Source: Oceanicola sp. D3
GTDB lineage: Bacteria > Pseudomonadota > Alphaproteobacteria > Rhodobacterales > Rhodobacteraceae
Reading direction: 5' to 3'
DNA length: 64,000 nt
NCBI RefSeq assembly: GCF_006351965.1
Contig: NZ_CP040932.1
Location: 2,790,001 to 2,854,000 of the forward strand
Below, one piece after another: positions 1-64,000 of this stretch. Every line of letters begins with the position of its first letter. Position 1 is the first letter of the stretch. The translations under genes and the position numbers were made by a program. Below the pieces are notes generated by a model, which ran no database searches, had not been told where the DNA came from, and saw nothing but the letters and a program-made list of their open reading frames with translations.

Positions 1-276
1 TACCGGCCAGAGGGCGACATTCGCGTGGCGCTGATGGTCTGCCTGCTGGCCCTCGGGCTACACCCGGCGATCACGTGGAGCCTTGCCCACCTCACCGGGG
101 TCGACACGCCGGGCCTGCGCTCTGCCACCATCACCGCGGCCATGGCACCGGGGGTGAACGCCTATATCTTCGCCAACATGTATGACCGCGCCAAGCGCGT
201 GGCCGCCACCGCCGTGCTGATCGCAACGGCGATAACGATGTTGACCGCATGGGGCTGGCTCACGCTGCTCCCCTGA
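1..276 (+). CDS. AEC-family (auxin efflux carrier type) permease, C-terminal fragment
   Basis: The reading frame is open from the first base, so only the last 91 residues or so are visible. They contain two hydrophobic segments, an AAMAPGVNAYIFANMYD stretch and a terminal membrane helix. A small-residue segment followed by NAYIFA and a final helix is typical of the last part of AEC transporters, inner-membrane carriers that export or exchange organic acids and related solutes. The GTG at 25 is an internal codon, not a start. The stop lies 15 bases from the end of the convergent TonB receptor gene, with no terminator visible between them. The substrate cannot be inferred. Confidence 0.7.
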   Translation, partial: YRPEGDIRVALMVCLLALGLHPAITWSLAHLTGVDTPGLRSATITAAMAPGVNAYIFANMYDRAKRVAATAVLIATAITMLTAWGWLTLLP

Positions 277-291
277 CCCACCCCCCGAGGC

Positions 292-2214
292 TCAGAACTC
301 GGTGGTCAGCGCCATCCAGAACGCACGGCCGTTTTGCGTGCTGTCCTGCTCGTCATTGTTGATGTCTTCATTGGTGGCATTAAAGATCGCGGTTTTCAGC
401 ACCACGTTCTCGGCAATCCGCCAATCGGCCCCGATGTCGAGCGTGGTGTAGGCGTCATACGCGTTGATCACATTGCCCCGGCTGGAGCTGCTGACCGAGA
501 CGCTTTCGCCAAAGTAATTGGCCGCTGCCCAGAGGTTGAGATCGGGGTTGGGGGCCTGCCAATCCACCCGCAGGCTGGCCTGATGCTCGGGCGTGCGCGA
601 CAGCGGCTGGCCCGCCAGATCGCCGGTGAGCCGCTCGGACTCCGTCCACGTGTAGCTGCCGGAGAGTTTGAGATCGGGCGTCACCCTATGGCTGCCCGCA
701 AGCTCCACGCCCTGCACCCGCGCCTTGCCGACGTTGTAATACTCGTAAAGCTCGTAGCTGGTGCCATCCACGTCGATAGTGGTGCCGGTATCGCGACTGT
801 CGATCTGATTTTCGAAGTCGGTGTAGAAAGCGGTGGCGGTGATACTGCTCACCGTGTTTTCAAACCGCAGGCCCAGCTCGTAGCTCAGGCTCTCTTCAGG
901 CATCAGGTCGGGGTTGCCGGGGATCACCCCAGCGCCCCGGTTGGTGGTGCTGTAGTAATCCTCCACGAACTGCCGAAGCTCGGGCGTGCGATAGCCCGCC
1001 GAAATGCCGCCCGACAGGTAGAGGTTGGGCGTGAGCTCGTAGAGCGCATAGACGCGCGGGGTGAGCTTGCCGCCGAAGCGCTCGTCATCGGTAAAACGCG
1101 CGCCCAGCGTCAGCTCGAACCTGTCGCTGAGCTTCCAGATATCTTCGGCATAGAGCGCCGACTGACGGTTGGTGAAGCTATAGTCGAGCCCGTCGCCGAG
1201 GCCGGGGTTCTGATCGCTCAGTGCGTTCTCGGCCACTTGCGCGCCAAAGGTGAAGCGATGCTCGCCGCGCCAATCGAAGCTGCGCGAGGCTTTGGCTTCG
1301 AGGATGGTGTTGGTCACTTCCGGCGCACGATCGGAGCCGGTGGTGGTGCGCTGCGCCACCTCCTCGGAGAGGCTGGCCGTCACATCCCAAGCGCCAAGCT
1401 CGCCCTCATAGCTCAGCGAGGTGCTGCGGCGCGTGTTCATCCGCGGATCGGTCCAGATATCGGTTTTGCCGAATTGCAGCGCCAGCTCGTGGCCCACCGC
1501 CGGGGTCCAAGTGAGCTTGGCGGTCAGATCATCCAACTCACGATCGCTGCGCCCGCCATCGCGGCCGGATTCGCCGCGCACCAGCCGGCGGCCCCAGAGC
1601 TGGAGGCCGAGCTTGTCTGCCACAAGCGGCCCGCTGAGGTAGAATGAAAGCTGCTGCTCCGAGCTGTCTTCAGATTGCTGCGGCTTCAACGCCTCAACCG
1701 TGAGCGAGCCTGCCCATGTTTCGGCGACGGGCTTGGTGATGATGTTGATCACACCGCCCATCGCATCGGAGCCGTAGAGCGACGACATCGGGCCACGCAC
1801 GATCTCGATGCGTTCAATGGCCGAGGCAGGTGGCATGTAATACTGATCCACACCGCCCGAGGCGTTGGTGCGCGACTGGCGAGTATCCTGCCGCTTTCCG
1901 TCTACGAGGATGAGCGTGTATTCCGAGGGCAGCCCGCGCAGAAAGATGTTTTGCCCATCCGAGGCCCCGGCGGACGATACACCCGGCACCCCGCGCAGCG
2001 CCTCGGTGAGGTCGGTCACGGCGCCCTGCTCCAACTGCTCGCCGGTGATGACGGTCACGCTGGCGGGGGCCGTCAGCGTATCGGTCTGCACCCCGGCGGC
2101 GGTGACGGTGATTGTATCGAGCTCATAGACCTCCTGCGCCGTGGCGGCGGCAGGGGCGAGCGTAGCAGCGGTAAGGAGGAGAGACGCCCGGAGAGGCAGG
2201 TGGAAAGCAGACAT
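292..2214 (-). CDS. TonB-dependent outer-membrane receptor
   Basis: A 640-residue protein with a cleavable signal peptide (about residues 1-27, ending ATAQ) and a TonB-box-like segment, ELDTITVTA, at about 31-39. A plug domain follows, with the typical RIEIVRGPMSSLYG and GGVINIITK motifs at about 135-161, then a long beta-barrel ending in Phe, as outer-membrane proteins do. Such receptors use TonB/ExbBD energy to import siderophores, haem, cobalamin or similar ligands. The size and single plug fit the colicin I/FepA-like group, but the ligand cannot be read from sequence. The gene starts 154 bases downstream of the hydrolase gene on the same strand. I found no cobalamin-riboswitch core in that gap. 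Confidence 0.9.
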   Translation of the reverse strand: MSAFHLPLRASLLLTAATLAPAAATAQEVYELDTITVTAAGVQTDTLTAPASVTVITGEQLEQGAVTDLTEALRGVPGVSSAGASDGQNIFLRGLPSEYTLILVDGKRQDTRQSRTNASGGVDQYYMPPASAIERIEIVRGPMSSLYGSDAMGGVINIITKPVAETWAGSLTVEALKPQQSEDSSEQQLSFYLSGPLVADKLGLQLWGRRLVRGESGRDGGRSDRELDDLTAKLTWTPAVGHELALQFGKTDIWTDPRMNTRRSTSLSYEGELGAWDVTASLSEEVAQRTTTGSDRAPEVTNTILEAKASRSFDWRGEHRFTFGAQVAENALSDQNPGLGDGLDYSFTNRQSALYAEDIWKLSDRFELTLGARFTDDERFGGKLTPRVYALYELTPNLYLSGGISAGYRTPELRQFVEDYYSTTNRGAGVIPGNPDLMPEESLSYELGLRFENTVSSITATAFYTDFENQIDSRDTGTTIDVDGTSYELYEYYNVGKARVQGVELAGSHRVTPDLKLSGSYTWTESERLTGDLAGQPLSRTPEHQASLRVDWQAPNPDLNLWAAANYFGESVSVSSSSRGNVINAYDAYTTLDIGADWRIAENVVLKTAIFNATNEDINNDEQDSTQNGRAFWMALTTEF

Positions 2215-2368
2215 GGTGGAGCCTTAGGTCAGTGTCGATGTGCGACGCTGGGTGCTGCCGACAGAGCGGCCATGCCTTGCGATTGGGATAGTGCTTATGT
2301 GCAGGTGGCCGAGCAACGGAAGGCGCAAGGCGGCAATTGACGCGCCCTGTGCCCACGCCGCAACAGCG

Positions 2369-3424
2369 CTACTCTGGCGGGTCCTCGGTGAAGCGCGCGG
2401 CCTGAGCACGTGCACATTGTTCGAGCACGGTGAAAAGCCCCTGCCCTTCCACCCCGCGCACGAACGGGTGCGGCGCATCCGGCGCGCGGGCCGCCAGCTT
2501 TTCGAGCAGTTCGGCAGAGCCATCGCGCCGGGCGTGGCCAGAAATGAACACATCCACCCCTTCCGCTGCCGCGATGTCGCGCATCTTTGCCGCCGAGCGG
2601 GCGTAGGCAAGGAAGGTTTGCACATCGGGGCCAAAGTTGAACCCGGTGCCCCCCCAGAGAACGGCCTTGTGGGTGTCATCCCCGTCCTGCAGCGTGAGCA
2701 CTGGCGAAAGGGTGCCCGGCGTGTGGCCCGGCGTCATGTGCAGCGTCATTTCAGTTTCGCCCGCCACCAGCACCTGACCATCTTCCACCGTGATGCCCTC
2801 CGTCGGGGCCGGGCCGAAGCGCGGGTGCTCGCCAAGGGTCGCCGCGAGGGCCCAGTCGGGCGCGGTCATCGAGATCGGCACGCCCAGCTGCTCGGCCAGG
2901 TAGTCGGCACCGCCGTAGTGGTCGCCATGGGCATGGCTGACAACGATGTGGCGGATCGCGGCAGGGTCGAGGCCGAGCTGCTGCATCCCGTCAAGGATAT
3001 ACTCCTGCGCCTCCTCGTCGGAGTTCAGCCCGTCAATCAGGATGTAGCCCTCAGGCGTGCCATAGAGCCACGCCATGACGGAGGAGGTGCCAAGCACATA
3101 GAGGTTGTCAAACACCTGCATCGGCCCCAGCGGCTGCGCGCCGCGCCCGCCACCACCGCCACCGCCACCGCCACGCCGGGCCGTTGCGCCCCCTTGGCCA
3201 GTCTCGCGCCGCCCCTCGCCTGCGGCACGGGGCTTGCGTTCACGCGGCAGGTTCACGTTGCGCATGCGGGAATCCAGCGCGCAAAGGCTGGCATAGCCGG
3301 GCCATGCGACCGCCGCCTGAAGACCGGCCAGCGCGTGTGCCTTGGGGCTTTTAAGCTCCTGCGCCGTGGCCGGGGTGCAAAGGGCCAGTGCGGCAAAGGC
3401 GGAGCATAGAAAACGGCAAGCCAT
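2369..3424 (-). CDS. metallo-beta-lactamase-fold hydrolase, secreted, resembling subclass B3
   Basis: I start the protein at the ATG at 3424 (351 residues) because a good signal peptide (CRFLCSAFAALALCTPATAQ) follows at once. The frame is open for 33 more codons upstream, but those encode unremarkable Pro/Ala-rich sequence. The zinc-binding motif HAHGDH is at about 164-169, followed by PGHTPG and a late SGHARRDG histidine, the usual metal-ligand order. This supports a zinc-dependent periplasmic hydrolase; a beta-lactam, lactone or other ester substrate is possible. Before the catalytic domain lies an Arg/Gly-rich insert with nine consecutive glycines (bases about 3145-3180), which is unusual. 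The gene follows the transporter permease on the same strand after a 135-base gap. Confidence 0.8.
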   Translation of the reverse strand: MACRFLCSAFAALALCTPATAQELKSPKAHALAGLQAAVAWPGYASLCALDSRMRNVNLPRERKPRAAGEGRRETGQGGATARRGGGGGGGGGRGAQPLGPMQVFDNLYVLGTSSVMAWLYGTPEGYILIDGLNSDEEAQEYILDGMQQLGLDPAAIRHIVVSHAHGDHYGGADYLAEQLGVPISMTAPDWALAATLGEHPRFGPAPTEGITVEDGQVLVAGETEMTLHMTPGHTPGTLSPVLTLQDGDDTHKAVLWGGTGFNFGPDVQTFLAYARSAAKMRDIAAAEGVDVFISGHARRDGSAELLEKLAARAPDAPHPFVRGVEGQGLFTVLEQCARAQAARFTEDPPE

Positions 3425-3559
3425 GGGGCGGGCATCCTTACTTTGGGAAGAACCGGCCGCTGGCTGTGCCCCGGTGGGGGCGGGCTTGCGGAAGTGTCGG
3501 GCGCTGGGTAGCGGCAGCGCCAATCCCCGTCAAGCGGGGAGCGGCGCTGCCACCGGGGA

Positions 3560-4411
3560 TCAGCCCGGCGACATGCCCCTGAGCCGTTCGCTGCGCCGCC
3601 GCAGCAACTCGACCGCTGCGAGCAGGAAGATCGAGATCACCACAAGCAGCGTCGCCACCGCGAGAATGGTGGGAGAAATCTGCTCGCGCAGCCCGATGAA
3701 CATCTGCCACGGCAGCGTCTTCTGGCCCGCCGAGCCGACGAAGAGCACCACCACCACTTCGTCGAAGCTGGTGATGAAGGCAAAGAGCGCGCCCGAGATC
3801 ACGCCGGGCAGGATCAGCGGCATCTGCACCTTGAAGAAGGTGCGCACCGGGTCTGCGCCCATCGAGGCGGAGGCGCGGGTGAGCGAGCGGTCAAAGCCCA
3901 CCAGCGTGGCCGTCACGGTGATGATGACGAAAGGAATGCCAAGCGCCGCATGGGCCAGCACCACACCGAAGTAGCTGCCCTGAAGCCCAACGCGGGAGTA
4001 GAAAAAGTACATCCCCGCCGCCGATATAATCAGCGGCACGATCATCGGCGAAATCAGGATCGCCATGATCGCCCGGCGGAAAGGCACATGCTCGGATGAG
4101 AGGCCAATCGCCGCCAGCGTGCCGAAGCTCACCGAAAGCAGCGTGGCAACCGGCGCAATGCTCACCGAGTTCCGCAGGGCCTGTTGCCAGTCGGAGTTGG
4201 TGAAGAAGTCGCGGTAGTGCTTGAGCGAATAGCCCTCCGGATCGAAGCTCAGCATCTCTGGCGTGAAGGTAAAGAAATCCTCCGCGTTGAAGCTGAGCGG
4301 GATGATCACCATGATCGGTGCGATCAGGAAGAAGAAGATCAGCCCGCAGATGACCCGGAAGCCGTAATACCAGATCCGCTGGCCCGTCGTCGCATATGTC
4401 GGAATTGCCAT
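3560..4411 (-). CDS. ABC transporter permease, PotC-like (polyamine-type importer)
   Basis: A 283-residue inner-membrane protein with about six hydrophobic helices. A binding-protein-dependent permease loop (ASMGADPVRTFFKVQMPLILPG) is seen around residues 180-205; this EAA-type loop contacts the ATPase. The protein belongs to the PotC/YdcV family, half of the translocation pore of spermidine/putrescine-type importers. It starts five bases after the stop of the other permease gene, so the two are almost certainly co-translated. The binding protein and ATPase genes lie further upstream in the same operon. Polyamine specificity is by family resemblance only. Confidence 0.88.
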   Translation of the reverse strand: MAIPTYATTGQRIWYYGFRVICGLIFFFLIAPIMVIIPLSFNAEDFFTFTPEMLSFDPEGYSLKHYRDFFTNSDWQQALRNSVSIAPVATLLSVSFGTLAAIGLSSEHVPFRRAIMAILISPMIVPLIISAAGMYFFYSRVGLQGSYFGVVLAHAALGIPFVIITVTATLVGFDRSLTRASASMGADPVRTFFKVQMPLILPGVISGALFAFITSFDEVVVVLFVGSAGQKTLPWQMFIGLREQISPTILAVATLLVVISIFLLAAVELLRRRSERLRGMSPG

Positions 4412-4416
4412 GGTCT

Positions 4417-6060
4417 TTATCCCAGCTTCACGTTGTCGATGCCCACGATCTTGTCATAGGCCCAGTAGAGCAGCAGCACCGCTGCCAGCAGGATGGTGCC
4501 AAGCGCCGCGGCGAGGCCCCAGTTGAGCGATGTCGAGATGTGGTAGGCGATCCGGTTGGAGATGAAGACACCCTTGGTGCCGCCAACCAGTTCGGGCGTG
4601 ATGTAGTAGCCGATGGCGAGGATGAACACGAGGATCGAGCCCGCGCCGATGCCCGGCACCGATTGCGGAAAGTAGACCCGCCAGAAGGCCACCCAATTGG
4701 TCGCGCCAAGCGATTTGGCAGCGCGAAGGTAGGTTGGCGGGATCGTCTGCATCACCGAATACATCGGCAAGATCATGAACGGCAGCAGGATATGCGTCAT
4801 CGCGATGATCGTGCCGGTGACGTTGTTGATCATGATCAGTCGGTTGTCATCGGCGATGATATGCGCCCAGACGAGGATATCGTTGATCACCCCCTGCTGT
4901 TGCAGCAGCACCTTCCATGCCGAGGTGCGCACCAGCAGCGAGGTCCAGAACGGCAGGAGCACGAGGATCATCAGCAGGTTGGAGGTGCGCATCGGCAGGT
5001 TGGCCAGCAGCCATGCCACCGGATAGCCCAGCAGGATGCAGGAGCAGGTGATGGCGAGCGACATCAGGATCGTGCGCCAGAACAGCTTGATGTAAATCCG
5101 CTGGTTCTCGTCCTGCGCCTCGACCCCGGCGGGGGTGAGTTGCAGATCGACCGAATTGAGGAAGTAGCCCGAGGTGAACTCGCCCGAATAGGCTTTGATG
5201 GTGCCCCAAACGTCGATGTCTTCCCAGTCTTCGTCGATATCGACAAGGCCCTCGCGCCAGCCGATGCTTTCAAAGCCGGGGGCGGCCTCTGCGGCCGCGG
5301 CCAGCAGTGCGGCATCGGGGCCTTCATAGGCGTCAAGCTGGGCCGGACCGGTGAGGTCGAGCCAGAGCATGGCGTAGACATAGGCCCAAGGGTCTTCTTC
5401 TGCCGGGTCGTCGCCGTCTTCATTTTGGGTAAAGGTCGCAAACTCGCTGTAGGCGCGTGCGGTGTTGGGGAGGGCCCCTGCAATGCCATCGCGCAGCTCA
5501 AAGGCAGTTGCCGTGCGGTCTTCGGCAGCGAGCCAGCTTTCCGAGCCCATCAGCCGGGCCCATGTTTCGGGCTCTTCCCAGGCTTCATCGAGGTCTTCGA
5601 ACTGGTCCTGATAGAGCTCGCCAATGTCTTCCACGCCCCGGCCCGTCTTGCGGAAGAGCGAAGAGATGCCGGTGGTTTCGTAGTTCAGGCGCGAGCCCAG
5701 TCGGGTGTGGGTTTTGTATTCGACGGCAACCGAGAGGTCGCGGTAGAGCGCCAGAAAGGCCTCATCACCCGGGATCTCGCCGCTGGAATAATCCCAGTCG
5801 CCCAGCGCATCGACGGTGTCCGGCAGGGTGCGGGCGACAATGTCGTTTTCCACCGAACGAAACAGCATGTCGGCGATTGGCGCGATGAAGGTGATGAGGA
5901 TGAAGAGCAGCAGCGGCGCGATCAGCGCCAGCGCGCGCATCTTCTGGCGGCGCAGGGCACGGCCAAGGCTGCGCTTGAGCGGCGTGCCATCGGCGGCCAC
6001 AAGGCGGCCCGCGGAATCGGTTTCTTCGTGAACTTCGGGGGAGGTGGCGGCCTCAGACAT
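4417..6060 (-). CDS. ABC transporter permease, PotB-like, with a large periplasmic insertion
   Basis: I place the start at the ATG at 6060 (547 residues). A GGAAGG ribosome site lies eight bases upstream, whereas the ATG at 6081 has none as good. The N-terminus is cytoplasmic, then comes one membrane helix at about 42-65. A soluble, acidic segment of roughly 245 residues (about 72-318) follows before the remaining five helices and the permease loop (AKSLGATNWVAFWRVYFPQSVPG). Ordinary PotB proteins are about 280-310 residues and lack this domain, which should face the periplasm between helices 1 and 2. The start overlaps the end of the DUF1330 gene by eight bases, indicating translational coupling. 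Confidence 0.85.
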   Translation of the reverse strand: MSEAATSPEVHEETDSAGRLVAADGTPLKRSLGRALRRQKMRALALIAPLLLFILITFIAPIADMLFRSVENDIVARTLPDTVDALGDWDYSSGEIPGDEAFLALYRDLSVAVEYKTHTRLGSRLNYETTGISSLFRKTGRGVEDIGELYQDQFEDLDEAWEEPETWARLMGSESWLAAEDRTATAFELRDGIAGALPNTARAYSEFATFTQNEDGDDPAEEDPWAYVYAMLWLDLTGPAQLDAYEGPDAALLAAAAEAAPGFESIGWREGLVDIDEDWEDIDVWGTIKAYSGEFTSGYFLNSVDLQLTPAGVEAQDENQRIYIKLFWRTILMSLAITCSCILLGYPVAWLLANLPMRTSNLLMILVLLPFWTSLLVRTSAWKVLLQQQGVINDILVWAHIIADDNRLIMINNVTGTIIAMTHILLPFMILPMYSVMQTIPPTYLRAAKSLGATNWVAFWRVYFPQSVPGIGAGSILVFILAIGYYITPELVGGTKGVFISNRIAYHISTSLNWGLAAALGTILLAAVLLLYWAYDKIVGIDNVKLG

Positions 6061-6355
6061 CCGTATGGCCTTCCACGACAATGATGGTGCTTTCGGCGGT
6101 GGCCTTCCGGATCAGCGAGATCTCTTGATAGGCCGGGTCTTCATAGGCGGCCTTGGCAGCCTCGAAACTGTCGAACTCGAAGACCACATGGCGCATCCCT
6201 TCGGGCACATCGCCCTCGGGCGCCTCGGACTTGCCACCCCGGACAAGGAAGCGCGCGCCATGGGCTTTGAGGATGGGTGTGTCGCCGGTGACGTAGGCCT
6301 TGTAGCCTTCCGGGTCGTTCACGACGATATGGCCGATGATGTAGCCCTTGGGCAT
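6053..6355 (-). CDS. DUF1330 family small protein
   Basis: A 100-residue protein starting at the ATG at 6355, behind a strong AGGGGGA ribosome site; the open frame further upstream crosses a repeat element and is not coding. It contains the family pattern of an N-terminal GYIIGHI strand, DPEGYKAYV, ILKAHGARFLVRGG, a glutamate-rich middle and VVFEFDSFEAAKAAYEDPAYQEI. This is a compact alpha/beta ferredoxin-like domain of the DUF1330 (dimeric alpha-beta barrel) group, whose activity is unknown. It sits between the binding-protein and permease genes of the importer and overlaps the permease start. It may therefore act on the imported substrate, although that is only an inference from position. 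Confidence 0.82.
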   Translation of the reverse strand: MPKGYIIGHIVVNDPEGYKAYVTGDTPILKAHGARFLVRGGKSEAPEGDVPEGMRHVVFEFDSFEAAKAAYEDPAYQEISLIRKATAESTIIVVEGHTDV

Positions 6356-6411
6356 GGTCGTCCCCCTGGTGTTCTTGGTGGGGCGGCCCCGGCAAGGGGC
6401 CACCCGATCTT

Positions 6412-6433
6412 GTAGGGTGGGCAATCTGCCCAC
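6412..6433. repeat. dispersed 22-base palindromic element, copy 1
   Basis: This block is identical to 49243-49264. It contains a hairpin with 7-base arms GTGGGCA and TGCCCAC around a 3-base loop. Here it lies between the binding-protein gene stop and the DUF1330 start. It looks like an extragenic repeat; in both places it follows a gene end closely. Confidence 0.6.
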
Positions 6434-6445
6434 CGTGCCAATGGC

Positions 6446-7561
6446 TTACTGCGCGAGCCAAGCCTGGAACTTGGCGTCCAGGTCGTCGCGGTAATCAGCC
6501 CACCACTCGTAGTTGTAGAGGAAGGTGTTGGTGGCGTTGTTCGGATCGGTCGGCATGTGCGGAGCCATGTCGATGCCAAGCTCGGCGTGCTTGCCGACCA
6601 GCGGAGCCGAAGAGGCACGCGCCGGACCGTAGGAGATGTACTTGGCCTGATCGGCAAGGCGCTGGGTGTCGGTGGCGAACTTTACGAAGTCCTTCACGCG
6701 GGCCAGACGATCCTCGGGCAGACCGGCAGGAATGATCCAGCCGTCAAGGTCAAACACCTGAGCGTCCCAGAGCATGGCGACCGGCTGGTCTTGCTCTTCG
6801 ATCACCGAGAACAGGCGACCGTTGTAAGTGGAGCCCATCACCACTTCGCCATCGGCGAGCAGCTGCGGCGTGTCGGCACCGGCGGACCACCAGATCACGT
6901 CGTCCTTGATGGTATCGAGCTTGGCAAACGCCTGCGCCTGACCCTCTTCGGTTTCCAGCACGTCGTAGACGTCTTCCTTGGCGACGCCGTCACAGATCAG
7001 CGCCCACTCCATGTTGTTGATCGGGCGCTTCTCGAGGGAGCGCTTGCCCGGGTAGGCCTCGGTGTCGAACACGGCGCAGACGTCGGTCGGCGGGGTGTCA
7101 CCCACCATGTCGGTGCGGTAGCCGAAGGTGGTGGAGTAGACGATCTGCGGGATGAAGCAGTCGGAAACGATCAGATCACCGAAGTCATCGGAGGCCTTTG
7201 TGCCGTCGGGCGCGTCGGCCAGCAGCTCGTCAGGATCGTATTCCATCGCCAGGCCTTCGTCGCACAGGCGGATGGCATCAGAGGCCACCACATCGACGAG
7301 ATCCCAGGTCACGTTGCCGGCCTCGTTCATCGCGCGCAGCTTGGCCACGGCTTCGTTGGAGCTTTCGTCCCAGGTCGAGGTGACGCCTTCGTTGTTGGCC
7401 AGATAGGGCTCGACATAGGCTTTCTGCTGCGAGGCTTGGTAGGCACCGCCCCAGCTCACCAGCGTCATGCTGTCGGCCATGTCGCCATGCGCCTCAGCAA
7501 AGGCGAGTCCGGCCGACATGGTCAGCGCGGTCGTCGCTAGAATGGTTTTCTTCATAGTCAT
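6446..7561 (-). CDS. ABC transporter periplasmic substrate-binding protein, PotD/PotF-like
   Basis: A 371-residue protein. The ATG at 7561 is preferred over that at 7555 because AAGGAG lies nine bases upstream of it. A signal peptide (KKTILATTALTMSAGLAFA) leads into a mature domain with LVSWGGAYQASQQKAYVEPY, the usual opening of extracellular solute-binding family 1 proteins of the polyamine type. It should capture solute in the periplasm and deliver it to the two permeases. The gene lies 82 bases downstream of the ATPase gene. Polyamine ligands are the default for the family, but related proteins bind other cationic or small organic solutes, so specificity is open. Confidence 0.88.
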   Translation of the reverse strand: MTMKKTILATTALTMSAGLAFAEAHGDMADSMTLVSWGGAYQASQQKAYVEPYLANNEGVTSTWDESSNEAVAKLRAMNEAGNVTWDLVDVVASDAIRLCDEGLAMEYDPDELLADAPDGTKASDDFGDLIVSDCFIPQIVYSTTFGYRTDMVGDTPPTDVCAVFDTEAYPGKRSLEKRPINNMEWALICDGVAKEDVYDVLETEEGQAQAFAKLDTIKDDVIWWSAGADTPQLLADGEVVMGSTYNGRLFSVIEEQDQPVAMLWDAQVFDLDGWIIPAGLPEDRLARVKDFVKFATDTQRLADQAKYISYGPARASSAPLVGKHAELGIDMAPHMPTDPNNATNTFLYNYEWWADYRDDLDAKFQAWLAQ

Positions 7562-7643
7562 GCGATTGCACTCCTTGTTGTAATGCCCGTGTTATATCAC
7601 CGCTCGCCGCGCCCCGGGCAGGCCGGCAAGCTGTGCGGCACGC

Positions 7644-8747
7644 TCAAGCGTCGAGCGCGCGGCAATCCTCGGGGAGCCAGCCGATCTTGACGGTCTGGCC
7701 CTTCTGCATCCGTGCCACATCGGGCGCGTTGCGGGTTTTCACGATGAAGTTCTCGTTGCCAGCAACCTTGAGACGCGTGCGGAAGATGTCACCCATGTAG
7801 ATGAACTCCAGCACCTCGGCGCTGAGCGTATGGGCGTCGTCCTGCAGGCGCTCGGGGTTGGTCTCTACCCGCTCGGGGCGGATCGAAACGCGGGTGCGAT
7901 CGCCCACCTTGCTGACGTTCACCGCCTTGGCCTCGATCATGGTTTCGGCGCCATCGAGCTTGATCGTGGCGATATCGCCGTTCAGCTCTTTCACCACGCC
8001 TTCCAGCGTGTTGTTTTCACCGATGAACTGCGCAACGAAGCTGTTTTGCGGGGCCTCATAGAGCTGATCGGGCGGAGCCAGCTGCTGGATGCGGCCATCG
8101 TCGAACACCGCCACCCGGTCAGACATGGTGAGCGCCTCGGTCTGGTCGTGCGTCACGTAAACGGTGGTGATGCCAAGCTCATGCGCCAGCCGGGTGATCT
8201 CGAACTGCATGTGCTCGCGCAGCTGCTTGTCGAGCGCGCCGAGCGGTTCGTCCATCAGCACCAGCTCCGGCTCGAACACCAGTGCGCGTGCCAGCGCGAT
8301 CCGCTGTTGCTGACCGCCCGAAAGCTGCGCCGGGCGACGCCCGCCGAACTCGCCCATCTGCACCATGTCCAGAGCGCGCTTCACCTTCTTCTCACGCTCC
8401 GACGCACCGATCTTGCGCACTTCCAGCGGGAAGGCGAGATTTTCGGCCACGGTCATATGCGGAAACAGCGCGTAGTTCTGAAACACCATCCCGATGCCGC
8501 GTTTATGCGGCGGGATGTTGTTGATCGGCTTGCCGTCGAGCTTGATTTCCCCGTGCGTTGCAGTCTCGAAGCCCGCGAGCATCATCAGGCAGGTCGTCTT
8601 GCCTGAGCCCGATGGTCCGAGCATCGTCAGAAACTCGCCCTTCGGCATCGAGAGGTTAAGATCTTTCACGACAAGCGTTTCGCCGTCGTAGCTTTTCTGG
8701 ACGCGTTCGAACTCTACGAAAGCGTCGGTGGCGGCCTGATCTAGCAA
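7644..8747 (-). CDS. ABC transporter ATP-binding protein, PotA-like
   Basis: A 367-residue ATPase. The start is TTG at 8747, with an AGGAG site five bases upstream; no ATG fits the N-terminal domain. Walker A (GPSGSGKTT) is at about 45-53, the signature LSGGQQQR near 143 and Walker B (ELVLMDEPLGALD) near 161-173. A C-terminal TOBE domain (about 280-360) typical of PotA/CysA-type ATPases follows. It powers the importer encoded downstream and is the first gene of the operon potA-potD-DUF1330-potB-potC. A 9-base-arm hairpin lies in its leader at 8772-8793. Confidence 0.9.
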   Translation of the reverse strand: MLDQAATDAFVEFERVQKSYDGETLVVKDLNLSMPKGEFLTMLGPSGSGKTTCLMMLAGFETATHGEIKLDGKPINNIPPHKRGIGMVFQNYALFPHMTVAENLAFPLEVRKIGASEREKKVKRALDMVQMGEFGGRRPAQLSGGQQQRIALARALVFEPELVLMDEPLGALDKQLREHMQFEITRLAHELGITTVYVTHDQTEALTMSDRVAVFDDGRIQQLAPPDQLYEAPQNSFVAQFIGENNTLEGVVKELNGDIATIKLDGAETMIEAKAVNVSKVGDRTRVSIRPERVETNPERLQDDAHTLSAEVLEFIYMGDIFRTRLKVAGNENFIVKTRNAPDVARMQKGQTVKIGWLPEDCRALDA

Positions 8748-8771
8748 GGCAGCTCCTGTTGTTGTTCATTT

Positions 8772-8793
8772 TCGGCTGCCTCCCCAGGCAGCC
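8772..8793 (-). promoter_or_regulatory. hairpin in the importer operon leader
   Basis: Arms CGGCTGCCT and AGGCAGCCG (9 bases, perfect) surround a CCCC loop, ending 25 bases before the TTG start of the ATPase gene. It may affect translation or attenuation of the operon, or serve as an operator. No U tract follows. Confidence 0.4.
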
Positions 8794-8968
8794 GCTCCCT
8801 GTGCCCCGACTAAAACAAGCCCGGCTCTGCATTACAATGGGCAACCGCGACAAATTTCAGCAAATAAACGTGCTGTCGTCATGGGTCGGCGGGCTGCACA
8901 ATAGAGGCGCAGGGCTGCGCCGAACTGCACCAATCTTGCGCGGTGGCGAGATGGCTCTTTGCGGAGGG

Positions 8969-8992
8969 CTCCTGACAATACCCTGTCAGGAG
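8969..8992 (+). promoter_or_regulatory. inverted repeat upstream of the RidA gene
   Basis: Arms CTCCTGACA and TGTCAGGAG (9 bases, perfect) are separated by six bases. Outer GGGC and GCCC bases can extend the stem with a small bulge. It lies 75 bases upstream of the RidA start, so it is either an operator or a leader hairpin for the RidA/threonine dehydratase genes. Confidence 0.4.
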
Positions 8993-9066
8993 TGCCCTGC
9001 CCCGCCTCTGTTCCGCAACGTCAATCCACCGTAGCGAGAGCCTGTACCCTTCAAGGAGAAAGACCG

Positions 9067-9474
9067 ATGAGCGCAACGATCACCCGCCACAACCCCGCCG
9101 CCATGCCTGACAGCACCGCACTTGGCTATGCCCAGATCTCGGTGGTCGAGCCGGGGCGCATGGCTTTTGTCTCCGGCCAGGTCGCCGCCCTGCCCGGCGG
9201 TGCCGCGGTGCCTGAGGGGCTGAAGGCGCAAACCGAGGCCGCCGTGGCCAATTGCGCCGCCGCGCTGGACGCGCTGGGGGCCGAACCGGCGGATATAGCC
9301 ATGATGCGCATCTATGTTGTCGGCCTTGATGATGCGGCCATGGGGGAGTGCTTTCCCACCGTGCTGGGCTTTCTCAACGGTGTGACCCCCTCGATAACCG
9401 GCATCGGCGTGGCCGCGCTTGCCGGGGCCGATCTGCTGATCGAGATCGAGATGGTGGTGCGCGTGCCCGGCTGA
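9067..9474 (+). CDS. RidA/YjgF/Rid-family enamine-imine deaminase
   Basis: A 135-residue protein starting at the ATG at 9067 behind AAGGAG; the open frame to 8959 runs through the inverted repeat and is not used. It has the Rid fold pattern: SVVEPGRMAFVSGQVA, a central QTEAAVANCAAALDALGAEPADIAMMRIYVV, and VTPSITGIGVAALAGADLLIEIEMVV. Rid proteins hydrolyse reactive enamines and imines released by PLP enzymes. The next gene encodes threonine/serine dehydratase, a classic source of such intermediates, which makes the pairing functionally sensible. The catalytic Arg of strict RidA is not clearly conserved, so it may belong to another Rid subgroup. Confidence 0.85.
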   Translation: MSATITRHNPAAMPDSTALGYAQISVVEPGRMAFVSGQVAALPGGAAVPEGLKAQTEAAVANCAAALDALGAEPADIAMMRIYVVGLDDAAMGECFPTVLGFLNGVTPSITGIGVAALAGADLLIEIEMVVRVPG

Positions 9475-9499
9475 CGCGGCGGCGCGCACGTTGACAATC

Positions 9500-9530
9500 G
9501 GTGTCTGCGCGGTGAAGCCTCGCGGACACC
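9500..9530 (+). promoter_or_regulatory. hairpin/operator upstream of the threonine dehydratase gene
   Basis: GGTGTC and GACACC arms plus inner CGCG/CGCG pairs form an interrupted stem. A TTGACA hexamer sits just upstream at 9491-9496, without a good -10 partner. The structure ends 16 bases before the gene start and may control it independently of the RidA gene. Confidence 0.35.
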
Positions 9531-9546
9531 AAAGGACGCTGCCGCC

Positions 9547-10761
9547 ATGACGCTGACCGCCGACCTCATCCGCACCACCCGCGATGCCATCGCCGCCGAT
9601 ACCGTGCGCACCCCGCTGGTGCGCGCGGCCCGGCTTTCCATGCAGCTTGGCTTCGACCTCTACCTGAAGCTGGAAAACCTTCAGCACACCAATGCCTTCA
9701 AGGCGCGGGGCGCACTGGCCAAGCTGCTGACGCTTTCGGAAGCGGAGCGGGCGGCGGGTGTAATCGCCTGTTCGGCGGGCAATCACGCACAGGGCGTTGC
9801 CTATCACGCCACCCGGCTGGGCATCCCCTCGGTGATCGTCATGCCCGAGGGCACTCCCTTCAACAAGGTAAAGCGGACCGGCGATTTCGGCGCCGAGGTG
9901 GTGCTGCACGGCACGAGCTTTGACGAAAGCGTGCAGTTCACCCTCGATCTGGCCGCCTCCCGTGGCCTCACCTTCATCCACCCTTTCGATGACCCGATCG
10001 TCGCCGCCGGGCAAGGCACCGTGGCGCTAGAAATGTTGGAGCAGAACCCGGCGCTGGATGCCATCGTGGTGCCGATCGGTGGGGGCGGGTTGATTGCGGG
10101 CATGGCCACGGCGGCGCGGGCGGTAAAGCCCGAAATCGAGATTGTCGGCGCACAGGCAGAGCCCTTCAACGCGGTGAAAGCCGCCATCGACGGCACCGCG
10201 CCGCACACGCTGGGCTCCACCCTTGCCGAGGGCATTGCCGTGCGCGCGCCCTCCCCCGCCAATATCGAAGTCATCCGCGCCAATGTCGACCGGATCGAAC
10301 TGGCCACCGAGGCCGAGATCGAAGACGCGGTGTTTGACCTGCTGAGCCACGAAAAGCTGGTGGCCGAGGGGGCCGCCGGGGCTGGCCTTGCCGTGCTGAA
10401 GGCCCATGCCGGCGATTACGCGGGCAAGCAGGTGGGCCTTGTTCTCTGCGGTGGCAATATCGACAGCCGCCTGCTCTCCACCCTCATCCTGCGCGGCCTC
10501 GTGCGCGATGGGCGCATCACCCGGCTGATCTTCAAACTTGATGACCGCCCGGGCCAGCTTGCTGACATCGCCCGCATTATCGGCGATGCCGGGGCCAACG
10601 TGGTGGAGGTGATCCACCAGCGGATGATGCAGAGTGTCGCGCTCAAACAGGCCGAGCTTGAAGTGGTGATCGAGGCCCGCGATGCGACCCATGTGGAAGA
10701 GATCACCGGGGCGCTGCGAGACGCGGGGTTTGCCCTGCGTGTCGGCTCCGAGGCGCTTTAG
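9547..10761 (+). CDS. threonine ammonia-lyase (threonine/serine dehydratase) with C-terminal ACT domain
   Basis: A 404-residue PLP enzyme. The Schiff-base lysine is K52 in NAFKARGA, the SAGNHAQG phosphate/substrate loop is at about 78-85, and the PLP-phosphate glycine loop GGGGLIAG is at about 179-186. An ACT-like domain (about 325-400, beginning LIFKLDDRPGQLADIARIIG) ends the protein. It converts threonine to 2-oxobutyrate and ammonia, and usually serine to pyruvate. The length and single ACT domain fit the TdcB-with-ACT or short IlvA type; whether it is biosynthetic or catabolic is not decidable here. The RidA-type gene 72 bases upstream supports the assignment. Confidence 0.9.
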   Translation: MTLTADLIRTTRDAIAADTVRTPLVRAARLSMQLGFDLYLKLENLQHTNAFKARGALAKLLTLSEAERAAGVIACSAGNHAQGVAYHATRLGIPSVIVMPEGTPFNKVKRTGDFGAEVVLHGTSFDESVQFTLDLAASRGLTFIHPFDDPIVAAGQGTVALEMLEQNPALDAIVVPIGGGGLIAGMATAARAVKPEIEIVGAQAEPFNAVKAAIDGTAPHTLGSTLAEGIAVRAPSPANIEVIRANVDRIELATEAEIEDAVFDLLSHEKLVAEGAAGAGLAVLKAHAGDYAGKQVGLVLCGGNIDSRLLSTLILRGLVRDGRITRLIFKLDDRPGQLADIARIIGDAGANVVEVIHQRMMQSVALKQAELEVVIEARDATHVEEITGALRDAGFALRVGSEAL

Positions 10762-10770
10762 GCTTAAGCC

Positions 10771-11208
10771 TCAGCCCTTGCCCGTCATCCGCAAGATGCG
10801 CTGCACCGCCAGCTCATAGCCCTGCGTGCCGCAGCCCACGATAATGCCGTCGGCGCGCGCCGAGATGTAACTGTGATGCCGAAAGGCCTCGCGCTGGTGA
10901 ACATTGGAGATATGCACCTCCATCACCGGGCCCTCAAAGGTGTTGAGCGCATCGAGGATGGCCACGGAAGTGTGGGTATAGGCCCCGGCGTTCAGCACAA
11001 TCCCAAGCCCGTCTTCGCGCGCTTCGTGGATCAGGTCGACAAGCCCGCCCTCATGGTTGGACTGCGCGTCGCGGATCGGCACATCGCCCGCCACCTTCAC
11101 ACAGGCCGCCACCACATCGGCGAGGGTCTCATGGCCGTAGATCTCGGGCTGCCGCTTGCCCAGCAAGTTCAGGTTGGGCCCGTTCAGAATGTAGATGCGC
11201 TTCGCCAT
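10771..11208 (-). CDS. aroQ: 3-dehydroquinate dehydratase, type II
   Basis: A 145-residue protein of normal length for type II dehydroquinase. It opens with [21 protein letters not shown], in which Y24 is the expected catalytic tyrosine, and contains [28 protein letters not shown] and [17 protein letters not shown], with H99 the probable catalytic histidine. It dehydrates 3-dehydroquinate to 3-dehydroshikimate in the shikimate pathway, as a cytoplasmic dodecamer. It ends nine bases from the convergent threonine dehydratase gene. It reads in the same direction as the T6SS kinase gene upstream but after a 134-base gap, so it is probably separately expressed. Confidence 0.95.
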
Positions 11209-11342
11209 ATGTCCCTCGTCAATCCTGCGCCCTTCTCCCCGGCCCCGCCGCCAAGATCAACCCCAATGACGGCGCGGGCCAGATCAGGCCGCACGCCCGG
11301 CAAAGGATGGAATGCGCCGCAGGCGCTCAATTTGACAGCCGC

Positions 11343-13805
11343 TCACTCGGCGTTGTCATCAAAGCGGAAGTAGCCCAGCGCGGCGGAGGCGGCGTTTTCC
11401 TCTTCCGGCCCGCGCTGGCGGATCTCGGCCTGAATGATCGGCATCAGGCTGTTGGTGGGCGTGCCTGCCTGAGTGTCGGCGCTGCCGATCTTGCTGTTGC
11501 TCGCAATCGCCAGCATCAGGTAGGGCACGATCTCTCGGTCATCCGCGCCTTGGGGCCGAAGCGCCAGCGCGAAGGTTGCGGTGCCATCGTCCTGCGGCTT
11601 AAGGCGCGAGGTGAGGTTGTAGGCCCCGCCCCGGCTGTCGACGAGGAAGAGGGTGATCGAGCGCCCTTCGATCAGGTCGATGGTGCCACGAATGGGATCG
11701 CCCGCCTTCAGCACGTCGCGGTCCAGCTTCAGCGCCGGGGCGCGGGCTTCGGAGCGGGTGAGGTTCTTGACGAAGGTCACCACGGCGCATTGGCTGTCAT
11801 CCACGAGGCGGACGCCGATCTTGGGTTCGGTGCCAAACTCGTCGCGGAATTCGGTCAGCAGCTCCCAGAACGGGTCAACCGAAGTGGCATAGCCTTCGAT
11901 CTCGAAATCGGTGGGCACGGCAGAGCGGATACCGACATGCACGCAGCGCGGCGTGGAATAGTCGCGCACCCATGCAATCATCCGGCCAATGGTGCCAAAG
12001 TCGATCTCGCCGTTGTTTTCCTCCTGCTGCTCTTCCTCGGCGATCACCGTGCCCTCTTTCGGGTCGAGCGTATCGTCGATGGCCGCAATCCCACCGCCGT
12101 TGAGAGGCGGTGTTTCAGGGGGCGTGTCGGGGTCCGGCGTGTCTGGGTCCGGGGTGTCAGGATCGGTGTCCGGATCGGGCGTATCGGGGTCCGTGTCGGG
12201 ATCAGGCGTATCCGGGTCCGTATCCGGATCGGGCGTGTCGGGATCCGGGGTATCAGGATCGGTGTCGGGGTCGGGCGTGTCCGGATCGGTGTTGGGGGTC
12301 GGGGTAGCCGGGTCTGTGTCCGTGTCGTTCACGGCCACGTCTTCATCACAATCGTCGATCGGGTTGCCGTTTTCGTCAAACCGCACGGTGGTGCCGCAGC
12401 CAGTGGTGGTGCCTGCGCCATTGTCGGTCGTCGTGCCGCCACCGCCTGTGGTGGTGCCGTCATCCGGCTTTAGCCCGGGGATCAGCCCTGCAAAATAGGC
12501 CCCCGTGCCGCCACCGCCAACAAGGACCACGGCCAGCAGGGCCGCGATCAGCCCGCCCTTGCCCTTTTTCGCGGGCTGCGGCGGCGGAACCGTCTGGTCG
12601 GGTGGCAGCGTGGAGCCAACGCCGGTGTGCTGCGGCGGAACAGGCCCCGGAAACGGGCTGTCGGTGCCCGCGCCAGCGCCCGCATCCTGAGGCGGCACGC
12701 TTTGCGGCGGCATGCTTTGCTGCGGCGGGGTGGTGAAGGCATAGGCCGGCGGCTGCGAAATAACCGTGGCCTCGCCGCTCGGCGGCAAGGAGTGCTGCGG
12801 CGGAATGCTCTGCGGCGGCTGCGATCCGTACTGCGGCGGCACCGATTGTTGCGGCGGCAGCGAAGGGTCCGGCCCCGGCATGGCAGTGGGCGCAACAGCG
12901 CCCGCGCCGACTGCGGCGGGATTGTCGAGAAATTCCAGAACCTTCGCCATGCTTTCCGGCCGGTTGGCCGGGTCGGGCGAAAGCATCATCTCCAGCAGCG
13001 GGCGCAGCTCGTCATGGACGCCGGAGAGGTCTGGCACATCCATCCGGCGCTCGACAGCCTCGGCGGGGCTGTCGCCCATGTCGATCGGCTCGCCACGGCA
13101 CGCGGCAGCGGCCACCAGCGCGAGGCTGTAGATGTCGGAGGTGCCCTCGATCACGCCTTTGAAACGACCGAGTTGCTCGGGGCTGACATAGCCGTATTTA
13201 CCGGCGAACTGCCCACCCAGCAGGGTGCCGCCCCCGAAATTGGCCGATTTGGCGATGCCGAAGTCGATGATCTTGGTGTGGCTGATCATCCCGTCTTGGA
13301 TGACCACGTTGTCGGGCGAGAGATCGCGGTGAACAACGCCGAGGTCATGCGCTTTTTGCAGGCCCGAGGCGACCCGGCGCATCATCGTCTTCACGTCCTC
13401 GACGGGCATCGAGCCCTCTTCGGCGTAGTAATCCGCCAGCGACCGCCCCTCGACGAATTCCATCACAAGGCAGGCACGCTGAATGCCCGGATCCACGGTG
13501 AAGAGCATGTAACGCACGATGGCGTCATGATGGAGGCGGCCCAGAACGGTGGCCTCCTTCTGGAACAGGCTCAGGATCTTTTCGTCATGCGCCAGTGCGG
13601 CCAGCACGATCTTGATCGCGACCGGCTCCTCGGTGTGGATGTTGAAGCCGCGATAGACCTCGCCCATGCCACCCGTGGCAATGTGCTCGGTGATCTCGAA
13701 GGTGCCCATGATCTGCGTGCCAATGGCCACGCCGGTCGGAGCCGCCGTGCTGATGACAGTCTTCTGGCTGTCGGGCTTCGAGTTTTCCTGCTCGTCGCTG
13801 GCCAT
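11343..13805 (-). CDS. ppkA: T6SS-associated membrane serine/threonine kinase (PpkA type)
   Basis: An 820-residue protein. The kinase domain (about 35-295) has the glycine loop ATGGMGEV (43-50), K65, E84, HRDLSPDN (159-166), DFG (181-183) and SPE (208-210). A Pro/Gln-rich linker follows, one membrane helix (about 420-445), a DPDT-repeat acidic linker and a periplasmic domain of about 250 residues. PpkA kinases phosphorylate T6SS regulatory partners and start the FHA-dependent activation relay. The catalytic-loop lysine of HRDLKPxN is serine here, as in some bacterial kinases. The gene follows the phosphatase gene by five bases. A KTVI motif at T16 is shared with TssL and the DUF6931-like protein. 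Confidence 0.9.
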   Translation of the reverse strand: MASDEQENSKPDSQKTVISTAAPTGVAIGTQIMGTFEITEHIATGGMGEVYRGFNIHTEEPVAIKIVLAALAHDEKILSLFQKEATVLGRLHHDAIVRYMLFTVDPGIQRACLVMEFVEGRSLADYYAEEGSMPVEDVKTMMRRVASGLQKAHDLGVVHRDLSPDNVVIQDGMISHTKIIDFGIAKSANFGGGTLLGGQFAGKYGYVSPEQLGRFKGVIEGTSDIYSLALVAAAACRGEPIDMGDSPAEAVERRMDVPDLSGVHDELRPLLEMMLSPDPANRPESMAKVLEFLDNPAAVGAGAVAPTAMPGPDPSLPPQQSVPPQYGSQPPQSIPPQHSLPPSGEATVISQPPAYAFTTPPQQSMPPQSVPPQDAGAGAGTDSPFPGPVPPQHTGVGSTLPPDQTVPPPQPAKKGKGGLIAALLAVVLVGGGGTGAYFAGLIPGLKPDDGTTTGGGGTTTDNGAGTTTGCGTTVRFDENGNPIDDCDEDVAVNDTDTDPATPTPNTDPDTPDPDTDPDTPDPDTPDPDTDPDTPDPDTDPDTPDPDTDPDTPDPDTPDPDTPPETPPLNGGGIAAIDDTLDPKEGTVIAEEEQQEENNGEIDFGTIGRMIAWVRDYSTPRCVHVGIRSAVPTDFEIEGYATSVDPFWELLTEFRDEFGTEPKIGVRLVDDSQCAVVTFVKNLTRSEARAPALKLDRDVLKAGDPIRGTIDLIEGRSITLFLVDSRGGAYNLTSRLKPQDDGTATFALALRPQGADDREIVPYLMLAIASNSKIGSADTQAGTPTNSLMPIIQAEIRQRGPEEENAASAALGYFRFDDNAE
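12115..12297 (-). repeat. DPDT/PDTPD repeat array in the PpkA linker
   Basis: Within the kinase gene, direct repeats encode alternating DPDTPD and DPDTDPD units over about 60 residues, just outside the membrane helix. The product is a stiff, very acidic periplasmic spacer holding the sensor domain away from the membrane. The nucleotide repeats are near-identical, so length variation between strains is likely. Confidence 0.7.
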
Positions 13806-13810
13806 TCGGC

Positions 13811-14590
13811 TCAGATCCCCTCTTGCGGCAGATCGAAGATCGCCGTCATGGGCGTTACCTCGGTCTTGTCGAACGCACGCACCACAACAACGGTGGTATT
13901 GTCGGACGCACCCCGTTGCAAGGTAAGGTCGAGAAGCATGTCGCAGGCTTTTTGCGGTTGATGCTTCCGTGCAATTTCAAGGATTTCGTGGTCTTCCACG
14001 TGGGCGGTGAGCCCGTCGGAACACAGGATGAACGTGTCGCGGTTGCGCAGCGTGCCGTATTTGTGGTCGAGGTGCACATCCGGATGCACGCCAATGGCAC
14101 GGGTGATGACATTCTTGCGCGGCCAGTTCTCGGCCTCCTCGGGGGTGATCGCCCCCCGGTCGAGCAACTCGTTGGCCTCGGTGTGATCGCGGCTGAGTTG
14201 GGTCAACTGGCCATCGCGGATCAGATACACCCGGCTGTCACCAGACCAGACGCAGGCAAAATGCTGATCGAACACCAGAAGTGACACAACGGTTGAGCCG
14301 ATGGTCGCCCCCTGGCTCAGCGCGTGCTGCTGAATTTGGCCGTTGGCGCGGGTGATCCGCTCAACGAAACGCGCCTGCAGATCGGGTGCAGAGGTGGCGC
14401 GGCCTACCGAGGCGAGGTGCTGCACGATCACACCCGAGGCATAATCGCCGCCGTGGTGCCCGCCCATTCCATCGGCCACAACCCACATCCCCCCATCGGG
14501 GTAGGTATAGAGGTTATCCTCGTTATGGTCGCGGGCGTAGCCGGTATGGCTGATCTCCCCGGTCTCGAACCTGAACTGCTTTGCATTCAT
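13811..14590 (-). CDS. pppA: T6SS-associated PP2C-family protein phosphatase (PppA type)
   Basis: A 259-residue PPM/PP2C phosphatase with the expected metal-site motifs: DHNEDNLY near 21-28, VVADGMGGHHGGDYAS near 37-52, VWSGDSRVYLIRDG, and LCSDGLTAHVEDHE, with a final GASDNTTVVVVR. It needs Mn or Mg and removes phosphate from Ser/Thr. In T6SS loci PppA opposes PpkA and resets the FHA pathway. The gene lies directly before ppkA (five-base gap, with the kinase ribosome site inside the gap and stop region) and 74 bases after tagF. The product is cytoplasmic, without membrane segments. Confidence 0.92.
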   Translation of the reverse strand: MNAKQFRFETGEISHTGYARDHNEDNLYTYPDGGMWVVADGMGGHHGGDYASGVIVQHLASVGRATSAPDLQARFVERITRANGQIQQHALSQGATIGSTVVSLLVFDQHFACVWSGDSRVYLIRDGQLTQLSRDHTEANELLDRGAITPEEAENWPRKNVITRAIGVHPDVHLDHKYGTLRNRDTFILCSDGLTAHVEDHEILEIARKHQPQKACDMLLDLTLQRGASDNTTVVVVRAFDKTEVTPMTAIFDLPQEGI

Positions 14591-14664
14591 AGCATCAATG
14601 CCCCGGCCCTGGGGCCCTTGAGTGTGGTCGCGTTTGCCGAGTTTCTGTTACGGGGGGTCAAGGG

Positions 14665-16368
14665 TCAATCCTTCCCGCGCCCGCGAAGGGAGAAGAACCC
14701 CCTCAGACCGGATTTCTTCTGGCCCAGCCCTTCGCCATCGTGGTTTGCATCGCCCGGCGCGCCAAACGGGCTGTCTTCGCCCAGACCGGCGGGTGCGGGC
14801 TCGTCCTCTTCGGCATCGGCAAGGCCGTTGCCGCCGGGGATGCCTTCCTCCGCCTCCACAGGCGTTTCGTCCTCGCCCCCATCCGCAGGCTCGGGCGTGG
14901 CGTCCTCATCGTCGCTGGCTTCGTCCGCAGCATCCGGGGCCTCATCGGGCAGATCTCCGGGGATCTCGAAGTCATCCTCGCCAGACACCATCGACACATC
15001 GACCACGTGGCCGATCGCTTCGGGCTCTGGCGCATCGTCTTCCGCCGCGACGGCCTCTGCCGCTTCGGGTTCTGGCGTTTCGGCGCCCGGCTCGTCATCA
15101 GGATCGCCTAGCCAAGGGATGACCTCTTGCTCCGGCTCCTCGCCCGCTTCGCCTGCCTCGTCAGCAGCATCGGCGCTGTCTTCCGCAGGCACGCCTTCGT
15201 CCAGCCAAGGCACAACCTCTGCCTCGGCCTCAACCTCATCCGCGTCATCCGTTTCGCTCAGGCTGGCATAAACATCCTCGCCCGCTTCGGTGTCGCCAAT
15301 GCCATAGGGTTCAGGGCCGGCGTCAAAGAGGTCTTCTTCGGCGTCCTCCTCTGGCTCAGGCTCCGGTTCGGGGGCCGGCTCTGGTTCGGGCTCCGGCTCG
15401 GCAGGCCCGGCATCGGGAAAGTCCCACTCTTCTTCGGGCGCATCAAAGGGGCTTTCGGCCTCGTCGCCGGTGTTCGCCTCGGTCCATGCATCGTCCACCG
15501 CATCGGTGGGCGCGGCCCATGCCAGTTCTTCGCGGGAGGCTTCGGCCCCCCATGCAGCGGCGGCCTCGGCCTCTTCGGCATCTCCGATCAGATCGCGGGG
15601 CGGCACGGTTGTTTCGCGGGCGCGGGTTTGGCCGGCACCTGCCCCGGCGGAGGCGGTCGCGGCAGCGGCGGCAGCCGGGCGCGCTGCGGCGGCGGGCTGC
15701 TGCACCCGGGCGGGCGGACCAAAGCCGCGCAGCATGGCCATAAAGCCCGCCGCATCCGGCATGCCATCCAGCGCGATCATGCCGGGGCCAACATAGTCGT
15801 TGCCCGCCGTCCACCAATAGCTGCGTTCAAAGGCGGCAAGCTGGTGATCGTGGTCGCGCACATCGGCCAGCATCTGCCCCAGCCCGTGCTCACCATAGGC
15901 AAAGAAGGCATTGCGCCGGTCCTCGCCCAGCGCACAAGGCGCGGCGTTGGGCTCGGGCAGCGCGGCAAGGAAGCCATCGACATCGCCATCAAAATGCGCC
16001 GCCTTGGCCGAAAGCAGCGCCCGCTCCAGCATTCCGTACCAATCTTCCATCGGGTCCGAGAGCGGTGGCACCGGATGCGCCGGGCCCATCCCCGAAAGCA
16101 CCAGCGTCAGCGGAAACTGCCGCCCCACCTTATCGACAGAGGCCATCAGCGCCCCCGCCATTGCATGCCCATACACGCCCGGCCCGATCCAGAAGCGCCA
16201 CACCGGGCTGGCCTCGTAAACCGGGCCCCACTCTCCCGCCAGATGGTGCTTGGCCCCGGCCATGGATTTTTCCAGCCAGCCTTCCCAAAACGACAGCACC
16301 TCAGGCGGCATCGCCCGGGTGATGAAGTCGCCCTTGGCGGGCAGTTTTCCGAAGAGGCCGAGGGGCAT
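14665..16368 (-). CDS. tagF: T6SS-associated protein TagF with a long acidic C-terminal tail
   Basis: A 567-residue protein. The first 220 residues or so match TagF: LGLFGKLPAKGDFITR at the start, FWEGWLEKSM, WRFWIGPGVYG and SYWWTAGNDYVGPGMIALDGMPD. In other T6SSs TagF is a negative post-translational regulator that binds the FHA protein. The remaining residues are low-complexity and very rich in Glu, Asp, Ala and Pro, including PEPEPEP runs, with no recognisable domain. TagF is commonly about 200-230 residues (some are fused to a PppA domain), so this tail is unusual. The gene lies 21 bases after tssM and before pppA. The tail may be a disordered interaction platform, which is an inference. 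Confidence 0.88.
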   Translation of the reverse strand: MPLGLFGKLPAKGDFITRAMPPEVLSFWEGWLEKSMAGAKHHLAGEWGPVYEASPVWRFWIGPGVYGHAMAGALMASVDKVGRQFPLTLVLSGMGPAHPVPPLSDPMEDWYGMLERALLSAKAAHFDGDVDGFLAALPEPNAAPCALGEDRRNAFFAYGEHGLGQMLADVRDHDHQLAAFERSYWWTAGNDYVGPGMIALDGMPDAAGFMAMLRGFGPPARVQQPAAAARPAAAAAATASAGAGAGQTRARETTVPPRDLIGDAEEAEAAAAWGAEASREELAWAAPTDAVDDAWTEANTGDEAESPFDAPEEEWDFPDAGPAEPEPEPEPAPEPEPEPEEDAEEDLFDAGPEPYGIGDTEAGEDVYASLSETDDADEVEAEAEVVPWLDEGVPAEDSADAADEAGEAGEEPEQEVIPWLGDPDDEPGAETPEPEAAEAVAAEDDAPEPEAIGHVVDVSMVSGEDDFEIPGDLPDEAPDAADEASDDEDATPEPADGGEDETPVEAEEGIPGGNGLADAEEDEPAPAGLGEDSPFGAPGDANHDGEGLGQKKSGLRGFFSLRGRGKD

Positions 16369-16389
16369 GGTGGGGTCAGCGGCCTCCAG

Positions 16390-19300
16390 TCAGAGCCCAG
16401 TCGGGCATTTGAACTCGGTGAGTTCGTTCATGAAGAAGGGGTTCACGGCGGAGGCGAGCGTGATCTTGTAGGCGATGTGGCGCCCGTCGATCGTGTAGCG
16501 CACGGCGATCACATTGCCCGAAACCTTGGGCCGCCCGGCATTGAGGAACTTCACGAAAGCCCAGCTTCCGCCCTCGCTCATGTTCGACTTGCGCCCGCGC
16601 ATATCTGGCGTGAAGACCAGCTCTACATTGGCCCCGGCCATGCTGCCCGGCCAGGTCACATTGGCGGGCGTGTTGCCCTTCTTGCGGGTGAGGATGACCT
16701 GACCGTTGATGGTGAGCTGCGCCGTCTCCACCGCGCCGTGCAGCGAGGTGGGCGAAACTTCCATGTCGATCTGCGGAATGCCCCCGCCCGTCGGGAAGAA
16801 GGCATCGCGGATCTCTGCCGCCCGCTCAAATTGCTTGAGCGTCGAGGTCGAAAGCTTGCCAGCCAGCGGGCCGGTATCTTTCCACGTCCAGTTGCCGCCG
16901 CTCGTGTCGGCGAACTGGCTGAGGTTTTCGAGGAAGAAACGGTCGATCACGCCCTGCGGCGCGAAGAGGCGGGCAAAGTCGACAAGGCCAACCTCGCGCG
17001 CGCTGTTCTTGGCAAACGGGAACTTGCTGTCGATCGCGGCCTGGCACACCTGCGTCACCTGCTGGTTCAGCAACTCGTTGAGCCGGGCGACCGAGGTATT
17101 GGCGGCATCGCCCTCAAAATCGTCCACCGCCTCCTGAATCATCCGCTCCATCGGCTTGGGCAAACGCGAGCTGGCCTGCTTCAGCGCGCCCAGCTTGGCG
17201 GGCAGTTCGCGGTCGGCCACCTCGGGGAAGTCCACGGCGGTGATCAGCGTGCGCTGCATGTCGCCCAATGTCTGGATCAAGAAGTCGATCCGGCGTTGCG
17301 GCGGGTCACCGATCAGCAGGTCATGCCAATCGGCGTAATAGGCCTCGATCTCGGCCCCCGGCAGGCGGGTCTGGCCGCCGCCGCCACCGGAGGAGGACGC
17401 CCGATCCTGACTCTTGCGGAAGGCCACGTCGAGGCCGATCCGGGCAAGGCCGGACTGACGGTTGATAAAGATCTGCGCGGCCCGCTTGCCAAACTCGCCG
17501 CCCGCTTCGGCGGCCTTCCCGGCTGCGGCGTCCGGGTCCATCCCGGCGGGCGGCTCGTCGGCGCCCTTGTTGTATTCCGCCGTCAGCGAGGTCTCTTCCA
17601 TGATCTCGGTGGTCAGCAGCAAAATCGGCGAAGTGCGCGGGGCCGAGGCTGCCGCCAGCGCCTGATAGGAGGGCCTGTCGGCGCTCATCGGGCGCAGCTT
17701 GACGAGGCCAAGCACCCTGTCCCACTCCTCGATCCAATCGTTGGTGTAGCGCTTCAGCAGGATCGGCCCGAGGCCCTGGATCTGGTCTTCGATCTGCGCA
17801 TCGGCGGCGTATTCGCCCATCACCCACTGGTCCTCCAGCAGGTTCTCGGCAATCTGGCTGAGCTGGGGCAGGAAGAACTCGTGGAAGCCCGCATAGGTGT
17901 AGAGCGGCGAAATCACCAGATCATCCAGCGCCCGCCCGTCGACGCTTTCAAACACGAGGTCAGCATCGCGCCCGCCCCGGCCTGCGATGGTGAATGGCTC
18001 GATCCCGGCAAACTCGGCGGTGGCGAGGATGAGGCTGTAGGCCTGATCTTCCACGTTCATCCGCGCCAGCAACCGCTCGCCCTGATCAATCAGCGCCCCA
18101 TTCAGCTCAAAGCTCGGCTGCTGCGCGGCGTCCAGCTCCAGCATGGCCACCAGATGGCTTTCCAGAGCGGCGCGGGTCTCGGGGTTGGTGCCCGCATAGG
18201 TGTTGCGCCGCCAGTCGTCGCGGAAGAAGCCGATGACCAGCTCGTCATCGCTCTGCGGCGCGAGGTTGCCCAGCAGTTTGTACACCTTCAGCGTCTTGTA
18301 GACGGCCAGCACCTCACCGGTGCGAATGAAGTTTTCGAGCTGTTGCTCAAGTTGCAGGATCAGCCGCGAGCGGAACATCCGCTCCAGCGCCTGCCGGTAG
18401 GTGACGGTGGCCGCAGAGCGCACCGAACCGCGCTGGCTGAGGCCGAACTTCTCGCTGAGCGGCGCTTCGGTCTCGGTGTCGGCATAGCCCATCGGCATGT
18501 TGCGCAGCATTTCGAGGTGCGGCAGCACGGTGAGCAGGTCGATATCTTCGACCTTGCCAGAGCCGATCTCGTCGCGGGCCTGAAGCTCGTAGTTGGAAAT
18601 CGCCGCCTCTGCGGTGTCGATCAGCTGGCGGTTCTGATAAAAACTCAGGCCCCAGAGCCCGAGCATGCCCATGGTGGCCAGCACGATGAGGGTAATGGTC
18701 GAGTAGCGCCAGATCGCGGCGCGGCGCACGGCGCGCTTGTCGGTGCTCACCCATCCGGCTTCGGCGAAGATCACCTTCTTCAGCAGGTCATGCAGGAAGA
18801 AGCTCTTCGCCTTGCCAGACATCTGGCCTTGCGCCATGCCGCCAAAGTTGCGCTGCATCGCGCCCAGCACCTGGTCGATCGGGGTGCCTTCCTGGGTGCC
18901 GGAGGTAAAGTAGAAGCCGCGCAGGTTGGCCGCCACCTTGTAACGCGTGTGCCCGAAGACCCCGCGCATGAAATCGCCCAGACGGTCGCGCAGCATGGCG
19001 ACCTGCCCGGGGAAGGAGAAGATGGCAATGCGGTTGATCCCGTCGGGCTCTTCCTGCAGCCGGTCCGTCACCTCTTCGGAGAGCCGGTTGACCAGCGCGT
19101 CATACTCCTCGTCGAAGCGCTCGACGGTTTGTTCCTTCTTGCTCTCGGTCTGGAAGGTATGGCCCCAAACCTTCTGGCGGCGGCTCTGCGAGAAGGAGTT
19201 GAAGAACTCCATGAAGCCGCTGATCAGATCGGCCTTGGTGAACATCACATAGACCGGGAAATCCACCCGCAGCTCGTCGTTGATCTCATTGAGGCGGGCG

Positions 19301-19986
19301 CGGATGATTTCGGCATGGGCCTCGATCTCTGCCGGGCTCGCCGTCATCAGCTCTTGCAGGGAGATCGCCAGCATGACGCCGTTGATCGGCTGATTGGCGC
19401 GATATGTCTTGAGCAGCTTGAGGAAACTGGCCCAGCTTTTCTGGTCGGCCTCGGCGTCGCTGTCTTGCGTGGTGTAGCGGCCCGCCGTGTCGATCAGCAC
19501 CGCCTCTTCGGAGAACCACCAGTCGCAATAGCGCGTGCCCCCTACCCCGGCCACGGCCCCCTCGCCCTTTTCGGCGAGCGGAAACTTCACGCCGGAGTTC
19601 AGCAGCGCCGTTGTTTTGCCCGAGCCGGGCGGGCCGATGATGATGTACCACGGCAGATCGTAGAGAAAGCTCTTGGAGCCGCTGGACTTTTTCAGCACCT
19701 CCATCGCCTCGCCCATCTTCTCGCCCAGCACCTCACCATCGCCGGTCACTTCCTGCTCGGTCAGCGCGTCTTCCAGCGCCTTGGCGGCCCGGCGGCGGCG
19801 GATGAACTTGATGAGATAGACGGTGCCCACCGTGAGCCAGACCACGGCAATCATCAGGATGCGGACCCAGACCGGCTCAAACGGCGTCGCCTCGCCAAAG
19901 CCCACCAGTGGCAGCGCAAACCAGACCACCGCGAACCACAGCAGCAAGGACAGCACGACCAGAATTCCGATGATCCAGCGTTTCAT
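16390..19986 (-). CDS. tssM: T6SS membrane complex protein TssM (IcmF/VasK)
   Basis: A 1198-residue inner-membrane protein of the expected length. Two N-terminal helices (about 5-29 and 41-61) precede a cytoplasmic domain with an intact Walker A GPPGSGKT (118-125) and a Walker B-like VLIDTAGRYT. A third helix (around 427-449) leads to a large periplasmic region ending in the IcmF C-terminal domain. TssM with TssL, and usually the lipoprotein TssJ, forms the trans-envelope channel base. No tssJ is present, so the outer-membrane contact of the periplasmic domain must be made otherwise. The gene lies 58 bases after tssL. Confidence 0.95.
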   Translation of the reverse strand: MKRWIIGILVVLSLLLWFAVVWFALPLVGFGEATPFEPVWVRILMIAVVWLTVGTVYLIKFIRRRRAAKALEDALTEQEVTGDGEVLGEKMGEAMEVLKKSSGSKSFLYDLPWYIIIGPPGSGKTTALLNSGVKFPLAEKGEGAVAGVGGTRYCDWWFSEEAVLIDTAGRYTTQDSDAEADQKSWASFLKLLKTYRANQPINGVMLAISLQELMTASPAEIEAHAEIIRARLNEINDELRVDFPVYVMFTKADLISGFMEFFNSFSQSRRQKVWGHTFQTESKKEQTVERFDEEYDALVNRLSEEVTDRLQEEPDGINRIAIFSFPGQVAMLRDRLGDFMRGVFGHTRYKVAANLRGFYFTSGTQEGTPIDQVLGAMQRNFGGMAQGQMSGKAKSFFLHDLLKKVIFAEAGWVSTDKRAVRRAAIWRYSTITLIVLATMGMLGLWGLSFYQNRQLIDTAEAAISNYELQARDEIGSGKVEDIDLLTVLPHLEMLRNMPMGYADTETEAPLSEKFGLSQRGSVRSAATVTYRQALERMFRSRLILQLEQQLENFIRTGEVLAVYKTLKVYKLLGNLAPQSDDELVIGFFRDDWRRNTYAGTNPETRAALESHLVAMLELDAAQQPSFELNGALIDQGERLLARMNVEDQAYSLILATAEFAGIEPFTIAGRGGRDADLVFESVDGRALDDLVISPLYTYAGFHEFFLPQLSQIAENLLEDQWVMGEYAADAQIEDQIQGLGPILLKRYTNDWIEEWDRVLGLVKLRPMSADRPSYQALAAASAPRTSPILLLTTEIMEETSLTAEYNKGADEPPAGMDPDAAAGKAAEAGGEFGKRAAQIFINRQSGLARIGLDVAFRKSQDRASSSGGGGGQTRLPGAEIEAYYADWHDLLIGDPPQRRIDFLIQTLGDMQRTLITAVDFPEVADRELPAKLGALKQASSRLPKPMERMIQEAVDDFEGDAANTSVARLNELLNQQVTQVCQAAIDSKFPFAKNSAREVGLVDFARLFAPQGVIDRFFLENLSQFADTSGGNWTWKDTGPLAGKLSTSTLKQFERAAEIRDAFFPTGGGIPQIDMEVSPTSLHGAVETAQLTINGQVILTRKKGNTPANVTWPGSMAGANVELVFTPDMRGRKSNMSEGGSWAFVKFLNAGRPKVSGNVIAVRYTIDGRHIAYKITLASAVNPFFMNELTEFKCPTGL

Positions 19987-20044
19987 CTCGATACCCTTCC
20001 GCCCTTCGGGCGCATCTTTTTCAACCGGCGTCCCTCGCCGTTAC

Positions 20045-21739
20045 TCAGATCTGCTGCTCCAGCGTCTCTTCGCGCTGAATCATGATCTCCACCCGCCGGT
20101 TCTGGGCCTTGCCCTCCGACGTATCGTTGGAAGCAATCGGCTCGTCCTCGCCGCGCCCGTCCACCTCCACCCGCTCAGGGTTGGACAGCAGCGGCGTGAT
20201 GACCCCGGCCACGCTCTTGGCGCGGGCCACGGAGAGCTCGAAGTTGTTCTTGTACTTGCCCCGGCCCGAGAGCTTGTCGCTGTCGGTGTGGCCGATAAAG
20301 CGGATCGGGCCCGGCTCCTGCTCCAGCACCTGCGCAATATCTTCGCCCAGCGGGATGAACTCTTCCTTCACGTCAGCCTTGCCGGAATCGAAGAGGATGG
20401 AGTTGTCGAGCTTGATAACGATAAAGTCGCCCTTCACCGCAACGTCGATAGCGCCGTTGCCCGCGAAAGCCTCCTTCAGCCGGTCCAGCTGGCCGGTTTC
20501 GGGTGGCGGGGGCGGCAGCGGCGGCGGGGCGATGGGGCCGGAGGTGCGGCGCACCAGCTCGATCATCTCCTGCGGGTGCAGGTTGCGCATCTCGGTGGTC
20601 AGCGCGTTGCCCTCGGTGGTGAGCATCAGCCGCATCCCGAAGTAGCCGCCCGCCAGCACCGCAGATGCAAGGATGGCATAGGCCCAGACCGGCACCTTGG
20701 TGAAGCTGCGCCGCGCAGCCATTTCGATGCCCTTCCAGCGGGGCGAAATATCATCATCACCGCGCGACTTCACCCGGCGCAATGCCTCGTAGATGCCGCG
20801 CTTGATCTGGCCGAGCTTCACATCTCCGCCCTGCGTGGCGCGATACTGGCCCTCGAAGCCGAGCTGCATGCAGATCAGCATCAGCTCCAGCAGGTGATAC
20901 TTGTGAATCGGGTTCTGAAGCGCCTTGTCAACCTCCTGAAAGAAGCCAACACCCGCCGTCCGCTTGTTGAAAAACCGCGCCGACATTGAATACTGCAGCC
21001 AAACGCCCCGGTCGGTGCCGGGCAGGTTTTGCACGATGTCGTCAGCGGTGCCGCAGATGCAATACTTGGCAATCAGCGCATCGGTCTGGTCAACGCCGGC
21101 CTCCAGCATCCGCTCTTCGGAGGCTTCGATCTCTTCGGTGACGTGCTGCATGAGCGGCACGGCGTGCATATCCACAACCTGGCTGCGGAGCCGCCCGAAC
21201 AACACCAGCAGAGAGGCGCAGGAGGCCACGATGGGGTTGGCATCGGCCGACATGCCGGAAGTTTTGGCCGAGAGCGCCGCATCGAGGCTGATCTTCTTGA
21301 CCGGCGCACGCTGCACCGGCTCTTCCTTCCGCATCTCCGGAAAGAAACCTTCCTGCTTGGTCTGCGCGCCCAGCCACTGGCCGGAATTGTTGTGATCCTG
21401 CGGGCCGCCGAAGCCAGCTGATTGGCCGGGGGCCGGGCCGAAGCCCTGGCTTGGGGTCTGTTGCGGGGGTTGGCTTGTGCCCGGGCCGCCACCGCCGCCC
21501 CAAACATCACCGCCGCCCTGATCCTGCCCGCCGAACCCGCTGTCCTGCCCGCTGAAGCCACCGCCCTGCCCCGGCGGGGGCGGGCTGGCGGGCGGCGGGC
21601 TGCCCCATCCGCCCTGTGCGGGCATGGAGCCACCGATCACGGTTTTCTGAGAGCCGGGGCCGGTCGTCTTCTGGCCGCCGAACGCACCACCCGGCATGGG
21701 GCGGATCACGGTCTTTCCGGCGTCCTTCTCGTCGGTCAT
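20045..21739 (-). CDS. tssL: T6SS membrane complex protein TssL (DotU) with C-terminal OmpA/peptidoglycan-binding domain
   Basis: A 564-residue protein. I choose the ATG at 21739, whose start overlaps the tssK stop as TGATG; a TTG one codon earlier is less likely. The order is a Gly/Pro/Gln-rich disordered N-terminus (about 1-125) carrying KTVI at T10 and T33, the DotU domain (about 150-330), one membrane helix (about 347-366) and an OmpA-like domain (about 440-555) with FDSGKADVK, IRFIGHTDSD and NRRVEIMI. It anchors the T6SS baseplate in the inner membrane and should bind peptidoglycan directly. In Agrobacterium, phosphorylation of TssL Thr14 by PpkA recruits the FHA protein; the KTVI threonines could be the equivalents. 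Confidence 0.94.
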   Translation of the reverse strand: MTDEKDAGKTVIRPMPGGAFGGQKTTGPGSQKTVIGGSMPAQGGWGSPPPASPPPPGQGGGFSGQDSGFGGQDQGGGDVWGGGGGPGTSQPPQQTPSQGFGPAPGQSAGFGGPQDHNNSGQWLGAQTKQEGFFPEMRKEEPVQRAPVKKISLDAALSAKTSGMSADANPIVASCASLLVLFGRLRSQVVDMHAVPLMQHVTEEIEASEERMLEAGVDQTDALIAKYCICGTADDIVQNLPGTDRGVWLQYSMSARFFNKRTAGVGFFQEVDKALQNPIHKYHLLELMLICMQLGFEGQYRATQGGDVKLGQIKRGIYEALRRVKSRGDDDISPRWKGIEMAARRSFTKVPVWAYAILASAVLAGGYFGMRLMLTTEGNALTTEMRNLHPQEMIELVRRTSGPIAPPPLPPPPPETGQLDRLKEAFAGNGAIDVAVKGDFIVIKLDNSILFDSGKADVKEEFIPLGEDIAQVLEQEPGPIRFIGHTDSDKLSGRGKYKNNFELSVARAKSVAGVITPLLSNPERVEVDGRGEDEPIASNDTSEGKAQNRRVEIMIQREETLEQQI

Positions 21740-23076
21740 CAACTATTCTCCTGGATGCCCCAGATCTCCAGCTTGAGATCGGGCCAGTCGCCCGCAAAGT
21801 GCAGGCCGATCGCCGGGGCCGTCGAGAATTCGCGCCACATCGGGTTGTTCTTGTCGATCTTGAAGTAGACGTGGCTCGTGACCGCCCTGATCTGACGCGG
21901 CGGCATGGGCATATGCACCAGCTCAAGACCCGGCAGGTTGTTATTCACGATAGCATTCATCTGGGTGTTAGGTCCAACTTTGCAGAGCGCGGGGAACTGC
22001 TGCTGGATCTGGGTGAGCGGCTTGTCGGCGGCCACTTCCAGCACGAAGGCGGCATCGCGGAACAGATTGCGGTCCACCACCTTGGCCATGAAGCTGCCCG
22101 AACCGGGGCGCAGCTCTTCGACGTTGAGCCGCACGGCGCGACCCACATCGCGCGCCAGCAGGCGCTGGATATCGCGCACGATCGGCTCGAAGATCTCTTC
22201 GAGGTTGTCCTGGTCGTAGGGCGGATATTCGATGGCAAGGCGCTTCTCATCGAAGGTCCAGAGCTCGCCCACCAGCCGCAGGAACAGCTGATAAAGCTCC
22301 TCGGGGTGGATATACTTGCTGTTGCGATAGTGGCGCAACAGGCCGATCTCGCGGTTCAGCACCAGCAGCATGAAGTAGTCGGTCGCCTGAAGCCCGCCGC
22401 CCGAGGAGGGATCGGCGGCGAAACGTGCGAGGCTTTCGAGCTTGGTCTCGACCCAGCCCACCACGCGCTCGACCCAGCCGGCCACAACCGGATGGGCGTG
22501 GATGGTGAGCACCGGCGGCGCGAACTTTTCATCAAAGATCACCGTCTTGTCGCGCACTTCGACCACGCGGGCGAGCCGCAGGCAGTTGTAGCCCGGCTTC
22601 TCGGTCTTACGCACGTCAAACTCCACCCGCGGGTGGGCCACTTCGATATCCTGCTCCAGCCGCATGGCGGCGGTTGAATCGGCCACGGTCTCTGCCGAGA
22701 GGCGGTAGCGGGCCGAGCGCGAGGCTTCATCCTCGGTGCCCACTTCGCGCCCGTTCACCTGCACCATCGGCAGGGTCAGCCAAACGCTCTGGCCCTCGCT
22801 CCCCTCGGGGATGTCGATGGGCGGGGGCAACTGGCTGGTGCCGGGCATATCGAAGGGCGTGCCATCGGGGAAAATGCCGGTCGCAGAGCGCAGGCCGAAT
22901 TTCATCTGTTGGGCGACATCCCGATCAATCTCGATCTGGGAAAACCCCCATGGGTATGGGGAGGCCAACCGCGTGCGGGCCTCGAGCAATTTCTCGAAGT
23001 ATCTGTCGCTCTGTTGAAAATGGTGAGGCTGGAGAAACAGCCCCTCTTTCCACGCGACTTTAGAAAACCAGGACAT
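21739..23076 (-). CDS. tssK: T6SS baseplate subunit TssK
   Basis: A 445-residue protein of normal TssK length. It begins with the characteristic WKEGLFLQPHHFQQSDRYFE and carries the conserved YFMLLVLNREIGLLRHYRNSKYIHPEELYQ and VARDVGRAVRLNVEELRPGSG regions. TssK trimers connect the TssF/TssG wedge of the baseplate to the membrane proteins TssL and TssM. It is the first gene of the leftward arm tssK-tssL-tssM-tagF-pppA-ppkA. No good ribosome site precedes the start (the bases before it read CCCCTGA), which may limit expression. A short inverted repeat lies about 47 bases upstream. Confidence 0.95.
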   Translation of the reverse strand: MSWFSKVAWKEGLFLQPHHFQQSDRYFEKLLEARTRLASPYPWGFSQIEIDRDVAQQMKFGLRSATGIFPDGTPFDMPGTSQLPPPIDIPEGSEGQSVWLTLPMVQVNGREVGTEDEASRSARYRLSAETVADSTAAMRLEQDIEVAHPRVEFDVRKTEKPGYNCLRLARVVEVRDKTVIFDEKFAPPVLTIHAHPVVAGWVERVVGWVETKLESLARFAADPSSGGGLQATDYFMLLVLNREIGLLRHYRNSKYIHPEELYQLFLRLVGELWTFDEKRLAIEYPPYDQDNLEEIFEPIVRDIQRLLARDVGRAVRLNVEELRPGSGSFMAKVVDRNLFRDAAFVLEVAADKPLTQIQQQFPALCKVGPNTQMNAIVNNNLPGLELVHMPMPPRQIRAVTSHVYFKIDKNNPMWREFSTAPAIGLHFAGDWPDLKLEIWGIQENS

Positions 23077-23122
23077 TCAGGGGCTCGCAGCGCATTCCAA
23101 TGGTCGTTTCGCAATATACTGG

Positions 23123-23141
23123 CAGGATCAGTCCTATCCTG
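23123..23141 (-). promoter_or_regulatory. inverted repeat upstream of tssK
   Basis: Arms CAGGAT and ATCCTG (6 bases, perfect) are separated by seven bases. A TATATT hexamer that could serve as a -10 element lies three bases nearer to tssK. The repeat would cover the spacer of that promoter, so it is a possible operator for the leftward T6SS arm. The evidence is positional only. Confidence 0.3.
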
Positions 23142-23209
23142 AAAGGCACAAATAACTGACAGGGCCGGTAAAAGGCCCGGCACATGCTCGGGCACCTTGC
23201 CAGAAACAG

Positions 23210-23234
23210 ACGGGGTGCCGCAAGGGCACCCCGT
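23210..23234 (-). terminator. likely terminator of the giant autotransporter gene
   Basis: Perfect 10-base arms, ACGGGGTGCC and GGCACCCCGT, with a 5-base loop, begin 71 bases after the autotransporter stop. The following sequence on that strand (TCTGTTTCTG) is only moderately T-rich. The hairpin would separate the autotransporter transcript from the tssK arm. Confidence 0.65.
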
Positions 23235-23304
23235 TAATTGTCACGTTAAGCTCACGCTGCACCTCGGGCCCGGCGCGGGGCCTTTGCTGCGGCGCGCTTC
23301 GGGC

Positions 23305-26300
23305 TCAGAACTGCAACCGGATCTGCGCGGTGAGGCTCAGCGCCTCCACGTCATCCGAGAAGCGCCCGTCAACCCGCGCCGATGCGTTGAGCTGCTTGGC
23401 GCTGCCCACCTGCCCGTCGAGGATCTTGATGTAGCTCAGGCCCACCGAAAGTTCGCTGAAGTCGCCAAGCGGCTCGGTCGAGATCGGCAGCGCGGAAGAG
23501 CCACTGATATAGGTCGCCTCGAGCGGATCGGAGAAGTCCTTGTAGTAGGTCGCGGTGACGAACTGGTTGATCGCGCTGTCGCCCGCCTCGCCAATCACCG
23601 TGCGGGCCAGCGTGGCCCCGACAAAGCCGATCGAGGTGGTGTGATCTTCAAACACCATGCGACCCACTTCGGTGGTCTGGTCGCCCGGATCCCGCAGGAT
23701 CACGTCATCGGTCGAGCTCTTGGTGATCCCGAAGCCCCCGGTGGGTACCAGCGTCAGGCTGTCAGACAGCGGGTAGCTGTAGGAGATCGAGGCCGAAAGC
23801 GTGGTCGACTGGCTCTCCACATCTTCATCAAAGAAGCCCGCCGCCGGGGTCACCCCATCGGCCTGAAGCACCAGAACCGGGTTGTTGAAGGTGAACGAGG
23901 TCTGCTCGGTGCGCAGCTGCACGTCCGCCGTGTAGGCATCCTTGGCGAAGGCCAGATAGGCGCCCACGTAGGTCTGGGTGAAGTCCGTCTCGGTGGTCGA
24001 GAGCAGCGTGGTCGGCGTCGGCGTGCCGGAGGTGTAGTCGATGTTGAACACATCCTGCGAGGTCGAACCCTGATTGTAACCAAGGATCATGCCGCCTGCG
24101 ATGTCGAACGGACTGTCGGAGACATCAAAGCAGCCGTAGTCCATCCCCAGCGTCAGGCCGGCATAGTCGGCTTCCACCGTGGAGGGCAGATTCGACACAC
24201 CGTTGTTGGTGCGCGCCGTGCCGGTGGCAGAGCCCCCGGTGGCCCGCGCCCATGCGCCGGTGCCGCAGTTGTCGTCATCCTCATAGGCCAGGCCCGAAAC
24301 GAAGGGCGAGGACGGGCGGTTGACGATGGTGCCGATCAGCGACTGCACGAGGCCGATGTTGCCGGCAACGGCACCGATGCCCGCGCTCACGTCGGAGAGC
24401 ACATAGGCATCGCCCGACGACGGATCATAGACCGCGAAGTAGGCGGTGGCCCCGTTCACTGCGATCAGGGAGTTGTCGAAGGTCAGGTTGCCGCCCGACG
24501 AGCCTGCATTGAACAGCACGTAATCGCTCGGGTTGGTGAGGTTCCCCGTGAACACCGTGTCCGAGAACGACAAGGCCACGGTGCCCGAAACAGCCCCGCC
24601 CACCTGGATCGCCTCGTTGACAGGGTTGCCTCCCCCGTCCGCACCGGTGAAGGCCACCGTGCCGCCGGAGAAGGAGAGGTTTCCGCCCACCGAAAGGCTG
24701 TCAGCGCCAGCCGCCGACAGATCAATCGTGCCCGAGCTGGAAACATTGCCGCCAATCACGCCACCTGCGCCCTGCGCGGTAATGGTGCCGCCGTTGGTGG
24801 TGCCGCCCGTGGTGGAGAAACCGCCGCCCGCATCCAGCGTGATGTTGGAGTTGTTCACAAAGCTCCCGGTGATCGCAAGGCTCGACGCCCCGCCATCGAG
24901 GAAGCTGCCATCGTTGGTGAAGGTGCCAGACATGGTGCTGGCCCCATTGATGTTGAAAGTGTTGTTGTTGGCGAAGTCCCCGCCGATCGAGCCGCCGTTG
25001 GAGTTGAAGGTGCCACCGTTGGTCACCGCCGCATTGATCGCGCCGGTGTTGTCGATGGTGCTGCTGTTCACGAGGCTTGTGGCGTTGACCGTGCCGCTGT
25101 TGGTCAGCGTGGCGTTGTTCGTCACGGTGCCCACGTTGGCATCAGCACCTACGGTGCCAAGGTTGGTGAAGTCGTCGTTCAGCGTCAGCGTGCCCGCATC
25201 CAGCGTGCCCGTGCCCTGGTTGGTGGAGGCCTGTGCGATGGTCACGTCGCCCGAGGCGTTGAAGTCGCCGGAGTTGTCCAGCACGCCGTTGATCGTGCCG
25301 GTCACGGTGTTGACAACGCCCGTGGTGCCAATGGTCAGCGTCTCGCCGCTTTCGTTGCTCAGGGTGCCCGTCGCCGTCAGCGTGCCGTCATCCACGGTGA
25401 AATCGGTGTTGATGGTGGCATTGACTGCCGACAGCTCGAAGCCGCCGAAGGTCACCGCACCACCGTCTCCGCCGGTATCGTCCTGGATGAAGTCGCCGCC
25501 CACAGCGAGGTCGCCCGACATGACGATGGTCGCGCCATCCGTGTTGGTGACATCGCCCGAGACTTCAAGCGAGGCGGTCACATTGAACGTACCGCCATTC
25601 TGGTTGATCACCTCGCCGTCGATCCCTGCGGTCGTACCGGTGCCCTCGGCGTCCAGCGTGCCCTCGTTGGTCAGCGTGCCCGTGCCGCCGAGGTCGATGA
25701 GCCCTTCGCTGTCGACAGTCTGGCCCGAGGCATTCGAGAGGCTAACCGCCTCCAGTTCCGCGCCGGCCGACACGTTGATGGTGCCAACCGTGTTGGTCAC
25801 GGCGCCGGTCACGTCGAGCAGCCCGGCGCTTACCGTCACAACAGCACCCGCCCCGTTGTTTTCAACGCTGGCCGCACTGGTGGTGCCCCCGCCCGACTGG
25901 ATCAAAGCACCGGCCGCGCCGTTGGAAACGTCACCGGAGAAGGTGAGGTTGCCGGTGCCGGTGTTCTGGATCGTGCCGGTATTGCCAGTGGCCGTGGTCG
26001 CCTGAAGCGTGCCGGTGCCGGTGTTTTCAATCAGGTTGGCGTTGTTGTTGAGATCGCCGGAGAAGGTGGCATTGGCACCGTTCGACAGGGTGTAGGTGCC
26101 GAGGTTGCCATTCAACGTGGTGCCGTTGTGCGCAACGCCCGAGATGTTGATATCGCCGGTCGCGGCATTGTCGATTGCGCCTGTCGTGAGCGTGCCCGCC
26201 GTGCTGTTGATCTGCCCGTCGTTGTCGACGGCGTTGTCGACCGTGAAGATCGACGAGTTGTTCACGACACCGCCACTCGCAACCGTCAGTGTATCCGCAG

Positions 26301-29300
26301 TGGTGGTGCCACTGTTGGTTACAACCGAGGTGCCGTCGAGGTTCAGGTCGGTGGCCGCATCGAGGGTAGAGCCGCTGGCGACCGTCACAGTCGATCCCAC
26401 GAGGGTGATGGCGCTATCCGAAGACAGGGTGCCCGCGTCGTCCACGATGAGGCTTGCGTTCACGTCCACGTCGTCGGCGTTCAGCTCGCTGCCGTCAAAC
26501 TCGACGGTGCCGCCGGTGTTGTTGGTGAAGGTGCCGTTGACCGTGAGATCGCCCGCGAGGGTGGTGGCGCTGTTATTGGTGAAGTCACCCGAGCCACCCG
26601 AACCGATGGTGCCCGAGAGCGTGGCCGAGGTGGCGGCGGCGGTGTTGGAGAAATCGCCGCTGATGTTGCCCGACGAGGTGATGACGCCATTGTTGATGAC
26701 ATCGCCATCCAGCAGGGCGGTGGAGTTGAAGCCGTTCACCGAGTTGTTGGTGATATTCGGGGTCGCACCATTGGTGGCGGTGATCACGCCGTCGGCGGTG
26801 ATCGCGCCCATTGTCGACGCAAAGGTGACGGTATCGCCCTCAAGCGTGCCGCCGCCTAGAGCCAGCGTGCCGGAGCCATTGAAGGCAAGCGCCCCAGCCG
26901 CATCGACCGCACCACCATTCACGTCGATGTTGCCGACGCTGTTGAACGTCGCAGTCGTGCCCGCGTTGATCGTGCCGCCGTTCATGTCGAGGGCCGAACT
27001 GGAAGTGTAATCGAACGTGGTGCCCGCATCCAGCGTGCCGCTGCCAGAGAAGGTCAGCGCGCCACCGTTGATATCGACGGCCATGTCAACGCCAAGGTCG
27101 CCCGCAAGGTCGGTGCTGCCATTGTCTTGGGTGTAGTTGCCGGTCACGTCGCTGGTGCCGGTGGAGCCTGCCTCCACGTTGACAGTGCCGGAATTGGTCA
27201 CATCGCCAACAATCTGGCCGCCGTTGATGTTGGCAACACCACCCGCCTCGTTGTCGAGGTCCGCCGAAAGCGTGCCGCCGTCGACCGAGAGCGTGCCCAC
27301 GGTGTTGAGGAACGTCCCTGCCCCGCCGTTCACGCTGAGGTCGCCGGTGTCAGAGATCGTTACCGTTGCATTGGCAGCGTTGTTGCCGAAGGCAGTGTTG
27401 TTGTTGTCAAAGCCGGTCACATCGAGCGAGCCGGTGCCGCTGACAGTTACATCGCCAAGGTTGTTGGCGAAGGTGGTGGTATCCATCGTGCCAGCCGACA
27501 CATTCACCGAAGCGCCCGCGCCATTGTTAGTGACGGCGCCGGTGGTCAGCGTGCCACTGCCCGCCTGGGTGATGGTGCCGCTTGCGCTGTTGGTCACGGC
27601 GCCGCTGATCGTCATGTTGCCGGTATCGGTGGCTGCATCGCCGTTGGTGATGGTCCCGGTGTTGCCGGTGATCGGCGCATTGATGTTGAAGGTGCCGTCG
27701 TCGAGGTTCTCCAGATCGCCCGCATTGGTGCCGGTGATCGAGGCGATGGTCACGGTGCCTCCGCCATTGTTGGTGATTGAGCCATTGGTATTGTTCGTCG
27801 TCGCACCCAACACCAGCGCGGTGCCACTGCTGGACGAGACGTCGATAGAACCATCGTTGGTCGTGGCGCCCGCAACCGAGAAGGTCGAAGTGCCCTGCAC
27901 GGTGATCGCACCCGAGTTGCCAAGCGTACCTGAGAAATCGGCATCCGCCCCTACAAGGTTATTGACGGTACCGTCAGCGCTCACCGCCAGGTTCACCGCA
28001 TCGACATCGCCCGAGTTGTTCACAATGCCATTGGTCACGTTAAGGGTGCCGGTGGCAGAGGTGGTCGCGTCCACCGCGCCATTGGAGGCAACGGCGAGGA
28101 TAGCGCCACTGTCGATGGTCACATCGGTGTCTGAACTGAGCGTGCCGTTGGTCACAGCCACATTGGCGTCGATGTCCACGTCACCGGCCGAGAGGGCGTT
28201 GCCGCCCATGTCGGAGAGGGTGCCGCCGTCATGGCTGTAGATACCGGTGACGGTGAGCGTGCCGCCGGAGACATCCACGGCACCGCCGGTGTTCGTCACC
28301 GCGCCATCGACGGTGGCTATGTCGGTGGTGGTCATCGAGCCGCCCGAAACGGTCACGTCACCGGTGACAGCCCCGGTGGCCGCGCCGGTACCGGCAAGCG
28401 TGAAGGTGCCGGAGGTGTCCAGCCCGTTGGCGCCGGTGCCCACATCCAGCGTGCCGCCCGAGGCGATCACAAGCGCGTCGTCGTTGTTGAAGGCCCCTGC
28501 CCCGCTGGCCACACTCAGCGTGCCACCGTTGTTGATGGTCACGGTGCCGTCGGTATTGGTTGCGGTGGTCGTCACCTCGAAGGTATCGCCCTCCACGGTC
28601 AGCGATGCTCCGGTGCCGTTGAGGCTGAGCGTATCCACCGTGGCCGCGCCGTTGCTTGTCATCGCACCGTTGCCGGTGAGGTTGATCGTGCCAGCGGCGA
28701 AGTTGGTGCCGTCATGGTCGATGAAACCGTTGCCGGAAACGTTGATGGTTGCATCGTTGGGAGCACCGGTATCGCTGTCATCGGCAAGGAAGATGCCATC
28801 GTTGTCGAGAAACGCGTTGCCGGTCATCTCCACGGTGCCACCCACGGTGACCGTTACGCTGTTACCATTGCCCACATTGAAGCTGGAATCGTCCTGCAGG
28901 GTCAGGTTGGTGCCCGCCGTGACGATGGTGCCGGTCGAGTTGATGTTGATCTCGCCGTCGTTGAGGTTGTTGATGTTGCCCGTGACCGCAGTTGCCGCCA
29001 GCGTGGAGCCCACGCCGTTGAGATTGTAGATACCGGTCGGCGCGCCATCGACGCTGTCGTTGTTGATGTCGCCGGCCACGTCAGTCACGTCAGCGCCCGC
29101 CGCGATGTTCACGGTGGTGTCGTTGTTGATGGTGTTGCCGGTGCCCACGAGGCTGGCGTTATCGCCCACGGTAACCCCACCGGTGCCGGCGGTGTTGATG
29201 GTTTCGGCCGTGACGGTCACGCCATTGGCGATCACAAGCGAGCCCGCGCCGGAGGTGCTGAGGTCGCCGGTGCCGCCGCCATCGCTATCGATGGTGATAT

Positions 29301-31833
29301 CTGCATTGGCAGCCAGCACGCTGTTGTCGGTGACCGAGATCGAACCGACATCGGTAAGCGTGCTCTCCACGTTCACGGTGCCGCCGTTGCTCACGCTGAT
29401 GTCGTTGTCGTTTGCGCTGACGGGGTTGACGCCATTGTCGATGGTCACAACGCCGGTCGCGCCATCCGCCACCACGTCATAGTCGTAGTCGTCGGTAATT
29501 GTCTGCGCCACCTGAGCGACAATTTCGTCGGTCACGAAGCTCAGATCGTTGCCGTCGAGCGCATCCGGATCGGTCTGGGTATAGCCGGTGGCGAGAGTGA
29601 TGCTGGCGGCAGTAATGGTCAGATCGCCGCTTGTAGTATCAAGATTGCCCGAGAGGGCGATAGAGCCATTGGCGTCGGTCAGGGTGATGGAAGCATCCGC
29701 TGTTGCGGTCACATCGCCCACGGCGGCGGTTGCGCCGCCTATGGTGAGGGTGTTGCCGAGGTCGAAGCCGACGCTCGCTGCATCAAAGGTGCCGGTCACG
29801 TCGAGGTCGCCAGAAACGGTGAGCGTGCCGCCGGTGGCGCTGACATTGCCATCCACGCCTGCGCCGCCGCCAAGGCCATCAGCACCGGTCCCTGCAAGAT
29901 CAAGGTCGCCGGCGCTGGTGATGTTGCCGGTGACAAGGCCGGTGGAGGTGAAATCGCCGTTGGCACCCACGGTCACGTTGCCATCGACGGAGCCGCCTGC
30001 CGTCGAGGTGAGCGCACCGTTGTCCACGTTGATCGCATCGGCCCCGAGGCCGGTTGCCGTCAGCGTATCGCCATTGGAGACGGTGACCGTAGGCGCACCG
30101 CCGCCGCCGATGAGCATCGTTTCGGTGGTCAGGTCGCCCGCCGTGGTAAGCCCTGCTCCGTTTTGAACATTGGTAAGGCCGCCAACCGTCAGATCGCCAC
30201 CCATGGTGAGGGTGGCATCGGTATTGATCTCCAACCCGCCGGTGATTCCATCGCCATCATCCGAAACACCCGAGAGGGTTGCCGTGGTCCCCTGACCGAG
30301 AGTGACGCTTCCGTTCACCCGCCCGGTAGAGGTGAGGCTAACAGCGCCCGCCCCTCCGCCGGTCAACAGGTCGGTGTCGATTGTGCCATCATTGATCACC
30401 GTCCCCGAGAAGGCGTAAACGTTGATATCGGAGGTCACGGTCGCGCCGTCGTCGATATCGAGAACACCGGCACCAGTCGAACCGAAGGTCACCTGCGCGG
30501 CAGAGTCGAGCGTATTTCCATCCGTCACATTGACCGTGCCCGAATTCACAGCAAGCGCGCCAACTGTCACATCATGGCCCACCACGATGGAATTGCCGCC
30601 ATTCTGCTGCAGCGTTCCGGTGATCTCGGCATTCCCGGTGAACGCCACTGTGCCGCCAGTCCCGTTGGTGACGCTACCGTTAATGCCCGCGAGATCGCCG
30701 GCGTCTCCGCCATTGGCTTCGCTGACCCCGGCAAGATTGAGCGTGCCCGTGTTGGTGAGCGTGCCCGCACCGCTGTTGATCGCGATCTGGCCGCCGGTGG
30801 TGCCGTCAACCGAAACCGTGCCTGCGTTGCTCGCGGAGGTATCGACTGTCAGCACCCCCGTGCTCACGTTGACGGTGCCCGAAGTCACGGTGAGCGTGCC
30901 AACCTGTGTGGCGTTGTCGACGGCGATGGCGTTGGAGCTGTTTTGCTCAAGATCGCCAGTGATCTGGAGCGCACCGCTGATGTCGAGCGCGCCGGTGCCC
31001 TGATTGGTCACACTGCCATCAACACCGCCTACACCGGTCCCGCCGGTGCCCGAAAGCGCGGCGCTGCCGTCATTTACGATTTCGCCGGTGACCAGACCGC
31101 TGGAGGTGAAAGAGCCGCCGTCGGCCACGGTGACATCCGAGGTGATGGTGCCCTGGTTGTCGAGCGTCGCGCCCGCCTGCACGTCCACATCGTCGGCAGC
31201 TGCATCAACAGTCGCCAGCGTGCCGGTATTGGTCACTGTGCCAGTGCCGGTTACGTCCATCGTGTTGACGGTGACATCGCCGTTGAGGGTGAGGTTGCCG
31301 GCTCCGGCCGTGATCAGGTCGATCCCGCCAGCGCTGCCGTCTAGCTCGGCGTTGATGATTGTCGTGCCCGTGGTCACGGTCAGCGTGGAAGCGCCAGGCG
31401 TTGCGGTGCCGCCCGTCAGCGTCAGCCCGCCGCCATCGACCGGGTCTTCCTCGATGACGATTCCATCGGCCTCGAAGGTGATGTCGCCTACTTCGACGGG
31501 GTCCAGCAGAGTGCCGTCGTTGTCGAGGGTGAGTGTCGTCGTGATGTCGATGGTGGCGTTGGCACCCTGATCCCAATCCTCAGGACCCGGGGTGCCATCA
31601 TCCCAATCACCCCCAGCGATATTTCCGCTTTGCCAGGTCCCCGTCGCGCCGCCGTCCCAGGTCAGCTCCTGCGCGTTCGCCCCATGCCCGGCTCCGAAGG
31701 TGAGCGCCAGCGCCATGGCTGTGGTGGCGAGGATCTGGCCCTTGCCCGCTGCTTTGCGTGGCCGTGGATGTGTGGCACCTGCCGAAATTGCAGTAGTAGC
31801 CACGATGCGTTGGGTGCGGAAATCGCTGCGCAT
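23305..31833 (-). CDS. giant type V autotransporter with repetitive beta-helix passenger
   Basis: A 2842-residue protein starting at the ATG at 31833, behind a GAGAGGAC ribosome site. It has an extended basic N-terminal region with a signal sequence ending near residue 55 (GHGANAQ). A passenger of about 2430 residues follows, built of short degenerate repeats rich in Gly, Thr, Asn, Asp, Ser and Val (patterns such as NNGTI, GGTLTV, SGDVTN), as in parallel beta-helix adhesins. The last 320-400 residues are an autotransporter barrel (from about GTGAWARATGG) ending IRLQF with a terminal Phe. Reading the passenger I find no Cys, no Lys and a single Arg. The gene lies between the two T6SS arms. It is probably a surface adhesin or aggregation factor; its ligand is unknown. 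Confidence 0.88.
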   Translation of the reverse strand: MRSDFRTQRIVATTAISAGATHPRPRKAAGKGQILATTAMALALTFGAGHGANAQELTWDGGATGTWQSGNIAGGDWDDGTPGPEDWDQGANATIDITTTLTLDNDGTLLDPVEVGDITFEADGIVIEEDPVDGGGLTLTGGTATPGASTLTVTTGTTIINAELDGSAGGIDLITAGAGNLTLNGDVTVNTMDVTGTGTVTNTGTLATVDAAADDVDVQAGATLDNQGTITSDVTVADGGSFTSSGLVTGEIVNDGSAALSGTGGTGVGGVDGSVTNQGTGALDISGALQITGDLEQNSSNAIAVDNATQVGTLTVTSGTVNVSTGVLTVDTSASNAGTVSVDGTTGGQIAINSGAGTLTNTGTLNLAGVSEANGGDAGDLAGINGSVTNGTGGTVAFTGNAEITGTLQQNGGNSIVVGHDVTVGALAVNSGTVNVTDGNTLDSAAQVTFGSTGAGVLDIDDGATVTSDINVYAFSGTVINDGTIDTDLLTGGGAGAVSLTSTGRVNGSVTLGQGTTATLSGVSDDGDGITGGLEINTDATLTMGGDLTVGGLTNVQNGAGLTTAGDLTTETMLIGGGGAPTVTVSNGDTLTATGLGADAINVDNGALTSTAGGSVDGNVTVGANGDFTSTGLVTGNITSAGDLDLAGTGADGLGGGAGVDGNVSATGGTLTVSGDLDVTGTFDAASVGFDLGNTLTIGGATAAVGDVTATADASITLTDANGSIALSGNLDTTSGDLTITAASITLATGYTQTDPDALDGNDLSFVTDEIVAQVAQTITDDYDYDVVADGATGVVTIDNGVNPVSANDNDISVSNGGTVNVESTLTDVGSISVTDNSVLAANADITIDSDGGGTGDLSTSGAGSLVIANGVTVTAETINTAGTGGVTVGDNASLVGTGNTINNDTTVNIAAGADVTDVAGDINNDSVDGAPTGIYNLNGVGSTLAATAVTGNINNLNDGEININSTGTIVTAGTNLTLQDDSSFNVGNGNSVTVTVGGTVEMTGNAFLDNDGIFLADDSDTGAPNDATINVSGNGFIDHDGTNFAAGTINLTGNGAMTSNGAATVDTLSLNGTGASLTVEGDTFEVTTTATNTDGTVTINNGGTLSVASGAGAFNNDDALVIASGGTLDVGTGANGLDTSGTFTLAGTGAATGAVTGDVTVSGGSMTTTDIATVDGAVTNTGGAVDVSGGTLTVTGIYSHDGGTLSDMGGNALSAGDVDIDANVAVTNGTLSSDTDVTIDSGAILAVASNGAVDATTSATGTLNVTNGIVNNSGDVDAVNLAVSADGTVNNLVGADADFSGTLGNSGAITVQGTSTFSVAGATTNDGSIDVSSSSGTALVLGATTNNTNGSITNNGGGTVTIASITGTNAGDLENLDDGTFNINAPITGNTGTITNGDAATDTGNMTISGAVTNSASGTITQAGSGTLTTGAVTNNGAGASVNVSAGTMDTTTFANNLGDVTVSGTGSLDVTGFDNNNTAFGNNAANATVTISDTGDLSVNGGAGTFLNTVGTLSVDGGTLSADLDNEAGGVANINGGQIVGDVTNSGTVNVEAGSTGTSDVTGNYTQDNGSTDLAGDLGVDMAVDINGGALTFSGSGTLDAGTTFDYTSSSALDMNGGTINAGTTATFNSVGNIDVNGGAVDAAGALAFNGSGTLALGGGTLEGDTVTFASTMGAITADGVITATNGATPNITNNSVNGFNSTALLDGDVINNGVITSSGNISGDFSNTAAATSATLSGTIGSGGSGDFTNNSATTLAGDLTVNGTFTNNTGGTVEFDGSELNADDVDVNASLIVDDAGTLSSDSAITLVGSTVTVASGSTLDAATDLNLDGTSVVTNSGTTTADTLTVASGGVVNNSSIFTVDNAVDNDGQINSTAGTLTTGAIDNAATGDINISGVAHNGTTLNGNLGTYTLSNGANATFSGDLNNNANLIENTGTGTLQATTATGNTGTIQNTGTGNLTFSGDVSNGAAGALIQSGGGTTSAASVENNGAGAVVTVSAGLLDVTGAVTNTVGTINVSAGAELEAVSLSNASGQTVDSEGLIDLGGTGTLTNEGTLDAEGTGTTAGIDGEVINQNGGTFNVTASLEVSGDVTNTDGATIVMSGDLAVGGDFIQDDTGGDGGAVTFGGFELSAVNATINTDFTVDDGTLTATGTLSNESGETLTIGTTGVVNTVTGTINGVLDNSGDFNASGDVTIAQASTNQGTGTLDAGTLTLNDDFTNLGTVGADANVGTVTNNATLTNSGTVNATSLVNSSTIDNTGAINAAVTNGGTFNSNGGSIGGDFANNNTFNINGASTMSGTFTNDGSFLDGGASSLAITGSFVNNSNITLDAGGGFSTTGGTTNGGTITAQGAGGVIGGNVSSSGTIDLSAAGADSLSVGGNLSFSGGTVAFTGADGGGNPVNEAIQVGGAVSGTVALSFSDTVFTGNLTNPSDYVLFNAGSSGGNLTFDNSLIAVNGATAYFAVYDPSSGDAYVLSDVSAGIGAVAGNIGLVQSLIGTIVNRPSSPFVSGLAYEDDDNCGTGAWARATGGSATGTARTNNGVSNLPSTVEADYAGLTLGMDYGCFDVSDSPFDIAGGMILGYNQGSTSQDVFNIDYTSGTPTPTTLLSTTETDFTQTYVGAYLAFAKDAYTADVQLRTEQTSFTFNNPVLVLQADGVTPAAGFFDEDVESQSTTLSASISYSYPLSDSLTLVPTGGFGITKSSTDDVILRDPGDQTTEVGRMVFEDHTTSIGFVGATLARTVIGEAGDSAINQFVTATYYKDFSDPLEATYISGSSALPISTEPLGDFSELSVGLSYIKILDGQVGSAKQLNASARVDGRFSDDVEALSLTAQIRLQF

Positions 31834-32241
31834 GGGAGTTATGTCCTCTCGCCTTCAAATTATCGGCACGTTTCACCGCCCACCTCGGCAGATCTCCGCG
31901 CACTTGTGCGGAACACTACTTGCCGCCAAGTCATGCGACAATGCCGAATTTTCGCCACAACCTCTTGTGCCGCCCCGCCAACACCCTCGCCCCACATTTT
32001 GTTGCCACCCCGCAACAGGCGCTATGTGAATTGCCAATGCCACCAGCGCACAAGCAGCATCCGGCCTGCGCCACGGCAGCCACAGGGGCATCCTGCGGCC
32101 ACGCATGGAATCTGCACTCCCTCTTGCGCGGTCCCCTGACGCTCCCTACATTGAGGTCACGTTATTTCAATTATTCCTTCTGGCAGACGACCGATATTTT
32201 GAGGGTCGGCCTGCAAAAATCAAAACTGGGAAGCCCCCGCG
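31834..32241. other. divergent intergenic region between the autotransporter and vgrG
   Basis: 408 bases without a credible gene. It must hold promoters for both the giant autotransporter and the rightward T6SS arm. A possible leftward promoter is at 31913-31941, with a small CGCAC-TT-GTGCG inverted repeat at 31899-31910 just inside the transcript. AT-rich sequence at 32150-32225 precedes vgrG, but I could not define its -35/-10 pair. Confidence 0.6.
31913..31941 (-). promoter_or_regulatory. possible promoter of the autotransporter gene
   Basis: On the minus strand TTGTCG (31936-31941) is followed after 17 bases by TAGTGT (31913-31918), a fair sigma-70-type pair about 80 bases upstream of the start codon. 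The assignment is by consensus match only. Confidence 0.35.
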
Positions 32242-34260
32242 ATGAGCACTCCAAGTCATAGTCAGTCTGAGCGCCTCGGGAAGTTGCACACTGTCCTGCC
32301 CTTCGACACGCTCGCCCTCCTCCGCTTTGACGGCATGGACGCCGTCAACGAATGCTTCGAGTATCACGTCGAAGCCGTCACCGAAGATGAGAATGTCGCC
32401 GTCAACCTCGACGACCTGCTCGGCACCCATATGACCGTCGAGCTTGAAGACCTTTATGGCGCGCAAAAGCTCTTCGACGGCATCGTCACCGAATGCGGCT
32501 GGGCCGATGACGGAGACAGCGGCAACACCTACCGCTTCACGCTGCGGCCCTGGTTCTGGATCATGTCCAAGCGGACAAACAACAAGATCTACCAGGAAAA
32601 GAGCTTCGAAGACATCATCAACGAGGTCTGCACCGACTTCGGCTATGACGCCGCGGGCGGGCTCGATGTGCGAATTTCCGGTGCGCTTCCAACCATGCCG
32701 CAGGAGTACATCGTTCAATACAACGAGAGCGATTTTCACTTCCTGTGCCGCCTGATGGAGCGCTACGGCGTGAACTACTACTTCACGCATGAGGCGGGCA
32801 GCCACAAGATGGTTGTGACCGACAACAACGACGGCTTCGAGCAGCTCGCCCCGTCGGAGCGCGAGTACATGGGCCACGAAGGCCAGCATGTGCACGACAA
32901 AGAGCACTTCTGGGACTGGACGCCAAACCGCCGCCTGACCACAGGCAAGGTTGCCCTGACCGATTACAACTTCAAGACGGTCGCGGCCAACATGAAGGGG
33001 GAGCAGGAAGGCGACGCCCAGCACGAATACGGCAAGCTGGAAAGCTACGAATACCCGGGCGTCTACCTTGACGGCAGCCAAGGCTCGGACGTTGCCCGCC
33101 TGCGCGCCGAGCAGTATCGCGCCCGCGACAAGCATCACACGGCCTCTGGCGATTGCATGAGCCTGACCTCGGGCATGAAGTTCACCCTCACCGGCGAGCA
33201 TCAGGACGAGGCGCTGATCGGAGAAGAGTTTATCTGCGTCCGGGCCATGCACAGCTTCCACACCGGTGGCTACGTCTCTGGCGGCGGCGGCGGCGCGGGC
33301 GAGCATGTGTTTGTCGGCAACTACGAAATGGCCCCCGGCGATGTGCCCTTCGCTCCCGAACGGAGAACGCACGAAACCCGCATGACCGGCCCGCAGACCG
33401 CAACCGTGGTCGGCGCGAGCGGCGAAGAGATCGACGTTGACGAATTCGGCCGCATCGTCTGCCAGTTTCACTGGGACCGGCTGGGCAAAAACGACGAGAA
33501 GTCCTCGATGCGCATCCGCGTCGCCCAACCCTGGGCCGGGGCCGGATGGGGCACGCTCTTTATCCCGCGCATCGGGATGGAAGTGATCGTCGAGTTTCTT
33601 GAGGGCGACCCGAACAAGCCCGTGGTGACCGGCTGTGTCTACAACGGCGACAACGCGCCCCCCTACGAACAGCCCGGCGACAAGAACTGGAATGGCATCA
33701 AGTCCAACTCCACCCTTGGCGGCGGCGGCTACAACGAGCTGGTGTTCAACGACACCAAGGGTGACGAGCTGTTCCGCCAGCACGCGCAATACGACATGGA
33801 AACCAAGGTGCTCAACAACGAGCGCCGCGAAGTTGATGTCAACCGCACCACAACGATCGGCAATGACGAGACCCGTCACGTCAAGAATGACGAAACCCAC
33901 ACGATCGACAACAACAACACCTATCTGATCAAGGGCGACGAGAACCGGACGGTCAACAAGAACCGTGAAACCAACATCGACATCGACGAGACCCTCAACG
34001 TGGGTGGCAACCAGCTCACCGAGGTGTCGGGCACCAGCACGCTGAACGCTCAGAGCGATATATCCATCAGCTCCTTGACGAAGATCACCCTGACGGTGGG
34101 GGGCTCCTCGATCACCATCGAACCGGCGTCCATCAAGCTCAGTTCGCCGATGATCGACGTCAACGCCTCCGCCCAGCTCACAACCAACGGTGGGGCGATG
34201 GCAACGCACAAGGCCGGAGGAATGATGACGATTCAGGCTGGACTGGTTAAGATCAACTAA
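32242..34260 (+). CDS. vgrG: T6SS spike protein VgrG (TssI)
   Basis: A 672-residue protein with the full VgrG layout. A gp27-like base occupies about 1-370 (QYNESDFHFLCRLMERYGVNYYF is typical). A gp5-type OB fold starts near 383 (DVDEFGRIVCQFHWDR, WAGAGWGTLFIPRIGMEVIVEFLEGDP). A repetitive beta-prism needle then runs from about 520, with repeated IGNDETRHVKNDETHTI-like units. It ends with GGMMTIQAGLVKIN, so there is no C-terminal effector extension and cargo must bind separately. It is the first gene of the rightward arm, 21 bases before the DUF6931-like gene. GGGAAG eight bases upstream is the ribosome site. No PAAR tip gene is adjacent. Confidence 0.96.
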   Translation: MSTPSHSQSERLGKLHTVLPFDTLALLRFDGMDAVNECFEYHVEAVTEDENVAVNLDDLLGTHMTVELEDLYGAQKLFDGIVTECGWADDGDSGNTYRFTLRPWFWIMSKRTNNKIYQEKSFEDIINEVCTDFGYDAAGGLDVRISGALPTMPQEYIVQYNESDFHFLCRLMERYGVNYYFTHEAGSHKMVVTDNNDGFEQLAPSEREYMGHEGQHVHDKEHFWDWTPNRRLTTGKVALTDYNFKTVAANMKGEQEGDAQHEYGKLESYEYPGVYLDGSQGSDVARLRAEQYRARDKHHTASGDCMSLTSGMKFTLTGEHQDEALIGEEFICVRAMHSFHTGGYVSGGGGGAGEHVFVGNYEMAPGDVPFAPERRTHETRMTGPQTATVVGASGEEIDVDEFGRIVCQFHWDRLGKNDEKSSMRIRVAQPWAGAGWGTLFIPRIGMEVIVEFLEGDPNKPVVTGCVYNGDNAPPYEQPGDKNWNGIKSNSTLGGGGYNELVFNDTKGDELFRQHAQYDMETKVLNNERREVDVNRTTTIGNDETRHVKNDETHTIDNNNTYLIKGDENRTVNKNRETNIDIDETLNVGGNQLTEVSGTSTLNAQSDISISSLTKITLTVGGSSITIEPASIKLSSPMIDVNASAQLTTNGGAMATHKAGGMMTIQAGLVKIN

Positions 34261-34281
34261 GGACCGGAAGGGATTCGGCAG

Positions 34282-34875
34282 GTGGGGGACTCCTCTGAAA
34301 AGACCGTCATAGCTGGCGTCACCAAGCGAAAGAACCTTCGGTTCGAGGTGGCGCACGAGCTCTATGAAGCGATCCCAGAGATCGAGGAAGACGTGACGGC
34401 GCGGCCCAACGGCCACTCCTCCGTCGATTTCATCGGGACGCTCTCGCAAAGCGATACACCCGAGGAGGCGCTGACCTATTGCGCCTACGTGCTGCCCCGG
34501 CGTTTCGCCGTCTGGTGGGGGCACGAGTGCCTCAAGAAGATCGACGACATGCTGGATGATACCGACCGCAGCATGCTGGAGCTCGCCGCCAAATGGGTGG
34601 GCGATCCCGACGAAGACAGCCGCTACCGGGCGCTGGATGCGGCGATGGAGGCCAAGGTAAAGTCTCCCGGCGTCTGGGTGGCCCTCGGGGCGGGCTGGTC
34701 TTCTGGCTCAATGGCCGGGGCCGATGTGCCCCCGGTGCCGCCCCCGCCCTTCCTAACGGCCCGCGCGGTGAACGCCGGGCTGCTTTCGGCCCTCGCCCGG
34801 TATGACGTGAAGACCCGCGCGGAGCACCTGCAAAGGTTCATTCGCATGGCCCTGATGCTGACCGAAGAAGGCTGA
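34282..34875 (+). CDS. T6SS-linked protein resembling DUF6931, function unknown
   Basis: A 197-residue cytoplasmic protein starting at GTG 34282 behind GGAAGGGA; there is no alternative ATG before the conserved part. It begins with SSEKTVIAGVTKRKN, sharing KTVI with TssL and PpkA. A mostly helical domain follows: DTPEEALTYCAYVLPRRFAVWWGHECL, then ALDAAMEAKVKSPGVWVALGAGWSSGSMAG, and a terminal helix. The resemblance to the DUF6931 family is from memory and not certain. Directly behind vgrG it could be a spike-loading adaptor or chaperone; the KTVI motif suggests instead, or as well, control by the kinase/FHA pathway. The W-W-G-H-E segment is aromatic enough for a helical repeat adaptor. Confidence 0.65.
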   Translation: MGDSSEKTVIAGVTKRKNLRFEVAHELYEAIPEIEEDVTARPNGHSSVDFIGTLSQSDTPEEALTYCAYVLPRRFAVWWGHECLKKIDDMLDDTDRSMLELAAKWVGDPDEDSRYRALDAAMEAKVKSPGVWVALGAGWSSGSMAGADVPPVPPPPFLTARAVNAGLLSALARYDVKTRAEHLQRFIRMALMLTEEG

Positions 34876-35220
34876 CGCGGCAGGCGCGCCTTTCACCGCG
34901 ATAGCTGCGGGCGGAATGGCACCAAACCCGCGATTGCCATGACCTTTTCCAACACCGCCGTTCTCCTGCTTGGCGTGGCGCATGGGCCGACACCGGCGCA
35001 GACAGAACTTCACTCATTAAGTGAAAAAGCTCCGACAACCGATTGATTGCAAAGGCCCTCTGCCCGGCCACCTTGGCACCACAAATTGCCGCAACACCAG
35101 CTGCGATCCGCCGCGCGCCGCAGCCTCCGGGCTTGCATCATACCCCCCTGAGACGTAACTCTTGATCACCAGAGATTTCCAACGCTCCCAGCGGGCGGCA
35201 TTATCCGAGCGGCGCCGATC
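34876..35220. other. 345-base gap between the DUF6931-like gene and tagH
   Basis: No convincing gene; a 35-codon frame at 34939 lacks a ribosome site. A 6-base inverted repeat (TTCACT/AGTGAA) lies at 35009-35025. The gap is long for an operon interior and suggests that tagH has its own promoter, although none is clear. The tagH start also lacks a clear ribosome site. Confidence 0.5.
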
Positions 35221-36846
35221 ATGACCCTGACCCTTCGCATCGACAATTTCCCCTCCCTGCCCGACGGCGGGCCGATCGAGTTTTCGACCGATCAGGGCGG
35301 GTTCGAAATCGGGCGCGACCCGGCGATGGATTGGACCCTGCCCGACCCCAACCGCTTCGTCTCTTCCTGCCACGCAGAGATCCGCTACGAAAACGGCACC
35401 TACTGGCTCTATGACGTGTCGACCAACGGCACCTTCGTTAACGGTGGCTCGATGCGGGTGAAGAGCCCCTACCAGCTGCAATCGGGCGATAAGCTCCAGA
35501 TCGGCCACTACCTTGTGGTGGCGCAGGTGGCTGCGGCGCAATCTGCCCCCGCCCCAGCGTTCGAGGCCCCTCCCCCCGCCAGCCCCGGCCCCTCTGCCTT
35601 CGATCAGGGCGGCGGCGGTGGCGGCGGCGATATCTGGTCTGTCGGTGGCGGCGGCGGTGGCTCCGGTGCCGCAGCCCCGCCCAGCAGCGGCGATTTCTCG
35701 TCTCGCAGCGGTGTTGGCGGCATGTCGGACTTTGGCGATCAGCATATCGATCTGCCCGACTTTGGCGGCAGCGAAACCGGCACGCCCCCGCCCCCCGCCC
35801 AGGGTGGCGCAGGCGGCGGCTCGCCCTTTGGCGACGCACCGCCACCGCAGCAGCCGCCCCAAGCGCCGCCGCCCCAGCAGCCGCCCGTCTCCGAGAGCGC
35901 CTCGCCCTTCGGAGATGTGCCGCCGCCCAGCGCGCCCGAGCCGCAGGCCCCGCCCCCGGCGCAGGAAACCACCGGCTCGCCCTTCGGCCCCGGGCCCTCG
36001 GCACCGCCAGAAGCGCCGGAGCAGGCACCGCAGCCCCCCGAAACCACAGGCTCGCCCTTTGGGCCGGGCCCGGCTGAAACGCCGGCTCAGGCCGAGCCGC
36101 CGCAGCAACAACAGCCCCCCGCGCCGGAACCCACACCCGCCGCTCCGCCACCCCCGACTCCCGCTGCGCCGCCCCCCGTCAGCCCGACGGCGCCCGCAGC
36201 CGAGGCCTTCGCGGCGCCGCCGGTGCAGGCCCCCTCTACCCCGCTGCCCAAGGCAGGCAGCGTGGGCGATGTCTCGGGCCTTCTGGCCGCCATCGCCGAT
36301 GGCGCAGGGATCAGCCCCAAGGCCTTCGAAGGCCCGGACCCGGGCGCAGTGGCGCATGAAATCGGTCGCGCCCTGCGGATCATGGTCGGCGAGCTGGCCG
36401 GGCTGCTCAAAGCCCGCGCCGCCACCAAGCAAAGCCTCAAGTCGGGCAGCCGCACGATGATTGGGGCCGATGCCAACAACCCGCTGAAGTTCATGCCCGG
36501 TGCCGCCGAGCAGCTTGAGGTGATGTTCGGAACCGGCCGTCAGGGCTACATGCGTGGCGCCGAGACGGTGCAGAAGAGCTTCAACGACATCAAGATGCAC
36601 CAATATGCCGTGCACGCGGCGCTTCAGCCCGCGCTGGCCCGCCTGCTGGAAGACATGAGCCCCGAAGCCGTGGAAGAAAAGGTGGAGGGCGGTCGCTTCG
36701 GCGGCAAGGATTCCCGCGCCTGGCAGATCTATGTCGAGCGCTGGGACGCCAAGACCCACCCCTATGACAACGGCATGCTCGACGTCTTCCTCGCCTACTT
36801 TTCCGAGGCCTATGACGACGTGATGGAAAAGACAGAAAATCAATAG
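35221..36846 (+). CDS. tagH: T6SS-associated FHA-domain protein TagH (Fha)
   Basis: A 541-residue protein with an N-terminal FHA domain (about 8-100). The phosphothreonine-binding residues are in place: FEIGRD (29-33), SSCHAEI (48-54) and STNGTFVNG (67-75). A linker of about 220 residues, rich in Pro, Gln, Ala and Gly and holding repeated SPFGD and SPFGPGP units, leads to the VasC/ImpI C-terminal domain (about 345-535, with MFGTGRQGYMRGAETVQKSF). Fha proteins read phosphothreonine made by PpkA and switch T6SS assembly on, with TagF as antagonist. Likely ligands here are the KTVI threonines of TssL, PpkA and the DUF6931-like protein. Confidence 0.92.
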   Translation: MTLTLRIDNFPSLPDGGPIEFSTDQGGFEIGRDPAMDWTLPDPNRFVSSCHAEIRYENGTYWLYDVSTNGTFVNGGSMRVKSPYQLQSGDKLQIGHYLVVAQVAAAQSAPAPAFEAPPPASPGPSAFDQGGGGGGGDIWSVGGGGGGSGAAAPPSSGDFSSRSGVGGMSDFGDQHIDLPDFGGSETGTPPPPAQGGAGGGSPFGDAPPPQQPPQAPPPQQPPVSESASPFGDVPPPSAPEPQAPPPAQETTGSPFGPGPSAPPEAPEQAPQPPETTGSPFGPGPAETPAQAEPPQQQQPPAPEPTPAAPPPPTPAAPPPVSPTAPAAEAFAAPPVQAPSTPLPKAGSVGDVSGLLAAIADGAGISPKAFEGPDPGAVAHEIGRALRIMVGELAGLLKARAATKQSLKSGSRTMIGADANNPLKFMPGAAEQLEVMFGTGRQGYMRGAETVQKSFNDIKMHQYAVHAALQPALARLLEDMSPEAVEEKVEGGRFGGKDSRAWQIYVERWDAKTHPYDNGMLDVFLAYFSEAYDDVMEKTENQ

Positions 36847-36882
36847 TTTGCGCGGCGAAGCTGCCCTGTGACAAAACCGTTA

Positions 36883-36927
36883 AATTCAGGGCCATACCTT
36901 GACATTTCGGCCCTGAATTCATAGGTT
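36883..36927 (+). promoter_or_regulatory. promoter with flanking 11-base palindrome upstream of the OmpA-like gene
   Basis: TTGACA (36899-36904) and TAGGTT (36922-36927) are separated by 17 bases, a good sigma-70-type pair. An inverted repeat with 11-base perfect arms (AATTCAGGGCC at 36883-36893 and GGCCCTGAATT at 36909-36919) surrounds the -35 hexamer. This is a convincing geometry for a repressor or activator site. It starts 37 bases after the tagH stop. Confidence 0.55.
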
Positions 36928-36963
36928 GGCTCCACTGCCTTATTTAGCAAAACGGTGATTTAA

Positions 36964-37479
36964 ATGCGCAATCTGCTCCTCTCTTCTGCTCTGGTTGCAG
37001 CCTCCGCGCTGGCCGCCAACGCCCAGTCCGCAACGCCCTATTCCGCTGACGATGTGGCCAACTTCCTCGTCGACAGTGCCGATCTCGGCCTGAACCGCGG
37101 CATCTGCATCGGCACCGCCGAGGAATGCGCCCCGCCCAAGCCCAAGGGCATGGACATGATGATCAACTTCGAACTCGACAGCGCCGAGCTGACCGAGGAG
37201 GCCAAGGCTTCCCTCGCCGTCGTGGCGCAGGCGTTCGAGGATGAGCGGCTCAAGAAGGCCCGCTTCATGATCGAAGGTCACACCGATGCCCGCGGCACCG
37301 AAAACTACAATGGCAACCTCTCCGAGGATCGCGCCGCCTCCGTGAAGGCCTACCTGATCGGCCTCGGCGTCACCGAAGAGCGGCTCTCTGCCATGGGATT
37401 CGGTGAGAGCACGCCCCGCACCGAAGACCCGATGGATCCGGAAAACCGGCGCGTCGAACTGCGGATCGACCTGCAATAA
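36964..37479 (+). CDS. OmpA-family periplasmic protein in the T6SS locus
   Basis: A 171-residue protein with a clear signal peptide (RNLLLSSALVAASALAANAQ) and a short region with two cysteines (GICIGTAEECAP), which may form a disulphide. An OmpA-like peptidoglycan-binding domain (about 60-170) follows: INFELDSAELTEEA, FMIEGHTDARGTENYN, LSEDRAASVKAYL and ENRRVELRI. No barrel is present. It should sit in the periplasm on peptidoglycan. With tssJ absent it might help fix the TssL-TssM complex in the wall, although TssL already has such a domain. It appears to have its own promoter and terminator. Confidence 0.85.
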   Translation: MRNLLLSSALVAASALAANAQSATPYSADDVANFLVDSADLGLNRGICIGTAEECAPPKPKGMDMMINFELDSAELTEEAKASLAVVAQAFEDERLKKARFMIEGHTDARGTENYNGNLSEDRAASVKAYLIGLGVTEERLSAMGFGESTPRTEDPMDPENRRVELRIDLQ

Positions 37480-37511
37480 CCTCTCGGGTCATGCCCTTAG
37501 GTCAAGTTCAC

Positions 37512-37545
37512 ACGCCGTCCCTGCCCCGGGGCGGCGTTTCTTTTT
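37512..37545 (+). terminator. intrinsic terminator after the OmpA-like gene
   Basis: A GC-rich interrupted stem (ACGCCG with CGGCGT, inner CCC with GGG) is followed by TTTCTTTTT. It lies 32 bases after the stop and would isolate the OmpA-like gene from tssA. Confidence 0.75.
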
Positions 37546-37670
37546 GGTGAAAATTCCGTTTATCCGCCCGCAGGCTGAATTTTTAGAGTGACCTCGGGGC
37601 CTTAACAGGCCAGTATCGCCGCCAAACAGACGAGGGTGCCGCAAAGCATCCCAACCGACCGGGAAGATAG

Positions 37671-39029
37671 ATGCGCTACGACAATCTCTTCGAGCCGATC
37701 TCTGATGATCAGCCGTGCGGCCCTGACCTGCTGCTCGAAGATGACGACGACTATATCGAATACTACTTCGAAGCGATCGACCGTGTGCCGATGCGCTACA
37801 TCGTCAGTGGCGAAACCGGCGAGGTCTTTGACCGCAAGAACATCGACATCAAGAAAGAGGTCGCCGCGATCGACAAGCTGCTGGGGCGCACGCGCTGCCT
37901 GCGGCTGCTGGCGCTGGAGGCGCAGTTTCAGGCGCTGGCCGGGCGGATCGTGGGCTTCTCGGAATGCGTTCAGGCCATGCAGGGCCTGCTGGAGCGCTAT
38001 TGGGCCGATGTGAACCCCAAGATCGAAGAGGGCGATTCCACCGAACGGCGCAACGCCATCGAGCTGCTCAACGAGATGGGCCAGGTGGTGATGCCGCTGG
38101 AACATGCGCCGCTGCTGGAAGACCGGCGGGCCGGGCGCTTCTCGTTCCGCGACTACGAGCTTTCGACCGGCAAGAAGGAGCCGCGCGGCACAGAAACCGC
38201 CGCCGCCGATGCCGGGGCCATCACCACCGCGCTGCAAAGCGCCGACAATGCCGCCACCGTCGATCAGCTCTACGAGGCGCTGACGCTGGCCCGCGCAGGC
38301 TGCGCGGCGATGAAGAACACCTGCATGCTGGGTGACAGCGGCGCCTTCTCGCCCCAGTTCGACAACCTCGATGAAACTCTGCGCGACATGATCGCGCTCT
38401 TCGACGATGCTCGCCCCGACCTTGCCGGCGGCACAGACGCGGCAACGGAGGCCGAGGCAGGCGATGGCACCCCGGGCGAGCCCGGAGAAGAGGGCGCCCC
38501 CGCCGCCGTGGCAGGCGGCAATGTTTCGGTCTCGTCCGGCCCGCCCACCATGGTCGGCCCCGTGCCCAACCATGCCACCGCAAAAGCGGCGCTGGAGGCG
38601 ATCGAGGCCTACTTTGCCTCCGTCGAGCCCTCCGCCCCCGCCTTGCTGTTGATCCGGCAGGCGCAGGATCTTTTCGGCAAACCGCTGACCGAGGCTCTTG
38701 AGGCCCTGCTGCCGGGCATGTCGGGCAATGCGATTGTCGATTTCGGCTCCAAGGAGGGCTTCATGCTCGACTTTGGCCGGATGAGCCAGCTGGCGGCCTA
38801 CGAGTTGCCCGCCGGTGCCGCGGCGGTTGATACCGGCCCGGCCGAGCCCGTTGTCTGCGAAAACCGCGAACAGGCCGCCGCCCTGCTTACGGCGGTCGAG
38901 AACTTCTTTCGGCAAACCGAGCCTTCCAGCCCGGTGCCGGTCTTGCTCTTCAAGGCCAAGACCTATCTCAACCGCGATTTCTCGTCGATAATTGGTGACC
39001 TGTTCCAACACATGGACCAACCCGGCTGA
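37671..39029 (+). CDS. tssA: T6SS protein TssA (ImpA)
   Basis: A 452-residue protein with the ImpA N-terminal domain (about 1-130). It begins LFEPISDDQPCGPDLLLEDDDDYIEYYFEA and has LRLLALEAQFQALAGRIVGF and RYWADVNPKIEEGD. The C-terminal half ends in a helical domain (EPSSPVPVLLFKAKTYLNRDFSSIIGDLF). TssA proteins cap the growing sheath or stabilise the baseplate. A GGAAG ribosome site is five bases before the ATG. The gene follows the OmpA-gene terminator and precedes tssB by 95 bases. A Glu/Gly/Ala-rich linker lies in the middle of the protein. Confidence 0.93.
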   Translation: MRYDNLFEPISDDQPCGPDLLLEDDDDYIEYYFEAIDRVPMRYIVSGETGEVFDRKNIDIKKEVAAIDKLLGRTRCLRLLALEAQFQALAGRIVGFSECVQAMQGLLERYWADVNPKIEEGDSTERRNAIELLNEMGQVVMPLEHAPLLEDRRAGRFSFRDYELSTGKKEPRGTETAAADAGAITTALQSADNAATVDQLYEALTLARAGCAAMKNTCMLGDSGAFSPQFDNLDETLRDMIALFDDARPDLAGGTDAATEAEAGDGTPGEPGEEGAPAAVAGGNVSVSSGPPTMVGPVPNHATAKAALEAIEAYFASVEPSAPALLLIRQAQDLFGKPLTEALEALLPGMSGNAIVDFGSKEGFMLDFGRMSQLAAYELPAGAAAVDTGPAEPVVCENREQAAALLTAVENFFRQTEPSSPVPVLLFKAKTYLNRDFSSIIGDLFQHMDQPG

Positions 39030-39068
39030 CGCTCGGTCAGCCACCCCCCTTCTGCGGGGGCAAAACAT

Positions 39069-39098
39069 TTGACAAAGCAGGGGCCACGTGGCTTCAAT
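39069..39098 (+). promoter_or_regulatory. possible promoter upstream of tssB
   Basis: TTGACA (39069-39074) is followed after 18 bases by TTCAAT (39093-39098). A weak C5/G5 hairpin at 39045-39060 precedes it. This suggests that the sheath genes can be transcribed separately from tssA. Confidence 0.4.
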
Positions 39099-39124
39099 TG
39101 CTTAAGTATTAGGGAGATTTTCAC

Positions 39125-39664
39125 ATGGCTGATTCAGCAACCCGATTCATCAAACGCAACCGCCCCCCTCGGGTGCAGATCGCCTACGAAGACCCGTATG
39201 ACAGCGAAAAGAATGTCGAGCTGCCCTTCGTGATGGGCGTGATGGCAGACCTGTCCGGCAACTCTTCGGCAGTCGAGAAAGACCCGATGGCAGAGCGCAA
39301 GTTCACCCAGGTCGATACCGAGAACTTCGATGATTACATGGATGCCGTCGCTCCCGGCGTGTCGTTCAACGTCGACAACAAGCTGGGCGAGGAAGAGGGC
39401 GAGAAGCTGGGTGTGAGCCTGAACTTCTCCAAGATGTCCGACCTTGATCCGGGCGAGATCGCCAAACAGGTGCCCGCACTCAAGAAGCTGCTGGACGCCC
39501 GCGACGAGCTGGCCAACCTACAGCGCTACATGAACGGCAAGTCCGGCGCGCAGGACCAGCTGCGCAAGCTGCTCGCCGACCCCGAGATGATGAAGCTGCT
39601 CGCCGAGAAGCGCGCCGACATCAACGACGACAACGAAGAGGGCGGCGAGGAGAGCGAGGGCTGA
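39125..39664 (+). CDS. tssB: T6SS contractile sheath small subunit TssB (VipA)
   Basis: A 179-residue protein of normal length. It begins with the conserved RNRPPRVQIAYEDPYD and has ELPFVMGVMADLSGNS, KFTQVDTENFDDYMDAVAPGVSFNVDNKL and LKKLLDARDELANLQRYMNG. It pairs with TssC to form the contractile sheath. AGGGAG lies eight bases before the ATG. The C-terminus is acidic (NDDNEEGGEESEG). tssC follows after 95 bases. Confidence 0.96.
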   Translation: MADSATRFIKRNRPPRVQIAYEDPYDSEKNVELPFVMGVMADLSGNSSAVEKDPMAERKFTQVDTENFDDYMDAVAPGVSFNVDNKLGEEEGEKLGVSLNFSKMSDLDPGEIAKQVPALKKLLDARDELANLQRYMNGKSGAQDQLRKLLADPEMMKLLAEKRADINDDNEEGGEESEG

Positions 39665-39759
39665 GGCCCGCGCACACCGCCTCCTGATACCTCGCGGGAA
39701 GGGGCGCCGCTGCAAGAGGCCCCCTCCCCCGGACAGAACCAAAGACAGGGACCAGACAC

Positions 39760-41250
39760 ATGGCAACCGAAGCCCAACAGGAAGCCGGCGCCGCAGGTGG
39801 TGAGGTCGACGAACTCGACGCCTTCTCCGCAGCGCTGAAGACCAACTTCAAACCCCGCTCCGACACCGCCGCCACCGAAGTGGAAAACGCGGTATCGACG
39901 CTGGTGAAAACGGCGCTCTCCGACAGCACCGTGATCAAGGAAGACATCCTCGACACCGTCGACGAGATGATCGCCAAGCTGGATGAAAAGCTGACCAGCC
40001 AGGTCAACGAGATCATCCACCACGACCAATATCAGCAGATCGAAAGCGCATGGCGCGGGCTGCATCACTGCGTGATGAACTCCGAACCTGACGCAACGAT
40101 GAAGATCAAGGTGCTCAACGTCTCCAAGAAAGAGCTTGAGCGCGAGCTGCGCAGCTTCCCCGGCGCGAAGTGGGACCAGTCGCCGCTGTTCAAGCAGATC
40201 TACGAGCACGAATTCGGCCAGCTCGGCGGCCAGCCCTACGGCGCGCTGATCGGCGACTTCTACTTCGATCACAGCCCCGCCGACGTGCGCCTGCTGCGTG
40301 ACCTCGGCAAAATCGCCGCCGCCTCCATGGCGCCCTTCATCGCTGCCGCAGACTCCGGCCTGATGAACATGGACAGCTGGAACGACCTCAACAAGCCGGC
40401 CGACCTTGGCTCGATCTTCGAGACCCCGGATTACGCCGCCTGGAAGTCGCTGCGCGAGAGCGAAAACTCCCGCTACGTGGCCCTGACCGCCCCGCGCGTT
40501 CTGGCCCGCGAGCCCTATGGGCAAAACTCGCTGCCGGTCGAGGCCTTCAACTTCGAAGAAGAGACCGATGGCCACGAAGGCAAGAAATACGCCTGGATGA
40601 ACGCCTCCTACGCCATGGCGGCCAACATCGCCCGGGCGCACAAGGAATATGGCTGGACGGTCCGCATCCGTGGCGTGCAGTCGGGCGGCGAGGTGATCAA
40701 CCTGCCCACCCACACCTTCGACACCGGCGATGGCTCGACCGACCAGAAGTGCCCCACCGAGATTGCAATCTCGGATCGGCGCGAGGGCGAGCTTTCCAAG
40801 GCGGGCATCATCAGCCTCGTGCACCGCAAGAACACCGACAAGGCCGCCTTCATCGGTGCCCAGTCGCTCTACAAGCCGAAGTCCTATGTGGACCCAGAGG
40901 CAACCGCGGCCGACAACCTGTCGTCCCGCCTGCCCTATATCTTCGCGGTGTCGCGCTTCTCGCACTACCTCAAGTGCATCGTGCGCGACCAGATCGGCTC
41001 CACCAAAGAGCAAGACGTCCTTGAACGCGACCTGAAGAACTGGATCGCCCAGTATATCGACGGCGACCCCAAGAACTCTTCGGAAACCGCCAAGGCCAAG
41101 CGTCCGCTCGCAGGTGCCGAGATCAAGATCGTCCCCGACGAGGAGAACCCCGGCTATTACATGGGCAAGTTCTTCCTGCGTCCGCACTTCCAGATGGAAG
41201 GCATGGACATCGGCATGAGCCTCGTCTCCCGCCTGCCCTCCGGCGGCTGA
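39760..41250 (+). CDS. tssC: T6SS contractile sheath large subunit TssC (VipB)
   Basis: A 496-residue protein of normal length. It shows the family landmarks QQIESAWRGLHHCVMNSEP, QPYGALIGDFYFDHSP, DVRLLRDLGKIAAASMAPFIAA, a central PRVLAREPYG, and RFSHYLKCIVRDQIG, ending FQMEGMDIGMSLVSRLP. With TssB it forms the sheath whose contraction drives the Hcp tube, and it is recycled by the TssH ATPase. A strong hairpin follows the stop, before the hcp genes. Confidence 0.97.
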   Translation: MATEAQQEAGAAGGEVDELDAFSAALKTNFKPRSDTAATEVENAVSTLVKTALSDSTVIKEDILDTVDEMIAKLDEKLTSQVNEIIHHDQYQQIESAWRGLHHCVMNSEPDATMKIKVLNVSKKELERELRSFPGAKWDQSPLFKQIYEHEFGQLGGQPYGALIGDFYFDHSPADVRLLRDLGKIAAASMAPFIAAADSGLMNMDSWNDLNKPADLGSIFETPDYAAWKSLRESENSRYVALTAPRVLAREPYGQNSLPVEAFNFEEETDGHEGKKYAWMNASYAMAANIARAHKEYGWTVRIRGVQSGGEVINLPTHTFDTGDGSTDQKCPTEIAISDRREGELSKAGIISLVHRKNTDKAAFIGAQSLYKPKSYVDPEATAADNLSSRLPYIFAVSRFSHYLKCIVRDQIGSTKEQDVLERDLKNWIAQYIDGDPKNSSETAKAKRPLAGAEIKIVPDEENPGYYMGKFFLRPHFQMEGMDIGMSLVSRLPSGG

Positions 41251-41264
41251 TATTTCAAAGGGTT

Positions 41265-41288
41265 CGGGCCCTGTTTTTGCAGGGCCCG
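41265..41288 (+). terminator. hairpin between tssC and hcp (terminator or attenuator)
   Basis: Perfect 9-base arms CGGGCCCTG and CAGGGCCCG surround a T-rich 6-base loop, 15 bases after the tssC stop. No strong T tract follows, so partial attenuation or transcript protection is as likely as full termination. Confidence 0.5.
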
Positions 41289-41442
41289 TTCGGTTCCTTC
41301 ACGATTTCGTAAAAAAATTTGTGAGGGAGCCTTGCAACGGGAAGGATCGCTTCCCATCTCAGTAGGGACCGAGGATTACCGGTCTTTATTTCAAAACGGC
41401 AAGTTATTTGCTTCCACAAGGTAACCACAAGGAGATCAACTA

Positions 41443-41928
41443 ATGGCTACCGCTCTTTACATGAAACTCGATGGTGTCGAAGGCGAATGCGTGGTCGAAG
41501 GCTACGAAGGCTGGGTCGACCTGGAATCCATGTCTTTCGCAGGCTCGCAGTCTGTGACGATCGGCACCGGTCGCGGTGGCGGTTCGGGCAAAGTCTCGAT
41601 GGGTGACGTGATGTTCACCAAAATCTGCGACAAGTGCTCCACCGACCTGGTGAGGAAACTGGCCCTCGGTCAGCACTACGCCACGGTCGACATCCACGCC
41701 ACCAAAGCAACCGGCGACAAGCCGCTGCCCTACTTCACCATCAAGCTGACCCACGCCATGGTTTCCTCCATGAGCTTCGGCGGCGCTGGCGGCAACGACG
41801 TGATGACCGAGAGCGGCTCGCTCGCCTACCGTCAGATCGACGTTGAGTACAAAATCCAGAACGAAGATGGTACCGAAACCGGCACCACCACCGCTGGCTA
41901 CAACGTGGCCACCGGCGCTGGCATCTGA
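41443..41928 (+). CDS. hcp: T6SS tube protein Hcp (TssD), first copy
   Basis: A 161-residue Hcp-family protein. It starts MATALYMKLDGVEGE and contains VEGYEGWVDLESMSF, GTGRGGGSGKVSMGDVMFTKICDKCS and LPYFTIKLTHAMVSSMSFGG, with the usual final strand YRQIDVEYKIQNEDG. Hexameric rings stack into the tube expelled with VgrG and can carry small effectors in the lumen. AAGGAG eight bases upstream and a 192-base leader holding two hairpins (one at 41339-41355, arms GGGAAG/CTTCCC) suggest high and separately controlled expression. A perfect terminator follows. Confidence 0.97.
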   Translation: MATALYMKLDGVEGECVVEGYEGWVDLESMSFAGSQSVTIGTGRGGGSGKVSMGDVMFTKICDKCSTDLVRKLALGQHYATVDIHATKATGDKPLPYFTIKLTHAMVSSMSFGGAGGNDVMTESGSLAYRQIDVEYKIQNEDGTETGTTTAGYNVATGAGI

Positions 41929-41960
41929 TCCCAACCGGGTTCTGTCAGACGTTACAGAGG

Positions 41961-41991
41961 CGGGGCGCAGCGATGCGCCCCGTTTTCTTTT
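41961..41991 (+). terminator. intrinsic terminator after the first hcp gene
   Basis: Perfect 9-base arms CGGGGCGCA and TGCGCCCCG with a GCGA loop are followed by TTTTCTTTT. It lies 32 bases after the hcp stop, so most hcp transcripts should end here. Confidence 0.88.
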
Positions 41992-42156
41992 GTGCCCGCT
42001 CTTTCACTGCCCCGTCACTGCCCCGCCGCAGGCGTTTCATAGCTTGCCCAAACGTCAGGCAGTTGTCATACTTTCCGCGCCGGGCGGTTTTTTGCCCGCG
42101 TCAGTTAATTCAAGACCCAAGACCTTTACGCAAAATCATTCTGGAGGAGCCCATTC

Positions 42157-42639
42157 ATGGCGACAGCTCTCTACATGAAAATGGACGGTGTCGAAGGCGA
42201 GTGCGTCGTTGAAGGCTACGAAGGCTGGATCGACCTGCTGCGCATGGAATTCGGCGGCAGCCAGTCCACCACCCTCGGAACCGGGCGCGGTGGCGGCGCG
42301 GGCAAGGTTTCGATGGATGACCTGACGTTCACCAAGCTCTGCGACAAGTGTTCCCCGGGCCTCGTGCGCAAGCTCTGCCTCGGCGAGCACTACGACGACG
42401 TGCTGATCCACGTCACCAAGGCCACCGGCGGCGTCCCGCTGCCCTATTTCACCATAAAGCTGAACCATGCCCTGGTGTCCCACATGGAGTTCGGCGCGGC
42501 GGGCAAGGACGACCAGATGGTGGAGACGGGCAGCCTTTGCTACCGCCAGATCACCGTCGAGTATCGCATACAGAATGAAGACGGCACCGACATGGGCACA
42601 ACCATGGCCCAGTATAACGTGGCCACGGGCGTCAGCTGA
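42157..42639 (+). CDS. hcp: T6SS tube protein Hcp (TssD), second copy
   Basis: A 160-residue paralogue of the preceding Hcp, with the same start (MATALYMK), GTGRGGGAGKVSM, FTKLCDKCS and LPYFTIKLNHALVSHMEFG blocks. Differences cluster in the loop after VDL, around residues 85-95, and near the C-terminus. By eye roughly two thirds of positions agree, so this is an old tandem duplication and not a recent one. GGAGGAG before the ATG is a strong ribosome site. Two Hcp types could allow different cargo or mixed tubes. The following tssE gene lies 161 bases away. Confidence 0.97.
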   Translation: MATALYMKMDGVEGECVVEGYEGWIDLLRMEFGGSQSTTLGTGRGGGAGKVSMDDLTFTKLCDKCSPGLVRKLCLGEHYDDVLIHVTKATGGVPLPYFTIKLNHALVSHMEFGAAGKDDQMVETGSLCYRQITVEYRIQNEDGTDMGTTMAQYNVATGVS

Positions 42640-42800
42640 GCCACTGCACGCAAAGACGGCGAATTTCACGAAAAACTCCGCCCCTTCCCCCTTCACGGCA
42701 CCCCTCGCGGGCGCTAACGTTGACGTTGCGTTCGGGCACTCCCCCGGCGCGCAGTCCCGGCGCCCACCGGAAAAGCTCAATTGACCCGATGCGAGGCCCC

Positions 42801-43355
42801 ATGGCACGCGAAGCCAAGCAACAGCTGCAGATCCCGATCATGTATGCCTTCCGCGAGGCGTTTCGTGCCCGCGATGCCAAGGTTGATGGCACCAGCTACA
42901 AGGATGGCCAGCGCGTTCTGACAGATCGCGCCGCCGTGCGTCGCCGTGGCGCCAATGAAGCCCAGCTGCGCCGCAACCTCGAAATTGATCTCGTGCAACT
43001 CGCCAACACCATCAACCTCGATGCCTGCATGGATGTCGACGACCTCGAATACGTGCAGAAATCGGTGCTCAACTACGGGGTGGTGGATCTCTCCAACCTC
43101 ACCTCCGAAGATATCCAGGTTCAGCGCGTGCCCCAGCAACTTGCCCGCGCCCTGATCAACCACGAGCCGCGCTTCGTGCCCGAAACGATGGATGTGCAGC
43201 TGCGCGAGGAATTCGACGACGTGAACCAGAAGCTGATGTTCGACATCAACGCCGAGATGGCCTGCAAGCCGGTTGATATTCCTCTCGAATTTGTGGCCGA
43301 AATCGACGTAGGCTCCGGCAAGATGAAATTCTCGAATATCGAAGGCGCCGGATGA
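42801..43355 (+). CDS. tssE: T6SS baseplate subunit TssE (gp25-like)
   Basis: I choose the ATG at 42801 (184 residues); ATG 42789 is also possible. The open frame back to 42720 encodes Pro/Arg-rich sequence that is unlikely to be translated. The gp25-like core includes RRNLEIDLVQLANTINLDACMDVDDLEYVQKSVLNYGVVDLSNLT and the final VDIPLEFVAEIDVGSGKMKFSNIEG. TssE starts sheath polymerisation at the baseplate. Its stop overlaps the tssF start as ATGA, so the two are coupled. The N-terminal part around AKVDGTSYKDGQRVLTDR is longer than in many TssE proteins. Confidence 0.9.
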   Translation: MAREAKQQLQIPIMYAFREAFRARDAKVDGTSYKDGQRVLTDRAAVRRRGANEAQLRRNLEIDLVQLANTINLDACMDVDDLEYVQKSVLNYGVVDLSNLTSEDIQVQRVPQQLARALINHEPRFVPETMDVQLREEFDDVNQKLMFDINAEMACKPVDIPLEFVAEIDVGSGKMKFSNIEGAG

Positions 43356-45313
43356 ACCGCGAATTCCTCAACGCCTACAACAAGGAACTGGCGATCCTCT
43401 ACGAGCGCTCCAAGGAGTTTGCCGAGGAGTATCCGGGCATTGCCGAGCGTCTCGGCGGGCTGACCGAAGACAAGCTAGACCCGGGCCTGGGCGGGCTCTT
43501 TGAAGGCACCGCCTTCATGGCCGCGCGGATTCAGGTGGCGGTTCAGGGCGAGTTTGAAACCTTCACCACCGCCCTGCTCGACCAGCTCATGCCCGACTAC
43601 CTCGCGCCCACGCCCTCGGCGATGATCGTGCAGGCAAAGCCGGATTACACCGAGAAGGATCTGGTCAAGGGCGAGAGCTTCCCCGCCGGCTCCTATCTGG
43701 ATGCCACCTATGTGGAGCGCGAGCAGCGCGTGTCGGCCCGCTTCCGGCTGTCATCCCCGCTCACGCTCTGGCCGCTCGACATTGATACCGCCACCTACAT
43801 GCCCTCGCCCGGCCCAATGCAGGCGCTGGGGCTCGATGTGCTTCGCCAAACCGCATCCGGCCTGCGCCTGCGTTTCGTGCGCCGCACCGACAACGAAGAG
43901 CGTGATCCCGAGCTGCCCCCCAAGAAGGGCGACAAGCCCGCGCTGGTCAACGAGATCCAGGCCCGCGAGCTGCCGGTGTACCTCAACGGCCCCCGCGCCG
44001 ATATGGTCACGCTCTACGAACAGCTCTTTGCCGACACCTGCCGCGTCACCCTGCGCTACCTTGATCGCTCGGGAGACCCGGTGTTCCTGCCCTGCCCGCC
44101 TGACTTTCTGGAGCAGGTGGGCTTCCGCGAGGAAGAGCGGCTGTTCCCTGAGGAAGACAAGATCTTCGAGGGCTTCTCGCACCTGCGCGAATACTGGATC
44201 CTGCCGCAAAAGTTCCTTGGCTTCCGCATGCGCGGGCTGCGCCGCCTGCTGGCCCGTATCCCCGCGCCGATGTTCGATGTGCTGATCGAGTTCGACAAGA
44301 GCCAGCCCAAACTCGCCGCCCTGATCGAGCCCAGCCACTTCCGCCTCTTCGCCTCGCCCGCCGTGAACCTCTTTGAGGAGCGGTGCAGCCGCGTGCGGCC
44401 AGACCCGAAGTTCAACGAATATCTCGTCGTCCCCGACAGCAGCCCCTCGGTGAATTACGAGGTCCATCGCCTCAAGGAGGTTTACGCCCACTATCCGGGG
44501 ATGCGAAAGAAGGTGCGCGTCAACCGCCTCTACTCGCAGCCCGATGGAGAGGTGCGCCCCGGTGATGCGCTCTATTACAGCCACCGGCGCAAACCCCGCC
44601 GCCTGACCGAGAAAGAGCGGCGCTTTGGCTTTGGCGGCGATTACGTTGGCACCGAAACCTACCTCAGCATCTACGAGCCCGCCGGGCTGGATGACGAGGA
44701 GCGGGTGCAGCGGCTTCAGGTCATCGCGCTCTGCTCCAACCGTCACCTCGTGCAGCAGCTGCCCATCGGCCAGAGCCAGGTGGATTTTCGTCTGACCGAC
44801 GATGTAAACGTGCCGCTCGCCTGTATCTCCGGCCCCACCCCGCCGCGCGCGTCGATTGCCGATCTCGATCACAACGATCCGCGCATTGGCCATCACGGCG
44901 AGGTCATGTGGCGGCTGGTCAACCTGCTCAGCTTCAACCAACTGGGCCTTAAAGACCGCCACAGCGACGACCCGGCAGGCGGGCTGCGCGAGTTGCTTGG
45001 CCTGTTCTCCGACATCGGCGATGCCGTGACCGAGCGGCAGATCCGCGGCATCAACGGCATCAATTCCCGCCCCATCACCCGCTCGCTGCGCCGCGAAGAC
45101 GGCTACCACGCCGCGCGGGGCACCGAGGTGACCCTGCGGTTTGACGAACGCGCCTTCGAGGGCACCGGCATCATGCTTCTGGGCGCGGTGCTCGACAGGT
45201 TCTTTGCCGATTACGCCCACATGAACAGCTTCACCGAGACGGTGCTCGTCTCCGACAGCCGGGGCGAGGTGATGCGCTTTGCGCCCCGCTCGGGCACCGG
45301 GCCGCTGCTGTGA
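43352..45313 (+). CDS. tssF: T6SS baseplate subunit TssF (VasA/ImpG)
   Basis: A 653-residue protein of normal length. It begins with the typical FLNAYNKELAILYERSKEFAEEYPGIAERLGG and contains DPGLGGLFEGTAFMAARIQ and TTALLDQLMPDYLAPTPSAMIVQ. It ends with LLGAVLDRFFADYAHMNSFTETVL and a REDGYHAARGTEVTLRFDE segment. TssF2-TssG forms the wedge of the baseplate. The gene overlaps tssE (ATGA) and tssG (GTGA), so all three are translationally coupled. Confidence 0.96.
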   Translation: MNREFLNAYNKELAILYERSKEFAEEYPGIAERLGGLTEDKLDPGLGGLFEGTAFMAARIQVAVQGEFETFTTALLDQLMPDYLAPTPSAMIVQAKPDYTEKDLVKGESFPAGSYLDATYVEREQRVSARFRLSSPLTLWPLDIDTATYMPSPGPMQALGLDVLRQTASGLRLRFVRRTDNEERDPELPPKKGDKPALVNEIQARELPVYLNGPRADMVTLYEQLFADTCRVTLRYLDRSGDPVFLPCPPDFLEQVGFREEERLFPEEDKIFEGFSHLREYWILPQKFLGFRMRGLRRLLARIPAPMFDVLIEFDKSQPKLAALIEPSHFRLFASPAVNLFEERCSRVRPDPKFNEYLVVPDSSPSVNYEVHRLKEVYAHYPGMRKKVRVNRLYSQPDGEVRPGDALYYSHRRKPRRLTEKERRFGFGGDYVGTETYLSIYEPAGLDDEERVQRLQVIALCSNRHLVQQLPIGQSQVDFRLTDDVNVPLACISGPTPPRASIADLDHNDPRIGHHGEVMWRLVNLLSFNQLGLKDRHSDDPAGGLRELLGLFSDIGDAVTERQIRGINGINSRPITRSLRREDGYHAARGTEVTLRFDERAFEGTGIMLLGAVLDRFFADYAHMNSFTETVLVSDSRGEVMRFAPRSGTGPLL

Positions 45314-46392
45314 GCAAAAAGGGCAAAGCCGTGGCCGATGAGGCCAAGCCGGTGCCACTGGAAGAGGCGCAGACGCGCCGCCAGATGCTCGAGGCCGAGC
45401 CCTACCGCTTCAACATCCACGCACTCCTGCGCGAGATGGAGCGGATGTATCCCGACAGGCCCCGAATTGGCCGCAGTCAGGTGCTCAACCAGGAAATCGT
45501 GAACATCGGGCAGGACCCGTTTCTGGATTTTCCCGCCTCCAACGTGAAGGCCTTCGAGGTTCGCGAAGACGAAATTCCGCGCCTGCGCACCCGGTTTCTT
45601 GGCTACTTCGGCCCGCAAGGCCCCCTGCCCATCCTGACGACGGCGGAGGCCATGCGCTGGCAGGAGGCGGGCGATGATGCCTTCGTGCGCTTCGCCGATA
45701 TCTTTGCCACGCGCTTCCTTCAGCTCTTCCACCGGGTCTGGGCCGATGCCCGCCCCATCGCCCAGTTCGACCGCCCCGAAGAGGACCGTTTCGCCGCCTA
45801 TGTCGGCTCCACCATCGGCATCGGCACCGCCCCCTTCCGCGACCGCGACAGGGTGCCAGACATCGCCAAGCTGCCCTTTGCCGGGGTCATGGCCAGCCGT
45901 GTCAAATCGGCCAAACGCCTGCAACAGGTGCTCGAAGGGGTGCTCGGCGTTGACGTCAAGATCCGCGAACGCGAGGGCATCTGGCTGGAGTTCGAAGAAA
46001 GCGACCTCACCCGCCTCGGTGAGGCGGGGGCCGATCTTGGCCGCAACACCTACGCAGGTCGCCGGGTTTATTCGATCAACGACAAGGCCGCCATCGAGAT
46101 CCGCACCGAGCAGCTCGAAGATTACGAGAGCTTCCTGCCCGGCGGAGAAATGTTTGAACGGCTCGCAGATATGGTAAGGTTCTATCTGGGTGAGCAGATT
46201 GATTTCGACGTCGAGCTCGCCCTGCCCCGTCAGCTGTGCCCCAAGGCCCAGCTCGGGACCAAGGGGCGGCTGGGGTATACCACCTGGACGCCGCTGAAGG
46301 CCGACGACGAGGGCAGCCGTGAAGATGATTATGTTTCAGACGCCCGTTTCAGCCTTCATCAGGCTGTGATCGGCGACATTCAAACCGAGTAA
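45310..46392 (+). CDS. tssG: T6SS baseplate subunit TssG (VasB/ImpH)
   Basis: A 360-residue protein starting at GTG 45310, inside the tssF stop (GTGA). It shows RFNIHALLREMERMYPDRPRIGRS, FPASNVKAFEVRED, FLGYFGPQGPLPILTTAEAMRW and FADIFATRFLQLFHRVWADARPIAQFDRPEEDRF. The last third has a GVLGVDVKIREREGIWLEFEESDLTRLG region typical of TssG. It completes the baseplate wedge with TssF. A 33-base gap with AGGGACGGA separates it from tssH. Confidence 0.95.
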   Translation: MSKKGKAVADEAKPVPLEEAQTRRQMLEAEPYRFNIHALLREMERMYPDRPRIGRSQVLNQEIVNIGQDPFLDFPASNVKAFEVREDEIPRLRTRFLGYFGPQGPLPILTTAEAMRWQEAGDDAFVRFADIFATRFLQLFHRVWADARPIAQFDRPEEDRFAAYVGSTIGIGTAPFRDRDRVPDIAKLPFAGVMASRVKSAKRLQQVLEGVLGVDVKIREREGIWLEFEESDLTRLGEAGADLGRNTYAGRRVYSINDKAAIEIRTEQLEDYESFLPGGEMFERLADMVRFYLGEQIDFDVELALPRQLCPKAQLGTKGRLGYTTWTPLKADDEGSREDDYVSDARFSLHQAVIGDIQTE

Positions 46393-46425
46393 AGAACAAG
46401 CATTTCAATAGGGACGGACCGAACA

Positions 46426-49239
46426 ATGTCAGACGTGAGCCTCGAAACAGTCGCCGGAAAGCTCAACCGCTCCGGCTATGACGCTTTCATGAAAGCCCAC
46501 CGCCACGCGCGCAGCGAGGGCAACCGCAACGTCGAGATAAGCCACTGGTTTTTCCACATGGTGGCCAATGAAAAGAGCGACATTTCCGTTGCCCTGCAAA
46601 ACTACTCCATCGACCGCTCCAAGGTGCTTGGCGAGCTTCAGAAAAAGATCGACGACTACCGCAAGAACGTCACCGAGATGCCCGGCTTTGCCGACGGGGT
46701 GATCGACCTGCTGGATCGCGGCTGGCACTACGGCACCCTGCTCTTCGCAGAGCCGCAAATCCGCACCGGCCACCTGCTGGTCGCCACGCTGAAGAGCAAG
46801 GAACTGCTCCGCGCCCTCAAGGAATGTTCCCCTACCCTCGGCGGGCTGAACGTGGAGACGATGGTGAATGACGCGCGCGGCGTCTGGGCCATGTCCGAAG
46901 AGGAAGATCAGCGCCCGATGGACGGCTCCGGCCTGTCCTCCGGTGGCGGCGGCGGCGAGGGCGGTGACACCGCCTCCAAGGGCACCGGCGCGCTGGATCG
47001 CTACTGCGTCGACCTCACCGCGCAGGCCAGCTCGGGCAAGATGGACCCGATCGTGGGCCGCGACGACGAGATCCGCAATATCATCGACGTGCTGATGCGC
47101 CGCCGCCAGAACAACCCGATCCTCACCGGCGAGGCGGGCGTTGGCAAAACCGCCGTGGTCGAGGGCTTCGCCCAGCGTCTCGCCTCGGGCGACGTGCCGC
47201 CCCAGCTTCAAGGCAACCGGCTGATGTCCCTCGACATGGGCCTGATGCAGGCCGGTGCTTCGATGAAGGGCGAGTTCGAGCAGCGCCTGCGCCAGCTCAT
47301 CGACGAGGTGCAGGGCTCGGCCACCCCGATCATCCTCTTCATCGACGAAACCCACACCCTCATCGGCGCAGGCGGGGCCGCCGGCACCGGCGATGCCGCC
47401 AACCTGATGAAGCCCGCGCTGGCGCGTGGCACGCTGCGCACCATCGGCGCGACCACCTGGATGGAGTATCAGAAGTACTTCGAGAAAGACCCGGCCCTCA
47501 CCCGCCGCTTCCAGCCGATCACCGTCGATGAGCCCGATATCGAGCGCGCCTGCTACATGCTGCGCGGCATCATGGCCCCGATGGAGAACCACCATAAGGT
47601 GCGCATCTCTGACGAGGCCATCGTTGCCGCCGTCCAGCTCTCCAGCCGCTACATCCCCGCCCGGCAACTGCCCGACAAGGCGGTGAGCCTGCTCGATACC
47701 GCCTCGGCCCGCGTGGCGATCTCGCAATCCACCACCCCCGCAAAGGTGGCCGACCTCAAGGCAACCATCTCCAAGTACGAGGCCGAGCTTCTGGGCAAAG
47801 AGCGCCAGTCCGAGCTGGGCGAAACCGCCGAAGAGCGGATCACCGAAGTGAAGGAGGAGATCGAGAAGGCCAAGGCCGATCTCGCCGCCGCCGAGAAGAT
47901 GTACGAGGATGAAAAGGCCATCGTGCAAGAGGTGCTGGAGCTGCGCGCCCAGCTCACCGGCGAAGGCTCCACCAAGCTGCCCGTCGACGAGCCCGGCGAG
48001 GTGCCCCCCACCCCCGAGGAGGCGCATGAGGCGCAGGACGCCGCCGATGAGGCCGCCGGAGCCGAAGGCGAAGCCGCCGAAGAGGCCGCCCCTGCCGCCG
48101 AGCCGGTCGAAATCCCCGCCGAACACGCCGCCCCCGCCACCGGCGACGATGCCGCCAAGCTGCGCGAGGCGCTCGCCACCAAGGTGGCCGAGCTCGATGC
48201 CCGCGACGCCGACGACCGGATGATCTACTCCCACGTCGACTATCAGGCCGTCGCCTCGGTCGTGGGCGATTGGACAGGCATCCCCGTGGGCCGCATGGTG
48301 GCCGACGAGCTGCAAGCCATCCTCACCCTCGCCGACCGCCTCAAAGAGCGCGTCTGCGGGCAGGATCACGGGCTGGAGATGATCGCCAAGCGGATCGAAA
48401 CCTCCACCGCCAAGCTCGACAACCCGGGCAAGCCCATCGGTGTCTTCATGCTCGCCGGTCCCTCCGGCGTCGGTAAGACCGAAACCGCGCTGGCGCTGGC
48501 CGAGGCGATCTATGGCGGCGAGCAAAACGTCATCACCATCGCCATGTCGGAGTATCAGGAAGCCCACACCGTCGCCCTGCTCAAAGGCGCCCCTCCGGGC
48601 TACGTCGGTTACGGCGAAGGCGGCCGCCTCACCGAGGCCGTGCGCCGCAAGCCCTACTCCGTTGTGCTTCTCGATGAGGTCGAAAAGGCCCACCCCGATG
48701 TGCATGAGCTCTTCTTTCAGGTCTTCGACAAGGGCCACATGGAAGACGGCTCGGGCCGCTCCATCGACTTCAAGAACTGCCTGATCCTGCTCACCTCCAA
48801 CGCGGGCACCGATGTGATCATGGACATGTGCGCCCAAGGCGAGGCCCGGCCCGATGCCGAGGCGCTGGCCGATGCGCTCAAGCCCTCGCTGCTCGAGGTC
48901 TTCCCGCCCGCGCTGCTGGGCCGGATCGTCACCATCCCCTACTACCCGCTCTCCAAGGATGTGCTGGCGATGATCACCAAGCTCAAGCTCGGCTCCATCG
49001 TCAAGCGCGTGAAGGGCAACCACAACGCAACGATGACCTATACCGACACGGTGATCGACCACATCGTCAGCCAGTGCAACGACCCGGACTCGGGCGGCCG
49101 AATGATCGACAACATCATCACCCAAACCATCCTGCCCGACCTCTCCCGCGCGATCCTCGAAAAGGCCGTGGGCGGCGAAGAACTGGCATCGGTGACGGTC
49201 GATGTGAAGGACGACGCCTTCGACTACCAGCTCGCCTGA
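46426..49239 (+). CDS. tssH: T6SS sheath-recycling AAA+ ATPase TssH (ClpV) with an Ala/Glu/Pro insertion
   Basis: A 937-residue two-ring AAA+ ATPase. An N-terminal ClpN domain (about 1-150) binds contracted TssC; a Gly/Ser linker follows. D1 has Walker A GEAGVGKT (235-242) and Walker [12 protein letters not shown]; a coiled-coil middle domain comes next; D2 has Walker A GPSGVGKT (678-685) and [14 protein letters not shown]. It disassembles used sheaths. Unusually, about 60 residues (518-577) made almost only of Ala, Glu, Pro and Asp are inserted between the middle coiled coil and D2; typical ClpV proteins are about 870-890 residues. It is the last gene of the rightward arm and is followed by a terminator. 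Confidence 0.96.
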
Positions 49240-49242
49240 TCC

Positions 49243-49264
49243 GTAGGGTGGGCAATCTGCCCAC
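49243..49264. repeat. dispersed 22-base palindromic element, copy 2
   Basis: Identical to 6412-6433, with 7-base arms and a 3-base loop; it begins four bases after the tssH stop. It may add to transcript 3'-end stability ahead of the true terminator. Confidence 0.6.
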
Positions 49265-49287
49265 GCCGAGCAGACCCGCACAGCAAT

Positions 49288-49318
49288 AGGGGCAAGCCAC
49301 CAAGCTTGCCCCTTTATT
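49288..49318 (+). terminator. intrinsic terminator after tssH
   Basis: Perfect 9-base arms AGGGGCAAG and CTTGCCCCT with an 8-base loop, followed by TTATT, lie 49 bases after the tssH stop. This closes the rightward T6SS arm. Confidence 0.75.
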
Positions 49319-49461
49319 CATCCAGCCCCATGCCTCGCAAAGCGCGCCCTTCTCCTCCGGCAGCTCCAAAAGTGACGTAGCGGAACACCGAAAAACCCCG
49401 CAAAAGGCCCCTTCCACGTCCACCGCCCGTCTCTATTTCGCCCCATTTGCCAGCGAGCTTG

Positions 49462-49479
49462 CCCCTATCGGTATAGGGG
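49462..49479 (+). promoter_or_regulatory. hairpin covering the ribosome site of the 55-residue protein gene
   Basis: Perfect 7-base arms CCCCTAT and ATAGGGG around a 4-base loop end ten bases before the ATG at 49489. The right arm contains most of the ribosome-binding sequence (AGGGGAG). Folding would hide that site, which suggests control by temperature, a small RNA or a protein; the gene has no other obvious ribosome site. Confidence 0.45.
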
Positions 49480-49488
49480 AGTGGACCC

Positions 49489-49656
49489 ATGGAATTTCTT
49501 TACACCATCACCATCGGACAGGTGATTTCAGCATTTCTCGTCTGCGTTCTGCTGCGCGAAGTTCTCTATACCGTGTCGCATTTTCTGCCCGACAGCGTCG
49601 CCGGCCCCGGCGGCTGGCTGATCGACACCGGGCCAGAGGGCCACGAAGGCGAGTAA
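49489..49656 (+). CDS. small single-pass membrane protein, 55 residues, unknown function
   Basis: The ATG at 49489 is preceded at seven bases by AGGGGAG. The product starts MEFLYTITIGQVISAFLVCV, has one hydrophobic helix (about 5-24), a possible amphipathic stretch (REVLYTVSHFLPDSV) and a Gly/Glu/His-rich tail. I do not recognise a family. It lies after the tssH terminator and converges with the glycerate kinase gene, whose stop is 27 bases away. The good ribosome site and plausible membrane topology support it as real. An immunity-type or small envelope-stress peptide are possibilities, not conclusions. Confidence 0.55.
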   Translation: MEFLYTITIGQVISAFLVCVLLREVLYTVSHFLPDSVAGPGGWLIDTGPEGHEGE

Positions 49657-49682
49657 CGCGCGGCAGGGCCTGAGCCCTACCT

Positions 49683-50930
49683 TTACCGCCGGATCAACAC
49701 CTGCAGATCGGCCACGTTGGTGCCGGTCGCGCCAGTCATCAGCAGATCCCCCGTCAGCTTCAGCCCGTGATAGGCATCGTTGCGCGCAAGGTAGTCCGCC
49801 GGGCTCTTGCCTGCCGCCTCCATACGCGCCTTGGTGCCATGGTCCACCATGCCGCCCGCCGCATCGGTCGGCCCGTCCCGGCCATCGGTGCCGCCGCTGA
49901 GAAACACCCAGTCTCCCGGCCAGTCGGCCAGCTCGGCCACCTTTAGCGCCAGTTGCTGATTGCGCCCGCCCAGCCCGGGGTCTTCGCCCAGCCGCACCGT
50001 CGTTTCGCCGCCAAAGAGGATGATCCCGGGGCCATCGTTTCCGGCCTCTACCACCACCTGCGCCGCCGCGTTCACGTCGCCTTCCAACGCCTCCTGCACC
50101 ACCCGTGCGCCCGGCGCGGCCCGCGCCATTGCGGCAAGGCTCACCCCGTTGGAGCCGACAATCTCGTTCTGTGCCGGCGGCAGGGCGGGCAACTCCGGTG
50201 CTTCGGCCTCTAGATGCGCCCGAACAGAGGCCGGCAGCCCGGCCCAAATGCCCAACGTCTCGCAGAGCGCCACGGCCTCTTCGCGGGTGCCAATAGGCGG
50301 GGCGGTGGGGCCCGATGCGATGGTCGAAAGGTCATCGCCCAGCACATCCGACAAGATCAGCGCCCGCACCTGTGCCGGGGCCGCCGCCCGCAAAAAGCCA
50401 CCGCCCTTGAGGCGTGAAAGCTGCTGGCGCACGAGGTTCATCTGGTGAATATCCGCGCCCGAGGCCAGCAGCGCCGCGTTTACCGCGGCCTTGTCCTCAA
50501 GGCTCACGCCCTCCACCGGCGCGGGCAGCAGCGCCGAGCCGCCGCCAGAGATGAGCGCCAGCACCCTGTCTTCTGGCCCGGCCTGTGCCAGCAGTTCCAG
50601 CACCGCTTCGCCAGCCGCCAGCCCGCCCGCGTCGGGCACCGGATGGGCGGCCTGCATCACCCGGGCACCGGGCACCTCGCAGGCGTTTTCCGGGTTGGTC
50701 ACCACCAGCGCCGCCTCGACCGGCCCAACGCGGGCCAGCGCCGCGCGCATCATCGACGGCGCCGCTTTGCCCACGGCGATCACCATGCGCCCCTGCCAGC
50801 CCTCCGCCTCCAGCGCACGCGCCACCGCAGCCTCCGGATCGGCTGCCGCAACCCCTGCGCGGAAGATCAGCTCTGCCTCCGCCCGCACCGCCGCACGTGC
50901 GGCAAACGCTCTCTCACTTTCTTCTGCCAT
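49683..50930 (-). CDS. glycerate 2-kinase / hydroxypyruvate reductase-type (MOFRL family)
   Basis: A 415-residue protein with the DUF4147 N-terminal domain (VIAVGKAAPSM, AAHPVPDAGGLAAGEAVLELL, LALISGGGSALLPAPVEGVSLEDK). The C-terminal MOFRL domain has IILFGGETTVRL, GLGGRNQQLALKVA and LSGGTDGRDGPTDAAGGMVD. The family phosphorylates D-glycerate to 2-phosphoglycerate; some members were named TtuD or hydroxypyruvate reductase. It serves glyoxylate, serine or tartrate use. It is a lone gene on the minus strand, apparently unrelated to the secretion genes on each side. Confidence 0.92.
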   Translation of the reverse strand: MAEESERAFAARAAVRAEAELIFRAGVAAADPEAAVARALEAEGWQGRMVIAVGKAAPSMMRAALARVGPVEAALVVTNPENACEVPGARVMQAAHPVPDAGGLAAGEAVLELLAQAGPEDRVLALISGGGSALLPAPVEGVSLEDKAAVNAALLASGADIHQMNLVRQQLSRLKGGGFLRAAAPAQVRALILSDVLGDDLSTIASGPTAPPIGTREEAVALCETLGIWAGLPASVRAHLEAEAPELPALPPAQNEIVGSNGVSLAAMARAAPGARVVQEALEGDVNAAAQVVVEAGNDGPGIILFGGETTVRLGEDPGLGGRNQQLALKVAELADWPGDWVFLSGGTDGRDGPTDAAGGMVDHGTKARMEAAGKSPADYLARNDAYHGLKLTGDLLMTGATGTNVADLQVLIRR

Positions 50931-51036
50931 GCCCCTACCCTCGCCCAGTCACTTCCGAAGCACCAGTGCCAAACCTTTCACCCCGCGCCCAAAAAAGTCG
51001 CGCTGATGGGCGTTAACAGGTATCGTGAATAAAGCG

Positions 51037-51062
51037 TGAAGCCACCTTCTCAAGAGGCTTCA
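51037..51062 (+). promoter_or_regulatory. inverted repeat upstream of the TPR regulator gene
   Basis: Perfect 7-base arms TGAAGCC and GGCTTCA are separated by 12 bases, with a GGTTAACC palindrome just downstream at 51066-51073 and a second GTTAAC at 51012-51017. The cluster lies 26-90 bases before the regulator start, a sensible place for an operator, possibly autoregulatory. Confidence 0.4.
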
Positions 51063-51099
51063 TCTGGTTAACCTTACGTCATTGCCAGGGGGACGTCTG

Positions 51100-52818
51100 A
51101 TGACTCAGCCGCAGGAAGCACAGCAGCCAAGCGCCGCGACACAGGCTGTCGATGTGCGGGTCATGTGCATCCGGCTATTCGGGGTGTTCGCGCTATCTTG
51201 GGAAGACGGCGATGATATTCGCGTCCGTTCCACCAAGATCCGCGCCATGCTGGCCATGCTGGCCACGGCACCCGAAGGCACCCGCACCCGCGCCTGGCTG
51301 CAAGATATGCTCTGGGGCCGCTCCGGGCACGAGCATGGCCGGGCCTCCCTGCGCCGCGCCTTGACCGACCTGCGCAACCTCTTCGGCGAAGATTTCAACG
51401 ATCTCTTCGAGGTAAACAATTCCGAGATCAGCCTGCACCTCGAACGCATCCGCATCACCGGCACGCTCGAAGATGGCGACTTTCTAGAAGGCACCGAAAT
51501 CGCCGAAGACGGCTTTGAAGAGTGGATCGAGGGCCAGCGCAAAAGCAACCGCACCGTGCTTTCAGCCGTGGCCCGCACAAGGCCCGGGCGCGTGGCGCAG
51601 GAAATCCTCAATCGCGGGATTCACCTGCAACCCTCCATCGCCATCCTGCCCTTCGCCACTGCGCGTGGCTATCAGGGGCCGGTGCAGCTGGGCGACATGC
51701 TCTCCGAAGAGATCAGTCGGTCGCTCTCACGCTCGCACATGCTCGATGTGATCTCGCACCTCTCCTGCCGCACGCTCGATGCCCGCTCGGTGGCGCTGGA
51801 AGAGATCCGCGACAAGCTCGACGCCGATTACGTGGTCGCCGGAAACTACCGCACCCAAGGCGACAAGATGATGCTCAACGCCGACTTCATCGACATCAAG
51901 ACAGGCCGCATCAGCTGGACCCGCGAGCTGACCAGCTCGATGTCTGATTTTCTGCGCGGCGGCGACGAGCTGGTCGGTGGCCTCTCTGCCGAGATAGGCC
52001 GGGCGGTGATGGATACCTCGCTCGACCTTGCCGCCACCTCACCGCTGCCCGATGTCGACAGCCACGCCCTGCTGATGAGCTCGATCACCCTCATGCACCG
52101 GCTTTCGGTGCAAAGCTTCGCCAAGTCCAAGACCTATCTCGAAGAGGTCATCGAGCGCGTGCCCGATAGCCCCGTGCTGCACAGCTGGATGGGCAAGTGG
52201 CATGTGCTCTCGGTGGTTCAGGGCTGGTCGTCGCGGCTGGATGAAGATGCCGTCAATGCCCGCGTCCACACCGCCCGCGCGCTCGATCTCCAGCCCGACA
52301 GCTCCTTTGCGCTCACCATGGACGGGCTGGTCAACAACAACCTGCTCAAGCGCCACGACGTTGCCATGCGCCGGTTTGACGAGGCTATCGAGCTGGATCC
52401 GAACAACGCCATGGCATGGCTGCTCAAGGGCGTGCTCCACGCCTTCACCGACGATGGCAGCAAGGCCGTGACCTTCACCAACCGTGCCCGGGCGCTCTCG
52501 CCGCTCGATCCGCAGGCCTATTTCTATGATGCGCTCTCCGCCGCCGCCAAGCTGACGGCGGGCGACCCGGAGGGCGCGCTGGCGCTGGCCGATCGCTCGA
52601 TCCGCGCCAACCGCCGCCACGCCTCCAGCCAGCGCGCGCGCGTGGTGGCGCTGCACCAGCTCGGCCGTATGCAGGAGGCCCGCGAAACCGCGGAAACCCT
52701 GCTGCGGGCCGACCCGTCCTTCACCATCAGAAATTACCTCAGGGATCACCCCGCCGCCGATTACGAGAGCGGGCGAACCTGGGCCAGCGCCCTTCGGGAG
52801 GCTGGAATACCGAACTAG
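51100..52818 (+). CDS. winged-helix transcriptional regulator with TolB-like and TPR domains
   Basis: A 572-residue protein starting at the ATG at 51100 behind AGGGGGA. The N-terminal 100 residues or so form an OmpR/SARP-like DNA-binding domain (IRLFGVFALSWEDG, STKIRAMLAMLAT, LQDMLWG, RASLRRALTDLRNLFG). A TolB-like alpha/beta domain begins near 177 (PSIAILPFATARG, LGDMLSEEISRSLSR, LDADYVVAGNYR). TPR-like helical repeats run from about 320 to 560 (FDEAIELDPNNAMAWLLKGVLHAF). Such proteins are cytoplasmic regulators that sense protein partners or ligands through the C-terminal part. The next gene starts 21 bases later, so it probably controls, and is co-transcribed with, the haloperoxidase-protease-peroxidase-like genes. 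Confidence 0.85.
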   Translation: MTQPQEAQQPSAATQAVDVRVMCIRLFGVFALSWEDGDDIRVRSTKIRAMLAMLATAPEGTRTRAWLQDMLWGRSGHEHGRASLRRALTDLRNLFGEDFNDLFEVNNSEISLHLERIRITGTLEDGDFLEGTEIAEDGFEEWIEGQRKSNRTVLSAVARTRPGRVAQEILNRGIHLQPSIAILPFATARGYQGPVQLGDMLSEEISRSLSRSHMLDVISHLSCRTLDARSVALEEIRDKLDADYVVAGNYRTQGDKMMLNADFIDIKTGRISWTRELTSSMSDFLRGGDELVGGLSAEIGRAVMDTSLDLAATSPLPDVDSHALLMSSITLMHRLSVQSFAKSKTYLEEVIERVPDSPVLHSWMGKWHVLSVVQGWSSRLDEDAVNARVHTARALDLQPDSSFALTMDGLVNNNLLKRHDVAMRRFDEAIELDPNNAMAWLLKGVLHAFTDDGSKAVTFTNRARALSPLDPQAYFYDALSAAAKLTAGDPEGALALADRSIRANRRHASSQRARVVALHQLGRMQEARETAETLLRADPSFTIRNYLRDHPAADYESGRTWASALREAGIPN

Positions 52819-52839
52819 TTCAACAAGGGGATTTTCAGG

Positions 52840-54024
52840 ATGTCTATTGCTTCAACTTCCGCCGGAGTGGCCGGTGTTGCTGGCGTCGCGGGTGTCGCGG
52901 GTGTCGCTGGGGTGGCAGGCGTTGCCGGGGTTGCTGGCGTTGCCGGTGTGGCAGGTGTCGCCGGGGTTGCCGGGGTTGCCGGTGTCGCGGGCGTGGCTGG
53001 CGTGGGCGGCGGCTACTCGCCCGGCATGTCCGGCTCGATCCTCACCAGCCGGGACGGGATTGCCGGGCCCTACGAGGCCCTCGCCAACGCCCCCACGCAA
53101 ATGCCCGCCAATGATGTGGCAACCCTCTCCGAATGGGGCACCACCGAGCGCCTCAACATGATCCTCGGCGAGGTCGTCGGCTCCATCGGCGTCACCGGAT
53201 CGGGCGAGAGCTGCGCGGCCTTCCACCTCGAAACCTCCGGCGGCGATGCCGATACCCCGCCCGGAACCGAATACAAACGTCTCGTCAAACTCACCCGCCC
53301 CTCCCCCGATGATTTCCTCGCCCAAACGGCGGTGGTGCACAACTACGCCGACCTGCGGGTCGACCGGGCCGCGGAGATCTTCAATCAGGTCGGCTACGCC
53401 ATGACCTTCTTCCAACCCATTCTCGGGCTGCGGGCGGGGATCCACAAATATACGCTGGAGCTGATCGGCGTGGTTCAGGCGGCGACCATCAGCACCGAGA
53501 TGCAGTTCAAGCAGCGCCTCGCCTGCCTGCGCCCCGATCGCTTCTCGGCCCAGATGATGCCGCTAATCCCCACGCCCGGCCACGGCGCCCTGCCCTCGGG
53601 CCACGCCACCGAAAGCCACTGTGTCGCCCGGCTGCTGATCCATCTGCTGAAGGGCAAGGCCGCCCTGCCCAAGCAAAGCGAGCTGCTGATGGCCACGGCA
53701 GCGCGCATCACCGTCAACCGCACGGTCGCCGGGGTGCACTTTCCGGCAGACAACTTCGCCGGGGCCACGCTTGGCTTCACGCTGGCCGATTATCTCGCCC
53801 AGCGGGCCGGAGCCAACGGCGCGGCGGTGTCGGAGGCAGAGTTCAACGGCGTCGGCATCGGCGATGAAGACTATCACCTGTCCAAGGTCTACGACCTCGC
53901 GGCGGATGCGCCCAAGGCCCACGGCACGCTGATCACACGCGGCGCAGCCGTGGCCGGGGTGTCACCCGCGCCGATGCTCTCCTGGCTCTGGTCGGAGGCG
54001 CGGAAGGAATGGGCAGACGCCTGA
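52840..54024 (+). CDS. vanadium haloperoxidase / PAP2-type acid phosphatase family protein with GVA repeats
   Basis: A 394-residue protein. The full family signature is present: K224 and R231 in KQRLACLRP, PSGH at 252-255, then R294, H300 and D304 in RTVAGVHFPAD. These residues bind vanadate in haloperoxidases or phosphate in PAP2 phosphatases; PTPGHGALPSGHATESH looks closer to the haloperoxidase-like branch. There is no signal peptide or membrane helix, so it is soluble and cytoplasmic unless exported by a non-Sec route. The N-terminus carries 15 tandem GVA tripeptides (residues 9-53). It is followed after 42 bases by the subtilase gene. The substrate is unknown. Confidence 0.82.
   Translation: MSIASTSAGVAGVAGVAGVAGVAGVAGVAGVAGVAGVAGVAGVAGVAGVAGVAGVGGGYSPGMSGSILTSRDGIAGPYEALANAPTQMPANDVATLSEWGTTERLNMILGEVVGSIGVTGSGESCAAFHLETSGGDADTPPGTEYKRLVKLTRPSPDDFLAQTAVVHNYADLRVDRAAEIFNQVGYAMTFFQPILGLRAGIHKYTLELIGVVQAATISTEMQFKQRLACLRPDRFSAQMMPLIPTPGHGALPSGHATESHCVARLLIHLLKGKAALPKQSELLMATAARITVNRTVAGVHFPADNFAGATLGFTLADYLAQRAGANGAAVSEAEFNGVGIGDEDYHLSKVYDLAADAPKAHGTLITRGAAVAGVSPAPMLSWLWSEARKEWADA
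52864..52998 (+). repeat. 15 tandem 9-base units encoding GVA
   Basis: The peptide repeat is perfect (15 Gly-Val-Ala units), but codon third positions vary from unit to unit. The array has therefore been kept by selection on the protein, or is old, and is not a fresh slippage product. A Gly-Val-Gly-Gly-Gly hinge ends it. Confidence 0.92.
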
Positions 54025-54066
54025 TCCTTCGCCCCTGCCCTCCCCACCCCAACAAAGGCCCGCGCC

Positions 54067-56292
54067 ATGCCCGACACGCTCAGCTTCACCCCCGAGGACG
54101 ACCCTGAAAGCGTCACCGCGATGTTCGATCCCTACTCGGCATGGTCGCTCCGCTACGCGCTGGAGTTCGACCTGACCGCAACCGAAGACCGCGATGATCC
54201 GCAGGACTTCCGCTACATGTTCACCGTCGACACCATGCAGGCGGGTGACATCGAGGATCTGCCCGAGCCCTTCCGCATGGAGGGCGACACTGACGTGGTG
54301 CTGCTCACCCGGTCGGTCAACATCGACGGCAATACCGAAAGCGCGCAGGGCACCTTCCAATCCATCGCGCCCTTTGACCCGGAGAAAAACAACTTCAGTC
54401 TGCTGGCCCCGGCCGAGGGCGGCAAGAGGCAGCTGGCGGCGCCGCCTGACATGGACGAGGCGGGCGAGCTGGCAGAGGCCGAGGCTGAGGAAGCCGAAGA
54501 CGAGGCGCGCACAGCCTCGCGTGACACGCTCCGCTTTCGCGCTCCGCTGCGCAAGGTCTCCCTGCCCACCGGCACCCAGTGGGTGATGGAATACACCGCG
54601 CAGGGCCTGCCCGAAGCCACGGCAACCATCGTCGGCGTGATCGACGACGGCATCAACCCGGCCCACAGCGCCTTCCACGATGCGTCCGGCGGCACCCGGG
54701 TGGATTTTGCATGGGTGCAAGACGCCGCCGCGCCCACCGGCCCCACCACCGTGCCCTTCGGGCGCGAGCTGACCAAAGCAGAGATCGACGCCGAGCTTGC
54801 CGCAGGCCCCAAACCCGAGGTCGACCGTCTCGCCGCTCTCGGCCTTGGCGACTTTACCCGCGCGGGCGTGCATACCGTGGCCCAACGCCTCTCGCACGGC
54901 ACCCATGTCGCCTCGCTCGCGGCGGGCGACGGCCCAGACCATCTGCGCCTGCTCACCGTGCAACTGCCCGCCGCCGTCACCATGGCCACATCCGGGGCCT
55001 TCATGTCGCCCTTCGTGCTGGCGGGCGCGGCGCATATCCTTGACCGGGCCTGGCTGATGTCACTGGCCGAGGGCTTCCCGATCCCGGTGGTCATCAACTT
55101 TTCCTATTCGCTCTCCGGCGGGCCGCACAACGGGCTGCACTTTCTGGAGCGGGCGATTGATACGCTGGTGCAGGCCCATATCGAACGGCTGGCGCGGCAG
55201 TTCCCGACCAAGCCGGGGCGGGCCGAGGTGGAGGTGGTGCTGCCCTCCGGCAACCGGCTTCTGGCGCGCGGCCACGCCGAGGTGACAGGCGGCGCGGCTG
55301 GCCGCACTTCCAAAACCGCCCTCACCCTGCCTTGGCGCGTGCAGCCGGGGGATGAGAGCTCCAATTTCCTTGAGCTCTGGATGCCGCGCAACGCCGCCGG
55401 GGTGGAACTTTGGCTCACCCCGCCCGGCGGCACGCCCACACGCGTCACCGGCCTCAACGCCGCCCAGGCCGTGGTGATCCACGAGGCCGCAGACCCGACC
55501 GCCGTCATCGGGCGCATCTCGCTTGACCGGCAGAAGGGCCAGAAGGCGCTCGACGGCATCGCCCGCAAAAAGCGCGTGCTCATCGCCCTCGCCCCCTCCT
55601 GCATGCCCGCCGCCGTCGCCCGCCCCGGCGCGCCCTCCGGCCTCTGGACGGTGGAGCTGCGCGCGCGGATTTCCGAGGGCGAGCGTATCGAAGCCTGGAT
55701 CCAGCGCGATGACGCCCCCCTCGGCTACCGGCGACAGGGGCGGCAAAGCTACTTCGATGACCCGGCCTACCAGCGCTGGGATGCGATGGGCGGCGTGGCC
55801 GTCTATGATAGCGGCTCCTCAGTGGTAAAGCGCGAGGGCAGCCTCAACGGCATTGCAACCGGCCGGGCGAGCAAGGTGGTCGGCCCCTCGACAACGCGCG
55901 ACGAACGGCTGGCCAAGGGCTTTGCCGCGCTTGGCGATCTGCCCGGTGCGCCCGGCTATGCGCCTCTGGCCGGGCACCCTCCACGGGCCGCCGCGCCCTA
56001 TGCCGCCGCCGCCACCGCCCCGATGCGCAAGCCCGACCACTCCGCCGAGGGCGACCGTTCCGCCGTCTGCCCCGGCGTGATCGGCGCCGGTGCGGCCTCG
56101 GGCAGCCGGATGCCGATGAACGGAAGCTCCGTCGCCGCGCCGCAATACGCGCGCTATCTGGCCAACACCTACCTCGGCCTCGCGCCTCCCGGCCCCGCTC
56201 TCTGGCCAGCGGCCAACGAAACCCAGCATGTGGCGCGGCTTGGTGCCCGCGCCCTCCCCCCGCAGCCGGGCAGCGTGGCCGGGCAGCGATAG
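54067..56292 (+). CDS. subtilisin-family (S8) serine protease with a long inserted domain
   Basis: A 741-residue protein. The catalytic triad is readable: D193 in VGVIDDGIN, H277 in SHGTHVASLAAGDG and S688 in NGSSVAAPQ, with the oxyanion Asn in LPSGNRLLARG (near 391). The His-Ser distance is about 411 residues against roughly 160 in subtilisin. The extra segment includes a beta-rich part (LELWMPRNAAGVELWLTPPGG) like a jelly-roll insertion. An N-terminal region of about 185 residues, with an acidic low-complexity stretch, may be a propeptide. No signal peptide is seen. The protease could mature or degrade its operon partners. The start lacks a strong ribosome site. Confidence 0.87.
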   Translation: MPDTLSFTPEDDPESVTAMFDPYSAWSLRYALEFDLTATEDRDDPQDFRYMFTVDTMQAGDIEDLPEPFRMEGDTDVVLLTRSVNIDGNTESAQGTFQSIAPFDPEKNNFSLLAPAEGGKRQLAAPPDMDEAGELAEAEAEEAEDEARTASRDTLRFRAPLRKVSLPTGTQWVMEYTAQGLPEATATIVGVIDDGINPAHSAFHDASGGTRVDFAWVQDAAAPTGPTTVPFGRELTKAEIDAELAAGPKPEVDRLAALGLGDFTRAGVHTVAQRLSHGTHVASLAAGDGPDHLRLLTVQLPAAVTMATSGAFMSPFVLAGAAHILDRAWLMSLAEGFPIPVVINFSYSLSGGPHNGLHFLERAIDTLVQAHIERLARQFPTKPGRAEVEVVLPSGNRLLARGHAEVTGGAAGRTSKTALTLPWRVQPGDESSNFLELWMPRNAAGVELWLTPPGGTPTRVTGLNAAQAVVIHEAADPTAVIGRISLDRQKGQKALDGIARKKRVLIALAPSCMPAAVARPGAPSGLWTVELRARISEGERIEAWIQRDDAPLGYRRQGRQSYFDDPAYQRWDAMGGVAVYDSGSSVVKREGSLNGIATGRASKVVGPSTTRDERLAKGFAALGDLPGAPGYAPLAGHPPRAAAPYAAAATAPMRKPDHSAEGDRSAVCPGVIGAGAASGSRMPMNGSSVAAPQYARYLANTYLGLAPPGPALWPAANETQHVARLGARALPPQPGSVAGQR

Positions 56293-56351
56293 TTAATGCA
56301 GCGCATATCGGCCCAATCGTATTTTCAGGGGCCAGTTGAAGGACATTTGAG

Positions 56352-57347
56352 TTGAAGATCTGTCTCGCCAACGGAGACGTCGGGCCCCGCCCCGACACCG
56401 CACCCGACACCGATACAGCACCGGATTGGGCGCTTCGTCCGGGGTATTTCTTTCCCGATGCCGCCGATGAAGAGCGGCTGGGGCTCAACCAGCTGCTCAC
56501 CCGGCTCGGCAACGCGATGGATGGCGAGGAGATCGCATGGGGCGGCACCCGCACCGAGGCGCTGGCCCTTGTGCCGCTCGCCGCGCAGGCCGCGCTCTGC
56601 TTCGTCACCACCGAACGCGCCCGCATCAGCCCACCCGACTTTGCCAGTGAGGCCCTGCTGCCGCTCGACCGCGAAGCAATGTCGCATTACCTCGTGCAGG
56701 CCACCCCCTTTGCCCCCCGGCCCGACCCGGTGCTGCCGCCGCCCGCCACGCGGGTGCAACAGGCGCTCGCTGCCCTGCCCGATCCGGCCGCCGCACTGCA
56801 CTGGCTGCTGCTCAACCGGCTGCTGCCCGCGCTCTGCGATGGTGCCATGGTCTCTGCCGTGCGCGAGGCCCGCGCGCCGCTCTTCACCAATGCACCCGAG
56901 GGGCCGGCGATGCCGCTGGAGTTTGCAGCGGCGCTGCTCTCGGCGGCCCCCTTCCGCCAACCCTCGTCGCGCCACCTTGCCATCAACTACTGGCTGAACA
57001 TTCCCACCGCGCAGGGCGTGCTGACGGCCCTGCGCCAGTCCGATGCCACACGCAAAGCACGCTTCCCCCTGATGCCCCGCCTCGAACCCGCCGATCTCAG
57101 TCGGGGCGATGCAGGCGCGGTGCTGGTCGAGGACGAGTTGCACAAGCGCACGCCGCTGTGGTTTTACCTTTGGCGCGAAAAGGCGCTGCTGGCCTCCGAA
57201 GGGCGGCTTGGCCCGCTAGGTGCACGGCTGCTGGCCGAAGGCATCGTCGGCCTCATCGCCCACGCAGGCAACGCCGCGATGGCGCATGATGAAAACAGCC
57301 CCCCGCCCGAAGGCACGCTGCAGGCTTGGGAGACGGCACTGGCCTGA
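56352..57347 (+). CDS. degenerate animal-type haem peroxidase-like protein, probably non-catalytic
   Basis: A 331-residue protein starting at TTG 56352, with AAGGA eight bases upstream. Several blocks match, in order, what I remember of bacterial animal-type haem peroxidases: PGYFFP with LLTRLGNAM (30-56), LHWLLLNRLLPALCD (149-163), MPLEFAAALLSAAPFR (187-202), NYWLNIPTAQGVLTAL (212-227) and PLWFYLWREKAL with LGPLGARLLAEGIVGLI (268-302). The distal QFxDHD motif is absent and the proximal RFGHS motif is replaced by RQPSSR, so haem binding is doubtful. The protein is also shorter than the usual 450-550 residues. It follows the subtilase gene by 59 bases, as the last gene of that operon. Confidence 0.55.
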   Translation: MKICLANGDVGPRPDTAPDTDTAPDWALRPGYFFPDAADEERLGLNQLLTRLGNAMDGEEIAWGGTRTEALALVPLAAQAALCFVTTERARISPPDFASEALLPLDREAMSHYLVQATPFAPRPDPVLPPPATRVQQALAALPDPAAALHWLLLNRLLPALCDGAMVSAVREARAPLFTNAPEGPAMPLEFAAALLSAAPFRQPSSRHLAINYWLNIPTAQGVLTALRQSDATRKARFPLMPRLEPADLSRGDAGAVLVEDELHKRTPLWFYLWREKALLASEGRLGPLGARLLAEGIVGLIAHAGNAAMAHDENSPPPEGTLQAWETALA

Positions 57348-57362
57348 CGGCCCCGCCGCGAC

Positions 57363-58568
57363 CTATGGCTCGTGAAAGGCCTCGCCCGCCTTGGTCAGCG
57401 GCTTGGTGAGGTAGCTCAGGATGGTCTTCTCGCCGGTGTGCAACTCCACATCCGCCACCAGCCCGGGCCGCATCTCCATGCTGGCCTGCCGTGCGGTGCG
57501 GGCGCTGTCGTCGATCTTCAGAACCACCTTGTAATGCGGCTCGGTCTCGGGGCGGCGCTCATCCTTGAACGTGTCGGCGGAGACAAAGTAAACCTCCCCC
57601 TTCAGCGAGCCATAGATGGTGTAATCATAGGCCGAGAGCTTGATGGTCGCAGGCTGGCCGGGGCGCACGGTGGCAATGTCGCGCGGCTTCACCCGTGCCT
57701 CCACGAACAGGTCATCACCCAGCGGCACGATCTGCAAAATCTCCTCGCCGGGCCGCACCACGCCACCGATGGTGGACACGGAGATCTTGTTCACGATCCC
57801 CTTCATCGGTGATTTGATCTCGGTCCGCGCCAACTGGTCGGCGCTGATCCTGAGTTGTTGGCGCAGGCTCGCCAGTTCCTTCAGCGTCTCGGCATATTCA
57901 TCCGCACGGCGCAGCTCTGCAGTGCTCACCACCTCGTCGTAGCGCGCGCGCGCATCCGAGGCGGCCTTGCGGGTGCGTGTGACCTCGATCAGCGCCACCA
58001 CCTTCTGCTCCAGCATCCGTTCCATCAGCCGGTTCTCTTCCTCGGCCTGCGCCAGCACCGCGCGGGCGCCATCGGCGCGGGCGGTGTAATCCGCCTGCCG
58101 CGCGGCCAGCAATGCCCGCTCGGAGGCAACAATCTCGGGGCTGCGCTCCGCCAGCGCCTCCGGCACCGTAAAGTCAAACATCCCCTCCAGCTCCGCCTCC
58201 AGCCTGAGGCGGCGGATCTCCAGCCCGGTGATCTTGTCACGGATGTCATCGACGTTGGTCTGAAAGCCCGTGCCCTGCAGCCGCGCCAGCACATCGCCGG
58301 GGGCCACCTCATCCCCCTCGCTCACCGCCAGATCGGCCAGAATGCCGCCCTCGAGGTTCTGGATGATCTGCGGGCGCGATGACGAAACAAGCTCTGCCGG
58401 GGCGCGCACGATCTCATCCACCTTGGCAAAACCCGCCCAGAGCAGAAAGATCACCACCGCCGCCACCACAGTCCAGATCAGCCGCGAGGGGCGGTTGAGG
58501 CGGGTTTCAAGCTGGGCGTCAAAGCCGGTGCCGCCCCCCGAAGAGCCAGAGGCGCTCCGAGCGCTCAT
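57363..58568 (-). CDS. type I secretion membrane fusion protein (HlyD/LapC family)
   Basis: A 401-residue adaptor with a short cytoplasmic N-terminus, one membrane helix (LIWTVVAAVVIFLLWAGF, about 31-50), a lipoyl-like half (SSRPQIIQNLEGGILADLAVSEGDEV), a long coiled-coil hairpin (about 120-240) and a second half-motif with SPMKGIVNKISVSTIGGVVRPGEEI. It bridges the inner-membrane ABC exporter and the TolC channel. The start overlaps the ABC gene stop as ATGA. It is the last gene of the type I operon and ends 15 bases from the convergent peroxidase-like gene. Confidence 0.93.
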   Translation of the reverse strand: MSARSASGSSGGGTGFDAQLETRLNRPSRLIWTVVAAVVIFLLWAGFAKVDEIVRAPAELVSSSRPQIIQNLEGGILADLAVSEGDEVAPGDVLARLQGTGFQTNVDDIRDKITGLEIRRLRLEAELEGMFDFTVPEALAERSPEIVASERALLAARQADYTARADGARAVLAQAEEENRLMERMLEQKVVALIEVTRTRKAASDARARYDEVVSTAELRRADEYAETLKELASLRQQLRISADQLARTEIKSPMKGIVNKISVSTIGGVVRPGEEILQIVPLGDDLFVEARVKPRDIATVRPGQPATIKLSAYDYTIYGSLKGEVYFVSADTFKDERRPETEPHYKVVLKIDDSARTARQASMEMRPGLVADVELHTGEKTILSYLTKPLTKAGEAFHEP

Positions 58569-60862
58569 GCGGCACCGCCCAGCGGCAGGCGCTTGGCCGC
58601 GCCGCTCTGCTTGAGATGCGCCAGCACCTCATCCTTGCTGCCATCCACCACGATCCGCCCCTGCCCAAGCACCACGATCCGCTCGGCCAGCGACAGGATC
58701 GGCAGCCGGTGCGTTGCGATCACCGCCGTGCGCCCCTTCAGCCATTCACCCAGCCGCGCCACGATCTGCGCCTCCAGCGCCTGATCAAAGGCCGCCGTCG
58801 GCTCGTCGAGCAGCAGCACACGCGGATCTTGCAGCCAGAGCCGCGCCCAGCCCACACCCTGCCGCTGGCCTACGCTCAGGCCCTCGCCGCCATCGCGAAT
58901 ATCCAGATCCAGCCCCTTGGGGTGGCTGCGCACAAATTGCCCCAGCCCGGCAAAGTCCAGCGCCGCCAACAGCCGGTCATCATCGCGCTCCAGCAGGTGC
59001 ATGTTGAGGTTGTCCCGCAGGGTGCCCGCCACCAGCCGCACATCCTGCGCAAGGTAGCCGATGCCACGGCGCAGGTCGGCGGGGGCGATCTGGCCAATGT
59101 CGGTGCCATCCAGCATCACCCGCCCTTCGGTGGGCGCATAAAGCCCGGTGAGCAGCTTCATCAGCGTCGATTTGCCAGAGCCGTTGGAGCCCAGCACTGC
59201 CAGCGTCTGGCCCGCGTTCAGTTGCAGCGCAGAGATATCCACCACCGGCGCGGCCTCTTCGTCATAGGCAAAGCGCGTGCCCAGCAAGGTGTAGCTGCCC
59301 TTCAGATGCTCACGCCGCAGATATTTGCGCCCCTCGGCCACGTCCTGCGGTGCCTCGGCCACCGCATCAAGGCCGCTCAGAGCGTGCTTCACATTCGACC
59401 AGCGCGACATGGTGGCCGCAAGCTGGCTCAGCGGCGCAAGGGTGCGGCTCGTCAGGATGCCCACGGCAATGATGGTGCCCACGGTAAAGTCGCCTGCGAA
59501 AACAAGGAAAGTGCCCAGCACCACGGCGGCCACATAGGTGGCCTGCTGCACGCCCTGGCTCCAGAAAGTGAGCGCGGCAGATAGGCGGCGTTGCTCGGAG
59601 GATTTCAGCGAGGAGAGCGCGTTCAGCTCGTCCCAAGCCCGCATCAGCCGGTCTTCGCCGCGCTGCGCCTTGATCGTGTCCAACTCGTAGATCGCCTCAT
59701 GCAGCACCCGGCCCGCCTTCACATTGGCGCCCTGCGTCTCGCGGGTCAGCTGCATCATCCGCCGCTGGAGGAACCAGCCGGGCAGCACCATCAGCACCCC
59801 GCCGATGATCAGCACCCACACCACCGGGCCGGCAATCGCCGCAACCAGCAGCAGGAACAGGCCGATGAATGGCAGGTCCGTCAGCGTCCCGATGGTGCCC
59901 GCGGTGAAAAACTCGCGCACCGAGCCAAACTCGCGCATCGTGGCAAACAGCTCCGAGGGCGACTGGCTGCGCTTGTCAGAGCGCATCCCCACCACCCGGC
60001 TCATCAGCAGGCGCTGAACGCTCAACTCAATGGTCCGCCCGCCACCATCCATCAGGCGCGAGCGGGCGAGCTTCAGCAGGCCTTCAAGCAAAATAGCAAG
60101 CCCCGCGCCCAGAGCCAGCACCCAGAGGGTGGCCATGCTCTGGTGCGGGATCACCCGGTCGTACACCTGGAGGGAAAACAGGGCGACCGAAACGGCAAGC
60201 AGGTTGGCGACGAGGGAGCCAATGGCGATCTCGGCGATATAGCGACGAAAGCGCGGGAACTCGCCCCAAAACCAATGGGGCTGCTTCGCGCCGGTGTCAT
60301 GGGCGGCGGCCACCTCGGCCAGCGGCATCTCGGCTTTCAGCACCCGGCCCGCATAATGCGGGGCAAATTCTTCCACCGGCACCACCGTGCGATTGTCCGG
60401 CCCGGTGGTGTCATAGACCGTCAGCTCATCGCCCTGCTGCGAGAGCACAAGCACCAGCTGGCCGCGCTTCATCTGGGCGATGGCGGGCCATGTGGTGGGG
60501 AGCGGCTCTGCCTCGCGGCGAATGGCGGCCAGCATCCCGGCTTGGCTGAGCGCGCCTGCAAGCGCCTCCACCGTCACCGGCCGCTCGGCCCCGCCACTGC
60601 GCGCGATATCTTCTGCAATATCGCGCCCCAAAAGCGCCTTGCCCAGCACACCGGCATAGGTGGCGGCCAGCTCTGCGCGGGCCTTCAGCTGCGCCGGGTT
60701 GCCCTTGGGCTTTGGCGCGGGCGTGGCCTCGGGCGCCGAAGCGGGTGCCGCCTCCGCAGCCGCCAGCGGGGCAATCTTGCCCAATGCCTGCTTGCCCGCC
60801 ACAACGCCGCGAATGCCGGCGCGGCTCATCTTCAGCTTCAACGAGGTGCGCGGTGCGTTCAT
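58565..60862 (-). CDS. type I secretion ABC transporter (permease/ATPase, LapB/HlyB family)
   Basis: A 765-residue exporter starting at the ATG at 60862 (overlap ATGA with the TolC gene, GGGAG upstream). Order: an Ala/Pro-rich cytoplasmic N-terminus, a degenerate C39-peptidase-like domain (about 95-185), a membrane domain with six helices (about 215-490), and the ATPase with Walker A GSNGSGKS, signature LSVGQRQ and Walker B VLLLDEPT. The C39-like domain lacks an obvious catalytic Cys, as in exporters of large repeat-type adhesins. The probable substrate is the Ig-repeat protein encoded just upstream. Confidence 0.93.
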   Translation of the reverse strand: MNAPRTSLKLKMSRAGIRGVVAGKQALGKIAPLAAAEAAPASAPEATPAPKPKGNPAQLKARAELAATYAGVLGKALLGRDIAEDIARSGGAERPVTVEALAGALSQAGMLAAIRREAEPLPTTWPAIAQMKRGQLVLVLSQQGDELTVYDTTGPDNRTVVPVEEFAPHYAGRVLKAEMPLAEVAAAHDTGAKQPHWFWGEFPRFRRYIAEIAIGSLVANLLAVSVALFSLQVYDRVIPHQSMATLWVLALGAGLAILLEGLLKLARSRLMDGGGRTIELSVQRLLMSRVVGMRSDKRSQSPSELFATMREFGSVREFFTAGTIGTLTDLPFIGLFLLLVAAIAGPVVWVLIIGGVLMVLPGWFLQRRMMQLTRETQGANVKAGRVLHEAIYELDTIKAQRGEDRLMRAWDELNALSSLKSSEQRRLSAALTFWSQGVQQATYVAAVVLGTFLVFAGDFTVGTIIAVGILTSRTLAPLSQLAATMSRWSNVKHALSGLDAVAEAPQDVAEGRKYLRREHLKGSYTLLGTRFAYDEEAAPVVDISALQLNAGQTLAVLGSNGSGKSTLMKLLTGLYAPTEGRVMLDGTDIGQIAPADLRRGIGYLAQDVRLVAGTLRDNLNMHLLERDDDRLLAALDFAGLGQFVRSHPKGLDLDIRDGGEGLSVGQRQGVGWARLWLQDPRVLLLDEPTAAFDQALEAQIVARLGEWLKGRTAVIATHRLPILSLAERIVVLGQGRIVVDGSKDEVLAHLKQSGAAKRLPLGGAA

Positions 60863-62145
60863 ATGCGGCTCCCATCCACCAGCAGGCCCAGCTCCGCGGC
60901 GATTTTCAAATGTGTCAGCGCGGCCCTGTGGGTCAGGGCCACGCGCTTGGTTTCGGCATCCAGCCATGTTTCAAAGGTGTTCACCACGTCGAGCACATTG
61001 CGCTGCCCGCCGTCATACTGCTGGCGGAAAATCTCGTAATTGCGCCGGGCCTGAGCGGCGAGCGTCGCCTGCTCGGCGGCCTGCCGCTCTGTCGCGGCCA
61101 ACTCTTGGCGCAGCCCGGCGAGGCTACGGGCGCTCTTTTCGCGCGCCTGCCCCAGCTTGGCCTCCGCGCCCTCCTCGGCGGCCTTGATCGCCTTCAGCCG
61201 TGCGCCGGTGCCAAAGCCCAGCCCGTTCTCTGCGCCCACATTCAGCGCCCCGCCGCCATTGCTGAGATCGGCCTGCGCCGAAACGCCGGGCAGATATCCG
61301 GCACGCTCGATCTTGGCCTGCGCCACCAGCCGTGTCTTGTTGGCCTCGGCCTTCAGCACACCAATCGCCTTCTGCTCGCCGCCGGGCACGCTGGCCTTGC
61401 CGAGGCCCCGCACATCTTGCAAGGGGCGCACCGACATCGCGTTCAACTCCGCCAGCGCGGTGGCCGCCGCCTCTGCGCCCGCGTTCATCGTTGCCTCCAC
61501 CTCGGCCCGCTTCTGGCGCATCACCGAAAGCTCGGAGAGGTCAGAGACGCCGCCGCTCACCCGCTGCTCCATGACCCACTCGAAATGCTTCATCTGCTCC
61601 AGCCCGGTCGCCGCCACCGCCGCCTCGGCGCGGCCCTGCTCGGCAGCGAGGTAGAGTGAAAGGGCCGAGAGCACGCGGGCGTTGGTATCTTCGGCCAGCA
61701 CCACGGCGGCATGCTCCACATCCGCCGCCGCAAAGGCCCGCTCGGCCTTCTTCTTGCCGCCCTGCCAGATCACCTGATCGAGAATGATGGAGGAGACCAG
61801 ATCCCCCAGCGAGGTGAGCGAAACGCTGGGGCCGATGGTGGGCAGCCAGTTTTTCTCTGCCGCCACCGCCCGCAGCTTCGCGGCGCGCAGGTCGGCCTCG
61901 GCGGCGCGGCTGTTGGCTTCCAGCACCGCACCCGCCACCTTGGCATAGGCACTGCCCGGCGCGATCACCGAGCGACGGCGCAACAGGTCTGCGATAACGG
62001 TGCTCTTGGAGGCCTCCGCCTGCCCCAGGGCCGGGGCCGCCGGGTCACTCGCGCCGCGCGCTGCAGTGTCGCCACCGCCCATGCAGCCCGACAGCAGCAC
62101 CAGCACGGCACAGCTCATCCATATGGTTCTGCTCGCGGGGCGCAT
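60859..62145 (-). CDS. TolC-family outer-membrane channel lipoprotein (type I secretion)
   Basis: A 428-residue protein. The ATG at 62145 is chosen because AGGAGG lies just upstream and a lipoprotein signal (TIWMSCAVLVLLSGC, acylated Cys about 21) follows; the open frame further upstream is Arg-rich and not a signal. The rest consists of long helices with the TolC pattern of paired repeats (EANSRAAEADLRAAKLRAVAAEKNWLPTIGPSV and AEANKTRLVAQAKIERAGYLPGVSAQADL). It forms the exit duct for the ABC/HlyD pair encoded downstream. The adhesin gene ends 82 bases upstream. Confidence 0.92.
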   Translation of the reverse strand: MRPASRTIWMSCAVLVLLSGCMGGGDTAARGASDPAAPALGQAEASKSTVIADLLRRRSVIAPGSAYAKVAGAVLEANSRAAEADLRAAKLRAVAAEKNWLPTIGPSVSLTSLGDLVSSIILDQVIWQGGKKKAERAFAAADVEHAAVVLAEDTNARVLSALSLYLAAEQGRAEAAVAATGLEQMKHFEWVMEQRVSGGVSDLSELSVMRQKRAEVEATMNAGAEAAATALAELNAMSVRPLQDVRGLGKASVPGGEQKAIGVLKAEANKTRLVAQAKIERAGYLPGVSAQADLSNGGGALNVGAENGLGFGTGARLKAIKAAEEGAEAKLGQAREKSARSLAGLRQELAATERQAAEQATLAAQARRNYEIFRQQYDGGQRNVLDVVNTFETWLDAETKRVALTHRAALTHLKIAAELGLLVDGSRI

Positions 62146-62227
62146 CACGCCTCCTGTCCCTGCCTCTGCCCGGGCGGCGCCTCTATGTGGGCGCCGTCCC
62201 GGAAACCTCATTCCCACGCTGACGGGA

Positions 62228-64000
62228 TCACACCAGCGCCGGGTTCACCTGTATGTCCTGGTCGACGACAAGCGTGCCCTCGCCCAGCGTGTACACATCG
62301 TAGCTCTCGCCCTCGATCACCCGCGTCTCGCCGGTGGCCGTGGCCCCCGCAGCATTGACGATGTCATCATCGCCGCCGTGAATGACGAGCTCATTGGTGA
62401 AGCCCGAAAGCTCCGCCAGTTGATCGGCCGTGATCGTCAGCTCCGCCTCGGAGGCAAACTGCAGGTCCACCGCCTGAATATCGAACTGGCCAAGGCCCGG
62501 GTTGGCAAGATCAACCACCGAGTTGCCCGGATCTTCCATCACGAAGAGCGTGCCCGCGTGGTTGCCCGCCGCATCGGTGGAGGTGACAACAAGGTTAGAG
62601 CCGGTCGGGATCGCCTCGTTGAAGTCAAAGATCACCTCGCCCCACTCGTCGTCGATCTCCAGATCGTAGGCCACCGCAGACACATTGCCCGCGCCGTCGA
62701 TCTGCTGAACTTCGGTGATATCGTCGTTCTGATCCACGCCAATCTCGCGCACACCCGTGCCCCCCTGACGGAAGCTCAGGATCACCGGCGCATCGGGGTT
62801 GTCGGTATCCACCGATACATCCGTGGTCTCGGTGCGGGTGTTGCCCGCCGCATCGGTGGCCACAACCGTGGCAGCGGCGGTGTATTCGCCCGTCGGGATC
62901 TCGCCCGCGGCAAAGGCCACCGTCCAGTTGCCCGCCGCATCGACAGTTGCGGCATGGGTGGTGCCCTCAAAGCTGACGATCACGCTCGACCCGGGCTCAA
63001 CCGTGCCCGCAAAGCTCACCCCATCGGCCTGCTCTTCGGCATTCACGATGTCGTCGCCCTCAACCGTGGAAATGGTCAGCGGCTCCACAAAGGTATCCAC
63101 CTGCACCGAGTCGGTGATCGAGGCCATGTTGCCCGCCCCGTCGGTTGCCACCGCCGAGATGCTGGCCAGATAGTCGCCCTCCGGCACCTCTTGCGGCGCG
63201 AAGGTGGTGAACCATGTGCCATCCGCCAGCACCACCGCCGTATGCGTTGCGTTGCCTAGCGTGACCTCAACCGTCGAGCCCGGCTCGACCGTGCCCGAAA
63301 GCTGCACGCCCTCGCCATGTTCGACCTCGTTGACGATATCATCCACCGCGATCGGCCCGTCGAGCGTGAGGTCGATGATACGATCCACCTCGATCTCACC
63401 CGCCGCCGTGGCCATGTTGCCCGCCGCATCCGTTGCGGTCACAGACACGCTCGCCATGGTCTCGCCCGCCGGAATGTCGCCGGGGAGGTAAGCCACCTGC
63501 CAGTTGCCAGCGCCATCCACCGTGGCCGGTCGCGTGACCCCCGCGAAGGTGACCTGAACCGCTGCGCCCGGCTCGCCGGTGCCGGTCAGCACCACGCCGT
63601 TGGCGGCCTCGGCCTCGTTGATGATGCCGTCGCCTTCCACCTGGGTGTTCAGCGTCACAGCGGTTTCTGTGTCGATGGCCAGCGTGTCATGCGCGGTCGA
63701 GCTGTTGCCCGCCGCATCCGTGGCGGTCACAGAGATCGGCGCCTGATAGGTGCCCGGCGCAATCTGGCCCGGGGCAAAGCTTGCCGTCCAGCTGCCATCG
63801 GCGGCCACCACGGCCGGCACCGTCACATTGCCCAGCTGCACGTTCACCGTGGAGCCCGGCTCGGTCATGCCGGTGAGGGTCACGCCATCCGCCGCTTCCA
63901 CCGCATTCACCACGTCATCAGCGGTGACCGGCGCGCCCGAAATCGTCACCCAGCCCATCGTATCCACATCCACCACGGTCGTTGCCATCGAGGCATTGCC
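62228..64000 (-). CDS. large Ig-repeat (BapA/LapA-like) adhesin, C-terminal part
   Basis: The frame runs off the right edge of the window: residues G-N-A-S precede the internal Met at 63988, in the middle of a repeat. At least 590 C-terminal residues are seen. Four bacterial Ig-like repeats of 96-97 residues each carry the VEPGSTVxV, GxWxxxFAPGxIPxG and VTATDAAGN motifs. A diverged fifth repeat and a C-terminal domain (LQFASEAELTITADQLAEL, HGGDDDIVNA, YDVYTLGEGTLVVDQDI) typical of type I secretion substrates follow. The type I exporter genes lie next, on the same strand. The product should be a secreted or surface adhesin for biofilm attachment. Confidence 0.88.
   Translation of the reverse strand, partial: GNASMATTVVDVDTMGWVTISGAPVTADDVVNAVEAADGVTLTGMTEPGSTVNVQLGNVTVPAVVAADGSWTASFAPGQIAPGTYQAPISVTATDAAGNSSTAHDTLAIDTETAVTLNTQVEGDGIINEAEAANGVVLTGTGEPGAAVQVTFAGVTRPATVDGAGNWQVAYLPGDIPAGETMASVSVTATDAAGNMATAAGEIEVDRIIDLTLDGPIAVDDIVNEVEHGEGVQLSGTVEPGSTVEVTLGNATHTAVVLADGTWFTTFAPQEVPEGDYLASISAVATDGAGNMASITDSVQVDTFVEPLTISTVEGDDIVNAEEQADGVSFAGTVEPGSSVIVSFEGTTHAATVDAAGNWTVAFAAGEIPTGEYTAAATVVATDAAGNTRTETTDVSVDTDNPDAPVILSFRQGGTGVREIGVDQNDDITEVQQIDGAGNVSAVAYDLEIDDEWGEVIFDFNEAIPTGSNLVVTSTDAAGNHAGTLFVMEDPGNSVVDLANPGLGQFDIQAVDLQFASEAELTITADQLAELSGFTNELVIHGGDDDIVNAAGATATGETRVIEGESYDVYTLGEGTLVVDQDIQVNPALV
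62804..63958 (-). repeat. four tandem Ig-like repeat units in the adhesin gene
   Basis: Each unit is about 290 bases and encodes 96-97 residues ending in a DAAGN(x)n-VDT-type strand. The units are clearly related but not identical at DNA level. More units are expected beyond the window edge. Confidence 0.82.

Follow-up and report, generated by a model that had tools for sequence, protein, structure and literature searches.

A unit-variable peptide repeat on a PAP2-fold enzyme linked to a TPR regulator and a subtilase in Proteobacteria

The main finding reported here is an N-terminal tandem repeat on a PAP2-fold enzyme, with a unit that varies between lineages. It is the most unusual feature of the gene module that carries it. 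The core of this module is three genes, a regulator (R), the enzyme (V) and a protease (S8), and a fourth, peroxidase-like gene (PX) is an optional add-on. All four are found in the window, by which we mean the whole 64,000-nucleotide stretch of Oceanicola sp. D3 that was analysed (NZ_CP040932.1, positions 2,790,001 to 2,854,000). The host genome is near Vannielia litorea, with V 91% identical. A preliminary description of this DNA reported four codirectional genes with gaps of 21, 42 and 59 bases, which an ORF check bears out. It also reported GVA repeats in V, which are real, with (GVA)15 at the N-terminus, but it passed over their significance. The features are as follows, in window coordinates.

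51100-52818, + strand: R, regulator with a weak winged-helix-like N-terminus, a TolB/FlgO-like middle and a TPR C-terminus; HilA-like architecture
52840-54024, + strand: V, PAP2-fold enzyme (class A acid phosphatase/vanadium haloperoxidase superfamily) that has a tail of tandem repeats at its N-terminus
52864-53004, + strand: (GVA)15-GV tandem repeat of V, codon-scrambled, predicted disordered (pLDDT ~33)
53509-53755, + strand: active-site signature of V, K224-x6-R231-P, PSGH (S253, H255), NR294-x5-H300-x3-D304
54067-56292, + strand: S8, Csp-like subtilase with D193/H277/S688 and oxyanion N396, and a beta-rich domain inserted between His and Ser
56352-57347, + strand: PX, TTG start, 331-aa animal haem peroxidase homologue with all haem-site motifs lost; optional

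The best start for R is the ATG at 51100, which has a good Shine-Dalgarno sequence, and the TTG at 51082 is also possible. There is no start codon at 51037, the position given earlier. An inverted repeat (GAAGCC...GGCTTC, window 51038-51062) lies just upstream of R and is a possible operator or terminator.

A simple repeat score finds a tandem peptide at the N-terminus of 145 of 148 V ORFs. The same score is positive for 1 of 149 R (a run of Ns), 1 of 146 S8, 0 of 27 PX and 4 of 944 neighbour genes. The unit is specific to the lineage. It is GVA in the window and GVT or GVS in congeners. Other loci have GGV, QG, AGK, NNS, RS, KS, GIA, AFG, SAY, NAE, SFN, LQS, GGGQ, TAM, RAQ, SGGL, GWT, DAR, GGF and others, for a total of 70 distinct units. 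The period is 3 residues in 119 of 139 arrays, 4 in 13 and 2 in 5, and the median copy number is about 9. On a tree of the V catalytic domain (132 leaves, 67 units) the unit has changed at least 78 times. Genomes with several modules almost always have a different unit in each, such as GGGQ/TAM/GPH in G331 and NAY/GHT/NSS in G316. In G346, two of three modules share GGH.

As amino acids, neighbouring units have 99.5% identity, and imperfect units occur in only 9 of 140 arrays. Their codons are another matter. A codon is repeated from one unit to the next in 25.9% of cases. Shuffling the codons within each array gives 34.4% (z -12.6), and drawing them by the codon usage elsewhere in the gene gives 43.6% (z -20). 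Since the units are nearly identical as protein but their codons are scrambled beyond chance, the repeat is kept as protein. The scrambling speaks against both a phase-variation switch and a recently expanded microsatellite. Taken with the identity of the units, it argues for selection on exact periodicity with avoidance of repeats at the DNA level. The tail is an extreme case where the unit can be almost anything and the copies match in protein yet differ in DNA.

Four other explanations of the tail were rejected. A contingency locus would be expected to behave differently, since the units are whole codons, DNA repetition is avoided and Phaeobacter strains differ by only +/-1 unit. A strain-level barcode does not work because Phaeobacter gallaeciensis, P. 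inhibens and P. piscinae all have the one unit SFN, and what shifts in this genus is only the number of copies (4-6). A defined secondary structure is at odds with AlphaFold, which makes the tail of the window V disordered (pLDDT ~33) ahead of a confident domain, and with units that span GGX to NNS, KS and SAY. The tail is also not a mark placed on other proteins, since the GVA array occurs once in the host genome.

One could instead suppose that the repeat drives clustering or anchoring of V in a condensate, fibril or scaffold. The unit would be free to drift, S8 would release V, and R would be merely a local transcription factor. The predicted disorder is consistent with this, as is a conserved periodicity with unconstrained chemistry (charged, aromatic or glycine-rich units). 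However, the near-perfect identity of the units exceeds what low complexity needs. It is also R, and not the V segment flanking the repeat, that diverges when the unit changes, although spread-out recombination could yield an association with R. We consider this scenario somewhat unlikely. A different possibility is protection from degradation. Gly-Ala repeats in EBNA1 block or tune degradation, and the low-complexity N-terminus of V could do the same against an AAA+ protease or S8, which would set the half-life of V. The protease is always adjacent, and it is the repetitiveness rather than the chemistry that is conserved. Inexact low complexity would suffice for this purpose, yet so few of the arrays contain imperfect units that we find it quite improbable.

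Of 391 Rhodobacterales genomes, 146 were positive in a search with a profile of V, and V also occurs in other Proteobacteria. The module thus occurs in over a third of the sampled Rhodobacterales genomes; it appears to have no described function, and its members are annotated separately. On Phaeobacter and other plasmids, for example, R is a 'winged helix-turn-helix domain-containing protein', V a 'phosphatase PAP2 family protein' and S8 an 'S8 family serine peptidase'. Taking all Proteobacteria together, the module has a scattered occurrence (18 of 398, with Rhodobacterales making up half). It is also found in the Rhizobiales and Burkholderiales, and there are plasmid-borne copies in Phaeobacter, Rhizobium, Paracoccus, Caballeronia and others.

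Among 58 whole-genome regions R adjoins V in all 58 and the S8 family does so in 56. The two regions without the usual S8 belong to a subtype with RS/KS repeats, and in L035, a relative of this subtype, a different S8-family protease adjoins V. The 80 named loci, which come from alpha-, beta- and gammaproteobacteria, all have R, and 79 have S8; the exception lies at a contig end. For both sets together this makes R beside V in 138 of 138 and S8 in 135 of 138, counts that are conditional on V since the regions were picked by V, and that come from regions that are not all independent, as the sets may overlap (e.g. L025 and L171, Actibacterium). When S8 was searched for independently, 111 of the 113 positive genomes also had V, and the copy numbers largely match. 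All three genes are codirectional in 105 loci. R is reversed relative to V in 37, and in 13 of those S8 is reversed relative to V too. Every Vannielia-group genome that was fetched has all four genes at about 70-85% identity. The presence of the four-gene set in every congener fetched and of the core in more than 130 loci means that the grouping is beyond chance. The neighbourhood comparison that the preliminary description proposed as its own test therefore favours it. Its four-gene set survives as a conserved functional set, and we found no description of a VHPO/PAP2-subtilase-TPR set or of such repeats in the open-access literature. The set is three genes, however, with the peroxidase-like gene optional.

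A plasmid of Phaeobacter inhibens M647 (L228) is a natural loss of the module. R is split, S8 is shortened and V is slightly shortened there. That R and S8 are damaged together counts for R, V and S8 acting as one module. Among the neighbour genes of module loci there is no further conserved partner beyond lineage-specific neighbours, and no conserved exporter. It must be noted that L143 and L179 come from a record titled Oceanobacillus sp. HTM 045. Their modules are typically proteobacterial, so the record is probably mislabelled as a Firmicute, or else its assembly is a mixture. Two large fusions sit beside the RS-repeat subtype of the module. One joins trypsin-like, DNA/RNA endonuclease and S8 regions (L035:10508-14299), and the other joins an alpha/beta hydrolase to a trypsin-like region (L040:9846-12461).

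R was earlier called a winged-helix/TolB-like/TPR regulator. A Pfam scan matches its TPRs and a FlgO/TolB_N-like region, and the winged helix is weak (Trans_reg_C at E 0.5). HilA/EilA-type regulators share the TolB-like and TPR regions, and NCBIfam NF009037 matches R with E 3e-10, which is below the cut-off of that model. Unlike them, R has no recurrent type III secretion neighbours and is strictly linked to V and S8.

Divergence in the TPRs of R is associated with a difference in the unit of the tail. When close relatives have different units the identity of the C-terminal TPRs often falls, from 0.97 to about 0.72 for GVA/GVT and from 1.0 to 0.5 for GLT/GVS. There is no such fall in close relatives with the same unit. 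The association was tested on 48 pairs that are separate in the phylogeny, of which 47 were usable. The pairs had been picked greedily by their V identity, and the identities of V and S8 served as covariates. The effect of a different unit is -0.113 on the C-terminal TPRs (0 of 5000 permutations), -0.075 on the N-terminal TPRs (p 0.0004) and -0.078 on the middle domain (p 0.001). In the same 47 pairs there is no significant effect on the winged helix of R (-0.004) or the post-repeat segment of V (-0.013), and no part of S8 shows a loss (+0.003 for the catalytic part, not significant). Since the V segment that adjoins the repeat is unaffected, this argues against pure linkage. There are points on the other side. 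The 3' end of R abuts the 5' end of V in most loci, so co-transfer by recombination could mimic co-evolution. The pairs L184/L200 and L149/L152 show drops at four-fold sites too, and some pairs are replacements of the whole of R. Among 9 independent pairs with divergent R, which are too few, the effect on R is not significant and the C-terminal part of S8 shows one instead. The unit changes GGV/GGI and GGF/GGL leave the C-terminus of R unchanged.

We tentatively argue, from sequence comparison, that R, V and S8 may form a self-contained regulatory module in which R's TPRs recognise the tail as their cognate ligand and S8 trims it. The ligand would be multivalent. It could be the tail on intact V, or short peptides that S8 clips from it. 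R would sense the amount or integrity of V and control the module. S8 would be the switch, removing the tail and thereby freeing or activating V, whose output would be a phosphatase activity or a vanadate-dependent oxidation. PX, where present, would be an extra effector, and in this genus a non-haem pseudoenzyme. No path of secretion or import is apparent, so signalling between cells is unlikely. Specific recognition would have little to go on in a unit of 3 residues, and this counts against the recognition model. A bolder claim, which we regard as doubtful, is that this is a new kind of regulatory or self-recognition module. The tail would be a multi-copy peptide code read by R and erased by the subtilase. 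Turnover of whole arrays would make new codes, codon scrambling would suppress DNA repetition, and genomes with several modules would keep their codes apart. The trio is carried by many marine and soil bacteria, and its tail looks like a swappable recognition tag. In the tail, selection for periodicity can be told apart from selection for sequence, and the peptide-code hypothesis is thereby open to a direct test.

A hyper-variable core in constant surroundings next to a subtilase also recalls a RiPP-like route, where a multi-core precursor is fused to V, the protease frees copies of the peptide and V or PX modifies them. The cluster does have oxidative or phosphoryl-transfer enzymes. However, GVA, GGV, GGL and many other units have no side chain for haloperoxidase chemistry and there is no exporter conserved beside the module, which makes this route highly improbable.

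A precedent for the recognition model is found in the RRNPP(A) quorum-sensing systems (Rap-Phr, PlcR, NprR, Rgg). There, TPR receptors respond to short peptides that subtilisin-type proteases clip from propeptides, and some propeptides hold the pheromone in tandem copies (PMC11343458). Both systems have a TPR regulator and an adjacent, lineage-variable peptide source; where the RRNPP(A) regulators have a DNA-binding end, R has the weak winged-helix-like N-terminus. The TPRs of R are the type of domain that binds the ligand in these receptors. The differences are that the repeated peptide has a unit of 2-5 residues and forms the N-terminus of an enzyme that lacks a signal peptide, that the protease belongs to the module, that the hosts are Proteobacteria and that R has a TolB/FlgO-like middle domain. 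There is no small exported propeptide, since the repeat is the tail of the 394-aa V, which has no signal-like hydrophobic core. The module is therefore not classed as RRNPP signalling.

V is a PAP2 match in a Pfam scan (E 5e-10), with no VCPO_N domain. The complete VHPO/PAP2-type signature noted earlier (KX6RP/PSGH/RX5HX3D) is intact, and it is unchanged or almost unchanged across 45 relatives. The residues of V that match the vanadate-binding signature are K224, R231, P252/S253/H255, R294, H300 and D304, but this signature is common to PAP2 phosphatases and is not specific to haloperoxidases. These residues cannot decide between a phosphatase and a vanadium haloperoxidase. By fold, the predicted model of V comes closest to the class A acid phosphatases (Z 18.9, 18.7 and 18.6). 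The best fold match is to PhoN-type non-specific enzymes (7f17), over about 200 residues at Z 18-19 with an identical catalytic signature. Vanadium haloperoxidases share the superfamily and the ligand signature, but their fold is further off (Z up to 14.0) and V does not have their VCPO_N domain. V differs from the class A phosphatases in having the repeat tail and extra beta-rich segments, and in having no Sec-like N-terminus. Its N-terminus, MSIASTSA-(GVA)n, has no signal-like hydrophobic core outside the repeat. More generally, no Sec signal had been seen in any of the four proteins, and R, V, S8 and PX indeed have no strongly hydrophobic N-terminal or transmembrane stretch, this being judged from a scan for hydrophobic stretches.

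The preliminary description suggested either a unit for regulated halogenation or oxidative defence that the protease matures, or a set of effectors for the adjoining T6SS. The intact PAP2/VHPO active site is in favour of the former, as are a VCPO_N chloroperoxidase beside the module in L028, a MauG-type peroxidase beside it in L025 and the intact haem peroxidases in L026, L028 and L179. Against it, the fold of V is nearer to the acid phosphatases, which leaves halogenation unproven, and the haem site of PX is lost in this genus. The adjoining ClpV-sized T6SS gene recurs only in Vannielia-group loci, so export by T6SS cannot be a general role. Both proposals leave the repeat unexplained, and there were 0 matches to PADLOC-DB models for R, V, S8 and PX. 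We think this model very unlikely, and argue that any halogenation or T6SS role would be confined to what V and PX put out in some lineages. A phage or defence origin was also rejected, as V has no match in phages and there is no PADLOC match. CATRA-type caspase/trypsin conflict systems were considered as a match, and nothing relevant was found in the open-access literature. The two peroxidase neighbours are a canonical vanadium chloroperoxidase (L028:8216-9958) and, in Actibacterium, a MauG/di-haem cytochrome c peroxidase-like protein (L025:16607-18406).

S8 was described as having an intact triad and a large insert, and both hold. Asp193, His277, Asn396 and Ser688 are invariant in 40 relatives. 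The nearest structures to the predicted model are CspB (E 2e-20), CspA and CspC, and the nearest proteins by sequence are also Csp. CspB has a jelly-roll domain inserted in its catalytic domain (PMC3567191), and the insert of S8, a beta-rich domain between His and Ser, sits where CspB has this jelly-roll. In the model there are strands at about 388-546, between N396 and S688, and the model as a whole matches CspB with an rmsd of 5.9-7.6. The hosts of S8 are not spore formers, unlike those of the clostridial Csp proteases. Its triad is intact as in CspB, in contrast to the pseudoprotease CspC.

For PX itself neither Pfam nor the PDB gives a match. Its homologues, to which it aligns, are animal haem peroxidases (PF03098) that are found in a like setting elsewhere. 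PX and all Vannielia copies have lost the distal His, catalytic Arg and proximal His motifs, so the earlier view of a peroxidase-like protein without a haem site is correct for all three motifs. The motifs FGQFIDHD, RNDEN and FRFGHxMV are kept in L026, L028 and L179, which have the module, and in L027, L029, L031 and L032, which do not have V. They are partly eroded in L025 and L030. The relatives of PX are a natural series from an intact haem peroxidase to a haem-less pseudoenzyme in one gene context. Where there is no V, the genes next to PX are papain-, trypsin-, caspase- and lipase-like. In L027, L029, L031 and L032 the neighbours of the intact peroxidase are caspase/GDSL, papain-like and trypsin-like multidomain proteins, and these protease-peroxidase neighbourhoods are possibly another gene set without a name.
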